DNA from: an uncultured Kiloniellaceae bacterium
GTDB lineage: Bacteria; Pseudomonadota; Alphaproteobacteria; Kiloniellales; Kiloniellaceae
Length of the DNA stretch: 64,000 nt
Direction of reading: 5' to 3'
NCBI GenBank assembly: GCA_947493695.1
Contig: CANLSF010000005.1
Span: 248,001 to 312,000 of the forward strand
Numbering within the stretch: the first letter of the stretch is position 1; every line of letters begins with the position of its first letter. The position numbers and the translations under genes are program-made. Below the pieces are notes generated by a model. That model saw only the letters and a program-made list of their open reading frames with translations. It was not told where the DNA came from and made no database searches. Below, piece by piece: positions 1-64,000 of this stretch.

Positions 1-2
1 AC

Positions 3-380
3 CCGCTTTTCATCCTGGTCGTTCCAGCCTTTCATTCTCTGCAATATCTATTGGTTGTCTGGCGCTTTCAGCTCAATGCAGAACACGGCCAATCCGACGC
101 TCGGGATTATCCGAACAGCAAATGGCTCGGGCAATTGACTCCCAACAAAGCGACTATGCGTTTCACCCTGTTCCTCGCCATGGGTATCGTGCTCGGCTTT
201 ATGGCGTTTTGGGCCATTCCTTTCCTTGCTTCGGCACTGACCTCTTTCGACCCGCTTGTATTCGGCGTAACACCCTTCTTTTTCATCTGTTGGATCTTCG
301 TCAACGTCCATCACTATTGCCTGGATAACGTGATGTGGCGTCGCGAGAACCCGGACACAAAAAAATACCTCTTTTCGTAA
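3..380 (+). CDS. Integral membrane protein, C-terminal part (5' end outside window)
   Basis: The reading frame is open from the first bases of the window, so about 125 C-terminal residues are visible and the true start lies upstream. The in-frame TTG at 51 is internal and is not a convincing start. I see three hydrophobic stretches: one around HSLQYLLVVW, one around FLAMGIVLGF, and one around FFFICWIFVN. A HHYCLDNVMWR motif follows close to the C-terminus. The histidines next to membrane segments (HSLQYL, HHY) could be metal or cofactor ligands, but I do not recognise a named family. A 10-bp inverted repeat follows the stop. Confidence 0.6.
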   Translation, partial: PLFILVVPAFHSLQYLLVVWRFQLNAEHGQSDARDYPNSKWLGQLTPNKATMRFTLFLAMGIVLGFMAFWAIPFLASALTSFDPLVFGVTPFFFICWIFVNVHHYCLDNVMWRRENPDTKKYLFS

Positions 381-388
381 AGCCTTGA

Positions 389-435
389 CGCCCTTCAGCG
401 CGCACATAGCCTCAAGCGCGAAAAACTGAAGGGCG
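389..435. terminator. Compound inverted repeat after the membrane-protein gene
   Basis: The outer arms 389-398 (CGCCCTTCAG) and 426-435 pair perfectly over 10 bp. Inner arms 399-403 (CGCGC) and 416-420 also pair. No T-run follows, so this may be a rho-dependent or 3'-end hairpin of the first gene, or a structured leader far upstream of formate dehydrogenase. The conserved shape of the Moco riboswitch was not recognised. Confidence 0.35.
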
Positions 436-634
436 GTCCCTTACAGATCGCGCTTAAGAGAGGTTAACGAGACTCCGTAATATATTGATTTAAAATAACT
501 TATTTCGCTTAACACAACAGCTTTTCGACTGATCAGACTTGCCTATCACCTCATTCGGAAAAGCGATTTGCTTATTTTCCGCTGAAACCCGCAATATCGT
601 AGAAATGGGATCAGTTTAGCCCGGAGGAAAGCAA

Positions 635-3418
635 ATGACCGCGCCCGCAGCCGCTTCACAAGGCGTCACCTTTAATCTCAATGGCGAGGACGTCGTTGCT
701 CAGAACGGCGAAACCATCTGGCAGGTGGCTCAGCGCCAGGGCGTGGAGATTCCACACCTCTGCTACTCACCGGAACCAGGCTACCGGGAAGACGGCAACT
801 GCCGGGTCTGCATGGTCGAGATCGAGGGCGAGCGCACCCTAGCCGCCTCCTGTATCCGCACGCCAAGCGAAGGCATGAAGGTCAACACCACGAGCGACCG
901 TGCCAAGAAATCCCGTGAACTGGTGTTCGAGCTTTTGGTGGCCGACCAGCCAAAACGCGAGGTGGCCCACGATCCCGACTCAAAATTCTGGAACTGGGCA
1001 TCGGATATCGGTGTCACGGAAAGCCGCTTCCCTGCCCGTGAAGGCCACGCGCCGGATGTGACCCACACGGCCATGTCCGTGCACCTGGATGCCTGCATCA
1101 ACTGCGGTCTTTGCGTGCGCGCCTGTCGCGAGGTTCAAGTCAACGACGTGATCGGCATGGCCTACCGCGGCGGTCACGCCAAGGTCATCTTCGATTTTGA
1201 TACCGAGATGGGAGACAGCACCTGCGTGGCCTGCGGCGAGTGCGTTCAGGCCTGCCCGACCGGCGCGCTGATGGAATCCTCGCTGCTGAACGATCTGGGT
1301 GTGCGCACGGAATTCGAAGACCGTGATGTGGATACGCTATGCCCCTTCTGCGGCGTCGGCTGTCAGACCACTGCACACGTAAAAGACGACAAGATCATCT
1401 CGGTTGACGGACGCGACGGCCCGGCTAACGAGAACCGCCTCTGCGTCAAAGGCCGCTTCGGCTATGACTACATTGCCCATGAAGGCCGCCTGACAAAACC
1501 GCTGATCCGCCGGGACGACGCCCCCAAGGACTGGCAGGCCCAGATGCGTGACGGCGATTACAGCGCCGTCTTCCGGGAAGCGACCTGGGAAGAAGCACTT
1601 GAGCGTGCCACCAGCGGCCTCAAGGCGACCCGCGACGAACACGGTCCCTTCTCCATGGCCGGTTTCGGTTCGGCCAAGGGCTCCAACGAGGAAGCCTACC
1701 TCTTCCAGAAGCTGGTACGCACCGGGTTCGGCAGCAACAACGTCGATCACTGCACCAGGCTCTGTCATGCCTCCTCCGTGGCGGCGCTGATGGAAACCGT
1801 TGGTTCCGGCGCGGTCTCAGCCCCCTTCACCGCAATTGACGACGCCGAGTGCGCCATCGTCATCGGCGCACGGCCAGCCCAGAACCATCCGGTGGCAGCC
1901 ACTTATTTCAAGCGCGCGGCAAAACGCGGCACCAAGCTGATCATCATGGATCCGCGCGGTCAGAATCTATCGCGTTATGCCACTTACACCCTGCAGTTCA
2001 AGCCGGGCCGCGACGTGGCTCTGCTCAACGCCATGCTGCACACGATCATTGAGGAAGACCTCTATGACAAACAGTATGTCCAGGCCAATACCGAGGGCTT
2101 TGCGGACCTGCAGGAACGGGTAAAGGAATACTCGCCGGAGGCCATGGAAGAGGTCTGCGGCATCGAAGCCAAAACCATCCGCGAGGTTGCCCGCACCTAC
2201 GCAACGGCCCGGACCTCGCTCATCTTCTGGGGCATGGGCATTTCGCAGCATGTGCACGGCACGGATAACTCGCGCTGCCTGATCTCGCTGGCCCTGATCA
2301 CCGGTCAGGTCGGACGGCCCGGCGCAGGGTTGCACCCTCTACGCGGGCAGAACAACGTGCAAGGTGCGTCCGATGCCGGCCTGATCCCGATGTTCTATCC
2401 GGACTACCGCTCGGTTGAGAAGGACGAGATTCGCGAATCGATCGAATCCTTCTGGGGCAAGCCCATGGATCCGAAGCGCGGTCTGACCGTGGTCGAAACC
2501 ATCAACGCGATCCACGATGGTCAGGTCAAAGCGATGTACATCATGGGTGAAAATCCGGCGATGTCGGACCCTGATCAGAACCATGCCCGCCAGGCGCTGG
2601 CGATGCTGGATCATCTGGTGGTCCAGGACATCTTCATGACCGAGACCGCCTGGCACGCAGACGTGATCCTGCCCGCTTCGGCGCATGCCGAGAAAACCGG
2701 CACCTTCACCAACACCAATCGGCAGGTCCAGCTGGCCCGGCAGGTCGTTCCGCCTCCCGGGGAAGCCCGCCAGGACTGGTGGATCACACAAGCACTGGCA
2801 CAGGGCATCGGCCTTGAGTGGAGCTACCTGCATCCCAAGGATGTGTTCGCGGAGATGGCGCAGGTTATGCCTTCGCTAAACAACATCACCTGGGATCGCC
2901 TGGAAAACGAAGACGCAGTGACCTACCCCTGCGACGGGCCCGACGTTCCCGGCAACGAGATCATCTTCGTCAACGGCTTTCCGACCACCAGTGGCCGCGG
3001 CAAGATCGTCCCCGCCAACCTCATCCCGCCCGATGAGCTGCCGGATGACGATTACCCCATGGTGCTGACCACCGGACGCATGCTGGAACATTGGCACACC
3101 GGTGCCATGACCCGCCGGGCAACTGCGCTCGACATGCTGGAGCCGGAGGCGGTCGTAATGATCAATGCCCGCGATATCCTGCGCATGGGTGTGGAGCCTG
3201 GCGACTATGTTCAGGTGCAGACCCGACGCGGCACGATCCTTCTGCGGATCAGACAGGATGGAGACGTGCCCGAAGGTATGCTCTTTATCCCCTTCTGCTT
3301 TGCCGAAGCCGCGGCCAACGTCCTGACCAATCCGCAACTGGATCCCTTCGGGAAGATCCCCGAATTCAAATTCTGTGCAGCCCGGATCGCACCGGTACAG
3401 GCAGTAGCAGCCGAATAG
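635..3418 (+). CDS. fdhF: Formate dehydrogenase subunit alpha (Mo/W-bis-MGD, cysteine type)
   Basis: Oxidises formate to CO2 at a molybdopterin centre and passes electrons through Fe-S clusters. The 927 residues show a [2Fe-2S] ferredoxin domain (C43, C56, C59, C73), a two-cluster 4Fe-4S ferredoxin-like region (C154/157/160/164 and C197/200/203/207), then the molybdopterin oxidoreductase domain with its own cluster (C236, C239, C243, C270) and K272. The metal ligand is C377 followed by H378 (CTRLCH), so this is a cysteine enzyme, not a selenoprotein. The His-Cys3 cluster motif usual between the ferredoxin domain and the first 4Fe-4S domain is not seen; that segment reads VADQPKREVAHD. A strong GGAGGA ribosome site precedes the ATG. 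No beta or gamma (NAD-reducing) subunit gene lies beside it. fdhD, mobA and moaA are 6-10 kb downstream and supply its cofactor. Confidence 0.93.
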   Translation: MTAPAAASQGVTFNLNGEDVVAQNGETIWQVAQRQGVEIPHLCYSPEPGYREDGNCRVCMVEIEGERTLAASCIRTPSEGMKVNTTSDRAKKSRELVFELLVADQPKREVAHDPDSKFWNWASDIGVTESRFPAREGHAPDVTHTAMSVHLDACINCGLCVRACREVQVNDVIGMAYRGGHAKVIFDFDTEMGDSTCVACGECVQACPTGALMESSLLNDLGVRTEFEDRDVDTLCPFCGVGCQTTAHVKDDKIISVDGRDGPANENRLCVKGRFGYDYIAHEGRLTKPLIRRDDAPKDWQAQMRDGDYSAVFREATWEEALERATSGLKATRDEHGPFSMAGFGSAKGSNEEAYLFQKLVRTGFGSNNVDHCTRLCHASSVAALMETVGSGAVSAPFTAIDDAECAIVIGARPAQNHPVAATYFKRAAKRGTKLIIMDPRGQNLSRYATYTLQFKPGRDVALLNAMLHTIIEEDLYDKQYVQANTEGFADLQERVKEYSPEAMEEVCGIEAKTIREVARTYATARTSLIFWGMGISQHVHGTDNSRCLISLALITGQVGRPGAGLHPLRGQNNVQGASDAGLIPMFYPDYRSVEKDEIRESIESFWGKPMDPKRGLTVVETINAIHDGQVKAMYIMGENPAMSDPDQNHARQALAMLDHLVVQDIFMTETAWHADVILPASAHAEKTGTFTNTNRQVQLARQVVPPPGEARQDWWITQALAQGIGLEWSYLHPKDVFAEMAQVMPSLNNITWDRLENEDAVTYPCDGPDVPGNEIIFVNGFPTTSGRGKIVPANLIPPDELPDDDYPMVLTTGRMLEHWHTGAMTRRATALDMLEPEAVVMINARDILRMGVEPGDYVQVQTRRGTILLRIRQDGDVPEGMLFIPFCFAEAAANVLTNPQLDPFGKIPEFKFCAARIAPVQAVAAE

Positions 3419-3468
3419 CGAAGGGTCTCTGGCGGCCTGATTTGTCGTCAGCTCCGTTTGTTAACCAC

Positions 3469-3510
3469 AAAAGACCTCGGGAAACTGCAAAGCATTTCTT
3501 GAGGTCTTTT
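3469..3510 (+). terminator. Probable terminator of formate dehydrogenase
   Basis: A perfect 10-bp inverted repeat AAAAGACCTC / GAGGTCTTTT (3469-3478 and 3501-3510) with a 22-base loop lies 50 bases after the stop. The right arm ends in TTTT. The rest of the 301-base gap to the aldolase gene (3511-3719) shows nothing beyond an imperfect small hairpin near 3549-3567. Confidence 0.55.
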
Positions 3511-3719
3511 GCTGTAAAGAACAGTCGGTAACGTATTTAACCTGTAAGCATGCGAGAATCGCGTGCGTTGGGGCGATTGGTCGGATAAATTCCGGCCATC
3601 GCGCGACCTTGCCCGGCAAGGATCGTGCCCGAACATACAGAATCAATGTCTATCGGCCAGCCGTAAACCCGTCATTTCAGTCGGTTTAGCGCTTTGAGCC
3701 ACGATTATATGGGGTTGAG

Positions 3720-4811
3720 ATGTCAGCTGTAACGTCAACGAAAACAACCAGCCTGGAAGCAGGCGTGGTCACCGGATCCGACTATTTGACCCTGGTCAAA
3801 GCCTGCAAGGACGGCGGTTACGCCCTGCCTGCGGTCAATGTCGTCAATACGCACGGCTGTAATGCCGTGCTGGAAGCCGCCGCTGAAGCCGGTTCGGATG
3901 TCATCATCCAGCTTTCCGGCGGCGGGGCGCAGTTCTTTGCCGGCAAGGGTATCAAGGATAGTGCAGCAGCCAAGGTCCTGGGGGCCGTCTCCGCGGCCCG
4001 TCATGTCCACACAGTCGCAAAGGCCTACGGAGTCTGCGCGGTCCTGCATACCGATCACGCCAACCGCAAGCTGATCCCCTGGGTCGAAGGCATGATTACG
4101 GCCAGCGAAGAGGAGTTCGCCCGCACGGGACGCCCTCTCTTCTCCTCCCACATGCTTGACCTCTCGGAGGAGCCGATTGAGGAAAATCTGGCGGAATGCG
4201 TGCGCATCCTGAAACGCCTGACCCCAATCGACATGAGCCTGGAAATTGAACTGGGTGTGACCGGTGGCGAGGAGGACGGTGTCGGCCAGGACGTCGATCA
4301 GATCGACAACAGCAAACTCTACACCCAGCCTGAAGAAGTCATGAGGGCACATGAACTGCTGTCACCCATCGGCCATTTCTCCGTTGCGGCCGCCTTCGGG
4401 AATGTCCATGGGGTCTACAAACCCGGCAATGTCGTTCTGCGCCCCGAAATCCTCGCGCATTCGCAGGAATTGGCGCAGAAGACCCTCGGTGGTGCCGATA
4501 AGCACTTCGATTTCGTCTTCCATGGCGGCTCCGGCTCCGAGAAGGCCAAGATCACCGAAGCAGTGGGATACGGCGTCTTTAAAATGAATATCGACACCGA
4601 CACCCAGTTTGCATTTGCTGAAGCTGTGGGCGGATACGTTGAAGAGCATGTACGTGCCTTCAAGTACCAGATCGATCCGGACACGGATCAACCCTACAAG
4701 AAGCAATACGATCCGCGTGAATGGCTCCGCAAGGGCGAGACCGCAGTGGTTGAGCGCTTGAAGCAGGCGTTTGACGATCTCGGATCAACTGGAAAGTCAC
4801 TAGCCGGATAA
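3720..4811 (+). CDS. fbaA: Class II fructose-bisphosphate aldolase
   Basis: Reversibly cleaves fructose 1,6-bisphosphate to glyceraldehyde 3-phosphate and dihydroxyacetone phosphate in glycolysis and gluconeogenesis; cytosolic and zinc dependent. At 363 residues it matches the E. coli FbaA-like (class IIa) subgroup. Visible motifs are HTDH at 110-113 (catalytic Asp and first Zn ligand), the SSHMLD loop with the following EE, ELGVTGGEEDG (Zn and monovalent-cation region), AFGNVHGVY with a Zn histidine, and HGGSGS plus NIDTDTQ for phosphate binding. It is a single-gene unit closed by a strong terminator. The start ATG follows a GGGGTTGAG stretch. Confidence 0.95.
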   Translation: MSAVTSTKTTSLEAGVVTGSDYLTLVKACKDGGYALPAVNVVNTHGCNAVLEAAAEAGSDVIIQLSGGGAQFFAGKGIKDSAAAKVLGAVSAARHVHTVAKAYGVCAVLHTDHANRKLIPWVEGMITASEEEFARTGRPLFSSHMLDLSEEPIEENLAECVRILKRLTPIDMSLEIELGVTGGEEDGVGQDVDQIDNSKLYTQPEEVMRAHELLSPIGHFSVAAAFGNVHGVYKPGNVVLRPEILAHSQELAQKTLGGADKHFDFVFHGGSGSEKAKITEAVGYGVFKMNIDTDTQFAFAEAVGGYVEEHVRAFKYQIDPDTDQPYKKQYDPREWLRKGETAVVERLKQAFDDLGSTGKSLAG

Positions 4812-4841
4812 TTCCCTCAGACTTCAGGTCTTCCAAAAGAG

Positions 4842-4889
4842 GCCGGTTTGGACTTCTCGCACGAGGAGTTCCGAACCGGCTTTTTCTTT
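4842..4889 (+). terminator. Rho-independent terminator of fbaA
   Basis: Long stem GCCGGTT.GGA..CTCG / CGAG..TCC.AACCGGC with few mismatches (4842-4880), followed directly by TTTTTCTTT (4881-4889). Confidence 0.85.
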
Positions 4890-4993
4890 GCCTGAATTGA
4901 GAGTTCACCCCTAAGTATTTGAGCCATATCAAAGCCGCCGCCTGCGACTTCATTAAACTTAACTTCGATAACCACAGGGCAAAGCGAGTTGAT

Positions 4994-5254
4994 ATGTACG
5001 GAGAACACCACGACTTAAGGCATGACCTTCCGGAACATGAAGAAGCTATTCATGAGCTGAAAATTGAGAATAATCATTTCGTGAAACTCTTCGACGAGTA
5101 TCACGACGTGGATCGGGAAATTCGCCGTATCGAACAAGAGATCGAGGCGCGCAGTGACGCGGCAATGGAAGATCTGAAGAAAAAACGCATCCTCCTGAAG
5201 GATGAGCTGCTCGCAATGATTCGCGCCCATGAAACCTCCCCCACTGCCGGTTAA
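4994..5254 (+). CDS. YdcH family (DUF465) small protein
   Basis: An 86-residue acidic and basic helical protein: LPEHEEAIHELKIENNHF, then EYHDVDREIRRIEQ, then a KKKRILLKDEL segment. This heptad-rich layout matches the YdcH/DUF465 family, whose role is unknown. The frame stays open back to about 4919, but I chose the ATG at 4994 because the family starts just before this H-rich segment and its usual length is 70-90 residues. It is a lone gene between the fbaA terminator and a convergent GFA gene. Confidence 0.8.
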   Translation: MYGEHHDLRHDLPEHEEAIHELKIENNHFVKLFDEYHDVDREIRRIEQEIEARSDAAMEDLKKKRILLKDELLAMIRAHETSPTAG

Positions 5255-5277
5255 CGAGCCTTTGAAACAATAAACAA

Positions 5278-5298
5278 GGTGCCGTCGCCGGCGGCACC
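5278..5298. terminator. Shared hairpin between convergent genes
   Basis: Perfect 7-bp arms GGTGCCG (5278-5284) and CGGCACC (5292-5298) with a 7-base loop. On the minus strand it is followed by a T-rich TTGTTTATTGTTT, so it probably ends the GFA transcript and may serve the YdcH gene as well. Confidence 0.55.
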
Positions 5299-5720
5299 TA
5301 CTTCATCAGATCTTTCAATTCATCCTGGCTGACCACGGGAAGTCCGTCGGTGATCTGATAGTAATCGCTTTTGGCGTCCGCAAGGATATGACAGCTCATG
5401 GTCAGGCCCGTCGGCAAATCCAGTGTTCCGGCCATGATTGACAGACTTTCACTACCGTGCCGCCGCCAGAACAGGCTGCTGCCGCATTCCCTGCAAAACC
5501 CACGGCTCGCGATTTCCGACGAACGGTACCAGGCGAGGCCATCCTCACACTTCAAATTTAATTGGTCCCAACGCCCCTGAGTGGCTGCCACGTAATGACC
5601 TGATGTCTTTTGGCACTGTCTGCAGTGACAGCCGACCACCGGCCGCAACGGGCCGGTGATTTCATAGCTGACGGCACCACAAAGACAGCTGCCTGCATAG
5701 ACTTTCTCGTTTTCAATCAT
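5298..5720 (-). CDS. GFA family protein (Gfa/CENP-V zinc domain)
   Basis: 140 residues with the zinc pattern of the Gfa/CENP-V fold: C12 and C14 (CLC), C31/C33/C36 (CHCRQC), C76 and C79 (CREC). Founding members were reported to help glutathione react with formaldehyde, but most GFA proteins have no proven substrate, so a link to the nearby formate dehydrogenase is only a guess. The 33-base gap to the upstream oxygenase-like gene on the same strand suggests they are co-transcribed. Confidence 0.88.
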   Translation of the reverse strand: MIENEKVYAGSCLCGAVSYEITGPLRPVVGCHCRQCQKTSGHYVAATQGRWDQLNLKCEDGLAWYRSSEIASRGFCRECGSSLFWRRHGSESLSIMAGTLDLPTGLTMSCHILADAKSDYYQITDGLPVVSQDELKDLMK

Positions 5721-5753
5721 TTTCCCCCCTATTTTTCCTTGCGACTGAACGCA

Positions 5754-6560
5754 CTAGTCCTCCAACTCGAAGAACGCGAGTGTACGGATCTCGATTGATT
5801 TTCGAGGCGGCACGCTATCCGCAGAACGCGGAAGTTCAAAGGCCGTATGCGGGCTGAAGCGGGCCGTACCGTCGTTCGCTGAGTCAAAGCCCTTAATCAG
5901 CAGAACCTCTTCCGGCGTCATTTCCGGAAAGTGTAACCAGCGATGACCAGGGTTGTAGGCGACGCTGTAGATCTCCCCGATCCGATCGGGAAAGATCAGG
6001 TCCGTGGCCACAAGATCGTCCGGCGCCAGGCTGCGCGCATCGATCAGGGCAAGCGGTGACGTCTTCACGGGATTTTCTAGCGGGCGCCAGATATTGATCT
6101 GCGCGATCCGGCCCTCGAGCGCTTTCGCCGCCTTCGCCTCGCCCAGAAGATCGATCGTCCGTTGCGCAATGGATTTAGGCGTGTAGTCGTTGTGGACGTG
6201 CCGTGCCGGACCGCGAACGCCATCCTGCGGCGCGTCGACACGCGTCGTGTGATCAAAAGGAACCACCAGCGAAGCGCCCGTCGTTGATTTCACCAGATCG
6301 ATGATTTCATCGTAGTAGCGGCTCTCTACCTCACCGCTGTCGCCAAAGTTCGCGACCGCGGTCGGATGGCGGAGCAACGCGAAACCCTCAGCATTCAGCG
6401 AGGGTGCTTCGTTCAGGTCACGGGCATTGAAAATGGGTACGGATTGCGAAACGTAATCGGCGCTATGTGAAGGCGTATCGCCACTCTCACCGATATGAAT
6501 GGCAGGTCGCTCAGCGTTTCTCACTATGTAGCTTACCTTACCAATAACATTGTCTAGCAT
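5754..6560 (-). CDS. CmcJ/NvfI family oxygenase-like protein
   Basis: 268 residues. The C-terminal half holds the family pattern: HVHNDYT, INIWRPL, GHRWLHFPEMTPEEVLLIKGFDS, HTAFE and RKSIEIRTLAFF. HxD in HND plus the His of HTAFE would form a 2-His-1-carboxylate iron site as in NvfI-type Fe/2-oxoglutarate enzymes; the iron-binding role is inferred from family knowledge. The substrate is unknown. I chose the ATG at 6560, preceded by GGAG at good distance, over the GTG one codon upstream. It is divergent from the LysR gene, the usual arrangement for a LysR target. Confidence 0.8.
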   Translation of the reverse strand: MLDNVIGKVSYIVRNAERPAIHIGESGDTPSHSADYVSQSVPIFNARDLNEAPSLNAEGFALLRHPTAVANFGDSGEVESRYYDEIIDLVKSTTGASLVVPFDHTTRVDAPQDGVRGPARHVHNDYTPKSIAQRTIDLLGEAKAAKALEGRIAQINIWRPLENPVKTSPLALIDARSLAPDDLVATDLIFPDRIGEIYSVAYNPGHRWLHFPEMTPEEVLLIKGFDSANDGTARFSPHTAFELPRSADSVPPRKSIEIRTLAFFELED

Positions 6561-6683
6561 CACTCTTCTCCAGATCTCTTGTAAGGAGAGACTCGGAATG
6601 GCAGTATCATGCCACCTAAGCTCTCGAACAGGATCTAGAGATGTGTCGTCACGCAGGCATAGACAAACGAGATCTTCTTCTCA

Positions 6684-6706
6684 ATTAATTAGTTTTTCTA
6701 ATTAAT
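6684..6706. promoter_or_regulatory. Perfect 9-bp palindrome before the LysR gene
   Basis: ATTAATTAG (6684-6692), 5-base spacer TTTTT, CTAATTAAT (6698-6706). It ends 8 bases before the LysR start codon, inside the divergent intergenic region. Its shape fits a LysR-type autoregulatory operator that could also control the oxygenase-like gene. Confidence 0.55.
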
Positions 6707-6714
6707 ATGAAAAT

Positions 6715-7656
6715 ATGAAAAACCCTCTGCCGCCTCTTAACAGTTTACGTGCCTTCGAAGCTGCGGCGCGCCACCTCAGTTTTCGTCAGGCAGCTGACGA
6801 GCTGAATGTAACACCCGCCGCCGTCAGCCAGCAGATCAAGCAGTTGGAAGCGACCCTGGGGGTTCAACTCTTTATCCGGACCACGCGCGCCCTTGCCTTG
6901 AGCGAGGCCGCCCAGGCTGCACTCCCGGCGATCCGCAGCGGCTTCGACAGCCTGCACGATGGGGTACGGAGTCTGCAGGCGCATCACGACCCTGGCGTCC
7001 TCACGGTAAGTGTCAGCCCTTCCTTCGGAATGCGGTGGCTCTTGCCCAGGCTGGAGCGTTTCCGGGATACCCACCCCGACTATCAAGTGCGGATTGATGC
7101 CACCAACAGGCTCGCTGATTTCAGCAGAGGATCCGTGGATGTGGCGTTGCGTTACGGTAAGGGTGACTACGGAAGCTTGACCAGCGAGCTGCTGATCTCC
7201 GATATCGCCTTTCCGGTCTGCAACCCGCGCCTCGTCGCGCCCCCTCACAGGCTCAAGGAACCGGCGGATCTGAAAGATCAAGCCCTGCTGCATGTGGATT
7301 GGGTTATGGAGAGCGATTCCGCACCCACTTGGACGCGATGGCTCGAATTTGCGGGCATCACGGGCATCGACACGAGCCGCGGCATTCGCTTTTCGATGGA
7401 CGACATGGCTGTGAGTGCCGCGATCAGCGGCCTGGGCGTCGTGGTCGCGGCTCGCGCCTTTGTCGTCGCAGATCTGGCCGCCGGGCGTCTGATCAAGCCC
7501 TTCTCAAGCGATCTGGATATGCCGACCACGTTTCATCACTATGCGGTCTATCCGGCGCAAAAGGCCAGGCAACCTAAAGTAAAAGCTTTTCTCGAGTGGA
7601 TACGCGGAGAAGCCGCGCTGGATGATGCGCTCTACGAAACACTCAAAGGCGGGTAA
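6715..7656 (+). CDS. LysR family regulator (GcvA-like)
   Basis: 313 residues. The N-terminal winged HTH (about 5-65) reads PLNSLRAFEAAARHLSFRQAADELNVTPAAVSQQIKQLE, very like GcvA. The effector domain (about 90-295) has SPSFGMRWLLPRL and DVALRYGKG typical of the GcvA subgroup. GcvA of E. coli controls glycine cleavage; here the divergent partner is the CmcJ/NvfI-like gene, so that gene and itself are the likelier targets. The effector is unknown. A hairpin terminator follows. Confidence 0.92.
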   Translation: MKNPLPPLNSLRAFEAAARHLSFRQAADELNVTPAAVSQQIKQLEATLGVQLFIRTTRALALSEAAQAALPAIRSGFDSLHDGVRSLQAHHDPGVLTVSVSPSFGMRWLLPRLERFRDTHPDYQVRIDATNRLADFSRGSVDVALRYGKGDYGSLTSELLISDIAFPVCNPRLVAPPHRLKEPADLKDQALLHVDWVMESDSAPTWTRWLEFAGITGIDTSRGIRFSMDDMAVSAAISGLGVVVAARAFVVADLAAGRLIKPFSSDLDMPTTFHHYAVYPAQKARQPKVKAFLEWIRGEAALDDALYETLKGG

Positions 7657-7679
7657 TTCAGCGACAGAACGGAATCAAA

Positions 7680-7711
7680 AAACCGGCACGGATCAGATCC
7701 AGTGCCGGTTT
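7680..7711 (+). terminator. Terminator of the LysR gene
   Basis: Perfect 10-bp arms AAACCGGCAC (7680-7689) and GTGCCGGTTT (7702-7711) with a 12-base loop; the right arm ends in TTT followed by CTTCC. Confidence 0.75.
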
Positions 7712-7811
7712 CTTCCAAAATCCCCCCGCTGAGCGGGCTTCATTTTGTTTTCGTCAAGAGACGAAAGTCCTTCAGGCAGGTGCCTCGACGAGCGTCGATT
7801 GCCAGCCACCA

Positions 7812-7913
7812 TCAGGCAAATACAGTGACGATCAAACCCACAATGGCCAATGCGGCGACGTAGCCGAGGCCGGTGCGTGTGACGACACCCCCAAGATCTC
7901 CAGAAACGAACAT
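7812..7913 (-). CDS. Possible 33-residue membrane peptide
   Basis: A short ORF with a clear ribosome site (AAGAGGAT seven bases before the ATG). The peptide starts MFVSGDLGGVVTRTGLGY and then has a continuous hydrophobic helix of about 15 residues (VAALAIVGLIVTVFA) ending at the C-terminus. It lies 65 bases downstream of the DUF1127 gene on the same strand and may share its transcript. I know no family for it; good SD plus a coherent membrane segment are the only support. Confidence 0.5.
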   Translation of the reverse strand: MFVSGDLGGVVTRTGLGYVAALAIVGLIVTVFA

Positions 7914-7978
7914 GTCTATATCCTCTTGCCTCTAACGGCGCGCCACATCAGCAGCGCCGTTCTAACACTCAAGCGCTG

Positions 7979-8212
7979 TTAAGCGGCGTGAGCACCGGAA
8001 ATGGAAACCCGACGACCGACACGCGAAGCACCAGCAGGATAAGCTTCGTTTACGATCCGGGAGATGTCCGAACGCGAAATACCGATGTCGTTCAGGGCAC
8101 GGGCATCCATTGCTTCCATGTCACGACGAAGTTCGTTGCGCTTCTGCAGACGCCACAGTGGGTCGATTACATAGGCGTTGATCAGGCCGCGCAGGCCAAC
8201 ATTCTCACTCAT
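7979..8212 (-). CDS. DUF1127 domain protein
   Basis: 77 residues. The C-terminal half matches DUF1127: LWRLQKRNELRRDMEAMDARALNDIGISRSDISRIV, with the DIGISRSDI signature. In alphaproteobacteria small DUF1127 proteins have been tied to RNA turnover and to phosphate or stress responses; the function here is unproven. I chose the ATG at 8212 because GGAG lies nine bases upstream; the frame upstream of that is probably leader sequence. Confidence 0.88.
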   Translation of the reverse strand: MSENVGLRGLINAYVIDPLWRLQKRNELRRDMEAMDARALNDIGISRSDISRIVNEAYPAGASRVGRRVSISGAHAA

Positions 8213-8519
8213 TGTTTCTACTCCATAAAAAACTGCGATTTCGCAGCTGCACAATGAAGCCTATTTCTTTCTTTTCTATTGCATTTTCAAGGGTAATTCG
8301 CACGCAATGTTGCATTGCAGTATTGCGATGTCTGCATAGCTCGTCAAAAAACTACAGAATTCCTAATTTTCGTTAGTTAACAATGTGTTAATCTTTGATT
8401 TTAAAGCGAATACCTCAAAGTTAAATTCAGCTGCGCATAGCTCTTCCCGAGGCCGGAACTCTTCTGCACCCAGAAGGTTCCTACTCGTACCTTCTTCAAA
8501 CTTGCTTTAGGCTCGCCGG
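8213..8519. other. Divergent intergenic region
   Basis: 307 bases between the DUF1127 and GNAT genes, AT-rich from about 8255 to 8410. It contains one CtrA-type box (listed separately). No further gene was seen. Confidence 0.6.
8377..8391. promoter_or_regulatory. Candidate CtrA box
   Basis: TTAA (8377-8380), 7 bases, TTAA (8388-8391), an exact match to the TTAA-N7-TTAA consensus of the alphaproteobacterial cell-cycle regulator CtrA. It lies 165 bases before the DUF1127 start and 129 bases before the GNAT start. Such motifs also occur by chance in AT-rich DNA. Confidence 0.4.
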
Positions 8520-9092
8520 ATGCAAAAAACACAAGCGACTCCCGAGCCAAAGCAGAAGCCTCCAGCTCTCGATCTGCGGTGCGTGTCCTCTCAATCAGAT
8601 CTCGGTGCGGTTGTTTCGCTCTCCCGAGACTTTCGCGGATGGTTGTGCGAGCGATATCCCGAGCATGATTGGGCGAACGATCCCTTCTACAGCCCCGAAC
8701 GCTGGGAAGATCTGATGGCCCAGCTGCCAGCCCTGCATAAGCGCCCTGATGGCCTGATCCTCCTGGCGTCACTGGACGACAAGGCAGCAGGCTGTGTCAT
8801 GCTGCAGCGCTTGGAAGCGGACATTTGCGAGATGAAGCGGCTTTTCGTGCATCCCAATTGCCGGGGTTACGGTGTAGGCCGACACCTCTGCCAGCGCCTC
8901 ATCTCGGAAGCCGCCGATCTGGGATACAAGACACTGCGCCTGGATACCGGCAGTCGGCATACTGAGGCCCAGGCGCTATATGGCACCCTCGGGTTTCGTC
9001 AGATTGAGCCGTATTACGACTGTCCGCCCGAACTGCGAGAGATCATGCTCTTCATGGAGCTGGACCTTACCACGCCCAGCGCCGGGAACTGA
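8520..9092 (+). CDS. GNAT family N-acetyltransferase
   Basis: 190 residues with one GNAT fold. MKRLFVHPNCRGYGVGRHLCQRLI carries the acetyl-CoA pyrophosphate loop (R-G-Y-G-V-G), and LDTGSRHTEAQALYGTLGF is the C-terminal motif B. It resembles small-molecule acetyltransferases; the substrate is unknown. A methyltransferase gene starts 18 bases after the stop, so the two are likely co-transcribed. No clear ribosome site precedes the ATG at 8520, so the start is less certain. Confidence 0.88.
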   Translation: MQKTQATPEPKQKPPALDLRCVSSQSDLGAVVSLSRDFRGWLCERYPEHDWANDPFYSPERWEDLMAQLPALHKRPDGLILLASLDDKAAGCVMLQRLEADICEMKRLFVHPNCRGYGVGRHLCQRLISEAADLGYKTLRLDTGSRHTEAQALYGTLGFRQIEPYYDCPPELREIMLFMELDLTTPSAGN

Positions 9093-9110
9093 TAGTCAGG
9101 GAACACAGAG

Positions 9111-9743
9111 ATGAGCGGAACAAAGGACAACAACCCTCTCGCAAGCATTTACGGGACCGGAGAAGCGGCACTGGAAGCTCAATACGACAAGTGGTCGGAC
9201 AGCTATGACGCCGATACCGCGGCCGGTGGCTACCGCCTGCCCTTCCTGGTCGCTGGTTTTGTGGCCCGGCACGTTGCGTCAACCGATGCTGACATCCTGG
9301 ATGCCGGTGCAGGCACCGGACTCTGTGGAGAAAGTCTTGCGGTGCTCGGCTATCGTAATGTGACCGGGATAGACCTGTCGCAGGACATGCTGGAGCAGGC
9401 CGCGAAAACCAAGGCTTACCGAGAACTCCTGAAAATGAAACTAGGCGGGGCGCTGGCCTTCGAGGATCAGCGCTTTGAAGGCGTGATCTCAACCGGTGTC
9501 TTCACAGAAGGCCATGCGCCGGCATCGAGCTTCGATGAACTGCTCAGGGTTACCCGATCGGGCGGGCACATCATCTTTACCGTCCGTGACGATATCTACC
9601 GGGACAAAGGTTTTAAGGAAAAACAAAACGCCCTCGAGGCCGACGGCAAGTGGAAACTGACCGAACAATCCGAAGCCGTACGTGCTTACACTATTGGCGA
9701 ACCGCATCTTCGCGTTTTTTTCTTCGTCTATGAGGTCGTTTGA
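9111..9743 (+). CDS. Class I SAM-dependent methyltransferase
   Basis: 210 residues. Motif I is ILDAGAGTGLCGE (about 61-73); the acidic loop is GIDLSQDML, and RVTRSGGHIIFTV is the post-III motif. Overall layout resembles the METTL27/WBSCR27-like group; the substrate is unknown. The 3' end overlaps the convergent mobA gene by 16 bases. It follows the GNAT gene by 18 bases. Confidence 0.88.
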   Translation: MSGTKDNNPLASIYGTGEAALEAQYDKWSDSYDADTAAGGYRLPFLVAGFVARHVASTDADILDAGAGTGLCGESLAVLGYRNVTGIDLSQDMLEQAAKTKAYRELLKMKLGGALAFEDQRFEGVISTGVFTEGHAPASSFDELLRVTRSGGHIIFTVRDDIYRDKGFKEKQNALEADGKWKLTEQSEAVRAYTIGEPHLRVFFFVYEVV

Positions 9744-10411
9744 CCTTCCTGCACAGCCAGCGCAAACGCCTCAGCCTCGACCAGATCGTCAGGCCGATTG
9801 GTATTGAAGAAGGGGTCAAGCGCTCCGTACCCGGTCTGGACAGCGTCAAAAGGCACCGAGACCAGTTGATGTCTTGCGGTCCAGAGGTCGACCTTTCGCA
9901 GCCCCTCCTCCACCACTGCCTTACGCAGATCTTCCCGCAGAGACATGGACCAGAGACCGAAAACCGGATGGCTTCTCTCGTTGGACACGGCGCAGGCTAG
10001 GTTTGCTTCGGTTTTCGCTGCGGCGTCGAGCATGACCGTGACCATGTTCTCAGGAAAAAAGGGCGCATCGCTGGCAAAGCTTGCCATCCACTGGGCCTGC
10101 GGCGCTTGCGTAGCGACCCAGTCCATACCTGTAAGGATACCTGCCAGTGGCCCCGCAAAACCCTCAATCACATCGGGCGCGACAGGCAAGGCATAGTCTG
10201 CAAAGCGCTCCGGATCGCCATTGGCGTTCAGAACCAGGGGCCCAACCTGAGAAGCGGCCCGCTCTATAATCTGTGCGAGGATCGGCCTGCCCCCCAGGGG
10301 TCGAAGGCATTTGTCGCCACCGCCCATCCGGCGAGATTGACCGCCCGCGAGGATCACACCGGCTACGGAAGATGCCCGCAATGGGCAGCTCGAAATGTCA
10401 GGACTCGTCAT
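9728..10411 (-). CDS. mobA: Molybdenum cofactor guanylyltransferase MobA
   Basis: Transfers GMP from GTP to molybdopterin to give the bis-MGD cofactor needed by formate dehydrogenase and other DMSO-reductase-family enzymes. 227 residues from the chosen start. The nucleotide-binding signature is VAGVILAGGQSRRMGGGDKCL near the N-terminus, then FASDAPFFP with the metal-binding aspartate. I chose the ATG at 10411, which overlaps the end of fdhD by 14 bases; the longer frame adds 30 non-conserved residues lying inside fdhD. Transcribed with fdhD. Confidence 0.92.
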   Translation of the reverse strand: MTSPDISSCPLRASSVAGVILAGGQSRRMGGGDKCLRPLGGRPILAQIIERAASQVGPLVLNANGDPERFADYALPVAPDVIEGFAGPLAGILTGMDWVATQAPQAQWMASFASDAPFFPENMVTVMLDAAAKTEANLACAVSNERSHPVFGLWSMSLREDLRKAVVEEGLRKVDLWTARHQLVSVPFDAVQTGYGALDPFFNTNRPDDLVEAEAFALAVQEGQTTS

Positions 10412-11378
10412 GATCGCGGCTCGATTTGCGCTGGTGGCGTTTGTCTTCGTCGCTGCCGGTCGAGGCATCGAAGTCGTGCTCGATCCGCTCCAAACCTGCA
10501 AGGGCCAGGAAGCGCTTCCCTTTGGAGCGGCCGATGAGTGTCAGCCCGGCCTGGCGCGCCAAGTCCACCCCCCAGGCGGTAAAACCGGAGCGCGATACCA
10601 GGATCGGAATACCCATCTGCACGGTCTTAATGACCATCTCGGAGGTCAGGCGGCCCGTGGTATAGAAAATTTTATCCTGTGCCTCTATGCCCTTAAGGAA
10701 CATATAGCCTGCTATTTTATCGACCGCATTGTGGCGACCGACATCCTCCATGTAGAGCAGCGGCCGGTCTTCAACGCAGAGCGCGCAGCCGTGGATGGCA
10801 CCGGCTTCCAGATAAAGACTGGGTGCCGAATTGATCTTGCGGTTCAAACTGTTCAGCCACGATGTCTTCAGCCTTGCATCCGCTGAAAGTTTGACGTCCT
10901 CAAACTTCTCCATCAGATCTCCGAAGACAGTGCCCTGCGCACAGCCGGACGTTCTGGTCTTCTTTTTGAGCTTTTCCTCATAGTCGGTTTCACGCTCAGT
11001 GCGCACCACGACCAACTCAAGTTCCTCATCGTAATCGATCGCCGTTATGACATCGTCGGGCCGCAGCATGTTCTGGTTGAGCAGATAGCCGACCGCCAGA
11101 TAATCCGGATAATCGTTGATCGTCATCATAGTGACGATCTCCTGGCCGTTCAGATAGAGCGTCAGGGGCCGTTCGACGACAACAGAGGTCTCAATCTCCG
11201 CTCCATTCTGATCCACACCGGATATCCGTTCGGTCAGGCGAGGATCGGATGGATCAGGGCGCACCAGGAACTCACTGAGAAGTTCAGGGTCCTTAAGTTT
11301 TGCGCGTCCCCTGGCGGCGCTGCCGGCTTTTCCTTCAGCAGCCATTTCGCCCTGCCCCTTCAAGATTTGACCGCCCAT
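10398..11378 (-). CDS. fdhD: Formate dehydrogenase accessory sulfurtransferase FdhD
   Basis: Carries sulfur from IscS to the molybdenum cofactor so that formate dehydrogenase gains its sulfido ligand. 326 residues with the FdhD core: VVERPLTLYLNGQ, LAVGYLL, and the C-terminal block GAIHGCALC...YMEDVGRHNAVDKIAG and TGRLTSEMV. The catalytic loop reads SGCAQGT around C146, so there is one cysteine instead of the CxxC known from E. coli FdhD. The ~35-residue basic N-terminal extension and ~25-residue charged C-terminus are not conserved. GGAG/AGGG precedes the ATG. Next to mobA and in the same region as fdhF. Confidence 0.93.
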   Translation of the reverse strand: MGGQILKGQGEMAAEGKAGSAARGRAKLKDPELLSEFLVRPDPSDPRLTERISGVDQNGAEIETSVVVERPLTLYLNGQEIVTMMTINDYPDYLAVGYLLNQNMLRPDDVITAIDYDEELELVVVRTERETDYEEKLKKKTRTSGCAQGTVFGDLMEKFEDVKLSADARLKTSWLNSLNRKINSAPSLYLEAGAIHGCALCVEDRPLLYMEDVGRHNAVDKIAGYMFLKGIEAQDKIFYTTGRLTSEMVIKTVQMGIPILVSRSGFTAWGVDLARQAGLTLIGRSKGKRFLALAGLERIEHDFDASTGSDEDKRHQRKSSRDHDES

Positions 11379-11809
11379 CCAGCACCCTACTCCAAGTCGT
11401 CGTCAGCACATTCAACTCCGGTAGCACAAACAGCCCGTTGACCACCACATCTTCAATGAGATCACAGACAGCGATGCGCACACAAGGCAAGGCTGTCCGT
11501 ACTGATCACATTCGTCGGGTCGGATTGGCCTCGACCGCAAGTACTGAAGCTCTGCGCCTCAAAAAATCCGAAACCCCTTATAAATCGAAGAAACGTGTGC
11601 GATTCTGTCGTTAATAGGAAAATACAATTGAACGGCGGAACGTTTTTTCATTACAGAAATTGGATAAAGAGGTAAAATTATCGAAATATTGAGGGTAATG
11701 GGGTCTTATCGTTTGCGCTGAATCAGTGAAAGTGTGACTCAGCCTCCTTATTATATGGATAGACGACAACTCGCGTTCTTGACGGTCTTAAGTCAGGATC
11801 GGCCCTGCT
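11379..11809. other. Gene-free stretch between fdhD and the NlpC gene
   Basis: 431 bases containing the divergent promoters of fdhD and the NlpC/P60 gene; AT-rich from about 11560 to 11700. I see no convincing ORF or RNA gene. Confidence 0.5.
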
Positions 11810-12712
11810 GTGGAAACAAATAGCCTTATGTCGGTTGTGATAGATCCCAAACTGGACCCCAGGGTTAATTGCTATCGTGACGACCTCGCCGCCAGCTATC
11901 TGGAAGGTAAGGTCGAAGGGCGGCGCTTCGTGTCCGGGCGGCAGGCGCAAGTCGTCCAGTGCGGCGCACCGCTTTTGCGCAGGCCGGATGCAGACAGTCC
12001 CCAGGACAGTCAGCTGCTGACCGGCGAAACAGTCCAGGTTTACGACGAAGCGGATGGCTATGCATGGCTCCAGAGCGAGGATGACGGCTATGTTGGCTAT
12101 ACCCTCTCTAGCGCGCTCAGCGACAGCGTTACGCGCCCGACAGATTGTTTGTGTGTGCCCAGAAGCTTCGTTTATCCCGAGCCCGATATAAAAACACCCC
12201 CGATCGCGACGCTCAACATGTCGGCGCGAGTTACAATTATCGATCAATATCAGCGCTTTAGCCTACTTTCTACAGGTGGGTGGCTCTATTCCGACCACCT
12301 TATGCCGGTCGATGCCCACGAACCGGACTTCGTAACCACGGCCCTGCGATTCCTCGACATGCCATATTTATGGGGCGGCAAGGGCAATTTGGGGATCGAT
12401 TGCTCTGGCTTGGTACAGGTTTCCCTGGTGCGCAGCGGTCGGGCCTGTCCCCGCGACACCTACATGCAGGCAAAGACGGTCGGAATGGAAATTCCGGGAG
12501 AAGACGGCAAGTTCTCCATGCGGCGCGGAGATCTGATCTACTGGCCGGGACATGTTGCAATCGTCCTGGACCAGGACACGGTAGTCCATGCCTCCGGTCA
12601 TCACATGCTGGTGACCATTGAACCCTGGAGGAACGTGGACGAACGAGTCCGCATTGAAACGGGAGGCCGGGGAATCGACGTTTTGCGCCGTTTACCGCAA
12701 TCGAACGGCTAG
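11810..12712 (+). CDS. SH3 / NlpC-P60 family peptidoglycan hydrolase
   Basis: 300 residues. Two SH3-like repeats (about 45-105 and 115-165) are followed by an NlpC/P60 cysteine peptidase domain (about 172-295). The catalytic set is C198 in IDCSGLV, H248 in GHVAIV and H260 in VHASG. This architecture is that of YkfC-like enzymes that cut gamma-D-Glu-diamino-acid bonds in cell-wall peptides. No signal peptide is visible, which suggests cytoplasmic turnover of imported muropeptides. No ribosome site is clear; M7 is an alternative start. Confidence 0.88.
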   Translation: METNSLMSVVIDPKLDPRVNCYRDDLAASYLEGKVEGRRFVSGRQAQVVQCGAPLLRRPDADSPQDSQLLTGETVQVYDEADGYAWLQSEDDGYVGYTLSSALSDSVTRPTDCLCVPRSFVYPEPDIKTPPIATLNMSARVTIIDQYQRFSLLSTGGWLYSDHLMPVDAHEPDFVTTALRFLDMPYLWGGKGNLGIDCSGLVQVSLVRSGRACPRDTYMQAKTVGMEIPGEDGKFSMRRGDLIYWPGHVAIVLDQDTVVHASGHHMLVTIEPWRNVDERVRIETGGRGIDVLRRLPQSNG

Positions 12713-12841
12713 AAACCAACGATTTTTGCGGCATAGAGTCGCTATTGGGCATTCTCGCTTTTGGAAGCATAGACTCCTTGAGAATATCCGTTAAAGTAAC
12801 AACATTAAGCGCAACAAATGCGCAATCTACGGGAGTTCAAC

Positions 12842-13843
12842 TTGTCGGCGCCATTGATCGATCCCTTCCTACGCACGATTAACTATCTGCGCGTTTCCGT
12901 CACTGATCGCTGCGATTTCCGCTGCGCATACTGCATGTCGGAAGACATGTCGTTCCTGCCGAAATCGGAGGTTTTGAGCCTTGAAGAGCTTGAACGCCTC
13001 TGTGAAACCTTTATTCAGATGGGCGTCAAAAAACTGCGCCTGACCGGCGGCGAGCCCCTGGTAAGACGCAATATTATGCATCTTTTCCGTGGACTGTCGC
13101 GCCATCTGAAAAGCGGTGATCTGGAAGAGTTAACGCTGACGACCAACGGCAGTCAGTTGAGTCGATTCGCGGACGAAATGGCAGATCTTGGCGTGCGCAG
13201 GATCAATGTCTCTCTCGACACGCTCGATGCCCATAAGTTCGCGGCCATCACCCGTTGGGGCAAGTTTGACAAGGTCATGATGGGCCTAGATGCCGCCAAA
13301 AAGGCCGGCTTGAAGGTCAAGATCAACACCGTAGCGCTTAAAGGTGTTAACGACGATGAAGTCGACAAGCTTATCTCCTGGTGCGGGGATGAAGGCTTCG
13401 ACCTGACCTTCATCGAGGTTATGCCGATGGGCGATATCGGCGAAGTCGAGCGAGTCGACCAGTACCTGCCTCTGAGCCAGCTGCGAAGCAGTATCGAGGA
13501 AAAATGGACTCTTAACGAGAGCTCGCACAAGACAGGGGGCCCTGCCCGCTATGTCGACGTGATCGAGACCGGTCAGCGGATCGGCTTCATTACGCCGATG
13601 ACCCATAACTTCTGCGAAAGCTGTAACCGGGTTCGCCTGACCTGCACCGGTATGCTTTATATGTGTCTCGGCCAGGAAGACGCCGCCGACCTGCGTATTC
13701 CCCTGCGCGAAAGCGATGATAACGCCGTCCTGGAAGCCGCCATTCGCGAAGCCATCACGCGCAAACCGAAGGGACATGATTTTATCATCGACCGCGAGAA
13801 CCAGCCCGCCGTTGGACGTCATATGAGCGTGACCGGCGGCTGA
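12842..13843 (+). CDS. moaA: GTP 3',8-cyclase MoaA
   Basis: Radical-SAM enzyme that with MoaC makes cyclic pyranopterin from GTP, the first step of molybdenum cofactor synthesis. From the chosen start it has 333 residues with the SAM cluster motif CDFRCAYC (C24, C28, C31), the TGGEPLVR motif, and the C-terminal cluster cysteines in [13 protein letters not shown]; it ends in the required double glycine. I chose the TTG at 12842 because GGGAG sits six bases upstream; the ATG at 12818 has no ribosome site and adds eight residues. No riboswitch was recognised upstream. Confidence 0.94.
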
Positions 13844-13908
13844 GTTTCAACGCGCCTACTTGGGCTTGCCCCCACGGGATATGAAGTCGAAAATTGCGAC
13901 GGCCCCTG

Positions 13909-16900
13909 TTACGGCGTTGCGTCGCTTAGGTTCGTGACCTTGGCCAGTGCGGTTTTAAGAGCCGGTATGGCAGAAACCAGACCTACACGCTCTGCGTCCT
14001 CGCAGAGACCACGCAGGCTTTCCAGTTCGCCGCCATCGCGCAACCCGCGCCCGAAATCAGCCAGGGCACGCCCACGGGCCACGTAATAGGCGCTCCAGGG
14101 CATCGGCTCCGTGCTTTTGGAATAAGCCTCCAGAGCGTTGGCGTAACGATCCGCCTCATCCCAGTCCTCGCTGTCCAGAGCCGCATCGATAGCGTTTTGA
14201 TAGAACTGCAGGTAGTTGTGACTCACACAACGCTCCTGCAGCATCGCCTCGCCTTCAGTCAGCGCCCACTTCCTCAATGCGATATCCTTGGTTTCCACCG
14301 CGAGGGTAGAGAGAATCCAGGGTGTCCCGTAGGTCTGCGCGCCGGATGCAATCCGATAGGCCTCCAGCAGGCGATCTTCAGCACGATCTCCCTCTGCCCG
14401 GCGTGCATTCGCCTGGGCCATATGCATCAGGCTTTCGGCCTCAAACACGATTGAACCCAGTTGCCGCGCCAGGTTACGGCCGCGCTCCGCATGCTCATAG
14501 GCCGAGGTCAGCTTGTCACGGTAGAGATCTGTGGGACCAATCACCAGATGACCAAGCATCTGCGCGCGATAGTTATTGACCTGCAGTGCGATCTCGATCG
14601 CCTTGTGACCGTCTTCCTCACAGCGCTCAAGATCCAGCAGATAAAAAGCGATCATCGCGCGCATCGGCAGATTCACGCAGAGAAGTTCGCGCACATTCTC
14701 CTTCTCACAGAGTTCAATACACTGGTCGAAGTAGTCGTAGGATGTCTTGAACCAGCCTCGCTGGTAGTAAGCATCTCCCAGGCCACTCAGAGCACGCGCC
14801 TCGTCCAGAATCGAGCCACTGCGCCGTGCCGCAAGGATGGCGCCCTCGTGCGCTTCCAGGCACTCGTCCACACGCCCCAGAGGGAAATAGATACTGCCGG
14901 TCAGAGAGTAGATACGGGCGAGGCTGCGGTCGTCGTCACAACGCAAGGCCGCCTCTTCCGCACTCCCAAGAACCTCCAGCGCGCGTTCAAACTCATTCAT
15001 CAGACGCAGACCCTCGGCCATACCGGTCCAGGCTTTGCACTTTTCCCCGTCCGTCTCGGCGTAGGTCATCGCACTCTCGTAGACAGCAACCGACTCACTC
15101 ACACTGCCGGGTGCGCGCAAAAGAAAGCCACGGAGGAGCGAAAGGTCGTAACTCAGAACCCGGTCGCTGGATTGCTCAAGACCGCGCGATGCCAACTCCA
15201 ACGCCGTACCGAAGTGATATTTTGCAGCAGCGAAACGAGCAGCCTGAAGGATCGCCGCAACCGCGTCGGGGCTGTCCGCTCGATCCAGGTGGTCCGCATA
15301 GAGAATGGCGTTCTGTTCTTTGAAGAGTCTCGAAGCCTCGATGTGCATCCTGTCACGCTCGGACTTCAGAATGGCGCCGTAGATCGCTTCATGTATCAGT
15401 GCATGGCAGAACGAGAGCTCGTCATCTCCCTCTTGACGCAGGATGGCGATGTCCATGAGCCGTGCACAATCATAATCCGGATCGCGAAGACTCTCTCGTA
15501 GTTCCTCCAGGCCAAATCTCTGTCCCAGGACGGAAGCCATATTCAAGGCGTGTTTATCGCTGGCGGACAAGACGTCCAGCCGTGCAAGGACGATTGACTG
15601 GATCGATCCCGGCAACTCACTCGCCTGGTGGCCGTGAGCGCGCAGCAATTGATCCAGAAACAGAGGATTGCCTTCGGAACGCGCGATGCAAGCCTGCTGA
15701 TAGGAAGCGTCGAGGTCCCTGTAATGGAGCGTGAGCTCCACACACTCGACATCCGAAAGAGGCATCAGATCCAAAGTGGTCAAAGGCACGCCTTGCGCCG
15801 CAGTTCGCCATCCACGATCGAGCGGATCTTCGATGACTCGCGAAGTCATCAGCAGAACCACAGATGAATCGCGGATCTGCGCCGCAATTCCAGAGAGGAT
15901 CTCGAGAGTACGACCATCCGCCCAGTGAACATCGTCAACCAGGATCAGGACCGGCTGCGCCTCGCAGCGCCATTTGATGAGGTTCCCCAGCAAACGAATT
16001 TTGTTGCGCAACCTTGTCGAGCTTTCCATTCCTTCGTGCAGTGACTCAAGCTCTGCAGGCTGCTGCAGATCCAAAATGTCGTAGAGAAACACCCGGGCGT
16101 CCTTCGGCACCCATCCCTCCATAACTGCGCTTTCAAAAGCAGCGTCCGCTTGTGCGGCGTCCACGCCCCACGGCAGATGCAGCAGTGAAAGCGTAATGCT
16201 CTTCAACGCGCCACGACCACGTTCAGCTCCAAAGTCCTGGAGCCGCCCTACATGGCACGCGTAGTCATGCTGCTTCGCAACGCGTTGAAACTCTCCCGTC
16301 AAACGGCTTTTGCCGATCCCTGCCTCGCCGCGCAGGTAAACCACGCGCCCTTTGCCAGATTGCGCAGAGCTCTTGGCAATGCTGGTAAACTGATCGAGCT
16401 CGAATTCCCGCCCGACAAAGCCGGTCTCTTCGCCGTCAGCTTTCTCCCGGGACAACAACTTAAGGCGCCAGGCTTTGGTCTCATGGGGTATGCCATGAAT
16501 GTCCAGACCATCCATGAGTTCGCCCTGAACGGCATGTGCCACTGAATGATAAAAGCTGTCGGAAACGACAATCTCGGACGGCCCGGCCAGATCCTGTAAA
16601 CGCGCAGCAAGGTTCACCGCTTCGCCGAGTACGGTATAGGCGCGGTGCAGCCGGCTGCCGGTTTTGCTGGCGATGACCTGCCCGCTCGCCATGCCGATAT
16701 GAACTTTGAGTTCACGCCCGACTTCTTCCGAGAGAGCCGCGACACGTTGGCGGATCTCAAGGGCCGCGCGCATTGCGCGTTCGGAATCATCGCTATGAGC
16801 AACCGGCGCGCCGAAGATCGCCATAACATTGTCGCCCATATGTTTGTCGATTGTACCGCCGTAATGGGTGATGACCTCATCGGTGACCTCGAAATAGCGC

Positions 16901-17913
16901 GTGAGCAGCATATGCATGTCTTCCGCCCAGAGCTGCCCGGCTAGAGCCGTGAAATTCGAGAGATCGGCAAACATGACCGCCACATGCCGCAATTCTGCGG
17001 TCGGAACATCCGGTTGCGGCCGGTCACTCGCCCGGCGTTTCGGGTTAGGGTCGCCAGACGCATCGTCGGATTTTGCATGAGCGGAGGGCAGACCCTCCTT
17101 GGCACGGGCCTGGTCCCCGGTTTCCTGGGCCTCATCAACAGGGAACCCGGGCTCCTTTTCGGCCCTTTGAGGGGCAGAACGGCGGCGCTCCAGGATGGCA
17201 CGATACAACTCTTCCGTTTCACCGGCTGGCGCCACCTCAAGTTCCCTGTGCAACACGTCTCGGCAAATCTGATACTGGCGCAAAGCGTCGTTTAACTTGC
17301 CCTGATCCGCGAGTAGGCTCATCAAACGCCGGTGTCCGTCCTCATTCAGAGGATCGTGGCGCAGCAAAGAAGTCGCAACTTCGACGGCTCGCTCCAGTTG
17401 ACCATCACGCGCGAGCAGATCGCTCAAACGCTCCAATGCCCCCAGCGCCATTTGCCGATAGCGCCGCTGCTCCGTCACAAGCCAGTCTTCGAATTCCGGC
17501 GCGCTCACCGACAGGTTCTGCAGCAAATCACCTCGATAAAGGGCGGCTGCACTTGTCAGGTTTTCGATGGTGTCATCTTGCACCAACTGCTCGAACTCAG
17601 ACACGTCGACATGGATAGCCGCACTGGTCAACACGACGAACTCGCTATCTGCGAGTAAAAGCTTGTCAACGTCAGCCGGCATGCACTTACGCAGGGTCAT
17701 GAGAGCTTGCCGCAAGCTCGATCTGGCTTGAGCATCTCCGCTGTTCCCCCAAAACAGGGATGCCAGCATATCGCGGGATTGGGGTATTCCCTGCATCAGC
17801 GCGAGATAACTCAGGAGCGCACGTGCCTTCTTCGCCGAAACGGCGATCGGGCAGCCCTCTTCCGTCTCAAACCGAAAACCACCTAACAGCTGCATTCGCA
17901 TGCTTGGCATCAT
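13909..17913 (-). CDS. BTAD / adenylate cyclase / AAA ATPase / TPR multidomain signalling protein
   Basis: About 1,330 residues. In the longest frame (from 17976): an OmpR-type wHTH plus BTAD transcription-activator domain (about 28-265), a basic linker, a class III nucleotide cyclase domain (330-505) with metal aspartates D338 (FADLS) and D382 (HMGDNV), then a STAND/AAA module with Walker A GEAGIGKS (K556) and Walker B LILVDDVHWAD, and a long C-terminal TPR array. The cyclase metal residues are intact, so cAMP synthesis is plausible. Start M22/M23 follows AGGA; the frame extends to a TTG with no ribosome site. Convergent with moaA. Ligand and target genes cannot be told from sequence. Confidence 0.85.
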   Translation of the reverse strand: MMPSMRMQLLGGFRFETEEGCPIAVSAKKARALLSYLALMQGIPQSRDMLASLFWGNSGDAQARSSLRQALMTLRKCMPADVDKLLLADSEFVVLTSAAIHVDVSEFEQLVQDDTIENLTSAAALYRGDLLQNLSVSAPEFEDWLVTEQRRYRQMALGALERLSDLLARDGQLERAVEVATSLLRHDPLNEDGHRRLMSLLADQGKLNDALRQYQICRDVLHRELEVAPAGETEELYRAILERRRSAPQRAEKEPGFPVDEAQETGDQARAKEGLPSAHAKSDDASGDPNPKRRASDRPQPDVPTAELRHVAVMFADLSNFTALAGQLWAEDMHMLLTRYFEVTDEVITHYGGTIDKHMGDNVMAIFGAPVAHSDDSERAMRAALEIRQRVAALSEEVGRELKVHIGMASGQVIASKTGSRLHRAYTVLGEAVNLAARLQDLAGPSEIVVSDSFYHSVAHAVQGELMDGLDIHGIPHETKAWRLKLLSREKADGEETGFVGREFELDQFTSIAKSSAQSGKGRVVYLRGEAGIGKSRLTGEFQRVAKQHDYACHVGRLQDFGAERGRGALKSITLSLLHLPWGVDAAQADAAFESAVMEGWVPKDARVFLYDILDLQQPAELESLHEGMESSTRLRNKIRLLGNLIKWRCEAQPVLILVDDVHWADGRTLEILSGIAAQIRDSSVVLLMTSRVIEDPLDRGWRTAAQGVPLTTLDLMPLSDVECVELTLHYRDLDASYQQACIARSEGNPLFLDQLLRAHGHQASELPGSIQSIVLARLDVLSASDKHALNMASVLGQRFGLEELRESLRDPDYDCARLMDIAILRQEGDDELSFCHALIHEAIYGAILKSERDRMHIEASRLFKEQNAILYADHLDRADSPDAVAAILQAARFAAAKYHFGTALELASRGLEQSSDRVLSYDLSLLRGFLLRAPGSVSESVAVYESAMTYAETDGEKCKAWTGMAEGLRLMNEFERALEVLGSAEEAALRCDDDRSLARIYSLTGSIYFPLGRVDECLEAHEGAILAARRSGSILDEARALSGLGDAYYQRGWFKTSYDYFDQCIELCEKENVRELLCVNLPMRAMIAFYLLDLERCEEDGHKAIEIALQVNNYRAQMLGHLVIGPTDLYRDKLTSAYEHAERGRNLARQLGSIVFEAESLMHMAQANARRAEGDRAEDRLLEAYRIASGAQTYGTPWILSTLAVETKDIALRKWALTEGEAMLQERCVSHNYLQFYQNAIDAALDSEDWDEADRYANALEAYSKSTEPMPWSAYYVARGRALADFGRGLRDGGELESLRGLCEDAERVGLVSAIPALKTALAKVTNLSDATP

Positions 17914-18111
17914 CAATTCCTGCGTCCCACTTCCGATTAGCAAACACGGCGGGCGCGTCGGATATTCCATCGGCAAAGAAAAAAATTATCCCAGAGCAAT
18001 CTCAATCAATCTGCTGGGACGAAGTACATTTAAAAATAGCGGCCCATGCAGATATTGTTCGCACTAAAACAAATGCAAGAGCGGGAACAGTATACGCCAG
18101 AGTGTGCTCCG

Positions 18112-18132
18112 TTTTAACTGATTCAGTTAAAA
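18112..18132. promoter_or_regulatory. 21-bp palindrome upstream of the cyclase gene
   Basis: TTTTAACTGA (18112-18121), one base, TCAGTTAAAA (18123-18132), a perfect inverted repeat. It lies about 200 bases before the cyclase start and 58 bases before the end of the DUF6352 gene. A near-zero loop suggests a protein-binding operator rather than a terminator. Confidence 0.45.
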
Positions 18133-18189
18133 TCGCGAATCAATCTCTACTTCAATAGCTTGGAGAAAGCGAGTTTAACCCGCCGGGTC

Positions 18190-19248
18190 TTAGACTGACC
18201 GCGCAATCGGTAAATTCATAAGCAGATTCTGCGGCTTCAACTTCAGCAGTTCCCCGCTCGTCATTGCCATTCCCAGATAGACCGGCTTGCCCTCTAAATC
18301 GGGACGCATATCGCCCTGCTGTTTGAACTCAAGCCGGAAAAGACTGAGCAAGCGCGCGGTTCGTGCCTCTTCTATTTCCTCACCGTTATAGAGGTCGTTC
18401 AGGATCAGGTTCGCCTCGGCGTCGAGACCGATATGCCAGGACCATTTGGGATCACTGATCTGTTGAACCGGATAGATGTTTACCTCGACGGAAAGAAAGT
18501 GCGCCACCCAGGTCTCAAGCACACGACACAGTGAATCCAAACCCGGTCGCGTGAAGCTGACGTCAATCACGGTGTCGAAGCTGTCGCTCCTCGGCCAGTA
18601 GATCCCGGCGTTGTCGGCATTGAGAACGTCGAGTTCAACCGAACGCATCGGCGTAGCGTTGTCGGCCAGCAGTTTGCCAAGAGATCCAAAACCGCCGTCG
18701 CGGGTATACATTTCTACGATTTCTTCATCAGCCAGCATGATGCCGCTGTCCTGAATGCTGACCTTCTGGCTCCGGAACAGCAGTTCGGCCGCCCGGGTAC
18801 GGATGGCATCGTCCTGCCCTTCCAGAATGCCGCGCAGGATGGCGTGAACCATCTGATCAATGAAGAGCGGCGGAACCGTCACGCCACTGCGCAGGATCTT
18901 GAGATAGGCAGCCTCAAGTGTCTTCTCGGCGATCAAGGTATCGCGAAAATTCAGAACGATCTGATAGTTGTCCCGCGCATCCGGGTCTTCCAGCTCATCC
19001 AGTCTCGCCGCCGTCACCTTGTGACGCGGGTCCTCCAGAAGGCGCGCATGCAACACGCGCTCAGAGTGACAGGACTCCTCCACGATCTCCATTTCAGGTC
19101 GCAGGAAGAATGCGCGGAGATACTCGTTGGTGACATAAAGACGCCCGTCCTCGCCCCGGCGCAGCAAATGGTAGCCGCTCGTGAGCCAAAACTCGGCGTG
19201 AAGTAGCGGCGGCAAATCAGCGCCGCCGGTTTGATCGTTTTGTTCCAT
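18190..19248 (-). CDS. DUF6352 family protein
   Basis: 352 residues with no signal peptide or membrane segment. The N-terminus has LLHAEFWLTSGYHLLRR and the C-terminal third has SWHIGLDAEANLILNDLYNG. This matches what I recall as DUF6352, a family without known activity. The ATG at 19248 directly follows the stop of the DUF6505 gene (TAA-G-ATG), so translational coupling is likely. Third gene of an operon with DUF6505 and a biotin/lipoate-ligase-like gene. I recall such genes near formate dehydrogenase loci in alphaproteobacteria, which fits the rest of this region but is not proof. Confidence 0.75.
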   Translation of the reverse strand: MEQNDQTGGADLPPLLHAEFWLTSGYHLLRRGEDGRLYVTNEYLRAFFLRPEMEIVEESCHSERVLHARLLEDPRHKVTAARLDELEDPDARDNYQIVLNFRDTLIAEKTLEAAYLKILRSGVTVPPLFIDQMVHAILRGILEGQDDAIRTRAAELLFRSQKVSIQDSGIMLADEEIVEMYTRDGGFGSLGKLLADNATPMRSVELDVLNADNAGIYWPRSDSFDTVIDVSFTRPGLDSLCRVLETWVAHFLSVEVNIYPVQQISDPKWSWHIGLDAEANLILNDLYNGEEIEEARTARLLSLFRLEFKQQGDMRPDLEGKPVYLGMAMTSGELLKLKPQNLLMNLPIARSV

Positions 19249-19249
19249 C

Positions 19250-19780
19250 TTAACTCTCGTTCTCTCGGGCCGTATCGTCTTCGGGATCGAAATCCTGCGC
19301 GACGATTTCCCATATCTTGGCGTGCGACTTCGGAGCATCAGGCGTAATCACACGGAAGGATTCAACGACACCCCGTTCCTCCAGATCTCGCGACACTGCC
19401 AGTAGTGTATTGATCGGATGATCGCACAAGCTCGCTGCAAAGGCAGCCTCTTCCTCCGCAACAGGCCGGGCCGCAGCGATATCAGGTGCGCCATAGTGGT
19501 CGACAAAATGCTGGGCGAGAAGCTCGACAATTCCGTCATAGCTCGCCCGGTCGATATCCGTGACGACAACCAGGGTGGAACGGCCATAGGACTCAAGGCC
19601 CAGAAATCCATGAGCAAAGGCCTGCCGCGTTTTTCCCTGCAGATCATCCGCCGTCAGTTCTGAATAGGCGAACGCGCCGGAGACAGCCCACTCGCCGGGT
19701 GCCGCGGCATGATCGAACACCGCCACATCAGATTCATCGAGACGAATGGTGCGCGGAAAGCGCAGAGGAGTCTCTGCCAT
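19250..19780 (-). CDS. DUF6505 family protein
   Basis: 176 residues, soluble and acidic. The start MAETPLRFPRTIRLDESDVAVF and the segment TRQAFAHGFLGLES look like DUF6505, a family of unknown role. Its ATG lies one base after the stop of the ligase-like gene and its stop touches the DUF6352 gene, so the three are one operon. No catalytic motif is visible. Confidence 0.75.
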   Translation of the reverse strand: MAETPLRFPRTIRLDESDVAVFDHAAAPGEWAVSGAFAYSELTADDLQGKTRQAFAHGFLGLESYGRSTLVVVTDIDRASYDGIVELLAQHFVDHYGAPDIAAARPVAEEEAAFAASLCDHPINTLLAVSRDLEERGVVESFRVITPDAPKSHAKIWEIVAQDFDPEDDTARENES

Positions 19781-19781
19781 T

Positions 19782-20477
19782 CTACGAAGACATCCAGCTT
19801 GGCCCCTTCAGGGCTTGGGTAAGCGGCTGGGTCTCGGTCCCTTCGCAGCGCAGACCGCCAAGAGAGTCGATGTCCCGCTTTGCGTCTTCCGTTTGCTTCT
19901 GGCGAGCCCACCATGCCAGGCGCACGGGCTCGAACCCTTCTTCCTGCCAACGATTCATCCAGGTCAGAAAATGACGCGCAAAGCTCTCAGTCAGCTCATC
20001 GACCGTGATATCGCCGCAGCCCTCATCAAAAAGCGTCGTCGCACTGACTTTGCGCCCAGGCGCATCATCCGTCAGATCCATCTGAACCGCGATACCAAAG
20101 CTGATCACCAGCCAGTCAGGGATGTCCTCGCTGCTCCTGGTCTCGGCCGCCGCCACACGAAATCCACCGACGAACCCGCCGTTGACTTCCACGGCATCGG
20201 GCCAGCGAAAGTGAACAGCCAGGACCGGGGGCCCAATCGCCCCAAGGGCATCGCCAAAGGCGACCATGGCAAGCGGCAACATAGTCAGGGACTGAGCCAC
20301 AGGAGATTCCGGCTCCAAGACAATGGCCAGCTCGATCCGGTCGAGGCGCTGCGACCAGTAAAAGTAGCCCGCCTCGCCCTCGCCGCTGCGAGCCGCTGCG
20401 ACGGCTACATCAAAAGGGTCGTCACCGGGAGCCAGGGGTTTCAGGCTTAAAAGAGGTGGTAGTTGAGGATATTGCAA
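19782..20477 (-). CDS. Biotin/lipoate-protein-ligase-like protein, probably without ligase activity
   Basis: 231 residues. The middle part WPDAVEVNGGFVGGFRV lines up with the (K)WPNDV...GGKxxGI core of biotin protein ligases, but the lysine that holds the acyl-adenylate is replaced (GGFVGGF). It may bind a ligand or partner rather than transfer biotin. The start codon is TTG at 20477, preceded by AGGAAG at eight bases. First gene of the operon with DUF6505 and DUF6352. Confidence 0.65.
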   Translation of the reverse strand: MQYPQLPPLLSLKPLAPGDDPFDVAVAAARSGEGEAGYFYWSQRLDRIELAIVLEPESPVAQSLTMLPLAMVAFGDALGAIGPPVLAVHFRWPDAVEVNGGFVGGFRVAAAETRSSEDIPDWLVISFGIAVQMDLTDDAPGRKVSATTLFDEGCGDITVDELTESFARHFLTWMNRWQEEGFEPVRLAWWARQKQTEDAKRDIDSLGGLRCEGTETQPLTQALKGPSWMSS

Positions 20478-20560
20478 AACGGTCGCTTCCTGGTCTCTCT
20501 GCTATTGCGTGCCCCCCAACCCGGGCGGCAAGAAGCGATCTTTCACAATCAGGGCAGGCT

Positions 20561-20578
20561 TGTCCAACCTATTGGACA
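20561..20578. promoter_or_regulatory. Short palindrome upstream of the ligase-like operon
   Basis: TGTCCAA (20561-20567), 4-base spacer, TTGGACA (20572-20578). It lies 83 bases before the TTG start and 36 bases after the ABC ATPase stop; candidate operator, binder unknown. Confidence 0.3.
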
Positions 20579-20613
20579 GACAATGGCAAAAAGCCAGCTT
20601 CCGAACCGGAGTG

Positions 20614-21681
20614 TCAGCTCCTAATCAGAGTCACACCCTGGTGCGATAGACGCACAGAGACGTCACTTTCCCTGGGAATGGGCTGCACGACCCCACCATC
20701 AATAACAAACAACTCACCAATCGGTGTTTCAACACTGTACTCGATATGACTGCCCAGATAGGTCGCCTTACGGACCACCCCACGCAGCCCATCGCCTGAA
20801 TCCTGCACTGCCAGCCCGATCGCCTGCGGGCGAATCGCGATACGGGCCGGGCCTCGTTCCATACCTCTGGCGGGTAGCTTGAGCTCAATTCCGCCGATTG
20901 TGACCTCAGCGTCGGGTCCGTCCACAGCCAGTATCTCGGCATCGACCAGGTTGGCGTCGCCGATAAAGTCAGCCACGAAGAGATCCGCCGGTTCATCGTA
21001 AAGCTCTCGCGGAGAGCCCTCCTGCGCGATCCGGGCCTGATTCATGACAATGATGCGATCTGAGACCGCCAATGCTTCCTCCTGGTCATGAGTAACGTAA
21101 ACAGACGTCAAACCAAGGTTTTGCTGAATTTCGCGGATTTCCTCCCGCACCCTGCGCCGGAGCTTGGCATCAAGGTTCGACAGAGGTTCATCGAACAGCA
21201 GCACCTGCGGCTCCAGCACCAGTGCCCGCGCAACCGCTACACGCTGCTGCTGTCCGCCAGAGAGCTCACTGGGAAGGCGATCGCCGTAACCCTTCAGACC
21301 TACCAGCGCCAAACCGTCCTCTGCCCGGCCACCAACTTCGGATTTCGCCATCCCACTGACTCGCAGGCCGTAGGACACATTCTCCAGCACCGTCATGTGC
21401 GGGAAAAGCGCGTAGGACTGGAACACCATACTGACATCACGGTCCGTGGCCGGTAACGACGTCACATCCTGATCGCCAATGAGGATACGGCCGTTGCTTG
21501 CCATTTCGAGACCGGCAATCATCCGCAGCGTGGTGGTTTTACCGCATCCACTCGGTCCGAGCAAAGTAACGAGCGAGCCTGCCTCCACCCGGAAGGAGAC
21601 CTGATCGACCGCAACCACGGCACCAAAGGCCTTGGTGACCGCGTCGAAACTGACCGAAGCCGCTTTGCTTGCGATTTTCAT
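20614..21681 (-). CDS. ABC transporter ATP-binding protein (FbpC/AfuC-like)
   Basis: 355 residues. Walker A GPSGCGKTT, Q-loop VFQSYALFPHMTV, signature LSGGQQQRVAVARAL, Walker B VLLFDEPLSNLD and switch histidine VTHDQEEA are all intact; a C-terminal TOBE-type domain (about 245-350) follows. It powers import by the permease encoded upstream, whose stop overlaps this ATG (ATGA). It belongs to the Fe3+/phosphate-sugar/spermidine importer group. The substrate is discussed under the binding protein. Confidence 0.9.
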   Translation of the reverse strand: MKIASKAASVSFDAVTKAFGAVVAVDQVSFRVEAGSLVTLLGPSGCGKTTTLRMIAGLEMASNGRILIGDQDVTSLPATDRDVSMVFQSYALFPHMTVLENVSYGLRVSGMAKSEVGGRAEDGLALVGLKGYGDRLPSELSGGQQQRVAVARALVLEPQVLLFDEPLSNLDAKLRRRVREEIREIQQNLGLTSVYVTHDQEEALAVSDRIIVMNQARIAQEGSPRELYDEPADLFVADFIGDANLVDAEILAVDGPDAEVTIGGIELKLPARGMERGPARIAIRPQAIGLAVQDSGDGLRGVVRKATYLGSHIEYSVETPIGELFVIDGGVVQPIPRESDVSVRLSHQGVTLIRS

Positions 21682-23894
21682 GCTGTTTTGCTCTCCGCCG
21701 CGGGCATTTTAACGCCACTGTTCTCGCTTCGCCGTTTGATCCGCCGTTCGCCGACCGCCAGCTGCACGAGGGAAATAGCCGCCAGCATGACTAGGATCAG
21801 GACCGAAGAATAGGCAATAGCCAGTCCGTAGTCGTTGTTCTCGACCCGCCCGATAATGTAGGAGGTCGCCATATCGTAGTTTGCGCTCACCAGGAAGATC
21901 ACCGCGGAAATCGCCGTGATCGCGCGCACGAAGCTGTATACCAGTGCAGCGACAATCGCCGGACGCAACAAGGGCAGAATGACCTTGCGCACAGTCATGA
22001 AACTGGTCGCCCCCAGAGTTAGCGAGGCCTCATCGAGGCTTTTATCCAGCTGGCTCATGGAAGCGATGCCTGCGCGGACGCCGACGGGCATGTTTCGAAA
22101 GATGAAACAGATGACCAGGATCACGCCGGTACCGGTTAACTCGATCGGTGGGATATTGAAGGCCAGGACATAACTGACACCGATCACGGTGCCTGGAATA
22201 GCAAAGCTCAGCATGGTACCGAACTCGAAGGCGTTCTTGCCCGCGAACCTCTGGCGCACCAGCAGGTAGGCCGTAACCAGTCCGATGGCGGCGGTCAGGG
22301 GCGCCGAAACGCCAGCAATGATCATAGTGGTCCCGAAGGAGTTCCAGGCCGAGCCGGTCCAGAGCAATCCGCCGTCCCCCGAAGAAATGGAGAATGCGGA
22401 AATATAGTGTCGCAGAGTCAGACTGTGATCTCTGCCCCAGGTCTCGACAAATCCGCCGAAGACGATCATGACATAAATCACGACAGTCAGAACCGCCCAG
22501 GGAACGGCGGTGCCGTAAACCAGCCAGGTCAATCGTTTGGGCAGATAGGGATGAGCGCCCGAATCTCCCTTGCCGGTGACTGTTGTGTAGGATTTTTTCC
22601 CGAGCCAGCGGCGCTGAGCATAAAAGGCCGAAAGCGTGAAGCCGAGCAACACCAACGCCAGAACTGCCGCCCGGCCCTGATCGTTTTGCGCCCCAACGAT
22701 CGCAAAGAAGATCTCGGTGGAGAGCACGTCATAGTTCCCGCCCAGAACCAGCGGATTTCCGAAATCGGCCATACTTTCGATAAAGCCCAGCAGGAATGCA
22801 TTGGCGAGGCCCGGGCGCATCAAGGGTAAGGAAATGGTCGCAAAGGTCGTCCAGCGATCTGCGCGCAGTGTCTGCGCGGCCTCTTCCATCGAGGGACTGA
22901 TACCTTCGACAACCCCGATCAGCACCAAAAAGGCGATGGGCGTGAAAGCCAGCATCTGTGCGAACCAGATACCCGGAAGTCCGTAGATCCAACGTCCGGC
23001 GGGGATCCCCAGCAAGTCACTGGCAAATTGGGTAACACTGCCGGACCGGCCAAACAGCAAAATGATTGCGAGACCAATCACAAATGGCGGCGTGATGATA
23101 GGCAGGACCGTCAGCGCCCGAATTAGCTTCTTGGCCCGAAAACGCGTTCGCGTCACCACGAGGGCGAACGCCAGGCCCAGGGTTGTCGTCCCCGCCCCTA
23201 CCGTGACCGCGAGAAACAGGGAATTCCAGGCCGCGCCACAGGAAACATTGCTGCTCAGACACCCCAGACCCCAGATCTTCTTATCAAAGAACTTGACCAC
23301 AAAAGCGGACGGCTCGTAGAGGCCCGCATCGTTCTTCAAAGCGCTGAGCAGAATTTGAATGACCGGAAAGAGAATGAAGATGCCGACAAGAGCAATGACC
23401 AGGCCGATGGATCCGACCACGAAGACATCGCCGTTGATTGCGCCGCGCGCCGCGATGCCCTGGGTCAAAAAGAACAGGAAGGCTGCAGAGGTCAGCAAAG
23501 CTCCATAGCCGAGACCGAATTGTCGTTGGCCCAAAGGACCGAAAAGCTGTTCGAGAGTTGAAAACTCCCAACCGTCGATCCCGATGGTAAAGCCCTGAAG
23601 CCCGACGTACGCAAGCCCGCCTATGCCTGAAATCAGGAGAAGATTGGCAAAGAAGGGATCGTTTCTGGCTCGCCCGAACAATCCCAAAGGCAGGAGTAGG
23701 AACAGGCTGATGGGTGCAAGCCAGATCTTGTCATCCACCACCGCCTGAAGAACGCCAGGCGCGTAGTCGCTGTCGAGTGGATACCCGTCGAGCAACCACT
23801 CAAAGACCCAGAAGCCGTCCTCGATGGCGTACCAGGGCAGGATCGCAAAACCGAGCCAGCCCACAGCCAGCCAAAGAGCAACGGTTCTATTCAT
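21678..23894 (-). CDS. ABC transporter permease, two-module FbpB/AfuB type
   Basis: 738 residues, mostly hydrophobic. An N-terminal part with about four membrane helices precedes two binding-protein-dependent permease modules, each with its EAA-type loop (EEAAQTLRADRWTTF and DEASLTLGATSFMTV). A single polypeptide thus forms the whole channel. Ferric permeases of the FbpB type are about 500-550 residues, while AfuB-type sugar-phosphate permeases are near 700, so the size favours the latter. Overlaps the ATPase gene by four bases. Confidence 0.88.
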   Translation of the reverse strand: MNRTVALWLAVGWLGFAILPWYAIEDGFWVFEWLLDGYPLDSDYAPGVLQAVVDDKIWLAPISLFLLLPLGLFGRARNDPFFANLLLISGIGGLAYVGLQGFTIGIDGWEFSTLEQLFGPLGQRQFGLGYGALLTSAAFLFFLTQGIAARGAINGDVFVVGSIGLVIALVGIFILFPVIQILLSALKNDAGLYEPSAFVVKFFDKKIWGLGCLSSNVSCGAAWNSLFLAVTVGAGTTTLGLAFALVVTRTRFRAKKLIRALTVLPIITPPFVIGLAIILLFGRSGSVTQFASDLLGIPAGRWIYGLPGIWFAQMLAFTPIAFLVLIGVVEGISPSMEEAAQTLRADRWTTFATISLPLMRPGLANAFLLGFIESMADFGNPLVLGGNYDVLSTEIFFAIVGAQNDQGRAAVLALVLLGFTLSAFYAQRRWLGKKSYTTVTGKGDSGAHPYLPKRLTWLVYGTAVPWAVLTVVIYVMIVFGGFVETWGRDHSLTLRHYISAFSISSGDGGLLWTGSAWNSFGTTMIIAGVSAPLTAAIGLVTAYLLVRQRFAGKNAFEFGTMLSFAIPGTVIGVSYVLAFNIPPIELTGTGVILVICFIFRNMPVGVRAGIASMSQLDKSLDEASLTLGATSFMTVRKVILPLLRPAIVAALVYSFVRAITAISAVIFLVSANYDMATSYIIGRVENNDYGLAIAYSSVLILVMLAAISLVQLAVGERRIKRRSENSGVKMPAAESKTA

Positions 23895-23936
23895 CAGGGA
23901 GACGGTCTTTCAAAAACTCGCCAGATCGCGTGTGAA

Positions 23937-23975
23937 TGGAGGCTGATCGGACCGGTTCAGACCAATCAGCCTCCA
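23937..23975 (-). promoter_or_regulatory. Intercistronic hairpin after the binding-protein gene
   Basis: Perfect 11-bp arms TGGAGGCTGAT (23937-23947) and ATCAGCCTCCA (23965-23975) with a 17-base loop, beginning six bases after the binding-protein stop and before the permease. No T-run follows, so it more likely protects the upstream mRNA or partly attenuates, raising binding-protein levels over permease. Confidence 0.6.
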
Positions 23976-23980
23976 CGACC

Positions 23981-25033
23981 TCAACGCGGCAGAGACTTAA
24001 CCTCGTCGTCCCATTTCTTCAGCAGACGTTTGCGTTCCGCTGAAGAACCGTACTTCTTGAAATCGTAGTCGATCAGCTTGATTTCATCGAGCTTCGGCGC
24101 GCTCGGCGATGACTCAGCGGCTTGATTCGACATGACCTGATAAGCCTTCACCTCGAGCGATCGCGACTGCACACCTGCCTTGAGGGCCCAGTCATAGAAC
24201 TTCTTTGCACTCTCGGGATTGCGGGCGCCCTTGATGATGCTCATGGACCCGATCTCGTAACCGGTACCTTCAGCCGGAGCAACGACATTGATCGGAAAGC
24301 CACTGACTGCCTGTTTCACAGCATCATGCATAAAGACAATGCCGATGGTGGTTTCGCCGCGCGCTGCCGCTTTAATCGGAGCCGATCCGGATTTGGTGTA
24401 CTGGTTGATGTTCTTGTGCAGAGCCTTCATGAATTCGAAGCCCTCTTTCTCACCGAAGAGCTGCACAATTGTGGCCAGTGTCGTGTAGGCCGTGCCCGAG
24501 GAGTTCGGGTTCGCCATCTGAACCTCACCCTTGTAGACCGGGTTTGTCAGATCTTTCCAGCTCGCCGGGACCGGCAGGCCCTTTTCCTTGAGGAGCTCAG
24601 TGTTGTAACCGTACCCCAGGCCACCGGCATAGATACCGATGGTCTTATCATTGGCCGATGCGGCCTGGCTCAGCGCCCAGTCGTGAAGCTCACCGCGCAT
24701 GGGCGAGACATAGGCTTCGGTCAACCCCTCTTCCGCCGCCTGCAAGTGAGGGTCGCCTGTGCCGCCCCACCAGATATCGCCCTTCGGATTCCGTGCCTCG
24801 GCCTTGATCTGCGCAAAGGTTTCACCAGAGCTTTTGCGGCTCATGGCGACCTTGATACCGGTTTCCTTCTCAAAGGCCTGCACCATAAGCTGGCACCAGT
24901 CTTCCTGGGCCGAGCAATAGTAGGTCAGTTTGTCAGCTGCAAATGCTGTCGAAGTCGCAAAGCCTGAAAACGTTACCACGGCGGCTGCCGCAGCTCCGAA
25001 AAGCCATTGCGATCTGTTTAAAGTTGCGATCAT
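23981..25033 (-). CDS. Periplasmic substrate-binding protein (FbpA/AfuA-like)
   Basis: 350 residues. A signal peptide of about 32 residues ends TSTAFA-ADK. The mature part carries YYCSAQEDWC, WWGGTGDPHLQAAEEGL and YAGGLGYGYNTELL, typical of family-1 binding proteins annotated as iron(III)-binding. The C-lobe Tyr-Tyr pair that ligates iron in FbpA is not seen; the equivalent stretch reads GIVFMHDAV. Together with the large permease and the divergent inositol-phosphatase gene this points to a phosphorylated sugar or polyol, as for AfuA. GGGAGG lies eight bases before the ATG. Probably under IolR-type control (palindrome at 25192-25209). Confidence 0.87.
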   Translation of the reverse strand: MIATLNRSQWLFGAAAAAVVTFSGFATSTAFAADKLTYYCSAQEDWCQLMVQAFEKETGIKVAMSRKSSGETFAQIKAEARNPKGDIWWGGTGDPHLQAAEEGLTEAYVSPMRGELHDWALSQAASANDKTIGIYAGGLGYGYNTELLKEKGLPVPASWKDLTNPVYKGEVQMANPNSSGTAYTTLATIVQLFGEKEGFEFMKALHKNINQYTKSGSAPIKAAARGETTIGIVFMHDAVKQAVSGFPINVVAPAEGTGYEIGSMSIIKGARNPESAKKFYDWALKAGVQSRSLEVKAYQVMSNQAAESSPSAPKLDEIKLIDYDFKKYGSSAERKRLLKKWDDEVKSLPR

Positions 25034-25191
25034 AACTTATGCCTCCCTGACGACGATATATTTTTGATTTCAAATAGTTATTTGAAATTCCTGCCGCCGC
25101 TTATTATGTTGTGCCTCTCCGGTGAACCTAAGCTCTTGCCGAAAACGCTGATATCGGATTTGCAGAATTTGCTTTCCACAATCTCTTAGGA

Positions 25192-25209
25192 ATGGAATAT
25201 CGTTTCCAT
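25192..25209. promoter_or_regulatory. GGAA-N6-TTCC palindrome (candidate IolR operator)
   Basis: ATGGAA-TATCGT-TTCCAT, an exact 6-bp inverted repeat with 6-base spacer, in the middle of the 288-base region between the binding-protein gene and the phosphatase gene. GGAA-N6-TTCC is the known site of alphaproteobacterial RpiR-type IolR. A second exact copy lies before the RpiR gene in this window. Confidence 0.65.
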
Positions 25210-25321
25210 ACATATTGCAATAAAATTGTCATAAAACTGTAATCTCTATTTTCTTGTAGCGGACCCATTTCACGCCGAGCGTATGCCCATCACACTGGCC
25301 ACAGATTCAAAGTTTCACTGA

Positions 25322-26113
25322 ATGACAAGCAACTCGAATGAACGACGACTTGAAGTCGCCTGCGACATTGCACGGCAAGCCGGCAAGCACGCCCTCTCCT
25401 ATTTCGCCGACCGGGACTCGCTCAACATCGAAGGCAAGGGCGTGCAGGACATGTTCAGCCAGGCTGATGTGGAAACGGAAGTACTCATCCGCGATCGTTT
25501 AGCGGCGGAGTTCCCCGATGACGGTTTTTTCGGCGAAGAGACAGAACCCTCAGGACTGGACTCCTCGAGCGGTACCTGGGTGGTCGACCCCATCGACGGG
25601 ACAGCCTGTTTCGTCGTCGGCATTCCCACCTGGTGTGTTTCCATCGCCTTCATCCGGGACAACCGGATTGAAATTGGTGTGATCTACGATCCCAACACAG
25701 ATGAACTCTTTTCGGCGTCCCATGGCAGGGGCGCATTCCTGAACGGTCAGGCGATATCGGTTGCCAGTGCCCGAGACTTCACCGGTGGGATGACCGGGTT
25801 CAGCTTTTCCCATCGAGCCACACCGGAATCCATCGTGAGCGTTCTTGAGAAACTTCTGAGCCAGGGCGGGATGTTCTACCGCAATGGTTCCGGCGCTCTG
25901 ACACTAGCCTATGTCGCCTGTGGCCGGCTCAATGCCTTTTTCGAGCCGCATATGAATTCCTGGGATTCCAGCGCGGGCATCCTTCTGATCACAGAGGCAG
26001 GCGGTTGGGCCAACGACACGCTCGCTGACGACGGTCTGGTCAAGGGGTCTCTGGTGATGGCTGCTGCGGATGGGCTGGCTGATTCCATGAAGACCCTCAT
26101 ACTGGGTCGTTAA
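25322..26113 (+). CDS. Inositol monophosphatase family protein
   Basis: 263 residues of the Mg-dependent, lithium-sensitive phosphatase fold. The metal ligands are visible: E72/E73 in FFGEE, D89 and D92 in DPIDGT, and D215 in NSWDSSAG. Members dephosphorylate inositol 1-phosphate, histidinol phosphate, 3'-phosphoadenosine phosphates or sugar phosphates; histidinol-phosphatase (HisN) is the main alternative. Its position, divergent from a sugar-phosphate-like importer and near iolG/iolC with shared operator motifs, favours a polyol-phosphate substrate. Lone gene; the next gene is convergent. Confidence 0.88.
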   Translation: MTSNSNERRLEVACDIARQAGKHALSYFADRDSLNIEGKGVQDMFSQADVETEVLIRDRLAAEFPDDGFFGEETEPSGLDSSSGTWVVDPIDGTACFVVGIPTWCVSIAFIRDNRIEIGVIYDPNTDELFSASHGRGAFLNGQAISVASARDFTGGMTGFSFSHRATPESIVSVLEKLLSQGGMFYRNGSGALTLAYVACGRLNAFFEPHMNSWDSSAGILLITEAGGWANDTLADDGLVKGSLVMAAADGLADSMKTLILGR

Positions 26114-26156
26114 AATCTGCACCAAGCATCTGATCTATATTGTTTTTGATCTGCCG

Positions 26157-26729
26157 CTAACTCTTCTTGTCAAACAGCGCCACAATTCGATTTTGCTGGG
26201 TTTCGCTCAAGGTCGGCCAAATTTTGTCCATATTGACCTTAACCTCCTTGGCCCCTGCCAGATAGGCTTTGCCGTACCAGATGTACGCCAGCTCACTCAG
26301 CTCGTCGGCGTCTTTTCGCTCCGGGCTCAGCCCCTGAGCGTACATCCAACCGATCAGCTCCATCGCCTCTTCTTCGCCCGCCTTGGCCTGCTTGATGAGT
26401 TTCTCGACGTCCTTGGGCGCAGCGCGGCCAGATTTCACGCGCTTTGCCAATGCGGTGCGCGCGGCAATGATCTCCGCAGCCGCCTTCGCGATGGCCTCTC
26501 GTTCTTCCGCATCTTTCCTGCGTGCCGCCAAGGCGCCAGCGATCGATTTGGGCACCTCGACCTTGTCAGCAAGATCTTTGCACCAGTCCGGTGTCTCGCC
26601 GTAACTGGCACAGATAAAGCGTTTGGTTAATATGTCGGAGCCCTGCCAATAGTCGTCCGAATAGGACAATGCCTGTGCAGGAGCCGCCCAGAGCACACTC
26701 CAAAGAGTAGCGATCAAAATCAAACGCAT
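26157..26729 (-). CDS. Secreted protein with Sel1-like repeat
   Basis: 190 residues from the chosen ATG at 26729, which begins a clear signal peptide (MRLILIATLWSVLWAAPAQA). The longer frame adds 18 charged residues before it. The mature protein has a helical Ala/Lys/Glu-rich middle (about 60-115) and a Sel1-type pair of helices (EEEAMELIGWMYAQGLS ... ELAYIWYGKAYLAG). It has three cysteines near FICASYGETPDWC. Probably periplasmic; function unknown. It sits between the phosphatase and RpiR genes but on the opposite strand. Confidence 0.7.
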   Translation of the reverse strand: MRLILIATLWSVLWAAPAQALSYSDDYWQGSDILTKRFICASYGETPDWCKDLADKVEVPKSIAGALAARRKDAEEREAIAKAAAEIIAARTALAKRVKSGRAAPKDVEKLIKQAKAGEEEAMELIGWMYAQGLSPERKDADELSELAYIWYGKAYLAGAKEVKVNMDKIWPTLSETQQNRIVALFDKKS

Positions 26730-26929
26730 ATCAACCGGCCGCTTCCTGCGATCCCGTTTCGCCTGGTCCGGATCCAATGACACAAAAGCCCGGATCCCAC
26801 GAACCGGGAAGAGTGCCGTTAAAACTTTAAGATCGCGTTTTTATCCGATTGATTTTAAATAAAATTTTATTCTTTTTCGTGACGCCGAGTTATCACACAT
26901 CTGGCGCTGCTCCATCTATTTCGTTAGCT

Positions 26930-26945
26930 TGGAAAAAATATTCCA
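26930..26945. promoter_or_regulatory. GGAA-N6-TTCC palindrome before the RpiR gene
   Basis: TGGAA-AAAATA-TTCCA, an exact match to the IolR-type motif, ending 18 bases before the RpiR start codon. This position suits autorepression. Confidence 0.65.
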
Positions 26946-26963
26946 TTTTGGCATCGAATTATC

Positions 26964-27821
26964 ATGGCTCAACCAACACCTCCTTCCAGCTACGAAAATC
27001 TGCGCACAGTCATCTCGGGCCGGCACGAGACTCTGAGCAAACGCCTGCGCCAGATTGCGGAGTTCGCGCTTGCCAACCCGAACGACATGGCGCTTGAGAC
27101 CGTCTCCGAAATAGCGAAACGGGCGGCGGTACAGCCTTCCAGCTTGATCCGCTTTTCGAAGGCATTTGGTTTCGATGGTTTCAGCAGCATGCAACGCGTG
27201 TTCCGCGGACGCCTGACGGAACGGCAACCAAGTTATCATCAGCGGCTTCAAGACCTGAAGGAGAATAGCGACGCTCCACTGACAGCCATAAACGTTCTGG
27301 ACCGCTTTACCGAAGCAGCTTCCCATGCGCTCGATCATTTAAGGGAAGAGGCAAGACCGGAACGCCTGGAACATGCCATTGAACTCATGGCCCAAAGCGA
27401 ACGCATCCACATCATCGGACAGCGTCGTGCCTTTCCGGTCGCCGCCTATCTGAACTACATGCTGAGCCATCTGGGTTGCCGGGTCTCACTGATCGACTCA
27501 ATCGGTGGCATGACATTCGAGCAGGCACGAGACATCTCGCCCAAGGACGTACTTCTCGCGATCAGCTTTCAAAGCTATGCGCCGGAATCCGTGGAAATCG
27601 CCACTCAGGCACAGGAACAGGGAACGCCTGTGATCGCCATCACCGACGGCCCCTTGAGCCCCTTCTCCGCGTTGTCGGATGTCTGTTTCGAGGTCGAGGA
27701 GACCCAGGTCGAGTCCTTCCGCTCTCTCTCGGCCTGTATGTGCCTCTCCCTGTCGCTGGTGGTCTGCCTTGGCTACCGATTGGAAAAAACCACCGACTTC
27801 GATGGCCTCTTCAACGGATAA
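26964..27821 (+). CDS. iolR: MurR/RpiR family regulator, likely IolR
   Basis: 285 residues. An N-terminal RpiR helix-turn-helix (about 10-85: ETVSEIAKRAAVQPSSLIRFSKAFGFDGF) precedes a SIS phosphosugar-binding domain (about 125-260: RIHIIGQRRAFPVAAYL). In rhizobia and Caulobacter the inositol regulator IolR is of this family and binds GGAA-N6-TTCC, probably releasing DNA on binding a phosphorylated pathway intermediate. Here the gene is convergent with iolG (3-base gap) and has such a site at its own promoter. Assignment as IolR rests on this context. Confidence 0.82.
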   Translation: MAQPTPPSSYENLRTVISGRHETLSKRLRQIAEFALANPNDMALETVSEIAKRAAVQPSSLIRFSKAFGFDGFSSMQRVFRGRLTERQPSYHQRLQDLKENSDAPLTAINVLDRFTEAASHALDHLREEARPERLEHAIELMAQSERIHIIGQRRAFPVAAYLNYMLSHLGCRVSLIDSIGGMTFEQARDISPKDVLLAISFQSYAPESVEIATQAQEQGTPVIAITDGPLSPFSALSDVCFEVEETQVESFRSLSACMCLSLSLVVCLGYRLEKTTDFDGLFNG

Positions 27822-27824
27822 ACC

Positions 27825-28817
27825 TTACCAAGCCAGCGTGACCGTCCGTTTTTCCTGAAAGGACTGCAGGGCTGCGTCGGCCAATCGTAACGCCGCGTGA
27901 CCATCGTCACCGCCCGGGCTCGGCACGTCACCGGAAGAAACCGCATCGATAAAGGCATCGAGCTCCGCCTTGTAGGCCGCCGCATAGCGTTCGAGGAAAA
28001 AGTACAGGGGCTTGTCTTTCGAAACGCCGGCTTCAGTTGCGGACTCCACCGTTGTCGGCTGATGATTTTCTACACGGAGCATCCCCTTACTGCCGTGAAC
28101 TTCGATGCGCTGATCGTAGCCGTAGGCCGCGCGGCGGCTGTTGCTGATCTGACAGAGGCGACCACCTGCGGTTCGAAGGGTCACCAGGGCGCTGTCGACA
28201 TCACCTGCCTCCGCGATGGCCGGATCAACGAGACAGCTGGCTGTCGCCGTCACCTCGAGCGGCTCTTCTCCCAGCAACCAGCGCGCTATGTCCAGGTCAT
28301 GGATCATCATGTCACGAAAGAGACCTCCCGAAACTTTGATGTACGAGAGTGGCGGCGGGGCAGGATCACGGCTGGTAATCGAGACCATTTCGACATCGCC
28401 GATTTCGCCTTCGGTCACTCTTCTCCTTAGCGCGGCAAAGCTTGGATCGAAACGCCGATTAAAGGCCAGCGCGAGCGGAACGCCGGCGTCTTTTGCCACT
28501 TCCAGACAGCTCTCAACCCGCTCCAGGCTCAAGTCTATCGGCTTTTCGCAGAAGATCGCCTTACCGACCCGGGCTGAAGCTTCGATCAGATCCGCATGCG
28601 TATCTGTCGAGCTGGCAACGATCACCGCGCCAACCGCCGGATCGGCAAGCGCGGTTTGCGTTGAGGCAACCTGCGCGCCGTATTTCTCCGCGAGCGCCTG
28701 TGCAGCCGCCTCATTGACATCGACCACATAACGCAGCTTTGCGCCTTTATGCAGAGCGATATTCTCGGCATGGATCGCGCCAATCCGTCCGGCGCCAAAC
28801 TGGCAAAATTCGAGCAC
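27825..28817 (-). CDS. iolG: Inositol 2-dehydrogenase IolG
   Basis: Oxidises myo-inositol to scyllo-inosose with NAD+, the first catabolic step. From the GTG at 28817 the protein has exactly 330 residues, the normal family length, and begins with the Rossmann stretch LEFCQFGAGRIGAIHAENIA. AAGGA lies seven bases before this GTG; the frame runs 50 codons further upstream, but that part is the intergenic promoter region. The EKPID motif holds the catalytic lysine; GGLFRDMMIHDLDIARW carries the conserved Asp/His of the GFO/IDH/MocA family. Divergent from iolC. Confidence 0.93.
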   Translation of the reverse strand: MLEFCQFGAGRIGAIHAENIALHKGAKLRYVVDVNEAAAQALAEKYGAQVASTQTALADPAVGAVIVASSTDTHADLIEASARVGKAIFCEKPIDLSLERVESCLEVAKDAGVPLALAFNRRFDPSFAALRRRVTEGEIGDVEMVSITSRDPAPPPLSYIKVSGGLFRDMMIHDLDIARWLLGEEPLEVTATASCLVDPAIAEAGDVDSALVTLRTAGGRLCQISNSRRAAYGYDQRIEVHGSKGMLRVENHQPTTVESATEAGVSKDKPLYFFLERYAAAYKAELDAFIDAVSSGDVPSPGGDDGHAALRLADAALQSFQEKRTVTLAW

Positions 28818-28944
28818 TGTGGTTTCCTTCGTCCCGCTAATCCTGAAGCTGTATTCTACCCTGCCCACCCCTTTTTGTCGGAGCAAAATACGCTCGGGCA
28901 GGATCGCGTGATCAAAATTTATATTCTGAACTTGATAGTCAAAT

Positions 28945-28958
28945 GGAATTTTTGTTTC
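28945..28958. promoter_or_regulatory. Near-match IolR-type motif between iolG and iolC
   Basis: GGAA-TTTTTG-TTTC, one base off the GGAA-N6-TTCC consensus, in the 209-base divergent region; it could serve both promoters. Weaker than the two exact sites. Confidence 0.4.
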
Positions 28959-29026
28959 ATTAGTCAAATTTTTTCACGTAAACCTACAGATCGAGTGAGA
29001 TCAGGAATTTCAGGGAGTCAGCAAAC

Positions 29027-30937
29027 ATGACGGATCGCCGCTTTGATGTTATCGGCATGGGCCGCGCCGGGGTCGACCTCTACGGCGAGCAGATCGGTGG
29101 ACGCTTGGAAGATATGGCGAGCTTCGCCAAGTATGTCGGTGGCAGTCCCTGCAATACCTGCATCGGCGCTGCCCGCCTTGGGCTACGTCCGGCCATGCTG
29201 TCACGGGTTGGCGACGAACACATGGGGCGTTTCATTCGCGAAACGCTCGAAGCCGAAGCCGTCGACACCAGTCATCTCAAGACCGATCAGGAACGCCTCA
29301 CCGCGTTGGTCATTCTGGGCATTCAGGACCGTGAGACCTTTCCCCTCATCTTCTATCGCGAAAACTGTGCCGATATGGCAATCGATCCTGCCGACTTTGA
29401 TCCGGCCTTCATTGCCGAGTCAAAGTGCCTCCTGGTCAGTGGGACGCACTTTTCGACACCCCAGGTCGACAATGCCAGCCGCACGGCCATGCGCTACGCG
29501 CGAGAAGCAGGAACCGGGGTGGCGCTCGATATCGACTACCGTCCGGTCCTCTGGGGCCTGACGTCCCGCGGCCTCGGCGAGCAACGTTTCGTGGCAAGCG
29601 ACTCCGTTACGGCGCACTTGCAATCCATCGTCCCGGACTGCGATCTGATCGTTGGTACGGAGGAGGAGGTCCACATCGCAGGGGGCGACACAGATACGCT
29701 GGCCGCTCTGCGGCAACTCCGTTTACTCACCGATGCCGTCCTGGTGGTCAAACGTGGCCCCATGGGATGTGTCGTTTTCCCAGGCGTCATCCCGGACGAT
29801 ATCGAAGAGGGCATTAAGGGCCCCGGCTTCCCGATCGAAGTCTTCAATGTGCTGGGCGCAGGCGATGCCTTCATGGCCGGCTTCCTGCGCGGCTGGTTGC
29901 GCGACGAATCTTACGAGACCTGCTGCGCCTACGCCAACGCCTGTGGCGCCTTCGCCGTCTCCCGGCACGGCTGCTCACCAGCCTGCCCAAGCTGGGATGA
30001 ACTCGCCGATTTTCTGGAGACCGGCAGTCCGCATTTCAGGCTGCGCGACGACGCCCGGCTGGAGCAACTCCACTGGGCAAGCAACCGGAAGAAGGACTGG
30101 CCGGAGGTCTGTGCCTTTGCATTCGATCATCGCAGCCAGCTGGAGGCGATCGCCGAGCGCCATGGAAGGGACAACGATGCCATCAACCGCTTCAAACGCC
30201 TTGCCTGGGAAGCCGCCCGGGATGCGACGCCGCCGGACGAAGCCGTAAAAGGTATTCTTTGTGATGGGCGCCTGGGACAGGACGCCTTGGACGCTGCGAC
30301 AGGACGCGGGGTGTGGATCGGTCGGCCGATTGAGTTACCAGGCTCCCGCCCGCTTCAGTTTGAGGGTGGTGACAATGTGGCAGCGACCCTGCGGGAATGG
30401 CCCGTTGAACACTGCGTCAAATGTCTGGTTTTCTATCACCCCGACGATCCTGAAGACCTACGACTGGAACAGGAAGCCAGACTGCGCACGCTGTTTGAGG
30501 CTACGCGCAAGGCCCGCTTGGAATTGCTGTTGGAAATCATTCCGCCAAAGGACAGCCCTGTCGATGCAAACACCGTCGCGCGTGCGTTGCAAAAATTTTA
30601 TGACATCGGCGTCTTTCCGGACTGGTGGAAACTTCAGGCGCCGAATTCCGACGAAGCTTGGGATAACATAGCAAAAACCATCACTCTCAATGATCCCTAT
30701 TGCCGCGGCGTCCTGCTCCTGGGTCTGGATGCTCCCGAGGAGGTTTTAGGCGCCGCGTTTACCGCAGCCGCCAAGCAATCCGTCTGCAAAGGCTTCGCCG
30801 TTGGCAGGAGTATCTTCGGTGCACCGGCCGAAGCTTGGTTTGCCGATGATATAGACGATGACGAGGCTGTTGCCGTTATGTCCGGCAACTATTCAAGACT
30901 GATGGGGCTATGGCGCCGGCAGCGCAAAACTGTTTAA
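29027..30937 (+). CDS. iolC: Bifunctional 5-dehydro-2-deoxygluconokinase / 5-dehydro-2-deoxyphosphogluconate aldolase
   Basis: 636 residues. The first half (about 1-330) is a PfkB sugar kinase with GMGRAGVDLYGEQIGG at the start and the catalytic motif NVLGAGDAF (D280). The second half (about 335-636) is the DUF2090 domain, related to aldolases and fused to IolC in many proteobacteria. The protein would phosphorylate 5-dehydro-2-deoxygluconate and may also cleave the product to malonate semialdehyde and dihydroxyacetone phosphate. GGGAG precedes the ATG. iolE, iolD, iolB and iolA are not in this window and probably lie elsewhere. Confidence 0.92.
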   Translation: MTDRRFDVIGMGRAGVDLYGEQIGGRLEDMASFAKYVGGSPCNTCIGAARLGLRPAMLSRVGDEHMGRFIRETLEAEAVDTSHLKTDQERLTALVILGIQDRETFPLIFYRENCADMAIDPADFDPAFIAESKCLLVSGTHFSTPQVDNASRTAMRYAREAGTGVALDIDYRPVLWGLTSRGLGEQRFVASDSVTAHLQSIVPDCDLIVGTEEEVHIAGGDTDTLAALRQLRLLTDAVLVVKRGPMGCVVFPGVIPDDIEEGIKGPGFPIEVFNVLGAGDAFMAGFLRGWLRDESYETCCAYANACGAFAVSRHGCSPACPSWDELADFLETGSPHFRLRDDARLEQLHWASNRKKDWPEVCAFAFDHRSQLEAIAERHGRDNDAINRFKRLAWEAARDATPPDEAVKGILCDGRLGQDALDAATGRGVWIGRPIELPGSRPLQFEGGDNVAATLREWPVEHCVKCLVFYHPDDPEDLRLEQEARLRTLFEATRKARLELLLEIIPPKDSPVDANTVARALQKFYDIGVFPDWWKLQAPNSDEAWDNIAKTITLNDPYCRGVLLLGLDAPEEVLGAAFTAAAKQSVCKGFAVGRSIFGAPAEAWFADDIDDDEAVAVMSGNYSRLMGLWRRQRKTV

Positions 30938-31185
30938 ACAATCGCAATGATGGGGTTACTGAGGAATTCTGTTTTAGAGTCTACACAAGTTGCTAAACAT
31001 ACCTCACCTCAACTCGGGACTCTACAATCCGCGTAAATTAATAGAATTGAAGCCCATGACATGCGGATTACTTAATGCTATCGAGTACAGACAGTGTTTA
31101 TCAACACACTAAATCGATGGCATCGTATGATTACTTATAACAATTACGGGTTGATTCCATCTTAACCAAACCACATGATTGGGCT

Positions 31186-31824
31186 ATGCACCGCCCGCCA
31201 AAACGACCAACATCCTCTACAGCGCTCTGGCTTGCCGAGGTCTTGCGTCATGCCATTATCATGGGAACTCTCCCCCCTGATGAAGTGCTTCAGGCCGACG
31301 AAATCGCAAAGAGTTATGAAGTAAAAGCCGATGTCGTTCGCGAAGTCTTCGCGCTGCTTAAACGCGACGACTGGATCGATTCAGTAAGCAACCACAGCGC
31401 CGTTGTTGCGCCTCTGCGGGCCAAGGACGCCATTAAGCTCTTCGAGACCCGTGCAAGACTGGAAGTCGAAGCCGCCCAACAGTCCTTTCCAAACTTGACC
31501 GAAGACCAGATTGGCGCTGCCGAAAAAGCGCACCGCACGCTTGAAAACGCAATAGACGAAGATCGCTCTCAGGCGCACATCAATTTTCACCTTGCGTTGT
31601 ACGCTGCTGCGGAAGCATCACTCCTGGAACAGGTCGAACAGAAAATACGCGCCTCTGAACGCTATCTTTGTTTCAAACGTGCAGTCCTAAACGACGGCGG
31701 CGCTGAACATGCCGAGCACCTCGCATTCCTACATGCCGCACGTGCCAAAGACGTTGAGCGTGCCGTGCGTATCGTCGATGCACACATCGCAAACTGCGGA
31801 CGATTGATCGCACAAACGCTTTGA
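31186..31824 (+). CDS. GntR family regulator with FCD domain
   Basis: 212 residues. The N-terminal wHTH (about 10-75) is somewhat divergent: LPPDEVLQADEIAKSYEVKADVVREVFALL. The C-terminal FCD helical domain (about 80-205) shows NFHLALYAAAE and HLAFLHAARAKDVERAVRIVDAHI, where metal-binding histidines usually sit. Effector and targets are unknown. The 248-base region upstream (30938-31185) is AT-rich and holds no other gene. arfB begins 46 bases after its stop. Confidence 0.85.
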   Translation: MHRPPKRPTSSTALWLAEVLRHAIIMGTLPPDEVLQADEIAKSYEVKADVVREVFALLKRDDWIDSVSNHSAVVAPLRAKDAIKLFETRARLEVEAAQQSFPNLTEDQIGAAEKAHRTLENAIDEDRSQAHINFHLALYAAAEASLLEQVEQKIRASERYLCFKRAVLNDGGAEHAEHLAFLHAARAKDVERAVRIVDAHIANCGRLIAQTL

Positions 31825-31870
31825 ATTGCGACGGCTTTCGCAGAGAGAACTCCTTCTCTACACTGATACA

Positions 31871-32290
31871 ATGATTGAGATTACCGAGCGGATCCGCCTG
31901 GACCCGAAAGAGATAGAAGAAACCTTTGTGCGTGCCTCCGGCCCCGGCGGCCAGAACGTCAACAAGGTCTCCACTGCGGTGCAGTTGCGTTTCGACCTCC
32001 GCAACTCCCCTTCTCTTCCTTCCTACGTGCGGGAGCGTGCGGAAAGTCTTGCCGGCAAGCGCTTGACCAAGGACGGAGTGCTGGTCTTCACGGCCGCCCG
32101 CTTTCGAACCCAGGAGAGAAATCGGGAAGACGCTGTTCAGAGGTTGGTCGAGCTGCTTCAGCAAGCCTCTGAACGTCCTGTTTACCGGCGACCGACACGA
32201 CCAACGCGCGCGTCGAAACAGAGACGCCTGGACTCGAAAACGAAACGCGCATCCATCAAAAAACAGCGAAGCGGCAGGTTCGACGATTGA
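31871..32290 (+). CDS. arfB: Alternative ribosome-rescue factor ArfB (peptidyl-tRNA hydrolase)
   Basis: Frees ribosomes stalled on mRNA ends by hydrolysing peptidyl-tRNA, a backup for tmRNA. 139 residues, the size of E. coli YaeJ/ArfB. The RF-1-like domain carries the catalytic GGQ in SGPGGQNVNK; the C-terminal tail is strongly basic (RRPTRPTRASKQRR ... KTKRASIKKQRS), the part that enters the mRNA channel. I chose the ATG at 31871 over an upstream start that adds 15 residues. Convergent with the acyl-CoA synthetase. Confidence 0.93.
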   Translation: MIEITERIRLDPKEIEETFVRASGPGGQNVNKVSTAVQLRFDLRNSPSLPSYVRERAESLAGKRLTKDGVLVFTAARFRTQERNREDAVQRLVELLQQASERPVYRRPTRPTRASKQRRLDSKTKRASIKKQRSGRFDD

Positions 32291-32311
32291 ATTTCGCGCC
32301 GGATCACGCGT

Positions 32312-33949
32312 TCAGCCAAGCACCCGTGCCTGCTCCCGCAACACATACTTCTGGATCTTACCGGTCGAGGTTTTTGGCAGTTCGGTAAAGATCACGGTCT
32401 TCGGACACTTGAAGTGCGCCAGATTATCACGGCAGAAACCGATGATTTCGGCTTCGCTCACCTCAGCACCTGCCTTCAAGGCTACGAAGGCACAAGGCGT
32501 CTCCCCCCACTTTTCATCGGGACGGGCAACCACTGCAGCTTCGGTGACGGCAGGGTGTTTGTAGAGCACGCCCTCGACTTCGATGGTCGAGATATTCTCG
32601 CCGCCGGAGATAATGATGTCCTTTGAACGATCCTTCAGTTCGATGTAACCATCCGGGTGCATGACACCCAGATCACCGGTATGAAACCAACCGCCCTTAA
32701 ATGCTGCTTCCGTGGACTTCTGGTTTTTGAGATAGCCTTTCATGACCACATTGCCGCGCATGAAAACCTCGCCCATGGTTTCGCCGTCCCAGGGCACCGG
32801 CTCCAGGCTGTCCGCATCGGCAACCATCAGCCCCTCCAGGACAGGGTAGGTGACGCCCTGTCGCGACTTCAGGCGCGCCTGCTCCTCCATGTCCAGGTCA
32901 TCCCACTCTTCATGCCAGGCGCAGACAGTGACTGGGCCATAGACTTCGGTCAGACCGTAAACGTGTGTGATCTCAAAGCCCTGCTGCTGCATCCGCTCCA
33001 GAACGGCAGCCGGCGGCGCCGAAGCCGCGGTCATCATCTTGACCTTACCCGGTAAGGGACGACGCTGATCCTCCGGCGCGGCAATCAGCAACCCCATCAC
33101 GATCGGCGCGCCGCAAAGATGTGTGACGCCATTGTCGGCAATCGCATCATAGATCGCCTTGGCCTCGACCCTGCGCAGACAAACGTGCGTTCCAGCCATC
33201 GCGGTGATGGTCCATGGAAAACACCAGCCGTTGCAGTGGAACATCGGCAGTGTCCAGAGATAGACCGGATGCTGTTCGAGCGACCAGGTCAGGACATTGC
33301 CCATGGCATTCAGATAAGCGCCACGATGGTGATAGACCACGCCCTTGGGATCGCCAGTGGTGCCCGACGTATAGTTCAGTGAGATCGCGCCCCATTCGTC
33401 ACTCGGCGGAGCCCAGGGATATGCCGAATCACCCTCAGCCAACAGCGCTTCGTAGTCTTTTTCGCCAATCAGATCACCGCTGAGCGCCAGCACATCATCA
33501 ATATCGATAACCATGGGTTTCTTGTCGAGCAGCTTCAGAGCTTCGGTCATGATCCCTGAGAACTCACGATCCGTGATCAGGAGCTTGGTCTCAGCATGCT
33601 TGAGCGTGAAGGCGAGAGTTTCAGCATCCAGGCGGGTGTTGAGCGCATTCAGGACTGCTCCCGCCATGGGCACGCCAAAGTGCGCTTCCATGATTTCCGG
33701 AATGTTCGGCGCCATGATCGAGACTGTGTCGCCTGCCCCAATGCCACGTCCGCGTAACGCAGAAGCTAATTTTACGCACCGGGCGTAGGTTTCTGACCAG
33801 CTACGGCGGATATCGCCGTGAATCACCGCAAGACGGTTGGGATAAACCGAGACGGTACGCTTGATGAAGGAGAGAGGGGAAAGCGGCTCATAGTTGGCGG
33901 CATTCTGACCTAACCCAAGCTCATAAATACCGGTATTTTCCTGTGCCAT
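32312..33949 (-). CDS. Acyl-CoA synthetase (AMP-forming)
   Basis: 545 residues of the ANL adenylating family. It activates a carboxylic acid with ATP and joins it to CoA. Motifs: SLNYTSGTTGDPKG (P-loop), YGLTEVYGP, GWFHTGDLGVMHPDGY, KDIIISGGENIS and the C-terminal lysine motif PKTSTGKIQK. It resembles AlkK/medium-chain and short-chain synthetases; the acid cannot be told. The ATG at 33949 follows GGGAGACGGAG; the frame upstream is longer but lacks a ribosome site. It is 75 bases downstream of the D-threonine-aldolase-like gene and may be its last co-transcribed gene. Confidence 0.9.
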   Translation of the reverse strand: MAQENTGIYELGLGQNAANYEPLSPLSFIKRTVSVYPNRLAVIHGDIRRSWSETYARCVKLASALRGRGIGAGDTVSIMAPNIPEIMEAHFGVPMAGAVLNALNTRLDAETLAFTLKHAETKLLITDREFSGIMTEALKLLDKKPMVIDIDDVLALSGDLIGEKDYEALLAEGDSAYPWAPPSDEWGAISLNYTSGTTGDPKGVVYHHRGAYLNAMGNVLTWSLEQHPVYLWTLPMFHCNGWCFPWTITAMAGTHVCLRRVEAKAIYDAIADNGVTHLCGAPIVMGLLIAAPEDQRRPLPGKVKMMTAASAPPAAVLERMQQQGFEITHVYGLTEVYGPVTVCAWHEEWDDLDMEEQARLKSRQGVTYPVLEGLMVADADSLEPVPWDGETMGEVFMRGNVVMKGYLKNQKSTEAAFKGGWFHTGDLGVMHPDGYIELKDRSKDIIISGGENISTIEVEGVLYKHPAVTEAAVVARPDEKWGETPCAFVALKAGAEVSEAEIIGFCRDNLAHFKCPKTVIFTELPKTSTGKIQKYVLREQARVLG

Positions 33950-34024
33950 CTCCGTCTCCCTTGCTATCTCCACGGCATCGGGCTTCTGCCCGTTCATTAT
34001 TCCGGCCGCGCACTCATGCTGAGC

Positions 34025-35164
34025 CTAATACCAGCCGTTGACCCGACCCCAGGCATCCACGACGTCCTGGCCGCCGTCAACGACATGATAACTGTCATAG
34101 GCCGCCGCTGTCATACAGGCGTGATTGGGCAAAATGCGCACACGCGCGCCAACCGGCAGCTTATCATAGGGAGGCTCGCCTCCCACCGCCGCAATCAAGC
34201 CATGCTCCTGGTGGACAGATTCGACGTAGATTCCATCCATTGGCTCTGTCATGTCGAGCGGACAGACAAGGCCGTAGCCTGCGTGCTCAAGAAACTCCGC
34301 CGCGCTCAGATCCTTCGAGAGTGCAAGACCGCCGGCATCGATCAGGATCCGCCCGGCGGCATGATTGTGGCCGATGACGGTCGCTACGACGCTCAAGGCG
34401 ATATCTTCCATGGCACAAACGCCCAACGCCATCTGATCCAGATCGAAGAAGGTGTAAACACCGGGGCGCATCTCGGTGAGTCCCTCCAGGGACTTTGCAC
34501 AGATCGCGGTCGGTGTTGAGCCCGCCGAGACGGTCTCACAGGTCAGTCCTGCGTCCCGCAGACGCTGCGCAGCGAGCACAGCCCCTACCCGTTCCTCCTC
34601 CGCGACCTGCTCGATTTCAGCCTGGTTGCGGCAATGATAGGAATGTCCTGCGTGTGTGAGGACACCCGCAAGAGTCAGGCCTGCGCACTCGTTCAAAAAC
34701 CGGCCGAGCTCGATGAGTAGGTCTGACTCCGGTGGCACGCCGCCTCTCAAACCTCCGGTATCGACTTCGATCAGAAACCGGAAATCAGTATCCAAGTCGG
34801 CGGCCTTTTGTGCGGCGGCCTTCAAGGTTTCCATGCTGTCAGTCAGGAGGGTTATCTGCGCCCCTTGTGCCTGAAGCTTTGCGACGGCATCCAGCTTTCC
34901 CGCCGCGAGACCGACAGCATAGGTCAGATCACTTATGCCCTGCGCAAGGAAGTAGCGTGCCTCGGCAAGCGTGGACACAGTCACACCACCAAAGTGACCC
35001 CGTGTCGCGGTCTTTGCGACATTTGCCGACTTAGCCGTTTTAAGATGCGGGCGCAGCCGGACGCCTGCTTCCGACATGCGTTTGGACATTCTTTCGCAGT
35101 TTCGCTCCAGCCTGCTTCGATCCAGAACGAGGGCGGGTGTATCCAGGTCGGCAAGAGATGTCAT
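34025..35164 (-). CDS. D-threonine aldolase / D-serine dehydratase-like PLP enzyme
   Basis: 379 residues of the alanine-racemase-fold group (DSD1/D-threonine aldolase). The PLP lysine is K42 in RPHLKTAKS; GHSYHC and EVDTGGLRGG line the active site; the C-terminal LPNHACMTAAAYDSYHVVD carries the His and Cys that bind metal in D-serine dehydratases. D-threonine aldolase, D-serine dehydratase and D-threo-3-hydroxyaspartate dehydratase cannot be separated by eye. Fourteen bases downstream of the gamma-glutamyltransferase-like gene. Confidence 0.88.
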   Translation of the reverse strand: MTSLADLDTPALVLDRSRLERNCERMSKRMSEAGVRLRPHLKTAKSANVAKTATRGHFGGVTVSTLAEARYFLAQGISDLTYAVGLAAGKLDAVAKLQAQGAQITLLTDSMETLKAAAQKAADLDTDFRFLIEVDTGGLRGGVPPESDLLIELGRFLNECAGLTLAGVLTHAGHSYHCRNQAEIEQVAEEERVGAVLAAQRLRDAGLTCETVSAGSTPTAICAKSLEGLTEMRPGVYTFFDLDQMALGVCAMEDIALSVVATVIGHNHAAGRILIDAGGLALSKDLSAAEFLEHAGYGLVCPLDMTEPMDGIYVESVHQEHGLIAAVGGEPPYDKLPVGARVRILPNHACMTAAAYDSYHVVDGGQDVVDAWGRVNGWY

Positions 35165-35178
35165 AACTGTCGAATTCC

Positions 35179-36771
35179 CTAGATCGTTGAGACCGTGTGA
35201 GCCCGGCTCTCCGCCGACACCGCGTCGCTCCAGGGGTGCATCACCTCCGACGCGCCCTGGTTCTCTTTTCCTTTACGCAGAACCGCCGATGGACAGGCAT
35301 AGGCCAGCGGAAAAACGTCGCGCGGGGCTTCCGCCGTGTTGAAACGGGTTACAAGGTCGCCCCGCACCGAAAGGGGGAGCGCCGCATCCATAACCACGCG
35401 TTCCGTTCCACTGACATCGATACGCGCGTGGTGCATCGCCTCGTCCAGGCTCATTCCGAAATCCTTGATGTAGGAGAGGATCTGGAAGACCGCAGGAAAG
35501 ATCTTGCGTCCGCCCGACGCGCCAAGCGCGACTCTACCCCAGTCGTCTTCCATGATTGTCGGGCTATAATTCGCAAGGCAGCGTTTGGAAGGTTCCAGGG
35601 AATTGGGATGCCCCGGACGCGGATCGAACCACATGATGCCGTTGTTCATCAGAATGCCGCTGGTCGGCAGCACCAGTTTGGAACCGAAGATCGACAACAG
35701 GGTCGTGGTCAGGGTCACCATGTTACCCTCGGCATCAACCACCGAGAGATGAGTGGTGCAGGAATCGCCCCGCGTTTCGTCGGCATCCCCCAGGGTGGCC
35801 AGCCTCTCCTCATAAACCTTCAACAGACTCTCTGCGTAGGCCGCATAGGTCGCCGCCCCCGGCGCATCCCCGGATAGATCCCGTGCCGCGATCTCGTCGA
35901 AGGCCTTCAGCATGGTCGGACCACCATTCAGCGTTGGCTGCACATAGATCTTGGCGCCCCGGTACTCCTGAACAAGCGGCTCAAGCTCGCGGGCCTCATA
36001 AGCCGCCAGATCCGCTTCCGACAAGTAGCCGCCAGCCTCCTGGACGTCTTTTGCAATCACCTTAGCGAGCGCTCCCTCGTAGAATTCGCGCGGACCATAT
36101 TCGGCAAGATGTTTGAGGGTATTCGCCAGGCCTTTCAGCTCGCGCCGTGGCGACTGGCCAACCGCGTGCCAAGTCGGCGATGGAGGAAAACCACCGTCCA
36201 GATAAATATCGGCGGAAGAAGGAAAACGGCTGAGATCTTTTGCCGATGACGCAATCACAAGCGCCGAGAACCAATCGACCGACAGCCCGGTTTCAACCAG
36301 ATCGATCGCGGGCTGGATGGCGTCGTGCCAACCGATTGTGCCGTAGCTCTCCAGCGCTTTCCCCAAGCCGTCGACCGCGCCGGGCACAGCAATCGATTTC
36401 GCCCCCAGCAGGTTCCGGTCTTCTGTCACGGCAGGCCAGGGAAAGAGATCGGAGGCAACACCGCCGCTGAGTGGAAAGTCCGCCGGATCGAGCGTTGAAG
36501 GTGAGATCATTCCGAAGTCGATGACCTTCACCTTATCTTCTTTCGCCAGGTAAATCAGCATCGAGCCGCCGCCGCCCAGGCCGCTCATCCAGGGCTCTGT
36601 GGCGGCGAGCGCAAAAGCCGTCGTGACCGCCGCGTCGATCGCGTTTCCACCCCGTGCGAGCGCTTCCGCGCCCTGTTCCGCCGCAAGACGGTTCTGCGCG
36701 GCGACAATGCCGCTTTTGCTGACCACGGCGGGTTTACGGACAGTCTGGTTCTTGCTCGCGTAGCGGCTCAT
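35179..36771 (-). CDS. Gamma-glutamyltransferase family protein
   Basis: 530 residues from the chosen ATG. N-terminal part: GGNAIDAAVTTAFALAATEPWMSGLGGGG, the GGT fold hallmark. The self-processing and catalytic threonine is in DSCTTHLSVVD, and the small-subunit part continues with NNGIMWFDPRPGHPNS and GASGGRKIFPAV. No signal peptide is seen, so it is probably cytosolic, as for many alphaproteobacterial GGT-like hydrolases of unknown substrate. The start is uncertain: 36771 follows GGGAG at 11 bases, and an ATG at 36813 is also possible. Follows uxuB by 90 bases. Confidence 0.87.
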   Translation of the reverse strand: MSRYASKNQTVRKPAVVSKSGIVAAQNRLAAEQGAEALARGGNAIDAAVTTAFALAATEPWMSGLGGGGSMLIYLAKEDKVKVIDFGMISPSTLDPADFPLSGGVASDLFPWPAVTEDRNLLGAKSIAVPGAVDGLGKALESYGTIGWHDAIQPAIDLVETGLSVDWFSALVIASSAKDLSRFPSSADIYLDGGFPPSPTWHAVGQSPRRELKGLANTLKHLAEYGPREFYEGALAKVIAKDVQEAGGYLSEADLAAYEARELEPLVQEYRGAKIYVQPTLNGGPTMLKAFDEIAARDLSGDAPGAATYAAYAESLLKVYEERLATLGDADETRGDSCTTHLSVVDAEGNMVTLTTTLLSIFGSKLVLPTSGILMNNGIMWFDPRPGHPNSLEPSKRCLANYSPTIMEDDWGRVALGASGGRKIFPAVFQILSYIKDFGMSLDEAMHHARIDVSGTERVVMDAALPLSVRGDLVTRFNTAEAPRDVFPLAYACPSAVLRKGKENQGASEVMHPWSDAVSAESRAHTVSTI

Positions 36772-36861
36772 CGGCGCGACACTCCCTGGATTGATTTCTT
36801 TTTCTTCGACCATGGGATAGCCGAGCCATGTCCTTTTGTCACCACCGCACACCGAATTTGA

Positions 36862-38340
36862 TCACGAGGCGACGTGTTTGGCGACTGTTTGCCTGGCTCC
36901 CATTTCGTAAAGGTGCGACACTGAAGCTTCGACGGCAGTCCGGAAAGCTTCGGCATTGGGCAGATCATCGCCAAAAACTTCTTCCACGCCCAGGTAAGAC
37001 CCGACGAGCGCAGTGGGAGTTGAACCGGTCTCTGCTGCAAGTGATGCCAAACGTCCGGCGAGCGGGTCTCGAACGTCAATTGCCCCGCCCCGTTCGTCCT
37101 GCCCGGTCACGTAGCGCATCCAAGCCGCGACAGTGAGCGCCGCGATTTCGAAGGGCCCACCGGCCTTGAGTTGCTGCCTGATCACCGACAGCAAGCGCTG
37201 AGGTAACTTCTGGGAACCATCCATGGCGATCTGCCAGGTGCGGTGTTTAAGGGCCGGGTTTCTGAAGCGCTCAATCAACTGGTCTTTGTAGCCTTCAATG
37301 TCCACACCGCCCGGCAGTGCAAGCGTCGGCGTGGCTTCTTCATCCATGTAGCGCCGTACCAGCTTCTCAAAATCCGGGTTCGCCATGGTTTCGGCAACCG
37401 TCTCGTAACCTGCAAGATAACCGAGATAGGCCAGCATGGAATGACTGCCGTTGAGTAGCCTGAGCTTCATGTCCTCGAACGGAGCGACATCTTCAACCAG
37501 TTGAGCTCCCGCTGTCTCCCAGGCCGGGCGCCCCATGGTGAAGCGATCCTCGATTACCCACTGGCGAAAAGGTTCGCAGACAACGACCGCCTCATCTTCC
37601 AGGTCGAGAAGCTCTCGTATGGCTGTTCGATCCTCATCGGTCGTCGCCGGAACGATCCGGTCAACCATGGTACTAGGGAAAGCCCCTTCCCGCTCTATCC
37701 AATCGGACAATGACGGGTCCAGCTCCTGCGCGTAGGCTTTCACCAGACCGGCAAGCATCCTGCCATTGTGCGGAAGGTTATCACAGCTCATGACGGTGAA
37801 GGGCGCGATCCCGCCGCGCCAGCGCGCTGCAAGCCCGGCAACAAGGTATCCGATGGCGGTTGAAGGCGTCGCCGGGGCCTTCAGATCCTGCACAATTCCC
37901 GGATCATCGAGCTTCAGTTGCCCACTGGCGGGATCGTGGCAATAGCCCTTTTCTGTGACGGTCAGCGAAACGATCCGGATGGCCGGATCCGCCATTCGCG
38001 CCACCAGGGCGGCAGGGTCGCCGGGCGCAAAGATGGTCTCGGTGACAGCGCCGATCACGCGACAGTTATCACCGGCCCCATCCCGCTCCACCACACAATA
38101 GAGACCATCTTGAGGATCCAGTTGCTCCTGCACGGTTCGTTGCCGCAGGCTCACGCCACAGATTGCCCAGTCACCGCCGGCCTCTGCCAAAATGTCATCG
38201 GTATAGACCGCCTGATGCGCGCGGTGAAAAGCTCCGATGCCTAAGTGAAGAATACCGACGCCACAGGAAGCACGGTCGTAAGCCGATTGCTTCACGGACT
38301 GCGGTAAGTGATGCATTCTGCTTGCGGATAAACGGGTCAT
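36862..38340 (-). CDS. uxuB: Fructuronate reductase (mannitol dehydrogenase family)
   Basis: Reduces D-fructuronate to D-mannonate with NADH, the second step of glucuronate catabolism. 492 residues: an N-terminal Rossmann part (ILHLGIGAFHRAHQAVYTD) and a C-terminal helical mannitol-dehydrogenase domain with KLRLLNGSHSMLAYLGYLAG, which contains the catalytic lysine region. Its ATG overlaps the uxaC stop by one base (TAATG), so coupling with uronate isomerase supports UxuB over a mannitol dehydrogenase role. Confidence 0.9.
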   Translation of the reverse strand: MTRLSASRMHHLPQSVKQSAYDRASCGVGILHLGIGAFHRAHQAVYTDDILAEAGGDWAICGVSLRQRTVQEQLDPQDGLYCVVERDGAGDNCRVIGAVTETIFAPGDPAALVARMADPAIRIVSLTVTEKGYCHDPASGQLKLDDPGIVQDLKAPATPSTAIGYLVAGLAARWRGGIAPFTVMSCDNLPHNGRMLAGLVKAYAQELDPSLSDWIEREGAFPSTMVDRIVPATTDEDRTAIRELLDLEDEAVVVCEPFRQWVIEDRFTMGRPAWETAGAQLVEDVAPFEDMKLRLLNGSHSMLAYLGYLAGYETVAETMANPDFEKLVRRYMDEEATPTLALPGGVDIEGYKDQLIERFRNPALKHRTWQIAMDGSQKLPQRLLSVIRQQLKAGGPFEIAALTVAAWMRYVTGQDERGGAIDVRDPLAGRLASLAAETGSTPTALVGSYLGVEEVFGDDLPNAEAFRTAVEASVSHLYEMGARQTVAKHVAS

Positions 38341-39770
38341 TACAGGCGATAGGCCTTCTTCACGAGGTTGTAGGTCAGGTCATGAGCGACCTCCAAAGCC
38401 TCGTCCTCATCGAGCCGGTGATCGCAGACCAGCTCTGCCAGATAGGCGCAGTCGACCCTGCGGGCAACATCGTGACGTGCCGGGATCGAGAGGAAGGCGC
38501 GGGTATCGTCGTTGAAGCCCACCGTATTGTAGAAACCCGCTGTTTCGGTCACGGCGCGGCGATAGCGGAGCATGCCTTCCGGACTGTCGTAGAACCACCA
38601 GGCCGGGCCCAGCTTCAGGACCGGATAATGACCCGCGAGCGGCGCAAGTTCCCGACTGTAGCTGGTTTCATCGAGAGTGAAGAGAATGATGCTGAGATCA
38701 GGCTCATTGCCGAAACGTGACAACAAAGGCTGCAAGGCACGGACATAGTCGGTTCGGGTGGGTATATCGGCGCCTATGTCCCGACCGAAGCCCTCCATAA
38801 GCTTCTGATTGTGGCTTCTGAAGGACCCGGGGTGGATCTGCATGACCAGTCCGTCATCCAGGCTCATCCGTGCCATCTCCGTCAGCATCTGTGCCCTGAA
38901 CTGCTCCGCGCCTTCCGCCGTAATACGGCCCGACAAAGCCTGATCCAACAGCAACTGACACGCCGCCGGGTCAAGATCCGCCGTCGCAGCGCTCGGGTGA
39001 CCGTGATCGGTCGAGGTCGCGCCCATTTCGGCGAAGAAAACACGGCGCTGCTGAAGGGCCGCGAGATATCCGGTCCAGTCGGAAGTCGTCTCGCCGGTCA
39101 TTTCCGCGAGCAGTTCGAGGTTCTCGGCAAAGCCCTCATAGTCTGGATCAACCACAGGATCTGGCCGGTAAGCGGTGATCACCCGGCCATTCCAATCGCT
39201 GTCCCGCACCTTCGCGTGTGACTCCAGTCTGTCCAAGGGAGATTCGGTGGTCGCGATGACCTCAATCTTGAAGCGATCGAAAAGTGCCCGGGGACGAAAC
39301 TCAGGCTTGTCCAGACACTCCTGTACCTGATCGTAGATGGCGTCCGCATTTGCCGACCCGAGGCGCTCATGGACACCAAATACTTCCGACAAAGCGTGGT
39401 CGAGCCAAAGCCGCGACGGCGTGCCCCGAAAGAGGCCGTAGTTTTCGGCCAGCAGTCGCCAGACCTTGCGAGGGTTATCCTCTACCGGAGCTCCATCGAT
39501 CCGCGCCACACCCAGACTCTCGAGCGATATCCCCTGGCTGTAGAGCATGCGGAAAACATAATGGTCCGGCGTGACGAAAAGCTTCGCGGGATTCTCGAAG
39601 GGCTCATTGTCAGCGAACCAGCTTGGGTCGGTATGGCCATGGGGACTGACAATCGGCAGATCCTTGATCTCGGCATAGAGCCTGCGCGCCACAGACCGCT
39701 GGGACGGATCGCTCGGAAAGAGCCGATCTTCATGCAGCAGGCGGCCGCCGGCGGTTTCTTCAACTGACAT
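38340..39770 (-). CDS. uxaC: Glucuronate (uronate) isomerase
   Basis: Converts D-glucuronate to D-fructuronate (and galacturonate to tagaturonate). 476 residues, the normal length. Conserved blocks PHGHTDPSWFADNEPF with the metal-binding HxH, VTPDHYVFRMLYSQG, and VDPDYEGF are clear. The SD AGGATT overlaps the stop of the regulator gene three bases upstream. Second gene of the leftward run uxuR-like, uxaC, uxuB. Confidence 0.94.
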   Translation of the reverse strand: MSVEETAGGRLLHEDRLFPSDPSQRSVARRLYAEIKDLPIVSPHGHTDPSWFADNEPFENPAKLFVTPDHYVFRMLYSQGISLESLGVARIDGAPVEDNPRKVWRLLAENYGLFRGTPSRLWLDHALSEVFGVHERLGSANADAIYDQVQECLDKPEFRPRALFDRFKIEVIATTESPLDRLESHAKVRDSDWNGRVITAYRPDPVVDPDYEGFAENLELLAEMTGETTSDWTGYLAALQQRRVFFAEMGATSTDHGHPSAATADLDPAACQLLLDQALSGRITAEGAEQFRAQMLTEMARMSLDDGLVMQIHPGSFRSHNQKLMEGFGRDIGADIPTRTDYVRALQPLLSRFGNEPDLSIILFTLDETSYSRELAPLAGHYPVLKLGPAWWFYDSPEGMLRYRRAVTETAGFYNTVGFNDDTRAFLSIPARHDVARRVDCAYLAELVCDHRLDEDEALEVAHDLTYNLVKKAYRL

Positions 39771-39773
39771 TCT

Positions 39774-40481
39774 TCAATCCTTTAAAAGCATCTGACGCAC
39801 CGTATCCAGATGCGCATGCATGGCCGCACGCGCGCCTTCGGCATCGCCTTTCGTGAGACAGGCATGAACTGCCCAGTGTTCCTTGGCCGCTCTGCGGGCA
39901 TTATCCGGCAGGCTCACCCGGCGGCTGATCGCCGCAAACATCGGTTTGCGCATCCCCTCCCAGAGCGGCTCGACCAGCGAAGCAAGCACGCTGTTCCCGG
40001 TCGCTTCGGCCAACCTGAGATGAAACATCAGGTCTGCATCTTCATGTCGGGAATAGACCTGCTGTCCCTGCTCGATGTCCCTTTCCATCTTCCGAATCGC
40101 GCCCGCAATGGCATCCAGCTCGGGTTTGGTGATGCGGGTCGCTGCAAGAGCTGCAATTTCACCTTCGATCACACGGCGGGTCGCGATGAGATCAAAGGGG
40201 CTGGGACCGGCATCAATGCCGTTCTGCAGACAGGCCGCAACCTGGGACGCATTATCGCGCACATAGATTCCGGCACCCGACCGCACTTCCACAAGCTGAG
40301 CCAGCTCAAGCGCCACCATTGCTTCACGCACAGTCGGACGGCTGACCCCCAACGTGCCAGAGAGATCCCGCTCGGGCGGCAGGCGCTCACCGACGGCCCA
40401 TTCACCGGCGTGGATCAGATCTGCGATCTGACGCGCAACTCGTTGGTAGAGTCGTTCAGTTTCTATTGCCTGTAGCGGCAT
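39774..40481 (-). CDS. FadR-type GntR regulator, probable uronate repressor
   Basis: 235 residues. The wHTH (about 8-75) reads GERLPPERDLSGTLGVSRPTVREAMVALE, and the FCD domain (about 95-225) has RRVIEGEIAALAA and ADLMFHLRLAEATGN with metal-site histidines. By position (first gene before uxaC and uxuB, and divergent from kdgK) it is the probable UxuR/ExuR-like repressor of both units, released by a uronate or its product. Exact effector unknown. Confidence 0.87.
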   Translation of the reverse strand: MPLQAIETERLYQRVARQIADLIHAGEWAVGERLPPERDLSGTLGVSRPTVREAMVALELAQLVEVRSGAGIYVRDNASQVAACLQNGIDAGPSPFDLIATRRVIEGEIAALAATRITKPELDAIAGAIRKMERDIEQGQQVYSRHEDADLMFHLRLAEATGNSVLASLVEPLWEGMRKPMFAAISRRVSLPDNARRAAKEHWAVHACLTKGDAEGARAAMHAHLDTVRQMLLKD

Positions 40482-40582
40482 ATTGGCCTGTCATCCCTGC
40501 AAGCGTTTGATGATCTCTTGTCTGTGCGCGCGCTTCTTACGTCGCGTTCCGGGGAGAGACATCAATCCTCAATTTACAAAAA

Positions 40583-40625
40583 TGGTCAAGTGGCAAGGTG
40601 GTCAGGCCAATTTGAAAAATGACCA
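40583..40625. promoter_or_regulatory. Cluster of TGGTCA half-sites
   Basis: TGGTCA at 40583-40588 and again at 40599-40604 (16 bases apart), with the inverse TGACCA at 40620-40625, inside the 294-base region between the regulator gene and kdgK. Candidate operator of the FadR-type regulator, which often binds TGGT/ACCA-type palindromes. Confidence 0.45.
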
Positions 40626-40775
40626 GAACACGGCCATTCATCGTGGATCCCGGGCATTGGCGGCAGCTGCCTTTCATCACAGGAGAAGCAGGGTTATGTT
40701 CCCGGCGCGCTGTAACCGGCGCCTTCAGATTCAAATCAACCAGACCAATTCAGAACAGATACCCGAGAGATAAGA

Positions 40776-41690
40776 ATGGAAAAGTCCGCACCCAAACGCG
40801 TCGCAGCAATCGGCGAATGCATGGTCGAATTGAGAGATCTTGGCGACGGCAAGCTCAGCCGCGGCTTCGGTGGCGACACCCTGAACACCGCCGTTTACAT
40901 GGCTCGGCATCTGGCGGACAGCGCTGTGGTCGAATATGTGACGGCCCTGGGAGACGATCCCTTCAGCGAGGAGATGCTCGATGCCTGGCGGAATGAGGGC
41001 CTCGGCACGTCGCACGTGGTTCGCTTAGCGGGCCGGCGTCCGGGCCTTTATGTGATCAAGACCGACGACAGCGGCGAACGTTCCTTCTTTTACTGGCGCG
41101 GTGAAGCGGCTGCCCGCGACATCCTCAGCGACCCGACCTGCCGCAGCGCGTTAGATGCCATTCTGGACTATGATCTGGTTTACCTCAGTGGCATTACGCT
41201 GGGCATTCTCGATGCGGAGAGCCGCACAGAGCTTCTGGCATTGCTGGATAAAGTGAAAGCCAGAGGCGGGTTAATTGCCTTCGACGGCAACTTCCGCCCT
41301 GCCCTCTGGTCCGGATTTGATGTGGCGCGCAGCGAAATGGAGCAGTTTTTGCGGCGATCCGATATCGCCCTACCCAGCTTCGACGACGAATCCCGGCTCT
41401 TTGGAGATGAAACGCCTGAAGACACAGTTGCACGTCTCCAGACGCTTGGGGTCGGCGAAGCTGTGGTCAAGAATGGCGCCGAAGACTGCCTGGTTCTCTC
41501 GGACAACAGCATAACTGTCGTCAGTCCACAGAAGGCTGAAAATGTCGTAGATACAACCGCCGCAGGCGATTCTTTCAACGGCGCCTACCTGGCGGTGCGA
41601 CTTTTGGGGCAATCAGCGGTCCAAGCAGCGAAGGAAGGACACAAACTTGCCGCCTACGTTGTTACCAAGCGCGGCGCAATCGTGGATTAA
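40776..41690 (+). CDS. kdgK: 2-dehydro-3-deoxygluconokinase
   Basis: Phosphorylates 2-keto-3-deoxygluconate to KDPG. 304 residues of the PfkB family: IGECMVEL at the N-terminus, GGDTLNTAVYMAR sugar-binding motif, FDGNFRPALW, and the catalytic signature DTTAAGDSFNGAY. Divergent from the uxuR-uxaC-uxuB run, it supplies the last kinase of the glucuronate route; mannonate dehydratase (uxuA) and KDPG aldolase are absent here. Confidence 0.9.
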   Translation: MEKSAPKRVAAIGECMVELRDLGDGKLSRGFGGDTLNTAVYMARHLADSAVVEYVTALGDDPFSEEMLDAWRNEGLGTSHVVRLAGRRPGLYVIKTDDSGERSFFYWRGEAAARDILSDPTCRSALDAILDYDLVYLSGITLGILDAESRTELLALLDKVKARGGLIAFDGNFRPALWSGFDVARSEMEQFLRRSDIALPSFDDESRLFGDETPEDTVARLQTLGVGEAVVKNGAEDCLVLSDNSITVVSPQKAENVVDTTAAGDSFNGAYLAVRLLGQSAVQAAKEGHKLAAYVVTKRGAIVD

Positions 41691-42015
41691 CCATCGGGTT
41701 GAGGAAATTAATCTGCGAACTACAGTAATCTTCAAAAGCTCACGGGCCAAGCAACCAGAGATTACATCGGGTCCGCAGCATTTAAGACAAAAGCCAACCG
41801 CAGCAACATAAGTTAACCTCCAGCAATACAACTATAGAATAAATGTAACTGGCTCAGTTGTGCTGTCAGAGGTGAAAATAACCCAATTTTGACATTGAAA
41901 TCGCGCTGATCGACATAGCCTATGTAAGGGAAAACCCCAATACTGCAAGTAAGGGGAAACCGCTAAAAATCCTAAACAGGCGGCACTGCTTTTTTCGCAA
42001 GATAGCGTAGGCATT
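41691..42015. other. Leader region of the adhesin gene
   Basis: 325 bases with no gene. It contains a TTGACA hexamer (41889-41894) without a good -10 partner, and two 13-base direct repeats listed separately. Confidence 0.5.
41924..41961 (+). repeat. Two 13-base direct repeats before the adhesin gene
   Basis: GTAAGGGAAAACC (41924-41936) and GTAAGGGGAAACC (41949-41961) differ at one base and begin 25 bases apart. They lie 55-92 bases before the adhesin ATG and could be regulator sites or part of a structured leader. Confidence 0.4.
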
Positions 42016-45000
42016 ATGACAGATCAGGTAGAGACGTTGGCACCCGGTTCGACATCCCAGAACCGGCCCGAAAGCAATGAACCACAAGGCACCGGAGCTC
42101 AGAATTCTGACCAGAACCTTACAGTGACAGTTCCCGTCGCTACGCCTGGTCAGGACATTCAGATCCCCATCAATGCGCCATCGGATGTTCTGCTCGGTTT
42201 CGACGATGACTCCGTAAACATCGAGTTGATCGGTGACAGCCTCGTCTTTTCCTTCCCGGGCGGCGGTCAGGTTTCACTCCTCGGCTTCGCAAATCAGGCT
42301 AACCTGCCTGATCTTATCCTGGCCGACGGACGCAGAATTCCTGGAGAAAGCCTGGCACTTATCGCCAATGACGGGGCCAGCCCGATCGAGACCGTTGCCG
42401 GCCCCCCATTGCAAGGCAGTGGTGCCAACGTCTACGACGACGGTCTGGGCACTCTGATCGACCTGCTGAACCCGCAGCCACCTATTCCCGGCGTTGTCTT
42501 TGAATTCTCAACCATCACTCCTGACGAGGAAGAAGCCGCCTTCGATCCCGCAAGCGGCAGCCTGAGTATCGGCTTTGGTTCAGGGCCGGACGGCAACATC
42601 ATATTCCCCGGCGGATTCGAGGATGGCAATCCCGACACCAACGGCACAGGTGTCTTCCCAATTGAGATTGCCCTGAACATTGCGCCAACTGACAATGAAG
42701 TTGTCACAGCCCTGGAGATTTCCGGCATTCCAGCGGGCGCGACATTCTTCATTGGCGGCACCGATGCAGGCTCGATCCAGCCACCCGCGAGCAGCTATAG
42801 CCTGACACCTGCCCAGATCGCCGAGGGCATATACATCCTGCCCCCACCGGACAGTGACGCGGACATACCAATCAGCTTCGAACTCTCGCTTCTGGATAGC
42901 GATTCAGGGGCAACCTCCGTCGTCACGGCCCAAGGAACCCTGGTCATCGATGCCGTAGCCGATATCCCCGAGGTCGCATCCAGCGATGTGAGCGCGGTTG
43001 AAACCGATGGCGAGGTCAGGGTTCCACTGACCATCTCCGCCGCGGTCACCGATCTGGATGGCAGTGAGAGCATTTCGGGATTGATCCTTACGGGCATTCC
43101 ACAGGAGCTTTCCCTCTCTAGCGGAACCCTTCAACCTGATGGCTCCTGGCTGGTGCAAGAGAGCGCGCTCGCAGGACTAGAGCTGGTCGCACCTACAGAC
43201 TGGAGCGGTGACTTCGCCGTGGAAGTGACCGCAATTGCTCAAGAGACAGCCACTGACGGCGAGTTGACCACCGACAACAATCAGGCCACCGCCTCAAGTC
43301 AGTTCAATGTCTCCATCCTGGCGGAAGGCGACATTACTGTAACCGCGCCTGCGAACTTCAACAGCGTTGAGACCGACGCGGCGCTGACGGTTCCACTCAC
43401 GGGTCTGCAGTTCGATGTCAGCGATGCAGATGGGTCGGAGTCTCTCGCGGACTTGCGTATCGTCTTTACCGGTCTGCCCGCAGGCAGCAGCGTCAACCTC
43501 GGGAGTTTATCGGCCGATGGCACCTGGACCCCGAGCGATCTGGCGAGCGCGGAACAGGAACTCAGCAGTCTCGCGCTGACTTTACCGCGGGATTGGAGCG
43601 GCGAGATCCAGGCGACGCTCTCCGCCACCAGCGATGAAGGCGACGGCAGCCTCGGCAACGGATTGGACACCAGCGACTTCTCAATCAGCGTAACGCCTGA
43701 AGGCGATCTCTTCATTGACGCCGGTGACGTCGTGGTTCGAGAACAGGGACGCCCCAACAGCGTCAATCTGGACCTGGAAGCCCGGCCAACGGATATCGAC
43801 GGCTCTGAAAACTTCTCATCACTCTCGGTTACTTTCGGAGACCTGCCGCCCGGCACGCGGGTCAATGTCGGGAACCTGGATGCAAACGGCGTCTGGACCC
43901 CAGATAATCTGGCAAATGGCGAGAGCGAGATTGCCGCACTCCGCCTGATCGTTCCGCGCTTCTATTCCGGCGTCATCATCGGTCAACTGGATGCCGCAAC
44001 GGACGAAGGAGCGAGCGATAGCAGCGACTTCACCGTCTTCGTCAATCCCGTCGCACAACCGCGAATCACGCTGACCGCGCTGGAAACCGATCAGGTTGTT
44101 TCAGACAGCGCGCACGTCGTGAACGAAGACACCGACTTCATCCTGCGCATTGCTGCAAACACGCCAGATCGCGATGGGTCGGAAGGTCTGACACAGATCG
44201 TACTGGAGAATGTGCCCGCGGGTTGGCTGGATTACGACGACACAGTTGGCGGTGCCCCCTTCCCCGTGACCTTCGAGCCCGGCGCCAGCGATTTCGAGAG
44301 CGCACTTTACGATCCTGCCAGCGGTCAGTTGCTTATCCTGTTGGATGGCAGTCAAACGGTCTGGAACGGCGAACTGCGCGCAACTTTGAACCCGGACGAC
44401 GGCCGCGATGTGAGCGAGATTATGGGCGGCGACATCCGCGCGACCGTCACGGCGCAGGACGATGCGCCCGGTACACCGACTGGATCCGCAACCGCCACTC
44501 AATCCCGCAGCATCGATATAGATGTTGAAGAAGTGGCCGACCCCGGCCAGATCGATCCCTTTCCCGGAATTACCGAAGCCGAAGTGGATGCTAACGGCGG
44601 GGTTCTCGACCTCAACATCGCTGCCTCGGCCACCGATATCGACGGCTCGGAAACTGTAACCACGGTGGTCATAAGCGGTGTTCCCGAGGGTCTGGTCATT
44701 CAGTTGCCCGACGGCACCACGCCGCTGCTCCAGGGTATTGATCGTGGACCGCCTCTAACCACCGCCTGGGTTCTGGAAAACGGCGATTGGGAAGCGGCAC
44801 AACTTCGGGGCATTCCAGAGCATTTCAGTGGCAGCTACAATTTGACGGTATCGACCATCACGGAAGACACCAACGGCGATACGCTGCGCACCGACCTTCC
44901 CTTTCCCATCGAAATCACCCCCTCGGTTGACGTTGCACGCTCGAGAGCAACTGCCGTCGGCTGTGAAGACGACCTGATCCCGGTGTCCATAAATGCGGGA

Positions 45001-47673
45001 CTGATCGACCGGGATGGCTCGGAAGAGCTTGTCAGCGCGAGCCTGACCGGCGTGCCTGCGAACGTCGAGGTCTGGATCGGCGGAGTCCAGCAGGCGATCC
45101 CTGCAGACGGCACTTACGATATCCCGGCAAATCAGGTTGGCGACGTTCAGGTCCGCCCTCCCCTGGACAGCAACGAAGATTTTCAGCTCGGGTTGACTCT
45201 TGTTCACCAGGAAGCTGCAAGCGGCGAAACAAGCAGCAACAGCTCCAACTTTACAGTTGCGGTTCAGGGCGTCGCAGATGGCGCTCAGGCCAACGCCGCC
45301 AGCGTCTACGAAGGAACCTGGGACGGCTTCCCGCTCGACGACACGACCGGCAGCATCGGCTTGTCCGGCGAGACGTTCGAGACGACCGGAGACGGGTCAG
45401 AATCCCTGTTCTTCCTGCTGTCCGGCCTGCCAAGTGGCCCCTCTGATCCCGGATGGGGAACGACCTTTAACAACGGCTTCAACAACGGCGACGGAACCTG
45501 GACCTTTACCCCGGCTCAACTCGCAGCGCTTCAGGTGCTGCCTCCGAATGGCTTCACGGGTGACCTCGCACTCGAGCTGACCGCCTTTGTCTTTGAGAAT
45601 GATGCAGATTTTGCAAATCCCGATCCTGCCAGTAACAAAGGCCTGGCGATCGACACCACAGCCTTTACCGTCACCGTAAACGAAGGCACACCCGGAGGAG
45701 GAGGTGGTGGTGGCGGAGGTGGCGGCGGCACGCCACTGGACCCGCCGTGTATCGGTATCACCCTGGACAACAGCCCGGGTGCGAACCTCGAAGATCAGGA
45801 TATTCCGATCACGCTCTCCGTTCTGGATCCAGGGAACGACAATATCGGCCTGGACGACCCGGCTCTCGATCTCGTCATTAGTGACCTGAACCCCGGTGCG
45901 ACGATCTCTTCCGACGTCCCGGGCGCTGTCGTCTTCAATCCGATCAGTGGCTCCTGGACCGTGGATCTGGCAACGCTTGCCGGTGGCCAGTTGTTCTACA
46001 CACCGCCTGAGGATCTGGCAGGAGATCTGGATTTCACGGTAACCACCGTTCTGAACCAAGCCAACGGGACCTTTGATACAAAAGCAAGTCCCCCGCAGAT
46101 TGTCAGCGTAACCCCGGTGGCGGATGCGCCCACGCTTGCGGCCCCTGATGTCGAAGGCCTGGAAGACGTTAATGCGGCCCTGACGATTTCCGCTGCTGTC
46201 ACGGATCAGGATGGCTCAGAAAGCCTGGATCCATATCTGATTTCGGTTGATCCCGCAGACGGTCAGATCGTTGATGCTGCCGGAAATCCCTACCCGCTCG
46301 ACGGCTCAGGCGCAGCCGTGGTGCCGATTGGCGCGCCGGTGTTCGTCAAGCCAGTCGCCCAGCGTCATGGTCCGATTGAGGTCGAAATCATCGCAACCTC
46401 AAGGGACTCAAATGGCGACGCAGCGCAGACTTCGACCACCGCTACCGTCAATTTTGCGGCCGTCGCGGACGCCCCGCAGTTGGATGTGCTCACCAGCGAT
46501 AGCTTCGACGGCCTACCCGTCGTCAGCGGTCCTGAGGGTGTTGGCAGTCTCTTGAGCGATAGCATCGATTTCACGCCGATTGACACCGATGGCTCGGAAG
46601 TGATGTCCATAACCGTCTCAAACGTCCCGGACTTTGTCATTCTCTCGGCCGGGATCAACAACGGTGACGGCAGCTATACTCTCACACCAGCCCAATATGC
46701 GGTGCTTGTGCTTTCTCTGGATATGGAACACGCCCATGCGGTCGCCGGGGAAATACCTGCGCTCACAGTCACTGCCAGCGTTCTTGAACTCAGCAATGGC
46801 GATGTAGCGGATGTCAGTCAGGATTTTTACCTCGCCATCGACGCCGTTGCAGACGAACCTCTACTCAGCCTTCAAGATGCACAGGGCGACGAGGATGACT
46901 TCATTCCCCTCACCGTGCAGGTCGACCTGGTCGATCAGGACGGCTCCGAAATCGCTTACGTCGACCTTTCCGATATTCCTGCTGGCTCGACCCTGCGCTT
47001 CGGGGGGGCCGAGTTCACAGGCGCGACCTCCTATCAGATCCCCGTGGATGAATTGAACGACCTCGCAATCCGTCCCCCGGAAGGAAGTGCCGATGATTTC
47101 GTTCTGTCAGTCACAGCCGTTGCCGAAGAACAAAGCAATGCCGATACGGCTTCGGTTTCCGGCACTATCTCTGTCACGGTTGACCCGGTTGACGATGTCC
47201 TGACTGCCAGCGACCCTGCCGGCGAAACGCTCATCGGAGGCGCCGACAACGATACTTTGACCGGCGGACCGGGCGACGATCTGCTGCTCGGCGGAGACGA
47301 CGATGACGTCTTGCTAGGGGGACTTGGCGTGGACAGCCTGACGGGCGGAGACGGCCAGGATCAGTTTGTCTTTGACCAGGATGCCCTGAGCGATGCTTCG
47401 GCGCCACTGCTCCAGTTGGATGAGATCACAGACTTTGATGCCGATGAAGATGTCCTCGACCTCTCCGAATTGCTGACTGGCTACGACCCAACGACAGAGG
47501 ATATCGCCGATTTCGTGCGTGCTGACAGCGTTAACGGCGTCATTGAGGTGGATCCGACTGGCAGCGGCGCGAGTTATACGGCGTTGGCGATGCTGCCCGG
47601 CATCGCGGCGGGAGAGTCTATCCAGGTTATTTTTGATGATTCGAGCCTGAGCGAAGCCGTGATTGCGTTTTAG
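42016..47673 (+). CDS. Giant repeat adhesin with RTX repeats, type I secretion substrate
   Basis: 1,885 residues, acidic, no Sec signal peptide. Residues about 30-120 (VPVATPGQDIQIPINAPSDV ... VSLLGFANQ) resemble the N-terminal module of RTX adhesins, thought to hold the protein in its secretion channel. Ten cadherin-like units follow, each with a DxDGSE-type signature, mostly about 372 bases (124 residues) apart (43057, 43429, 43798, 44173, 44641, 45013, 45391, 46210, 46588, 46939). A polyglycine linker lies near residue 1230. Residues from about 1739 are glycine-rich calcium-binding RTX nonapeptides (GGADNDTLTGGPGDD), then the C-terminal secretion domain. Likely a surface or biofilm adhesin; no type I exporter genes are in the window. 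Confidence 0.88.
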   Translation: MTDQVETLAPGSTSQNRPESNEPQGTGAQNSDQNLTVTVPVATPGQDIQIPINAPSDVLLGFDDDSVNIELIGDSLVFSFPGGGQVSLLGFANQANLPDLILADGRRIPGESLALIANDGASPIETVAGPPLQGSGANVYDDGLGTLIDLLNPQPPIPGVVFEFSTITPDEEEAAFDPASGSLSIGFGSGPDGNIIFPGGFEDGNPDTNGTGVFPIEIALNIAPTDNEVVTALEISGIPAGATFFIGGTDAGSIQPPASSYSLTPAQIAEGIYILPPPDSDADIPISFELSLLDSDSGATSVVTAQGTLVIDAVADIPEVASSDVSAVETDGEVRVPLTISAAVTDLDGSESISGLILTGIPQELSLSSGTLQPDGSWLVQESALAGLELVAPTDWSGDFAVEVTAIAQETATDGELTTDNNQATASSQFNVSILAEGDITVTAPANFNSVETDAALTVPLTGLQFDVSDADGSESLADLRIVFTGLPAGSSVNLGSLSADGTWTPSDLASAEQELSSLALTLPRDWSGEIQATLSATSDEGDGSLGNGLDTSDFSISVTPEGDLFIDAGDVVVREQGRPNSVNLDLEARPTDIDGSENFSSLSVTFGDLPPGTRVNVGNLDANGVWTPDNLANGESEIAALRLIVPRFYSGVIIGQLDAATDEGASDSSDFTVFVNPVAQPRITLTALETDQVVSDSAHVVNEDTDFILRIAANTPDRDGSEGLTQIVLENVPAGWLDYDDTVGGAPFPVTFEPGASDFESALYDPASGQLLILLDGSQTVWNGELRATLNPDDGRDVSEIMGGDIRATVTAQDDAPGTPTGSATATQSRSIDIDVEEVADPGQIDPFPGITEAEVDANGGVLDLNIAASATDIDGSETVTTVVISGVPEGLVIQLPDGTTPLLQGIDRGPPLTTAWVLENGDWEAAQLRGIPEHFSGSYNLTVSTITEDTNGDTLRTDLPFPIEITPSVDVARSRATAVGCEDDLIPVSINAGLIDRDGSEELVSASLTGVPANVEVWIGGVQQAIPADGTYDIPANQVGDVQVRPPLDSNEDFQLGLTLVHQEAASGETSSNSSNFTVAVQGVADGAQANAASVYEGTWDGFPLDDTTGSIGLSGETFETTGDGSESLFFLLSGLPSGPSDPGWGTTFNNGFNNGDGTWTFTPAQLAALQVLPPNGFTGDLALELTAFVFENDADFANPDPASNKGLAIDTTAFTVTVNEGTPGGGGGGGGGGGGTPLDPPCIGITLDNSPGANLEDQDIPITLSVLDPGNDNIGLDDPALDLVISDLNPGATISSDVPGAVVFNPISGSWTVDLATLAGGQLFYTPPEDLAGDLDFTVTTVLNQANGTFDTKASPPQIVSVTPVADAPTLAAPDVEGLEDVNAALTISAAVTDQDGSESLDPYLISVDPADGQIVDAAGNPYPLDGSGAAVVPIGAPVFVKPVAQRHGPIEVEIIATSRDSNGDAAQTSTTATVNFAAVADAPQLDVLTSDSFDGLPVVSGPEGVGSLLSDSIDFTPIDTDGSEVMSITVSNVPDFVILSAGINNGDGSYTLTPAQYAVLVLSLDMEHAHAVAGEIPALTVTASVLELSNGDVADVSQDFYLAIDAVADEPLLSLQDAQGDEDDFIPLTVQVDLVDQDGSEIAYVDLSDIPAGSTLRFGGAEFTGATSYQIPVDELNDLAIRPPEGSADDFVLSVTAVAEEQSNADTASVSGTISVTVDPVDDVLTASDPAGETLIGGADNDTLTGGPGDDLLLGGDDDDVLLGGLGVDSLTGGDGQDQFVFDQDALSDASAPLLQLDEITDFDADEDVLDLSELLTGYDPTTEDIADFVRADSVNGVIEVDPTGSGASYTALAMLPGIAAGESIQVIFDDSSLSEAVIAF

Positions 47674-47701
47674 GTCACGGCTTCACAAATTTGTGCAATC
47701 A

Positions 47702-47724
47702 GCTGAAATTTTAGTGCTTTCAGC
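47702..47724 (+). terminator. Possible terminator of the adhesin gene
   Basis: Perfect 7-bp arms GCTGAAA (47702-47708) and TTTCAGC (47718-47724) with a 9-base loop, 29 bases after the stop, followed by GGGTTTTCGCTCTAGTTTTT. Confidence 0.45.
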
Positions 47725-47907
47725 GGGTTTTCGCTCTAGTTTTTCCGAATATTCATCAACCCGCCCTGCTTTCGCCATATTCAGAAACTGTAATACGGTG
47801 ATTGAGGATCAGAGTCGCCAGTCGGTGGACTGGATCAAGCGGTTCTGATTACGCGGATTGGTACAGACTTCGTTTGGCTCCAAGCGTCAATGAAGGGGGC
47901 ATAAAAA

Positions 47908-48054
47908 ATGACTAGAGTTTCGAATTTTGATAGAGACATTCCGATTAAGACCTGGGTCGCATTGTGGTCCTGTTTCGGACTAACGGTCGGCTCGGCAGTC
48001 GCAATGTCAGCCGTTCTCTCCTGTGTGTTGTCTGCCATAGATATGGCGGCTTAA
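47908..48054 (+). CDS. Possible 48-residue single-span membrane protein
   Basis: Short ORF with AGGGGG nine bases before the ATG. The peptide begins MTRVSNFDRDIPIKTWVAL and has a 26-residue hydrophobic stretch (about 16-44: FGLTVGSAVAMSAVLSCVL), then a short acidic end. It lies alone between the adhesin and the mla operon. I know no homologue; the ribosome site and clean membrane topology are the evidence. Confidence 0.5.
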   Translation: MTRVSNFDRDIPIKTWVALWSCFGLTVGSAVAMSAVLSCVLSAIDMAA

Positions 48055-48426
48055 AAGCCAGACGGGTTTGAGCGTTTATACACACGGCCTGGCAGGACGA
48101 CTTTTGCCCTGACGGCTTTCTGCCACCTCGCCCTGCAAAGGTCGGTCGATGGGTCTTATTTTCTCATGACAGGAAACAGACCGACCAAACGCCTTTGACA
48201 GAGTGTACTTGATTGATTTCGCTGAATTTGGGAAAAACAATCAGGTAATAGGCAATATTTCCTTTTTTTTAACAAAATCATCCGAGTTTTCGTCTAACTT
48301 GACGTTCACTATCTCTGCGCGATTCGCTTGCGAATATGTTTGATGGTGAAAATTTGACTGATATCTGCAGCTCGGCGACACTTGTGGCTGCGATCCCTTT
48401 GATAAAACGAGTAAACGGATACATTT
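48055..48426. other. Intergenic region before mlaE
   Basis: 372 bases with no convincing ORF; it contains an eight-T run (48264-48273 region) without a good hairpin. Presumably holds the mla operon promoter. Confidence 0.4.
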
Positions 48427-49584
48427 ATGGCGTTGGCCGACGTCGAAGTTCCAACTGCCGATCAATGCAGTTTTACGATCAAAACTGTAGAGAGAGAACT
48501 CACCGTCTCCTTCCTTGGTGCCTGGACGATTCGCACCGTTGGCCAGGTCAGTCGCGACCTGCGCAAACTCAAATCACAGGGTATCGAGACCGCAAAGCTT
48601 GATCTGGCGGGCATCGAAGCTTTGGACACAGCAGGTGCCTGGGTCATCATCCGCACAGCGTCAGAATTGAGATCTTCAGAGGTCTCAGTCGACTATCGAG
48701 GCTCATCGCAAACCACAGACACAATTCTGCGGACCGTCTCGCAAAACCATGTTGAGTGTCCGCCCGAACCCAACCGGGGCAATGCGCTGGTTCAGGTCCT
48801 GGAGCATCTGGGTCACGAAACCTACCTTTTTTGCAAGGCAGGCCGCGACCTACTGAATTTCCTGGGCTATACGGTCATTGTATTGGTGCGCTCGATCTTC
48901 CGACCAGGCCGCATTCGTTTTGTCGCCCTGGTCAGCCAAATGGAACAGACGGGCCTGAACGCCCTGCCGATCGTGGGATTGATATCCTTTTTGATCGGCG
49001 TGGTGCTGGCGTTCCAGGGGGCCGACCAGCTTGCCCGGTTCGGCGCGCAGATCTACACCGTGAATCTGGTTGCGGTCGGCATCCTGCGGGAAATGGGTAT
49101 CTTGCTGACCGCCATCATCGTCGCCGGCCGCTCCGGCAGTGCCTTTACGGCACAGATCGGGATGATGAAGGTCAACGAGGAAATCGACGCCATGGAGACC
49201 ATCGGGCTGGACCCGATGGACGTCCTTGTCATGCCGCGGGTGCTCGGGCTTTTCCTCGTCCTGCCGCTGCTGACCTTCTACGCCGATGTCATGGGACTTC
49301 TGGGCGGCGCGATCATGGCGATGGCCACACTTGATATCTCTCTCGCGCAGTTCACCAGCCAGCTCCTCTCTGTGCCCCGCCTGAACGATTTCCTGGTTGG
49401 CCTCATCAAGGCGCCGTTCTTCGCCTTGATCATATCGATTGTCGGTTGCTACGAGGGGCTACGCGTCTCCCGTAGCGCTGAATCGGTCGGCAAACAGACA
49501 ACCCGCTCGGTCGTGGAGGCTATCTTCCTTGTGATCGTTCTTGATGCGCTCTTCTCAGTGCTTTTCTCCATGATTGGAATATGA
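48427..49584 (+). CDS. mlaE: MlaE-type ABC permease with N-terminal STAS domain
   Basis: Inner-membrane channel of the Mla phospholipid (retrograde lipid) transporter. 385 residues: a STAS domain (about 10-105, LDLAGIEALDTAGAWVI), which replaces the separate MlaB protein of E. coli, then an MlaE permease (about 125-385) with the conserved MKVNEEIDAMETIGLDPMDVLVMPR loop and five membrane helices. Its end overlaps the mlaF start (ATGA). Confidence 0.92.
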   Translation: MALADVEVPTADQCSFTIKTVERELTVSFLGAWTIRTVGQVSRDLRKLKSQGIETAKLDLAGIEALDTAGAWVIIRTASELRSSEVSVDYRGSSQTTDTILRTVSQNHVECPPEPNRGNALVQVLEHLGHETYLFCKAGRDLLNFLGYTVIVLVRSIFRPGRIRFVALVSQMEQTGLNALPIVGLISFLIGVVLAFQGADQLARFGAQIYTVNLVAVGILREMGILLTAIIVAGRSGSAFTAQIGMMKVNEEIDAMETIGLDPMDVLVMPRVLGLFLVLPLLTFYADVMGLLGGAIMAMATLDISLAQFTSQLLSVPRLNDFLVGLIKAPFFALIISIVGCYEGLRVSRSAESVGKQTTRSVVEAIFLVIVLDALFSVLFSMIGI

Positions 49585-50447
49585 CTGTGGCTGCGGACGC
49601 GCAAACCATCATCAATGTCAGCAGACTGCGGAATAAGTTCGGGGTGCAGGTCGTGCACGATCAGCTCGACTTTTCCGTCAGGCGGGGCGAAGTCATGGGC
49701 ATTGTGGGCGGTTCCGGCACCGGCAAGTCCGTCCTCATGCGCACCATAATCGGCTTAAACAGACCCTCGTCAGGCCTTATCGAGGTCTTTGGTAAAGACA
49801 CTTCCAAACTGTCACCGCGAGAGTCCCGTGCCCTGCAGGCACGGTGGGGCGTTCTGTTTCAGGACGGCGCCCTCTTCTCGTCGCTGACCGTTGCCCAGAA
49901 CATCGAAGCCCCGATCAAGGAGCACACCAAGCTCTCGAAAGCCCTGCGGCAGGAGCTCGTGGACGTGAAGGTCTCAATGGTCGGCCTTCCGGCAGACGCC
50001 GCCAATAAGTATCCCTCGGAGCTTTCAGGCGGCATGCGTAAGCGCGCCGGTCTGGCACGGGCCCTCGCCCTAGATGCCGAAATCGTCTTTCTGGACGAAC
50101 CGACCGCAGGCCTTGATCCCATCGGCGCCGCAAAGTTCGACGAGCTGATCCTTGAACTGCAGGCAACACTGGGTCTGACCGTGGTTATGGTCACTCATGA
50201 CCTTGATTCACTACACGCGATTTGCGACCGGGTTTCGGTACTCCTGGACAAAAAAGTGAAGGTCGGGACGATTGCTGAGTTGATCCGCGAACCCGACCCC
50301 TGGATTGAGGAATACTTCAAAGGCCCACGTGGCCGGGCCGCAGAAACGGCAAAAACACACACGGCACCCCATATTAGTGGTGCAGCGATGGCAGAAGGTG
50401 CGACACGCACCGCGATGCCTGAGCAACGAGAAGCAGAGCAAATTTAG
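49581..50447 (+). CDS. mlaF: MlaF-type ABC ATP-binding protein
   Basis: 288 residues. Walker A GGSGTGKSVLMRTIIG, Q-loop VLFQDGALFSSLTV, signature ELSGGMRKRAGLARALAL, Walker B IVFLDEPTAGLDPIG and HD switch VTHDLDSL are intact. It drives MlaE. The last ~45 residues are a low-complexity tail (TAKTHTAPHISG...). Overlaps mlaE by four bases and precedes mlaD by 18. Confidence 0.93.
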   Translation: MTVAADAQTIINVSRLRNKFGVQVVHDQLDFSVRRGEVMGIVGGSGTGKSVLMRTIIGLNRPSSGLIEVFGKDTSKLSPRESRALQARWGVLFQDGALFSSLTVAQNIEAPIKEHTKLSKALRQELVDVKVSMVGLPADAANKYPSELSGGMRKRAGLARALALDAEIVFLDEPTAGLDPIGAAKFDELILELQATLGLTVVMVTHDLDSLHAICDRVSVLLDKKVKVGTIAELIREPDPWIEEYFKGPRGRAAETAKTHTAPHISGAAMAEGATRTAMPEQREAEQI

Positions 50448-50465
50448 GGTGAGGCAAATCGCATA

Positions 50466-51494
50466 ATGGAAACCCGTGCAAATTACGTCATGGTCGGTGG
50501 CTTCGTCCTGCTGATGGTTTTCGGCCTGCTAGGCTTTGTGATCTGGCTCGCCAATTTTCAGATCAATACCGAGATGAAACGCTTCGACATCTTTTTCCGG
50601 GGCTCGGTAACGGGCCTCGCGAAGGGTAGCCCGGTGCGATACAGCGGTGTGCGGGTCGGCGAAGTGGTTTTCATCGGTCTTGATCACGATGACCCCAACC
50701 GGGTGCGCGCATTGGTCGAGGTAGATGCGGCGACACCGATCAAAACCGATACCTATGCGACCCTCAACCTTGCCGGCCTTACCGGCGGTCTTTATGTGCT
50801 GCTCTCCGGTGGATCACGCGAAGCACCGATGCTTGAGGCCGAGAGTGAAGAAAAGCGCGCAATCATTCCCTCACGCTCTTCCGACCTTGAGAGCGTGATC
50901 AGCTCAGCGCCGGAGCTGCTTGATGGCGCGATTCTGCTTCTGAACCGGGCGAATGATGTGCTCAGCGACGATAACCGGGCCGACATTGCCGCCACCATCA
51001 AGAATGCGCGGGAGATCAGCGAGGCCTTTGTTCAGAACCGTGATAAGGTCGAGATGCTGATCAATGACGCGTCGGTCACGATGAACAACCTCAGCGAAGC
51101 AACCGGATCGCTCAAGGAGACTGCGCAGTCGATCCGGACCAACCTGGATAGCCTCACACTAAGCGCAAACCAGACACTCAAAGCCTTCGAGAAAACTGCC
51201 GGAACCGTCGACGGTTCGGTGCAAGATGTGTCATCCGATCTTCGCGTCGTTCTCCAGAAACTCGATAGCACGGCCAGCAGTATGGACCGGGCGGCAAGCC
51301 AGCTCGAAGGGCTGATAGCCGAAAACCGCGAGCCTATCAACGATTTCACAACCACCGGCCTCTACGAGGTTTCGAACGTTATGATCGAAGCGCGCGAACT
51401 GATCAGCGTGCTTCAACGTATAACCACCGAGGTACAACGGGATCCCGCCCGCTTCATCTTCGGCGACCAGCAGCAGGGCTATGACGCACAATAA
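50466..51494 (+). CDS. mlaD: MlaD/MCE-domain lipid-binding protein
   Basis: 342 residues. One N-terminal membrane anchor (about 7-30: YVMVGGFVLLMVFGLLGFVIW), an MCE domain (about 40-120, FFRGSVTGLAKGSPVRYSGVRVGEV ... GLTGGLYVLL), then a long helical region (about 150-330) with predicted coiled coil. It should sit in the periplasm as a ring that hands lipids to MlaE. Its 3' end overlaps the lipoprotein gene by 14 bases. Confidence 0.92.
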   Translation: METRANYVMVGGFVLLMVFGLLGFVIWLANFQINTEMKRFDIFFRGSVTGLAKGSPVRYSGVRVGEVVFIGLDHDDPNRVRALVEVDAATPIKTDTYATLNLAGLTGGLYVLLSGGSREAPMLEAESEEKRAIIPSRSSDLESVISSAPELLDGAILLLNRANDVLSDDNRADIAATIKNAREISEAFVQNRDKVEMLINDASVTMNNLSEATGSLKETAQSIRTNLDSLTLSANQTLKAFEKTAGTVDGSVQDVSSDLRVVLQKLDSTASSMDRAASQLEGLIAENREPINDFTTTGLYEVSNVMIEARELISVLQRITTEVQRDPARFIFGDQQQGYDAQ

Positions 51495-52227
51495 AAATCG
51501 AAGCTTGGATAACTCCATGGACCAGACTGACCTCTCCGGCAGTCCGGCCTACCCACAACGGCGTCAGAGCCTGAAGGTCCTGGCCGCCCTGCCCTTTGCC
51601 GGGCTCGCAGCCGCCTGCTCGAACCTCGTGCCGGGACAGGGACCGCCTCCCTCGCTCTATCGGCTCACACCCAAAAGCAGCTTCCGACAGGACCTGCCGT
51701 CGGTGAAATGGCAGCTGGTTCTCGAACCACCTGTTGCCAACGGCAGTTTGAACACGACGCGGATCGCCTTACAGCGCTCGCCGACCCAAATGGAGTTCTA
51801 CGCAAAATCCGGCTGGGTCGACCAGGCACCCATTATGGTGCAGACCCTGATGGTCGAATCCTTCGAGAACAGCGGGAAGATCGTATCGGTCGCCAGAGAG
51901 ACCGGCGGCCTGCGCGCTGACTTCGTGTTGAAGACCGAGCTGCGGGAATTTCAGACCATCTATTACCGGAGCGGCCAGCCGGAAGCCCTGGTGGGCATCA
52001 ATGCAAAGCTGATCCAGCTTCCGCAACGCTCCATCATCGCATCGCAGAATTTCGAGCATACCGCGCCCGCATCGGCGGACCAGATCGACAACATCATAAC
52101 TGCTTTCGATGACGCCCTGGACAAGGTCTTGCGGGGCGTTGTCGAATGGACCCTCACGTCGGGTCAAACCGCTTACGAACAGAACCAACAGCGCCGACGG
52201 CGCCCGAGACAACCTTCGTCGGGGTGA
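51481..52227 (+). CDS. ABC-type transport auxiliary lipoprotein
   Basis: 248 residues. A lipobox (GLAAAC, C46) follows the hydrophobic stretch LKVLAALPFAGLA; an RRQSLK pair precedes it. The mature part matches the PqiC-like/auxiliary lipoprotein domain (PSLYRLTPKSSF, QAPIMVQTLMVESFENSG, VLKTELREFQTIYY). Such lipoproteins probably bridge MCE transporters to the outer membrane. M13 (51517) is a possible shorter start. Last gene of the mla operon. Confidence 0.88.
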   Translation: MTHNKNRSLDNSMDQTDLSGSPAYPQRRQSLKVLAALPFAGLAAACSNLVPGQGPPPSLYRLTPKSSFRQDLPSVKWQLVLEPPVANGSLNTTRIALQRSPTQMEFYAKSGWVDQAPIMVQTLMVESFENSGKIVSVARETGGLRADFVLKTELREFQTIYYRSGQPEALVGINAKLIQLPQRSIIASQNFEHTAPASADQIDNIITAFDDALDKVLRGVVEWTLTSGQTAYEQNQQRRRRPRQPSSG

Positions 52228-52279
52228 CGAGCGCGCCCCTATCACGTCGGACGACTGTTTTTAACGGGTAACAAATGAA

Positions 52280-52307
52280 AAACGGCGGCTCAGTTGAGCC
52301 GCCGTTT
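52280..52307. terminator. Bidirectional terminator
   Basis: Perfect 12-bp arms AAACGGCGGCTC (52280-52291) and GAGCCGCCGTTT (52296-52307) with a 4-base loop, between the convergent mla operon and the PEP-CTERM gene; A-rich on one side and TTT on the other. Confidence 0.85.
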
Positions 52308-52336
52308 CCATATTGGATCAATTTATCCAGGTCGCT

Positions 52337-53134
52337 TTATGCGGCCTTGCGGCGGCGACGGACAGCAATGCCCATGCCAAGAAGACCAAAGCCGAGCAAT
52401 GCGAGGCTGGCAGGCTCAGGGATGCGAATCTCACGAGCAGAGATCGAGAAGAGCGTCTGCAGGTTGTTGGCCTGGCTCTCCTGCGTGGTGAAGCCAACAC
52501 AGCCAGCCGGCTGACCGGCTTCAGCACAGGCTGCATCGCTCAAAGGCCCGAGGCCAACAGCACCAAGCGTAATGGTGTAGATGAATTCACCGATAATGAA
52601 CTCCTCGACCAGAACCTCAGGGTTCAGCAGGATAAAGATGTCATCGCAATCCGAAACGGAGGCGAAACCACAATCGCCGTCGTTGTTTGTCTCGGTAAAA
52701 TCGATATCGAAGTCGGTCATCAACGTCCGCGTGATGGTCGGGTCGCTGGCCGCTGTCAGCACCAACTGGGTCGACAAGGTGGCGGAGGTCAGCGTCGGGC
52801 CGATGATCGGATTGTTGTTATGGGTTACAGACGCACCCGAGACCGCAGGTCCACCAGTGGTCAGCGTCGGCGGATTGGTAACTGTCGAATCAACAACAAG
52901 CGAGCTCGGACCGGCTCCTCCGGTTCCCCACTCCAGTGTGGTCGGCGCATTCCCGAGGTTTGCGTTGGGGTTGGATCCTGTCACACCTGCCGGCGAGAAG
53001 GCAGTAAACGCGCTGTCGATCTGATAGTTCCATTCCGTAATAGGTGCAGCCGTTACGCTGGTGGCACTGAAGAGGGCTACGGGAAGGGAGACTGCCAACG
53101 CCGTCGTTACGCGCTTTAAGCTAGTCCATGCCAT
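52337..53134 (-). CDS. THxN family PEP-CTERM protein
   Basis: 265 residues. A signal peptide of about 29 residues (ALAVSLPVALFSATSVTA) leads; the C-terminus has the exosortase sorting signal IPEPASLALLGFGLLGMGIAV followed by RRRRK. The THNNN motif near residue 104 fits the THxN subgroup. Four cysteines in pairs may form disulfides. PEP-CTERM proteins are exported, cut by exosortase EpsH/XrtA and often released with exopolysaccharide. No exosortase gene is in the window. GGAG precedes the ATG by about 13 bases. Confidence 0.88.
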   Translation of the reverse strand: MAWTSLKRVTTALAVSLPVALFSATSVTAAPITEWNYQIDSAFTAFSPAGVTGSNPNANLGNAPTTLEWGTGGAGPSSLVVDSTVTNPPTLTTGGPAVSGASVTHNNNPIIGPTLTSATLSTQLVLTAASDPTITRTLMTDFDIDFTETNNDGDCGFASVSDCDDIFILLNPEVLVEEFIIGEFIYTITLGAVGLGPLSDAACAEAGQPAGCVGFTTQESQANNLQTLFSISAREIRIPEPASLALLGFGLLGMGIAVRRRRKAA

Positions 53135-53515
53135 TATTCTATGGTCTCCATTTTCATTACACTTGGTCTGGTTTCCCAGGAAGCTGCCAAGACCTTCGCC
53201 GCCAGGACTTCGCTACCTATGATACACTCCCACTAATAAAGCAAAATCAGTGCCAACAATTTTTATTATTATATTTCAATTGGTTATACAAAATTTTAGA
53301 TTTTCTTGGCATTAAATTGTAAAAATCTCTGACAAAACCACTTTTACGACACAAATAATTCGCTCACACCCAATACGTTGTTTTTTGTTTTATTTCAGAT
53401 ACTTATAAAATTTAACCTTTTGCCTTTTTAAGAACACAATCCAATTTTGTAAAGAAAATCGACGCTGTTTTTTCTTGATATAGCAAAGAAATCCCTTACT
53501 CCGCCTCATTTCATA

Positions 53516-53536
53516 TAGTTAACAAAACGTTAACTA
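53516..53536. promoter_or_regulatory. Candidate CtrA box in an 8-bp palindrome
   Basis: TAGTTAAC (53516-53523), AAAAC, GTTAACTA (53529-53536). It contains TTAA-N7-TTAA (53519-53533), the CtrA consensus. It is 380 bases upstream of the PEP-CTERM start, far for direct control. Confidence 0.4.
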
Positions 53537-53853
53537 CTGCATCTCCCCCATACCCTGTCAGTTTATTTGACAATTTCATCCATCTATCGCCACTTACATG
53601 GAATTCGTTAATTTTTATACGTATACATCCACCTTGATACTATTAGTTGATTATACAAAATACCGCCGGTAAGATTTTTCAGAGTTTCTCCCGCAAAAGC
53701 CCAAAAAGCCTGCGTTTTTTCTACAACCAAACCTGTGGATGAAAAGTGTCATCCCGTGTTCGCCTGGGCTCTGTGACAAATTATGGAAGTAAGGCGAATT
53801 AGCTCATCAAAGGGTTTTTCGACCAAACTCGGAGCCTGATGCCCAAAACCCGG

Positions 53854-54003
53854 TTACTTCCGATCGGGAACTACTTCAGCCATCGGTAGCAACCCGAAAC
53901 CTATTCGCCTTTGAGCCTGTCCACTGAGACAGCGAACGCCTTGAAGCTCCACCGGCAACAGGTTGAGCAGCACCCGCAGCACAAGCCAACGGATGTGGCT
54001 CAT
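53854..54003 (-). CDS. Doubtful 49-residue ORF
   Basis: Reads MSHIRWLVLRVLLNLLPVEL then a basic tail ending AEVVPDRK. No ribosome site or family recognised. The local base composition, unlike the AT-rich flank, could mean a decayed gene fragment. Confidence 0.2.
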   Translation of the reverse strand: MSHIRWLVLRVLLNLLPVELQGVRCLSGQAQRRIGFGLLPMAEVVPDRK

Positions 54004-54062
54004 CACGTCGTTTCGAACTCTGCTATAACGAGACTTCTACAAGCGCACCAGAGGGGCGGATA

Positions 54063-55067
54063 TCACGAGCCCCCCGCCCTGTAGGATAACGCCTGCCCCA
54101 GACTCTCAGCCTCATAAACGCCTCGAGCAATAGCGCGCGCAACTGTATCCGCGGCGAGCATTCCAATGGTCGCGATATCCTCAACCGGGTCCTTCAGGGA
54201 ACGCTTCGCGGTGGAGAGCACAAAAACCACGTCACCGTCGAGGGGCGTGTGGACAGGTCGTATTGCCCGGGCCAAACCGTCCTGAGCCATGATCGCCACG
54301 CGCTGGGCCTGCGCCTTGGTCAGAGTCGCGTCAGTGGCGACAGCAACCAGTGTCGTATTCTGTCCTGCCGTCTCACTCGAGAAGTCGAATTCCCAGTCTC
54401 TCGGAAAGTCTCCAGGCGGCGGCAAATGCGCCCCATACTCGCCATTTCGCTCAAACGGCCAGGCCCAAAAACACGAAGATTCCGGCATCAGCACCGACCC
54501 TACGGGATTGACAGCTGCCAGGGCGCCCACGGTTACGCCGGAACTGGCGACAATCGATGCCGACCCCAGACCGCCCTTCAACGGGCCTGCCGTCGCTCCG
54601 AGCCCAGCGCCGGCATTTCCCATAGAAAACTCGACGCCTGCCGCATCGACCGCGTCTTTGCCGAGCCGATAGTATGGTGCAGTCTCGCCCCAGTCTTTGT
54701 TACCACCATTCCTCAGATCGAAGAGAATGGCCGCCGGAACAATGGGAACGGTCATCTCGCCAATGCGATAGCCCCTGCCCCGCTCGGCCAGCCAGTTCGT
54801 TACGCCACTGGCCGCATCTAGACCAAAGGCTGAACCACCACTCAGAACGACGGCATCCACCCGCTCCACTGTAGCGGAGGGATCAAGCAATGCTGTTTCA
54901 CGAGTTCCGGTTCCGCCACCGCGGACATCAACGGCCGCGACCGCAGGCTGATCGGGCAAAAGAACCGTGACACCACTTCGCAGATCAAAGTCCTCTGCAT
55001 TCCCGACTTGGATCCCCGGAACGTCGGTAATGCGGTTACCCGCCCCAACGGTGTTGCGTTTAGACAT
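54063..55067 (-). CDS. P1 family peptidase (DmpA/BapA-like aminopeptidase)
   Basis: 334 residues from the ATG at 55067 (five residues inside the longest frame). The family pattern is complete: NRITDVPGIQVGN, VDVRGGGTGTRET, DAVVLSGGSAFGLDAA, GNAGAGLGAT and GGLGSASI. The probable self-cleavage site and nucleophile is N-T in GQNTTLVAVATDA (T238 from this start). Such enzymes cut themselves into two chains and remove N-terminal L- or D-residues or beta-amino acids from short peptides. No signal peptide. Standalone gene. Confidence 0.9.
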   Translation of the reverse strand: MSKRNTVGAGNRITDVPGIQVGNAEDFDLRSGVTVLLPDQPAVAAVDVRGGGTGTRETALLDPSATVERVDAVVLSGGSAFGLDAASGVTNWLAERGRGYRIGEMTVPIVPAAILFDLRNGGNKDWGETAPYYRLGKDAVDAAGVEFSMGNAGAGLGATAGPLKGGLGSASIVASSGVTVGALAAVNPVGSVLMPESSCFWAWPFERNGEYGAHLPPPGDFPRDWEFDFSSETAGQNTTLVAVATDATLTKAQAQRVAIMAQDGLARAIRPVHTPLDGDVVFVLSTAKRSLKDPVEDIATIGMLAADTVARAIARGVYEAESLGQALSYRAGGS

Positions 55068-55549
55068 GCCCGATCTGTCCATTCAAAAGCTTACAAGTAC
55101 CGGCTGTCATGATCTGTGCCGCAGTTACCAGATCAATATAACGATTTAAGCGAATACAGTGTCCGGAGCGCTGACCATCAATACGGCAAATCGCATTCTT
55201 GCTTGAGTAGCGGCCGCTGTCACCATGAGTCCCCTCGCCCCGGATGAACGCGAGGTCAAATTTGAACACGATTACAAAAGCGACTCACTGTTTCGCTCGT
55301 TCCCAATTCAACGAAGAACCTAACATCTTTTTCAAGGTGTCAGGAACCGCGTCGAAATCGAAACACTTAAGGATTGGAATGCGTCGCACACTGCACAACC
55401 GCAAATAAAAAACATGGTTACAAACTCAATTACTTAATCATGCTCACCCCAATTAATAGAAAATTCAATGATCCGAGATTATCATCCAGATTGTAAACAG
55501 TAATAGAAACTCCCTCTCTTATAACGTGCATGACCACAGGTAAAAAACC
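55068..55549. other. Intergenic region between the peptidase and chemoreceptor genes
   Basis: 482 bases, AT-rich from about 55370. It holds the divergent promoters; no gene, hairpin or clear motif stands out. Confidence 0.5.
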
Positions 55550-57223
55550 ATGTCTATAACCACACGCCTATTTGGTTTGATTGCAATTTCCGCGATCGGT
55601 ATCCTGATCATCGGCGGGCTGACGCTGTCACATTATCGTACGCAGCTGTACGATCAGAAGCATGCCGAGCTCCAGAATCTGACCGAAGCGGCAGCCGCTG
55701 TTCTCGCGACATACCATGCAAAATCTGAGAGTGGTGAGATGACCGAAAACGACGCAAAAGCGCGTGCCTTCGAGGCGATCAAGGGTATGCGGTACAACGG
55801 CACCGACTACTTCTGGATCAACGACATGAATTCCGTGATGGTCATGCATGCGGTAAAACCAGCTTTGGACGGCAAGGACCTGAGCAAGCTCCAGGACAAG
55901 GCAGGCAAGTTCCTATTTAATGAATTCGTCGCCATCGTAAAGAAACAGGGCGGCGGGATTGTCAGCTACCTCTGGCCGAAACCTGATCAGGAAGAGCCGG
56001 TTGCGAAGGACTCCTACGTACAGGGTTTTGCACCCTGGGGATACATCATTGGTACAGGTGTGTACGTGGACGATCTCGAAGCCAAATTCTGGAGTCAGGC
56101 TTTCGTTATCGGCGGCCTCTGTCTGATGGTTCTGCTTGTCGGCAGCGTTGTCTCCTTCTTCGTTTCCAGAAGTATCACCAAACCCCTCTCCGCGATCACC
56201 AATTGCATGGGTAGCCTTGCCGACGGCGACCTGGAGGTTGAGGTACCGGCCCAGGACCGCAAGGATGAAATCGGAGCGATGTCAGCCGCTGTTCAGGTCT
56301 TTAAGTCCAATGCCATCGAGCAGAAACAGATGGAAGCGGAGCGCGAAGAAATCCGGCACAAGGCCGAAGATACCAAACGCGACGATATGAACCGGCTGGC
56401 AACAAGCTTCGAAGACAGCGTCAAGAGTATCGTGGATGAGGTCTCATCGGCGATTGGAAACATGCAGTCCGACGCGCAGCAGATGTCCGCGCGGGCCAAT
56501 GATGCCAGCAGTCAGGCCTCGACTGTGGTATCCGCATCTGAAGAAACCACAAACAACGTGCAGACGGTTGCCTCGGCTTCGGAACAATTGACCGAAGCCA
56601 TACAGGAAATCAGCAAACAGGTGACCGATTCATCACGGATTACCTCCGAGGCGGTTCAGCAGGTGGAAACCACGAATACCGAGGTTGAGGGTCTATCCGA
56701 AGCTGCGAGAAAAATCGGAGACGTTATCAATCTGATTTCTGATATCGCGGAGCAGACGAACCTTCTTGCCCTGAATGCCACGATCGAAGCCGCCCGCGCA
56801 GGCGACGCGGGTAAGGGCTTTGCGGTCGTTGCCTCTGAAGTTAAAAACCTGGCCACTCAGACGGCCAAGGCAACCGAGGAAATCGGTGCGCAGATCAGTT
56901 CCATGCAGGGTGCGACGGAAACAGCGGTCAGCGCGATCAAGAAAATCGGCTCCACCATATCGCGGGTCGACGAAATCGCTTCCTCGATCTCCGCGGCCGT
57001 GGAAGAGCAAGGCGCAGCAACCCATGAGATCTCGCGCAACGTCAATGAAGCTGCGACCAGCACGCAAAGCGTCTCCAGCACGATCCACCAGGTGCATGCC
57101 GCGTCCAGCGAAACAGGACAATCCGCACAGTCGATTGAGGCTGCGACAACAGAACTAACCCGCCTGTCAGGAAGCTTGCGGAGCGAAGTCGATTCCTTCC
57201 TGGGCGGCATTCGCGCGGCGTAA
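55550..57223 (+). CDS. Methyl-accepting chemotaxis protein with single Cache domain
   Basis: 557 residues. TM1 (about 5-27), a periplasmic sCache_2-type sensor (about 35-180, with GMRYNGTDYFWINDM and GWGYIIGTGVYVDDLEAKF-like end), TM2 (about 186-208), HAMP (about 210-262) and a signalling domain (about 300-550). The kinase-control tip IAEQTNLLALNATIEAARAGDAGKGFAVVASEV is intact. This Cache type often senses small carboxylates. No CheR/CheB-binding pentapeptide at the C-terminus (ends FLGGIRAA). No che genes nearby. Confidence 0.93.
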   Translation: MSITTRLFGLIAISAIGILIIGGLTLSHYRTQLYDQKHAELQNLTEAAAAVLATYHAKSESGEMTENDAKARAFEAIKGMRYNGTDYFWINDMNSVMVMHAVKPALDGKDLSKLQDKAGKFLFNEFVAIVKKQGGGIVSYLWPKPDQEEPVAKDSYVQGFAPWGYIIGTGVYVDDLEAKFWSQAFVIGGLCLMVLLVGSVVSFFVSRSITKPLSAITNCMGSLADGDLEVEVPAQDRKDEIGAMSAAVQVFKSNAIEQKQMEAEREEIRHKAEDTKRDDMNRLATSFEDSVKSIVDEVSSAIGNMQSDAQQMSARANDASSQASTVVSASEETTNNVQTVASASEQLTEAIQEISKQVTDSSRITSEAVQQVETTNTEVEGLSEAARKIGDVINLISDIAEQTNLLALNATIEAARAGDAGKGFAVVASEVKNLATQTAKATEEIGAQISSMQGATETAVSAIKKIGSTISRVDEIASSISAAVEEQGAATHEISRNVNEAATSTQSVSSTIHQVHAASSETGQSAQSIEAATTELTRLSGSLRSEVDSFLGGIRAA

Positions 57224-57267
57224 CAACGCAAATTGCGGCCTCGCTCAAAGGGCCTTCAAGAAAAAAG

Positions 57268-57300
57268 AAGCCGGGCAGAATTTCTGTCCGGCTTTTTCTT
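57268..57300 (+). terminator. Terminator of the chemoreceptor gene
   Basis: Near-perfect inverted repeat AAGCCGGGCAGAA / TTCTGTCCGGCTT (57268-57294) followed by TTTCTT. Confidence 0.8.
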
Positions 57301-57334
57301 TACACGGTCCCTCGCAAGAATCAGGAACTTGAGA

Positions 57335-58339
57335 TCAACAGGCGCCCAAACGCTCCTGTCTCGGGCTGATGCCGAAACGTTGTCGGAAACTCTTCGAAAA
57401 ATGCGACAGGGTCACAAAGCCCGACGCAAAAGCAATGTCAGTAACCGGTTTCTCTGTCTGCAGAAGCAGAGAACGGGCAAAATCCAGACGGAGATCAAGG
57501 TAGTACTTGCCAGGAGAACAGCCCAGGTGATGGCGGAAAAGGCGTTCCAGTTGGCGGCGTGACACCTGCGCTTTCTCCGACACTTCCTCAAGAGTGAGAG
57601 GTTCTTCCAGGTACTGTTCCATCACCTCAATGGCTGCTGAAACCCGCGCCGACTTAAGTTTCAGAAGCCGGCGATTGGCGACACTCTGATTGTCGCTGCT
57701 GGTGCGGATCCGGCCATGCTGAAACTCACTGGACACGATCATGGCAAGATACGAGCCGTGATCCTTGGCAATGATGTTCAACATAAGATCGAGCGTCGCA
57801 TCCCCCCCAGAACAGGTATAGCGATTGCGATCGATCTCAAGAATGTTTCCGGTCCATATGACGTTTGGAAAGAGTTCGACAAACCCCGCCTGGTTCTCCC
57901 AGTGGATCGTCGCGCGGTAGCCGTCAAGCAGACCGGCCGCCGCCACGATCAGACTGCCTGTCGAGGTTCCACCGATTATGGCTCCACGGCGGGCCCGAAC
58001 TCTGAGCCAGGCAAGAATCGACTTACTGACGTTCTTCTGCGGATGATAACCGGCACAAACCATGACAATGTCAGGGTAAATCTCGGCATTCAGATCATAG
58101 TGGACATCCAGATTGATGTTACTGCTGCACACCACCGAAGCCCCATCGGTCGAAAACAACGACCATTCATAGAGGTTCCGGCCAGTTTGCTCGTTGGCCT
58201 GACGAAGCGGGTCGATAATGGCGGCCAGAGTCATCATGGAATAGCCCGGCACCAGCAGAATACCGAACCTGGTGGGCCGCTCGTAGCCATTCTTGCCGGT
58301 TACCGCGTCTGCGGGGGCTTTGCCATTCTCTGCCGTCAT
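57335..58339 (-). CDS. GlxA-type transcriptional regulator (DJ-1/PfpI domain plus AraC HTH)
   Basis: 334 residues. The N-terminal amidase-like DJ-1 domain (about 22-200) has FGILLVPGYSMM and GGTSTGSLIVAAAGLL, where the usual nucleophilic cysteine is replaced by T/S, so it probably senses rather than catalyses. The AraC double HTH (about 232-330) has LEEVSEKAQVSRRQLERLFRHHLGCSPGKYY. Relatives (GbdR, CdhR) respond to glycine betaine, carnitine or related amines, which fits the MttB-like gene 3.4 kb away; this is inference. Divergent from the XRE-cupin gene across 292 bases. Confidence 0.88.
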   Translation of the reverse strand: MTAENGKAPADAVTGKNGYERPTRFGILLVPGYSMMTLAAIIDPLRQANEQTGRNLYEWSLFSTDGASVVCSSNINLDVHYDLNAEIYPDIVMVCAGYHPQKNVSKSILAWLRVRARRGAIIGGTSTGSLIVAAAGLLDGYRATIHWENQAGFVELFPNVIWTGNILEIDRNRYTCSGGDATLDLMLNIIAKDHGSYLAMIVSSEFQHGRIRTSSDNQSVANRRLLKLKSARVSAAIEVMEQYLEEPLTLEEVSEKAQVSRRQLERLFRHHLGCSPGKYYLDLRLDFARSLLLQTEKPVTDIAFASGFVTLSHFSKSFRQRFGISPRQERLGAC

Positions 58340-58614
58340 CTTGCGTTCGCCCTCCCTTGTGGCCCGTTTTGATCCGGTTACACACTATCCGCGATACCTG
58401 ATATTCAGCTAGAGAAGCAAGCCGCTTTATCACCGCCGAAAGTCATTTCGAAAAAAACGGTATCGCCATCGTAATAAACCACGAACCAAAGCCGTCGCAT
58501 AGATGGCAGGCCAATTCAATTGTCTGAGGCAGAGAATATCCCCTCGCCTCGATACGCCCTTTGGCTTGTATTGCAGAGAAAACAAAAATTTAATATAATG
58601 AACAATCCACGTTT

Positions 58615-58624
58615 TCGAATTCGA
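58615..58624. promoter_or_regulatory. TCGAATTCGA palindrome before the XRE gene
   Basis: A 10-bp palindrome ending seven bases before the ATG. It shares TTCGA half-sites with the longer palindrome before kbl, suggesting autoregulation by the XRE-cupin protein. Confidence 0.35.
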
Positions 58625-58631
58625 GTGAAAT

Positions 58632-59240
58632 ATGCCGGTGATAGACGCCTCTCCCGCGCCACAGCTTGGCGGCACTCTGCAAGCCGCCCGCAAGCAACGA
58701 CGCCTGACCCTTGATCAGCTTGCCAGCCGAAGCGGTATCTCCAAGTCGATGCTGTCACAGATCGAGCGTGGCAAGGTCAATCCGACCTTTGTCGTGCTCT
58801 GGAATCTGACCCAGTCGCTTGGAATTGACCTCAGTGAGCTGCTGGGGACCTCCAAAGACCAGGATCAGAACGATGGCAGAGTCACACATATTAAGGCCTA
58901 TTCCACCCCAACGATCAAAAGCGCAGACGGCAAGTGCCAGCTGCGCATCTTAGGCCCAACACGCACAGTTTTGCCTGTGGAATGGTACGAAATCAGCTTC
59001 GAACCCGAAAGCGAACTGAACTCCCAGGCACATGCAAAAGACACGCATGAACATCTCACCGTCTTAAGCGGCCAGCTTCGCGTACATCTTCCCGAGCAAA
59101 TCGTCGATCTGATGCAGGGGGAAACTCTGCGCTACCCGTCCGATCAGGCACACAGGATCGAGAACGCGGCAAAAGCGCCGGCCCAGGCATTGCTGGTTAT
59201 GGCGCTACCGGGCCAGTACAACGGCCGGCCTCCAGACTGA
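58632..59240 (+). CDS. XRE family regulator with cupin domain
   Basis: 202 residues. HTH_XRE (about 14-68): LDQLASRSGISKSMLSQIERGKVNPTFVVLWNL. A cupin effector domain (about 115-195) has the metal-type histidines in HAKDTHEHLTVLSG and H in DQAHRIEN. Such regulators usually control the adjacent catabolic gene; here kbl-tdh starts 159 bases downstream behind a 16-bp palindrome. The effector may be an amino acid such as threonine or glycine, not proven. Confidence 0.88.
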   Translation: MPVIDASPAPQLGGTLQAARKQRRLTLDQLASRSGISKSMLSQIERGKVNPTFVVLWNLTQSLGIDLSELLGTSKDQDQNDGRVTHIKAYSTPTIKSADGKCQLRILGPTRTVLPVEWYEISFEPESELNSQAHAKDTHEHLTVLSGQLRVHLPEQIVDLMQGETLRYPSDQAHRIENAAKAPAQALLVMALPGQYNGRPPD

Positions 59241-59339
59241 GATTCCCCTCGCCAGGGGATATTACGAGCGCGTCCGGGCAAATTATTTCAAGAGAAGAAC
59301 ACCTATATTCCGATCTTGAATGAAAAATAAGGCGCCTTT

Positions 59340-59355
59340 GTTCGATATATCGAAC
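59340..59355. promoter_or_regulatory. 16-bp perfect palindrome before kbl
   Basis: GTTCGATA-TATCGAAC with no spacer, 44 bases before the kbl ATG. Candidate operator of the XRE-cupin regulator encoded just upstream. Confidence 0.55.
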
Positions 59356-59399
59356 TTAATCACTAAGTATCCAAAACAACAGATAGGGATAGCTTTCAA

Positions 59400-60608
59400 A
59401 TGAGCAGATCACTTATGGAGCACCTGGAGCAGGAAACCCGGTCTCTGGTCGAAAAGGGTCTCTTCAAGGGCGAACGCCTGATCACCTCGCCTCAGGGATC
59501 GCTCATAAAGGTCGATGCGGACAGGGAAAGCCCACAGGATCAGGAGGTCATCAACCTCTGCGCCAACAATTATCTAGGCCTCTCGAACGATCCTGCCCTC
59601 ATACAAGCTGCCAAGGCGGCGCTCGACAGTCACGGCTTCGGGCTCTCTTCGGTCCGCTTCATTTGCGGTACACAGGATATACACAAAAAGCTCGAAACCA
59701 AGATCAGTAGCTTTTTAGGCATGGAGGATACGATCCTGTTTTCCTCCTGTTTCGACGCCAACACAGGTCTTTTCGAGACACTTCTGGGTGCCGAAGACGC
59801 AATTATCAGCGACGCCTTGAACCACGCGAGCATCATCGATGGCGTCAGGCTCTGTAAGGCACGGCGGCTGCGATACGCAAACAACGACATGGCCGCTCTG
59901 GAAGATTGCCTCAAGCAGTCACAGGATTGCCGCTTCCGTATGATCGCGACGGACGGCGTCTTTTCCATGGATGGCACCATCGCGAACCTGAAGGCCATCT
60001 GCGATCTGGCGGAGCGCTACGATGCCCTGGTCATGGTCGACGATTCCCATGCGGTTGGATTTGTCGGCGACGAAGGCCGCGGTACACCCGAATTCTGTGG
60101 TGTCGCTGACCGGGTCGATATTTTGACCGGAACATTGGGCAAGGCCCTGGGCGGTGCATCAGGTGGCTACGTTTCCGGCAATAGCGCGATCGTGGGCTGG
60201 CTGCGTCAGAGGTCTCGCCCCTACCTTTTTTCCAATTCCCTCGCCCCCATGATCGTCGCGACTTCTATCACCGTCCTGGATCTGCTGGAAAGCAACAGCG
60301 GATGGCGCGATCGCCTGAAGACGAACAGCGCATTTTTCCGCAGCGGCATGCAGGATCTGGGATTCGATTTAATCCCCGGCGAGCATCCGATCATTCCCGT
60401 AATGCTGGGCGATGCGAAGCTGGCCGGGGAGATGGCAAAGCTGCTGTATGACAACGGTATCTACGTGACCGCTTTTTCCTACCCCGTCGTACCGGAGGGC
60501 AAAGCGCGGATCAGGACGCAAATGTCCGCAGCCCATAGCGAAACCCAACTGAGCAGGGCTATCGAAGCCTTTTCCAGGGCCGGGCGAACACTCGGCGTGA
60601 TCAGTTAA
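59400..60608 (+). CDS. kbl: Glycine C-acetyltransferase (2-amino-3-ketobutyrate CoA ligase)
   Basis: Cleaves 2-amino-3-oxobutyrate with CoA to glycine and acetyl-CoA, the second step of threonine degradation. 402 residues of the alpha-oxoamine synthase family: [51 protein letters not shown], and the PLP lysine in [15 protein letters not shown]. Paired with tdh 70 bases downstream. Weak AGGGAT ribosome site. Confidence 0.95.
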
Positions 60609-60678
60609 ACGGTTATTTTAAGTTCCCAGACGTCGGATAAGTCCGGCTTAAGCCCCGCACAAGCGAAAGATACGAGCC

Positions 60679-61704
60679 ATGAAAGCACTGGTAAAAGCCA
60701 AGTCAGAACCCGGCCTGTGGATGGAAGACGTGCCAAAACCGGTGTGCGGCGCCAAGGATGTTCTGATCCAGGTCCACAAAACCGCCATCTGCGGCACCGA
60801 CATGCATATCTACAACTGGGATGAATGGGCGCAGCAGACTATTCCCGTGCCTATGACTGTGGGTCACGAGTATGTCGGCAGGATTGTTGAAGTCGGCGAT
60901 AATGTCGCTGATTTCAAGGAAGGCGACAGAGTCTCGGGCGAAGGCCATATTACCTGCGGACACTGCCGGAATTGCCGGGCCGGGAAACGGCACCTTTGCC
61001 GCAACACATCCGGCGTTGGCGTCAACCGGTCGGGTGCCTTTGCCGAATTCGTCACGATCCCCGCCTCCAATGCCTATCCCCTGCCCGACGATGTTTCCGA
61101 TGATCTGGCCGCCATCCTAGACCCCATGGGCAATGCGGCGCATACCGCCCTCTCGTTCGATCTCGTCGGTGAGGATGTGCTGATTACCGGCGCGGGCCCC
61201 ATCGGATTAATGTCGATCCCCATCGCCAAGCATGCAGGTGCCCGTCATGTGGTCATAACGGACGTTAATGACTACCGACTGTCGTTAGCAGAAAAGCTCG
61301 GGGCCAGTCGCGCGCTTAATGTCTCCAAGTCGACATTGAACGAGGTTATCGCCGATCTGGAAATGACCGAAGGCTTCGATGTCGGCCTTGAAATGTCAGG
61401 AAATCCGCAGGCTTTCCGGGGAATGCTCGATGTCATGAACCATGGTGGCAAAGTTGCGCTGCTCGGCATCCAGCCCAACGATACCGCGATAGATTGGAGC
61501 GATCTGATCTTCAAGAGCCTGACGCTCAAGGGGGTCTACGGACGCGAGATGTTCGAGACCTGGTACAAGATGACCGCGCTGCTGCAAAGCGGGATGGATT
61601 TAACGCCGGTGCTCACGCACTGGTTCCCGATCGAACGCTTCGAGGAAGGCTTTTCGATCATGAACAGCGGTCAATCAGGCAAGGTAATCCTCGATTGGAG
61701 ATAA
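60679..61704 (+). CDS. tdh: L-threonine 3-dehydrogenase
   Basis: Oxidises L-threonine to 2-amino-3-oxobutyrate with NAD+, feeding Kbl. 341 residues of the zinc alcohol dehydrogenase family: catalytic zinc motifs [13 protein letters not shown] and GHEYVG, structural zinc cysteines in [15 protein letters not shown], and Rossmann motif [11 protein letters not shown]. Follows kbl by 70 bases; the MttB-like gene starts four bases after its stop, so the three are probably one operon. Confidence 0.95.
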
Positions 61705-61708
61705 AACG

Positions 61709-63313
61709 ATGAGTGATGGTGGGGTTGGCGTAACATCGGAAACGGCAACGAAAAATTCGGAAATCGGCGGCACACGTCGCGCAGGGCGTTCCGGCGCAAG
61801 GCGCAGCAGGCGTGTTGGACAGCAAGCAGGTTTCACCCAGCCCCCCTGGAAGACCATCGTCAACTCTCAGGCCCCCACCGAACTCCTGAGCCCGGATCAG
61901 ATCGAACGGATACACGACGCCTCGCTGACCATCCTGGAAGAAATCGGCATGGATTTCCTGCTCGACGAAGCACGGGATATCCTTGCCGATGCCGGCGCCG
62001 AGGTCACGCCAGGCAGCGAACGCGTTCGCTTTGACCGCGGGATGATCCTGGAGGCCGTTGCAAAGGCCCCCTCCGAATTTACGTTGCATGCACGCAATCC
62101 GGCACATCACCTGCCCATGGGTGGTCGCAATTTCATCACGTCCATGGTCGCAAGTGCACCGAACTGCTCTGACATCGACAACGGACGGCGCGTCGGCAAT
62201 CAGACCGATTTTCGAAACTTCATACGCCTGGGGCAGAAACTCAACATCATCCACATGTTCGGCGGTTATCCGGTCGAACCGGTAGATCTGCCACCTGCGA
62301 CCCGCCATCTGGACTGCCTGAGCGACTTTATCACCATGGGCGACAAAGTGTTCCATGCCTATTCTCTGGGCCGGGAGCGGAACCTGGACGCCCTTGAAAT
62401 GGTGCGGATCGGACGCGGGCTTACGCAGGAGCAGCTCCTGCAGGAACCGAGCCTTCTCACCATCATCAACACGTCCTCGCCCTTGCGTCTCGATAAGCCG
62501 ATGCTGATCGGCATTATGGAAATGGCGCGTCACAATCAGGTGACGGTCATCACGCCCTTCACGCTCTCCGGGGCGATGGCCCCTGTGACCCTGGCCGGAG
62601 CTCTCGCCCAGCAAAACGCCGAGGCCCTGGCCGGGCTGGCCTTTGCCCAAATTGTAAAACCGGGCGCACCCGTGATGTACGGGGGTTTTACCTCGAACGT
62701 CGATATGAAGTCTGGCGCGCCTGCTTTTGGAACCCCGGAATATATTAAAACAGCGCAGATCGGTGGTCAGTTGGCCCGCCGTTACGGCGTTCCCTACCGC
62801 TCATCCAATGTGAATGCATCGAACTGCGTTGACGCGCAAGCCGCCTACGAATCTGTTTTCGCCCTCTGGGGCGCGGTCACCGGGCACACCAACCTGTTGA
62901 AGCATGGCGCAGGCTGGCTGGAAGGCGGACTCTGCGCGTCCTTCGAGAAAGTCATTCTCGATGCGGACCTTCTTCAAATGATTGCCGCCTATCTGGAACC
63001 CCTGGAGGTCAGCGATGAAAGCCTCGGACTGGATGCGGTGAGAGACGTGGGGCCAGGCGGGCACTTTTTCGGCACAGAACATACGCAGGCACGCTATGAA
63101 AAAGCCTTTTACGCCCCAATTGTCTCTGACTGGCGCAATTTCGAAAGCTGGGAAGAAGCCGGGTCGGAAACTGCAACACAGCGCGCGAACAAAATTTTTA
63201 AACAACTCATTCAGGAGTACGAAGTGCCGCCTCTAGATCCTGCAATCGCAGAAGAACTGGCGGCTTTTGTGGCAAAACGTAAAGAAGAAGGCGGTGTTCC
63301 CACTGATTTCTAA
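61709..63313 (+). CDS. Trimethylamine methyltransferase family protein (MttB-like, non-pyrrolysine)
   Basis: 534 residues. A basic N-terminal extension of about 45 residues (RRAGRSGARRSRR) precedes an MttB TIM-barrel: SPDQIERIHDASLTILEEIGM, MVASAPNCSDIDNGRR, VMYGGFTSNVDMKSGAPAFGTPEY and GHFFGTEHTQARYEKAFYAP. The frame has no in-frame TAG, so it is a non-pyrrolysine member, like the glycine-betaine methyltransferase MtgB. Those transfer a methyl group to a corrinoid protein; no corrinoid-protein or reactivase gene is here. Translationally close to tdh. Substrate perhaps a quaternary amine. Confidence 0.87.
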   Translation: MSDGGVGVTSETATKNSEIGGTRRAGRSGARRSRRVGQQAGFTQPPWKTIVNSQAPTELLSPDQIERIHDASLTILEEIGMDFLLDEARDILADAGAEVTPGSERVRFDRGMILEAVAKAPSEFTLHARNPAHHLPMGGRNFITSMVASAPNCSDIDNGRRVGNQTDFRNFIRLGQKLNIIHMFGGYPVEPVDLPPATRHLDCLSDFITMGDKVFHAYSLGRERNLDALEMVRIGRGLTQEQLLQEPSLLTIINTSSPLRLDKPMLIGIMEMARHNQVTVITPFTLSGAMAPVTLAGALAQQNAEALAGLAFAQIVKPGAPVMYGGFTSNVDMKSGAPAFGTPEYIKTAQIGGQLARRYGVPYRSSNVNASNCVDAQAAYESVFALWGAVTGHTNLLKHGAGWLEGGLCASFEKVILDADLLQMIAAYLEPLEVSDESLGLDAVRDVGPGGHFFGTEHTQARYEKAFYAPIVSDWRNFESWEEAGSETATQRANKIFKQLIQEYEVPPLDPAIAEELAAFVAKRKEEGGVPTDF

Positions 63314-63487
63314 CAATTTATGCGATAAATTCACACTTAAAATACATCTGTAAAAATCCTTAAAAATCAACACTAAAGCGGCTTTTATTTCATATCTTGT
63401 CAACCTTAGAGAAGTACTTTCGAGATAGTATAGGCAACAAGGTCGCGCAAAGCGTGCGACTCATCGCCTGGACGATTTCGAGGTGCC

Positions 63488-64000
63488 ATGGGTATCGATA
63501 GAGGATCTGAGGCAAGGGATAACGCGAACAACCAGGTCGACTCTCACGAACTCGACGACCTGGTTGAACTTGCGCGCGACAAGTCCACCCAAAGCAGATC
63601 CCGTTTGGCAAGCGTGATCGGCGACCTCTACACCGGTCAGGACCGCGTCCTGAGCGATGTGGATCGCCAGATCATGAGCGATATTATTCATCAGATTATC
63701 CAGGATGTTGAGATCTCAGTCCGCAAGGCGCTGGCCGAGCAGCTTGCAGATATGCCGAACGCCCACAGCCAGCTGATCACGGCCCTGGCCAATGACGACT
63801 TCGAGGTCGCACATCCGATTCTGATCAAAAGCGAAGTGATCCGCGACGCCGAATTGATTGAAGTTGTGCAGTACCGCACGATGGAACATCAGGTGGCGGT
63901 TGCCATGCGCCCGACCCTGAGCGAGCCGCTCTCCAATGCTCTGATCAAGACAGGCAACCAACGGGTCATAACGGCGCTGATCGAAAACGACGGCGCATCT
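63488..64000 (+). CDS. DUF2336 family protein, N-terminal part (3' end outside window)
   Basis: Open reading frame from the ATG at 63488 (GAGGTG just upstream) to the window end, 171 codons visible. The protein is helical with HEAT-like repeats: LVELARDKSTQSRSRLASVIGDLY, then VEISVRKALAEQLADMPNAHSQLITALANDDFEVAHPIL, a good match to DUF2336, an alphaproteobacterial family linked in some species to signalling; role unknown. Confidence 0.82.
   Translation, partial: MGIDRGSEARDNANNQVDSHELDDLVELARDKSTQSRSRLASVIGDLYTGQDRVLSDVDRQIMSDIIHQIIQDVEISVRKALAEQLADMPNAHSQLITALANDDFEVAHPILIKSEVIRDAELIEVVQYRTMEHQVAVAMRPTLSEPLSNALIKTGNQRVITALIENDGAS

Follow-up and report, generated by a model that had tools for sequence, protein, structure and literature searches.

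What cargo is carried by an AfuABC-type ABC importer that is encoded beside an inositol-monophosphatase (IMPase)-family gene and genes for inositol catabolism? The AfuABC family has long been annotated as iron transporters, and the use of inositol phosphates is usually pictured as extracellular dephosphorylation followed by import of inositol. We addressed the question in a 64,000-nt stretch of contig CANLSF010000005.1 from an uncultured Kiloniellaceae bacterium (hereafter the window), where the studied locus spans positions 20614–30937. The original prediction was that this locus imports an inositol phosphate or another polyol phosphate, that the phosphatase releases the polyol, and that IolG and IolC degrade it.

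Gene content of the locus

All of the genes named in that prediction were intact in the ORF list and placed as it had described (Table 1). The ATPase ORF overlaps the permease stop by 4 bases, and the layout of a two-module permease with one ATPase is also that of AfuABC. The starts of iolG, the IolC kinase/aldolase gene and the RpiR gene all lie within 5 kb at the importer/phosphatase locus. Translation of iolG more likely begins with the GTG at 28817 than at 28967, because the match to the iolG model begins at residue 53 of the mechanical ORF. The cluster of the 208-aa ORF comprised three congener stretches only, with no conservation found beyond the genus, and its product is probably outside the import system.

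Table 1. Features of the locus, in window coordinates.
Feature	Position	Strand	Basis or remark
ABC ATPase, AfuC/FbpC/PotA-like, TOBE domain	20614..21681	-	profile matches
Fused permease, 738 aa, two BPD_transp_1 modules	21678..23894	-	profile matches
Periplasmic binding protein, AfuA family	23981..25033	-	sequence, residues, AlphaFold model, fold search
Degenerate second operator copy, 2 mismatches	25163..25178		motif; 30 bp from first copy
Perfect palindrome TGGAATATCGTTTCCA	25193..25208		matches GGAA-N6-TTCC; divergent binding protein/phosphatase promoter
IMPase-family phosphatase	25322..26113	+	PF00459, motifs
208-aa ORF, no family found	26157..26783	-	between phosphatase and RpiR genes
Perfect palindrome TGGAAAAAATATTCCA, IolR-type operator	26930..26945		just upstream of RpiR gene
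RpiR-family regulator, SIS domain, probable IolR	26964..27821	+	
iolG, myo-inositol 2-dehydrogenase (Gfo/Idh/MocA)	27825..28817	-	mechanical ORF reaches 28967
One-mismatch operator copy TGGAATTTTTGTTTCA	28944..28959		iolG–iolC intergenic
iolC-type 5-dehydro-2-deoxygluconokinase (PfkB) + DUF2090 aldolase fusion	29027..30937	+	

The ligand pocket of the binding protein

The binding protein scored 320 bits against AfuA and at most 46 bits against ferric-binding proteins. In a Foldseek search with its AlphaFold model (mean pLDDT 89.4), the nearest solved folds were AfuA with G6P (48% identity, TM 0.82/0.90 to 4r73) and VcA0625; the best solved relatives, namely AfuA (4r72-75), VcA0625 (8x1a, ‘G6P binding protein’) and P5PA, are all phosphate-ester binders. 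In sequence and fold alike, the protein is closer to AfuA than to ferric-binding proteins. Ferric-binding proteins share the fold at about 16–20% identity, which would suit the long-standing annotation as a ferric iron importer. However, as had been predicted, the window protein has no counterpart of their adjacent Tyr pair (Y195/Y196 in Haemophilus FbpA, from the titles of solved mutant structures); its sole YY is Y38-Y39, in the first strand of the model. The available text of PMC4546632 describes AfuA, the nearest relative, as carrying sugar phosphates and not iron. Given the AfuA family and the missing C-lobe Tyr pair, we rejected iron import by the window system, the chance of which is negligible; judged by its sequence, the protein is an AfuA-type organophosphate binder and not an iron binder. 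Import of aminoethylphosphonate by the window system was also rejected: the protein scored 232.6 bits against the 2-aminoethylphosphonate binding protein PhnS2 model TIGR03261 (cut-off 392.75), and the scan of ten neighbours showed no gene for phosphonate use.

Residues S69, T181, H236, D237 and E260 of the window protein correspond to AfuA S37, T150, H205, D206 and E229, and all five are kept. AfuABC of Actinobacillus takes up hexose phosphates, which AfuA binds with affinities in the nM range. Loss of AfuA H205, D206 and E229 abolishes G6P binding, and glucose is not bound (Sit et al. 2015, PMC4546632). Among 119 tabulated relatives (26 short-contig rows set aside), the ring residues H205, D206 and E229 were kept in 115, 116 and 119, respectively, and the phosphate contacts S37 and T150 in 109 and 119. 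The retention of these AfuA pocket residues supports a phosphate ester as the predicted ligand. It would also suit a hexose- or heptose-phosphate importer (G6P, F6P) like canonical AfuABC, with the iol setting incidental or the phosphatase acting on hexose phosphates, and G6P-binding proteins are the nearest folds. That cargo is nonetheless unlikely, since three contact positions differ: where AfuA and VcA0625 have T at 11, G at 36 and I/V at 186, the window protein has Q, S and S, respectively. Further reasons are given below. The pyridoxal-phosphate binding protein P5PA (6wce) is of the same family, has Q at AfuA position 11 and illustrates that ligands can differ between members that share the phosphate cage (PMC8427247); both D206 and E229, which the window protein keeps, are Ala in P5PA.

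No pocket residue in the table of relatives marks the iol-linked members. Positions 9 and 11 differ among them, and one genus has A and D there. The three deepest-branch iol-linked members may bind another ligand, because position 37, a phosphate contact, is D in them and positions 36, 59 and 60 are altered as well.

Phosphatase, inositol genes and operators

The phosphatase gene scored 184 bits against PF00459 and keeps the IMPase motifs GEE, DPIDGT and WD (E72/E73, D89, D92, T94, E208, W214-D215). Residues E72, E73, D89, D92, T94, W214 and D215 were present in all 66 aligned phosphatase sequences (at least 150 bits, 240–345 aa). Scores against the SuhB and HisN equivalog models were below cut-off (159 bits against 332, and 150 against 275). 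A larger or different inositol ester, such as glycerophosphoinositol, an inositol bis- or polyphosphate or di-inositol phosphate, would fit the inositol evidence equally well, and in relative L162 the gene immediately ahead of the binding protein encodes a GDPD. We regard such a cargo as quite improbable, as the pocket retains the AfuA-type phosphate cage and a scan of the window system with its surroundings, ten genes in all, turned up neither phytase nor diesterase.

The iolG product passed NCBIfam TIGR04380 (437 bits, cut-off 355) and was the genome’s only match to its model at E <= 1e-60, and the kinase/aldolase fusion passed NF047869 (817 bits, cut-off 600). The iolD locus lies far away, on contig C8. 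Against the inositol-phosphate reading, the genome contains another inositol/rhizopine-like locus, equipped with an importer of the ribose type.

The Caulobacter importer IbpA-IatA-IatP is likewise of the ribose type and is not known to have a phosphatase partner. According to the available portion of PMC2597717, the inositol-gene operator GGAA-N6-TTCC was defined in Caulobacter, where IbpA-IatA-IatP, idhA/iolG and iolC all carry it, and is found in other alphaproteobacteria. The window system shares this operator type and the logic of a regulon under IolR, whereas IbpA-IatA-IatP imports free myo-inositol (PMC2597717, same portion), unlike the window system as we propose it.

GGAA-N6-TTCC sites were found in the binding protein/phosphatase intergenic region and again ahead of the RpiR gene. 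Across the 6.46 Mb genome, the strict 16-base palindrome has eight copies, against four for a reversed-pattern control, and the six other copies all lie inside Pfam-recognised genes. The palindrome at 25193 was retained in congeners, each with a second copy 30 bp away; in L034, L035 and L036 this second copy has one mismatch, with the spacing seen in the window. The iolG/iolC-intergenic copy TGGAATTTTTGTTTCA is identical in L036. A search of the iolD locus for exact palindromes only found none. A 140-aa mechanical ORF on the opposite strand overlaps the palindrome at 26930..26945. The RpiR gene is linked to iol genes in relatives, and its product is probably IolR.

Among iol-linked rows, 9 of 26 had a box with at most one mismatch ahead of the binding-protein gene, where shuffles predict 0.35. 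Such boxes occurred in 1 of 51 rows with IMPase only, in 1 of 40 unlinked rows and in 0 of 22 rows on short contigs; the count covered upstream regions of at least 250 bases and took L034 alone from the contig it shares with L139. Apart from two isolated weak cases, the boxes of relatives belong to two genera within a single family. Together with the recurring iol linkage and the iolD co-occurrence described below, the putative IolR-type operators at the importer/phosphatase and regulator promoters confirmed and strengthened the tie of the importer and phosphatase to inositol. The operators at the importer promoter, which with the IMPase partner and the iol neighbours set the window system apart from AfuABC, also argue against a hexose-phosphate cargo, as does the consideration that a phosphatase beside a G6P importer would squander activated sugar. 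Taken alone, these operators and the iol neighbours would fit a plain importer of free inositol, the IMPase being a housekeeping or promiscuous enzyme. This is very improbable in view of the phosphate contacts kept across relatives (109/119 and 119/119), the failure of AfuA to bind glucose (PMC4546632, available text), and the placement of the phosphatase, which shares the intergenic region and has an IMPase-family counterpart in 19 of 21 order-level stretches.

Relatives, precedents and the proposed system

By fixed bit thresholds, which also underlie the IMPase counts, iol genes were present in 13 of 21 stretches at order level, all 13 being among the 16 of at least 15 kb, and in 9 of 36 at class level. 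The importer-phosphatase-iol linkage recurred in other genera with gene order rearranged. Complete absence of iol genes from the importer neighbourhoods of relatives, named with the original prediction as grounds for refuting it, was not observed. If five gene copies per genome were placed at random, the 13/16 result would have a probability of 2e-19; this estimate takes no account of common descent. Clustering exceeds chance placement but is not universal among relatives. The iolG cut-off was passed in all three relatives scanned, deepest branch included. Across genomes, iolD occurred in 23 of 29 with the importer vs 33 of 356 without (raw counts, uncorrected for phylogeny and genome size), and the control gene xylA in 4 of 29 with the binding protein vs 20 of 356 (at most 5 or 3 candidates scored per genome, E <= 1e-80 and 1e-150).

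The iol linkage was rare among the best 80 named relatives, of which only three, one a congener already counted, had iol neighbours within the stretch covered (58 of the 80 stretches were at least 15 kb). IMPase adjoined the binding protein in 38 of these 80, and a PhnD-type binding-protein gene (phosphonate/phosphate-type transporter) in 15; other neighbours were HAD (14), Na/Pi cotransporter (11) and histidine-phosphatase (8) genes, these four types being identified from one member per cluster. With iol neighbours in 3/80 and PhnD-type genes in 15/80, the family may serve for organophosphate import in general, and because 77 of the 80 lacked iol neighbours, some members may carry other phosphate esters. 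Relative L158 has PhnW/PhnX beside the binding protein, so aminoethylphosphonate could be the cargo of some family members.

The window system could itself be a broad or varied organophosphate/phosphonate importer serving mainly phosphorus, its copy in this genus merely having been put under IolR. The many Rhodobacteraceae records in which PhnD-type, Na/Pi, HAD or histidine-phosphatase genes adjoin the importer would agree with this, as would L158, but the strong iolD co-occurrence across the class and the low scores against aminoethylphosphonate binding-protein models (best 233 of 393 bits) make it a poor prospect.

In the binding-protein tree (a quick method, with long branches flagged; proteins of at least 330 bits and 300–720 aa, again with L034 standing for L139), iol linkage did not form one clade. 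Well-supported branches forced at least 10 changes, so either the linkage is ancient and was lost many times, or it was gained repeatedly. In one public genome collection, a peptide pattern of the binding protein matched at least 586 stretches that encode a relative.

InoEFGK is of a different ABC family, with two separate permeases. It is annotated as an ‘inositol-phosphate transport system’ in the available text of PMC12008989 and PMC11767280, and that of PMC3750489 places it in the Thermotoga inositol regulon with ‘inositol’ as cargo and a ROK protein as its IolR, whereas the window regulator is of the RpiR family. Its proposed role is like that of the window importer, the two being compared by description. 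The claim that no inositol-phosphate ABC importer had been described therefore falls; such transport is already named in print, as far as those sources go, and the window system is not a first. The literature also mentions a ‘myo-inositol 1-phosphate’ transporter in Rhizobium etli. Beyond these two we noticed no published inositol-phosphate importer or such gene combination, a weak absence, as subscription literature was mostly uncovered.

The idea that the locus handles inositol phosphate thus gained from the operators, the recurring iol linkage, iolD and the phosphate-ester pocket, and lost from the 77 relatives without iol neighbours. We give a probability of roughly 0.6 to inositol-monophosphate import, cytoplasmic dephosphorylation and iol catabolism under IolR. 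From the genes and their families, the pocket and active-site residues, the operators, linkage and co-occurrence, we infer the ligand, phosphatase substrate, regulator binding and fluxes as follows. In the periplasm, the importer would capture an inositol monophosphate or a closely related cyclitol phosphate, with H236, D237 and E260 binding the ring and S69, T181 and nearby Ser, Gly and Thr residues the phosphate, and would move the ester intact into the cytoplasm. There the divergently transcribed IMPase-family enzyme would remove the phosphate and IolG would oxidise the released inositol to inosose, which distant IolD and IolE/IolB-like enzymes would open and then rearrange before the IolC fusion splits the product. 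The RpiR-type IolR would repress the gene set through the GGAA-N6-TTCC boxes, and the cell would feed on both halves of the molecule.

Only tentatively, at somewhat short of even odds, do we extend this to the widespread AfuABC subfamily as a main inositol-phosphate importer of alphaproteobacteria. If true, cells with this importer and a dedicated IMPase would take up intact an organic-phosphorus compound that is a major one in soil and water, with its phosphorus used and, where IolR controls the importer, its carbon too. Such genes would be liable to annotation as iron or aminoethylphosphonate transporters, and a conserved whole-ester importer would alter what alphaproteobacterial genomes are taken to say about the use of phosphorus and carbon.

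Gene layout, pocket and phosphatase

All genes named in the original prediction were found intact in the 6.46 Mb genome. The ATPase, fused permease and binding-protein genes are consecutive, the first two overlapping by 4 bases; divergent from them runs the IMPase-family gene, followed by a genus-only ORF (208 aa, without Pfam or NCBIfam match), an RpiR regulator gene, iolG on the other strand and the IolC kinase/aldolase fusion. IolG and IolC both scored above curated NCBIfam cut-offs, and this iolG was the genome's sole match to its NCBIfam model at E <= 1e-60. Elsewhere in the window, a 1355-aa protein combines BTAD, nucleotide-cyclase, AAA and TPR domains in an unusual-looking signalling or regulatory fusion.

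Coordinates of the features discussed (window positions unless stated; L numbers denote DNA stretches)
Feature	Location	Strand
BTAD/cyclase/AAA/TPR protein	13909-17976	
ATPase	20614-21681	-
Fused permease	21678-23894	-
Binding protein	23981-25033	-
IolR-type box, binding protein/phosphatase gap	25193	
IMPase-family phosphatase	25322-26113	+
208-aa ORF	26157-26783	
IolR-type box, before RpiR gene	26930	
RpiR regulator	26964-27821	+
iolG	27825-28817	-
IolR-type box, between iolG and iolC	28944	
iolC	29027-30937	+
Second inositol or rhizopine-like locus (L065)	contig 8 of same genome, 195000-214900	
PhnW and PhnX of a named relative	L158:12683-14889	

The nearest solved sequences to the binding protein were AfuA (4r72 group), 8x1a and P5PA. 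Its AlphaFold model (mean pLDDT 89.4) matched AfuA bound to G6P best. P5PA, further AfuA forms and VcA0625, which is titled a 'periplasmic G6P binding protein', made up the rest of the top matches, and ferric-binding proteins (~16-20% identity) ranked behind. PMC4546632 reports that mutation of H205, D206 or E229 abolishes G6P binding by AfuA and that S37 and T150 hold the phosphate. All five residues are kept in the window protein (H236, D237, E260, S69 and T181, respectively) and nearly throughout the 119 relatives tabulated, 26 on short contigs being left out (H205 115/119, D206 116/119, E229 119/119, S37 109/119, T150 119/119). Unlike AfuA and VcA0625, the window protein has Q at contact position 11 (Q in 91/119 relatives), S at 36 (107/119) and S at 186 (S or A in 105/119). 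P5PA, as described in PMC8427247, is an AfuA relative that changed its ligand and retained the phosphate cage.

The phosphatase is a PF00459 member that reached neither the SuhB nor the HisN NCBIfam cut-off; four further IMPase-family members are encoded elsewhere in the genome. Residues E72, E73, D89, D92, T94, E208, W214 and D215 were present in 66/66 aligned phosphatases, window included, across which the motifs GEE, DPIDGT and WD, together with E208, were invariant or nearly so, and the stretch E-x-H-(M/I)-N-x-W-D recurred. We take E208 to be the counterpart of human IMPase E213.

IolR-type operators

Boutte et al. 2008 (PMC2597717) defined the palindrome GGAA-N6-TTCC in Caulobacter inositol-gene promoters, showed with promoter fusions that deletion of iolR or mutation of one palindrome copy derepresses iolC, and placed the motif upstream of iolC, idhA and an inositol importer in other alphaproteobacteria. 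In the window, the pattern TGGAANNNNNNTTYCA gave five matches over the two strands (0.39 expected), all of them at three sites: in the binding protein/phosphatase gap, ahead of the RpiR gene and between iolG and iolC. The box before the RpiR gene lies directly upstream of its start and overlaps a mechanical antisense ORF. The shorter GGAA-N6-TTCC had six window matches (1.5 expected), two within the importer/iol locus. Genome-wide, the strict 16-base palindrome had 8 copies versus 4 for the reversed control; two are in this locus, and the other six all fell inside ORFs that Pfam recognises as genes.

The importer/phosphatase promoter of congeners holds a pair of boxes at a spacing of 30 bp. 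In another genus of the family, whose gene order differs, boxes precede the RpiR gene in 7/7 genomes, the binding protein in 6/7 and iolD in three. When up to one mismatch was allowed, the region upstream of the binding-protein gene had a box in 9/26 iol-linked relatives (0.35 expected from shuffles), versus 1/51 IMPase-only (0.7), 1/40 unlinked (0.43) and 0/22 short-contig ones (0.24); the nine belong to two genera of one family and are therefore not nine independent events.

Neighbourhoods among relatives

The binding protein had matches in 21/61 genomes of the order. The 21 stretches fetched, which exclude the window and include one 58% paralogue, contained an IMPase gene in 19/21 and iol genes in 13/21 (13/16 of those of at least 15 kb). 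Gene order and orientation vary: one genus has RpiR/importer/IMPase/iolG/iolC/iolD, and another has iolC-iolG separate from importer-IMPase. Across the class, 29/385 genomes encode the binding protein, and 36 further stretches held iol genes in 9 and IMPase in 14; in L097, iolB, iolE, iolD, iolC, RpiR, iolG, IMPase and importer all lie side by side. IolG exceeded its curated cut-off in 3/3 relatives scanned (L048, L097 and L124, the last from the subfamily tree's deepest branch). Outside the order, 5/20 genomes with both genes had iolD inside the fetched stretch (chance ~3e-8, random placement in 4.5 Mb). Ignoring phylogeny and genome size, iolD occurred in 23/29 genomes with the binding protein versus 33/356 without (Fisher p ~1e-16); xylA, another sugar gene, occurred in 4/29 versus 20/356 (p ~0.1). 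In PMC9611204, the Rhizobium etli products RHE_RS10865 (IMPase) and RHE_RS10880 (annotated afuA/fbpA), close in tag number, were both detected in minimal-medium cells; possibly R. etli has the same cluster. Four stretches (L108, L110, L111, L117) carry two or three same-subfamily binding-protein genes around one permease and ATPase, an arrangement suggesting that one transporter is served by several binding proteins.

Named genomes supply evidence against the inositol reading. There, the best 80 of at least 586 relatives (titles mostly Rhodobacteraceae-type and Granulosicoccaceae; 58/80 stretches of at least 15 kb) had, at the thresholds used, the permease in 80/80, the ATPase in 71/80 and IMPase in 38/80, and iol genes nearby in only 3, one a window congener. 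Clustering, with each cluster named from Pfam identification of one member, gave as neighbours in these 80 a PhnD-type binding-protein gene (15), DeoR-type regulator (16), HAD hydrolase (14), Na/Pi cotransporter (11) and histidine phosphatase (8). PhnW and PhnX (aminoethylphosphonate breakdown), both above NCBIfam cut-offs, lie downstream of one subfamily importer/IMPase, and another relative has a glycerophosphodiesterase gene. Such neighbours point to phosphate-ester cargo and general phosphorus use, not to inositol in particular. In a recurring island of Rhodobacteraceae records (L160, L187, L193, L207 and similar), this AfuABC-type importer is flanked by a PhnD-type phosphate/phosphonate transporter, a DeoR regulator and a HAD hydrolase, in many cases together with an Na/Pi cotransporter; the island looks like one for phosphorus scavenging.

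Either these relatives use the same ligand as a phosphorus source, with iol genes elsewhere, or ligands vary within the subfamily. Pocket residues do not tell which, because unlinked members mostly keep those of iol-linked ones, while some iol-linked members differ. At 19 compared published contact positions the window protein is identical to iol-linked L034-L036, L040, L045, L046, L096, L140 and L181; in one iol-linked genus AfuA positions 9 and 11 are A and D, and the three iol-linked members of the deepest branch, L124-L126, carry D at the S37 position along with phosphate-cage changes at 36, 59 and 60. Since the S37D mutation lowers the affinity of AfuA for G6P ~200-fold (5.5 uM, against 0.023 uM in the wild type; PMC4546632), L124-L126 may bind a different ligand.

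Proposed role

The best-supported mechanism, to which we give a probability of roughly 60%, is that the importer would bring in inositol monophosphate, which would be dephosphorylated in the cytoplasm and enter iol catabolism under IolR control. The inositol part is likely given the regulatory and linkage evidence, and the phosphate-ester part is likely given the AfuA-type pocket and frequent phosphatase partner. Counting against this reading, the genome has a second inositol or rhizopine-like locus, L065, where its only full-scoring iolD lies with divergent iolB and iolE, a kinase, two Gfo/Idh genes, a LacI-like regulator and a ribose-type importer; for complete inositol breakdown the window genes would depend on that iolD.

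The claim that no inositol-phosphate ABC importer had been described needs correcting, as InoEFGK already bears that name. By sequence, fold and pocket the window importer belongs to the AfuABC family, and by analogy it is one that works like AfuABC. In the papers searched we noticed no AfuABC-type importer that is coupled to an IMPase, to iol genes and to operators of the IolR type, and it is this coupling that is new relative to AfuABC.
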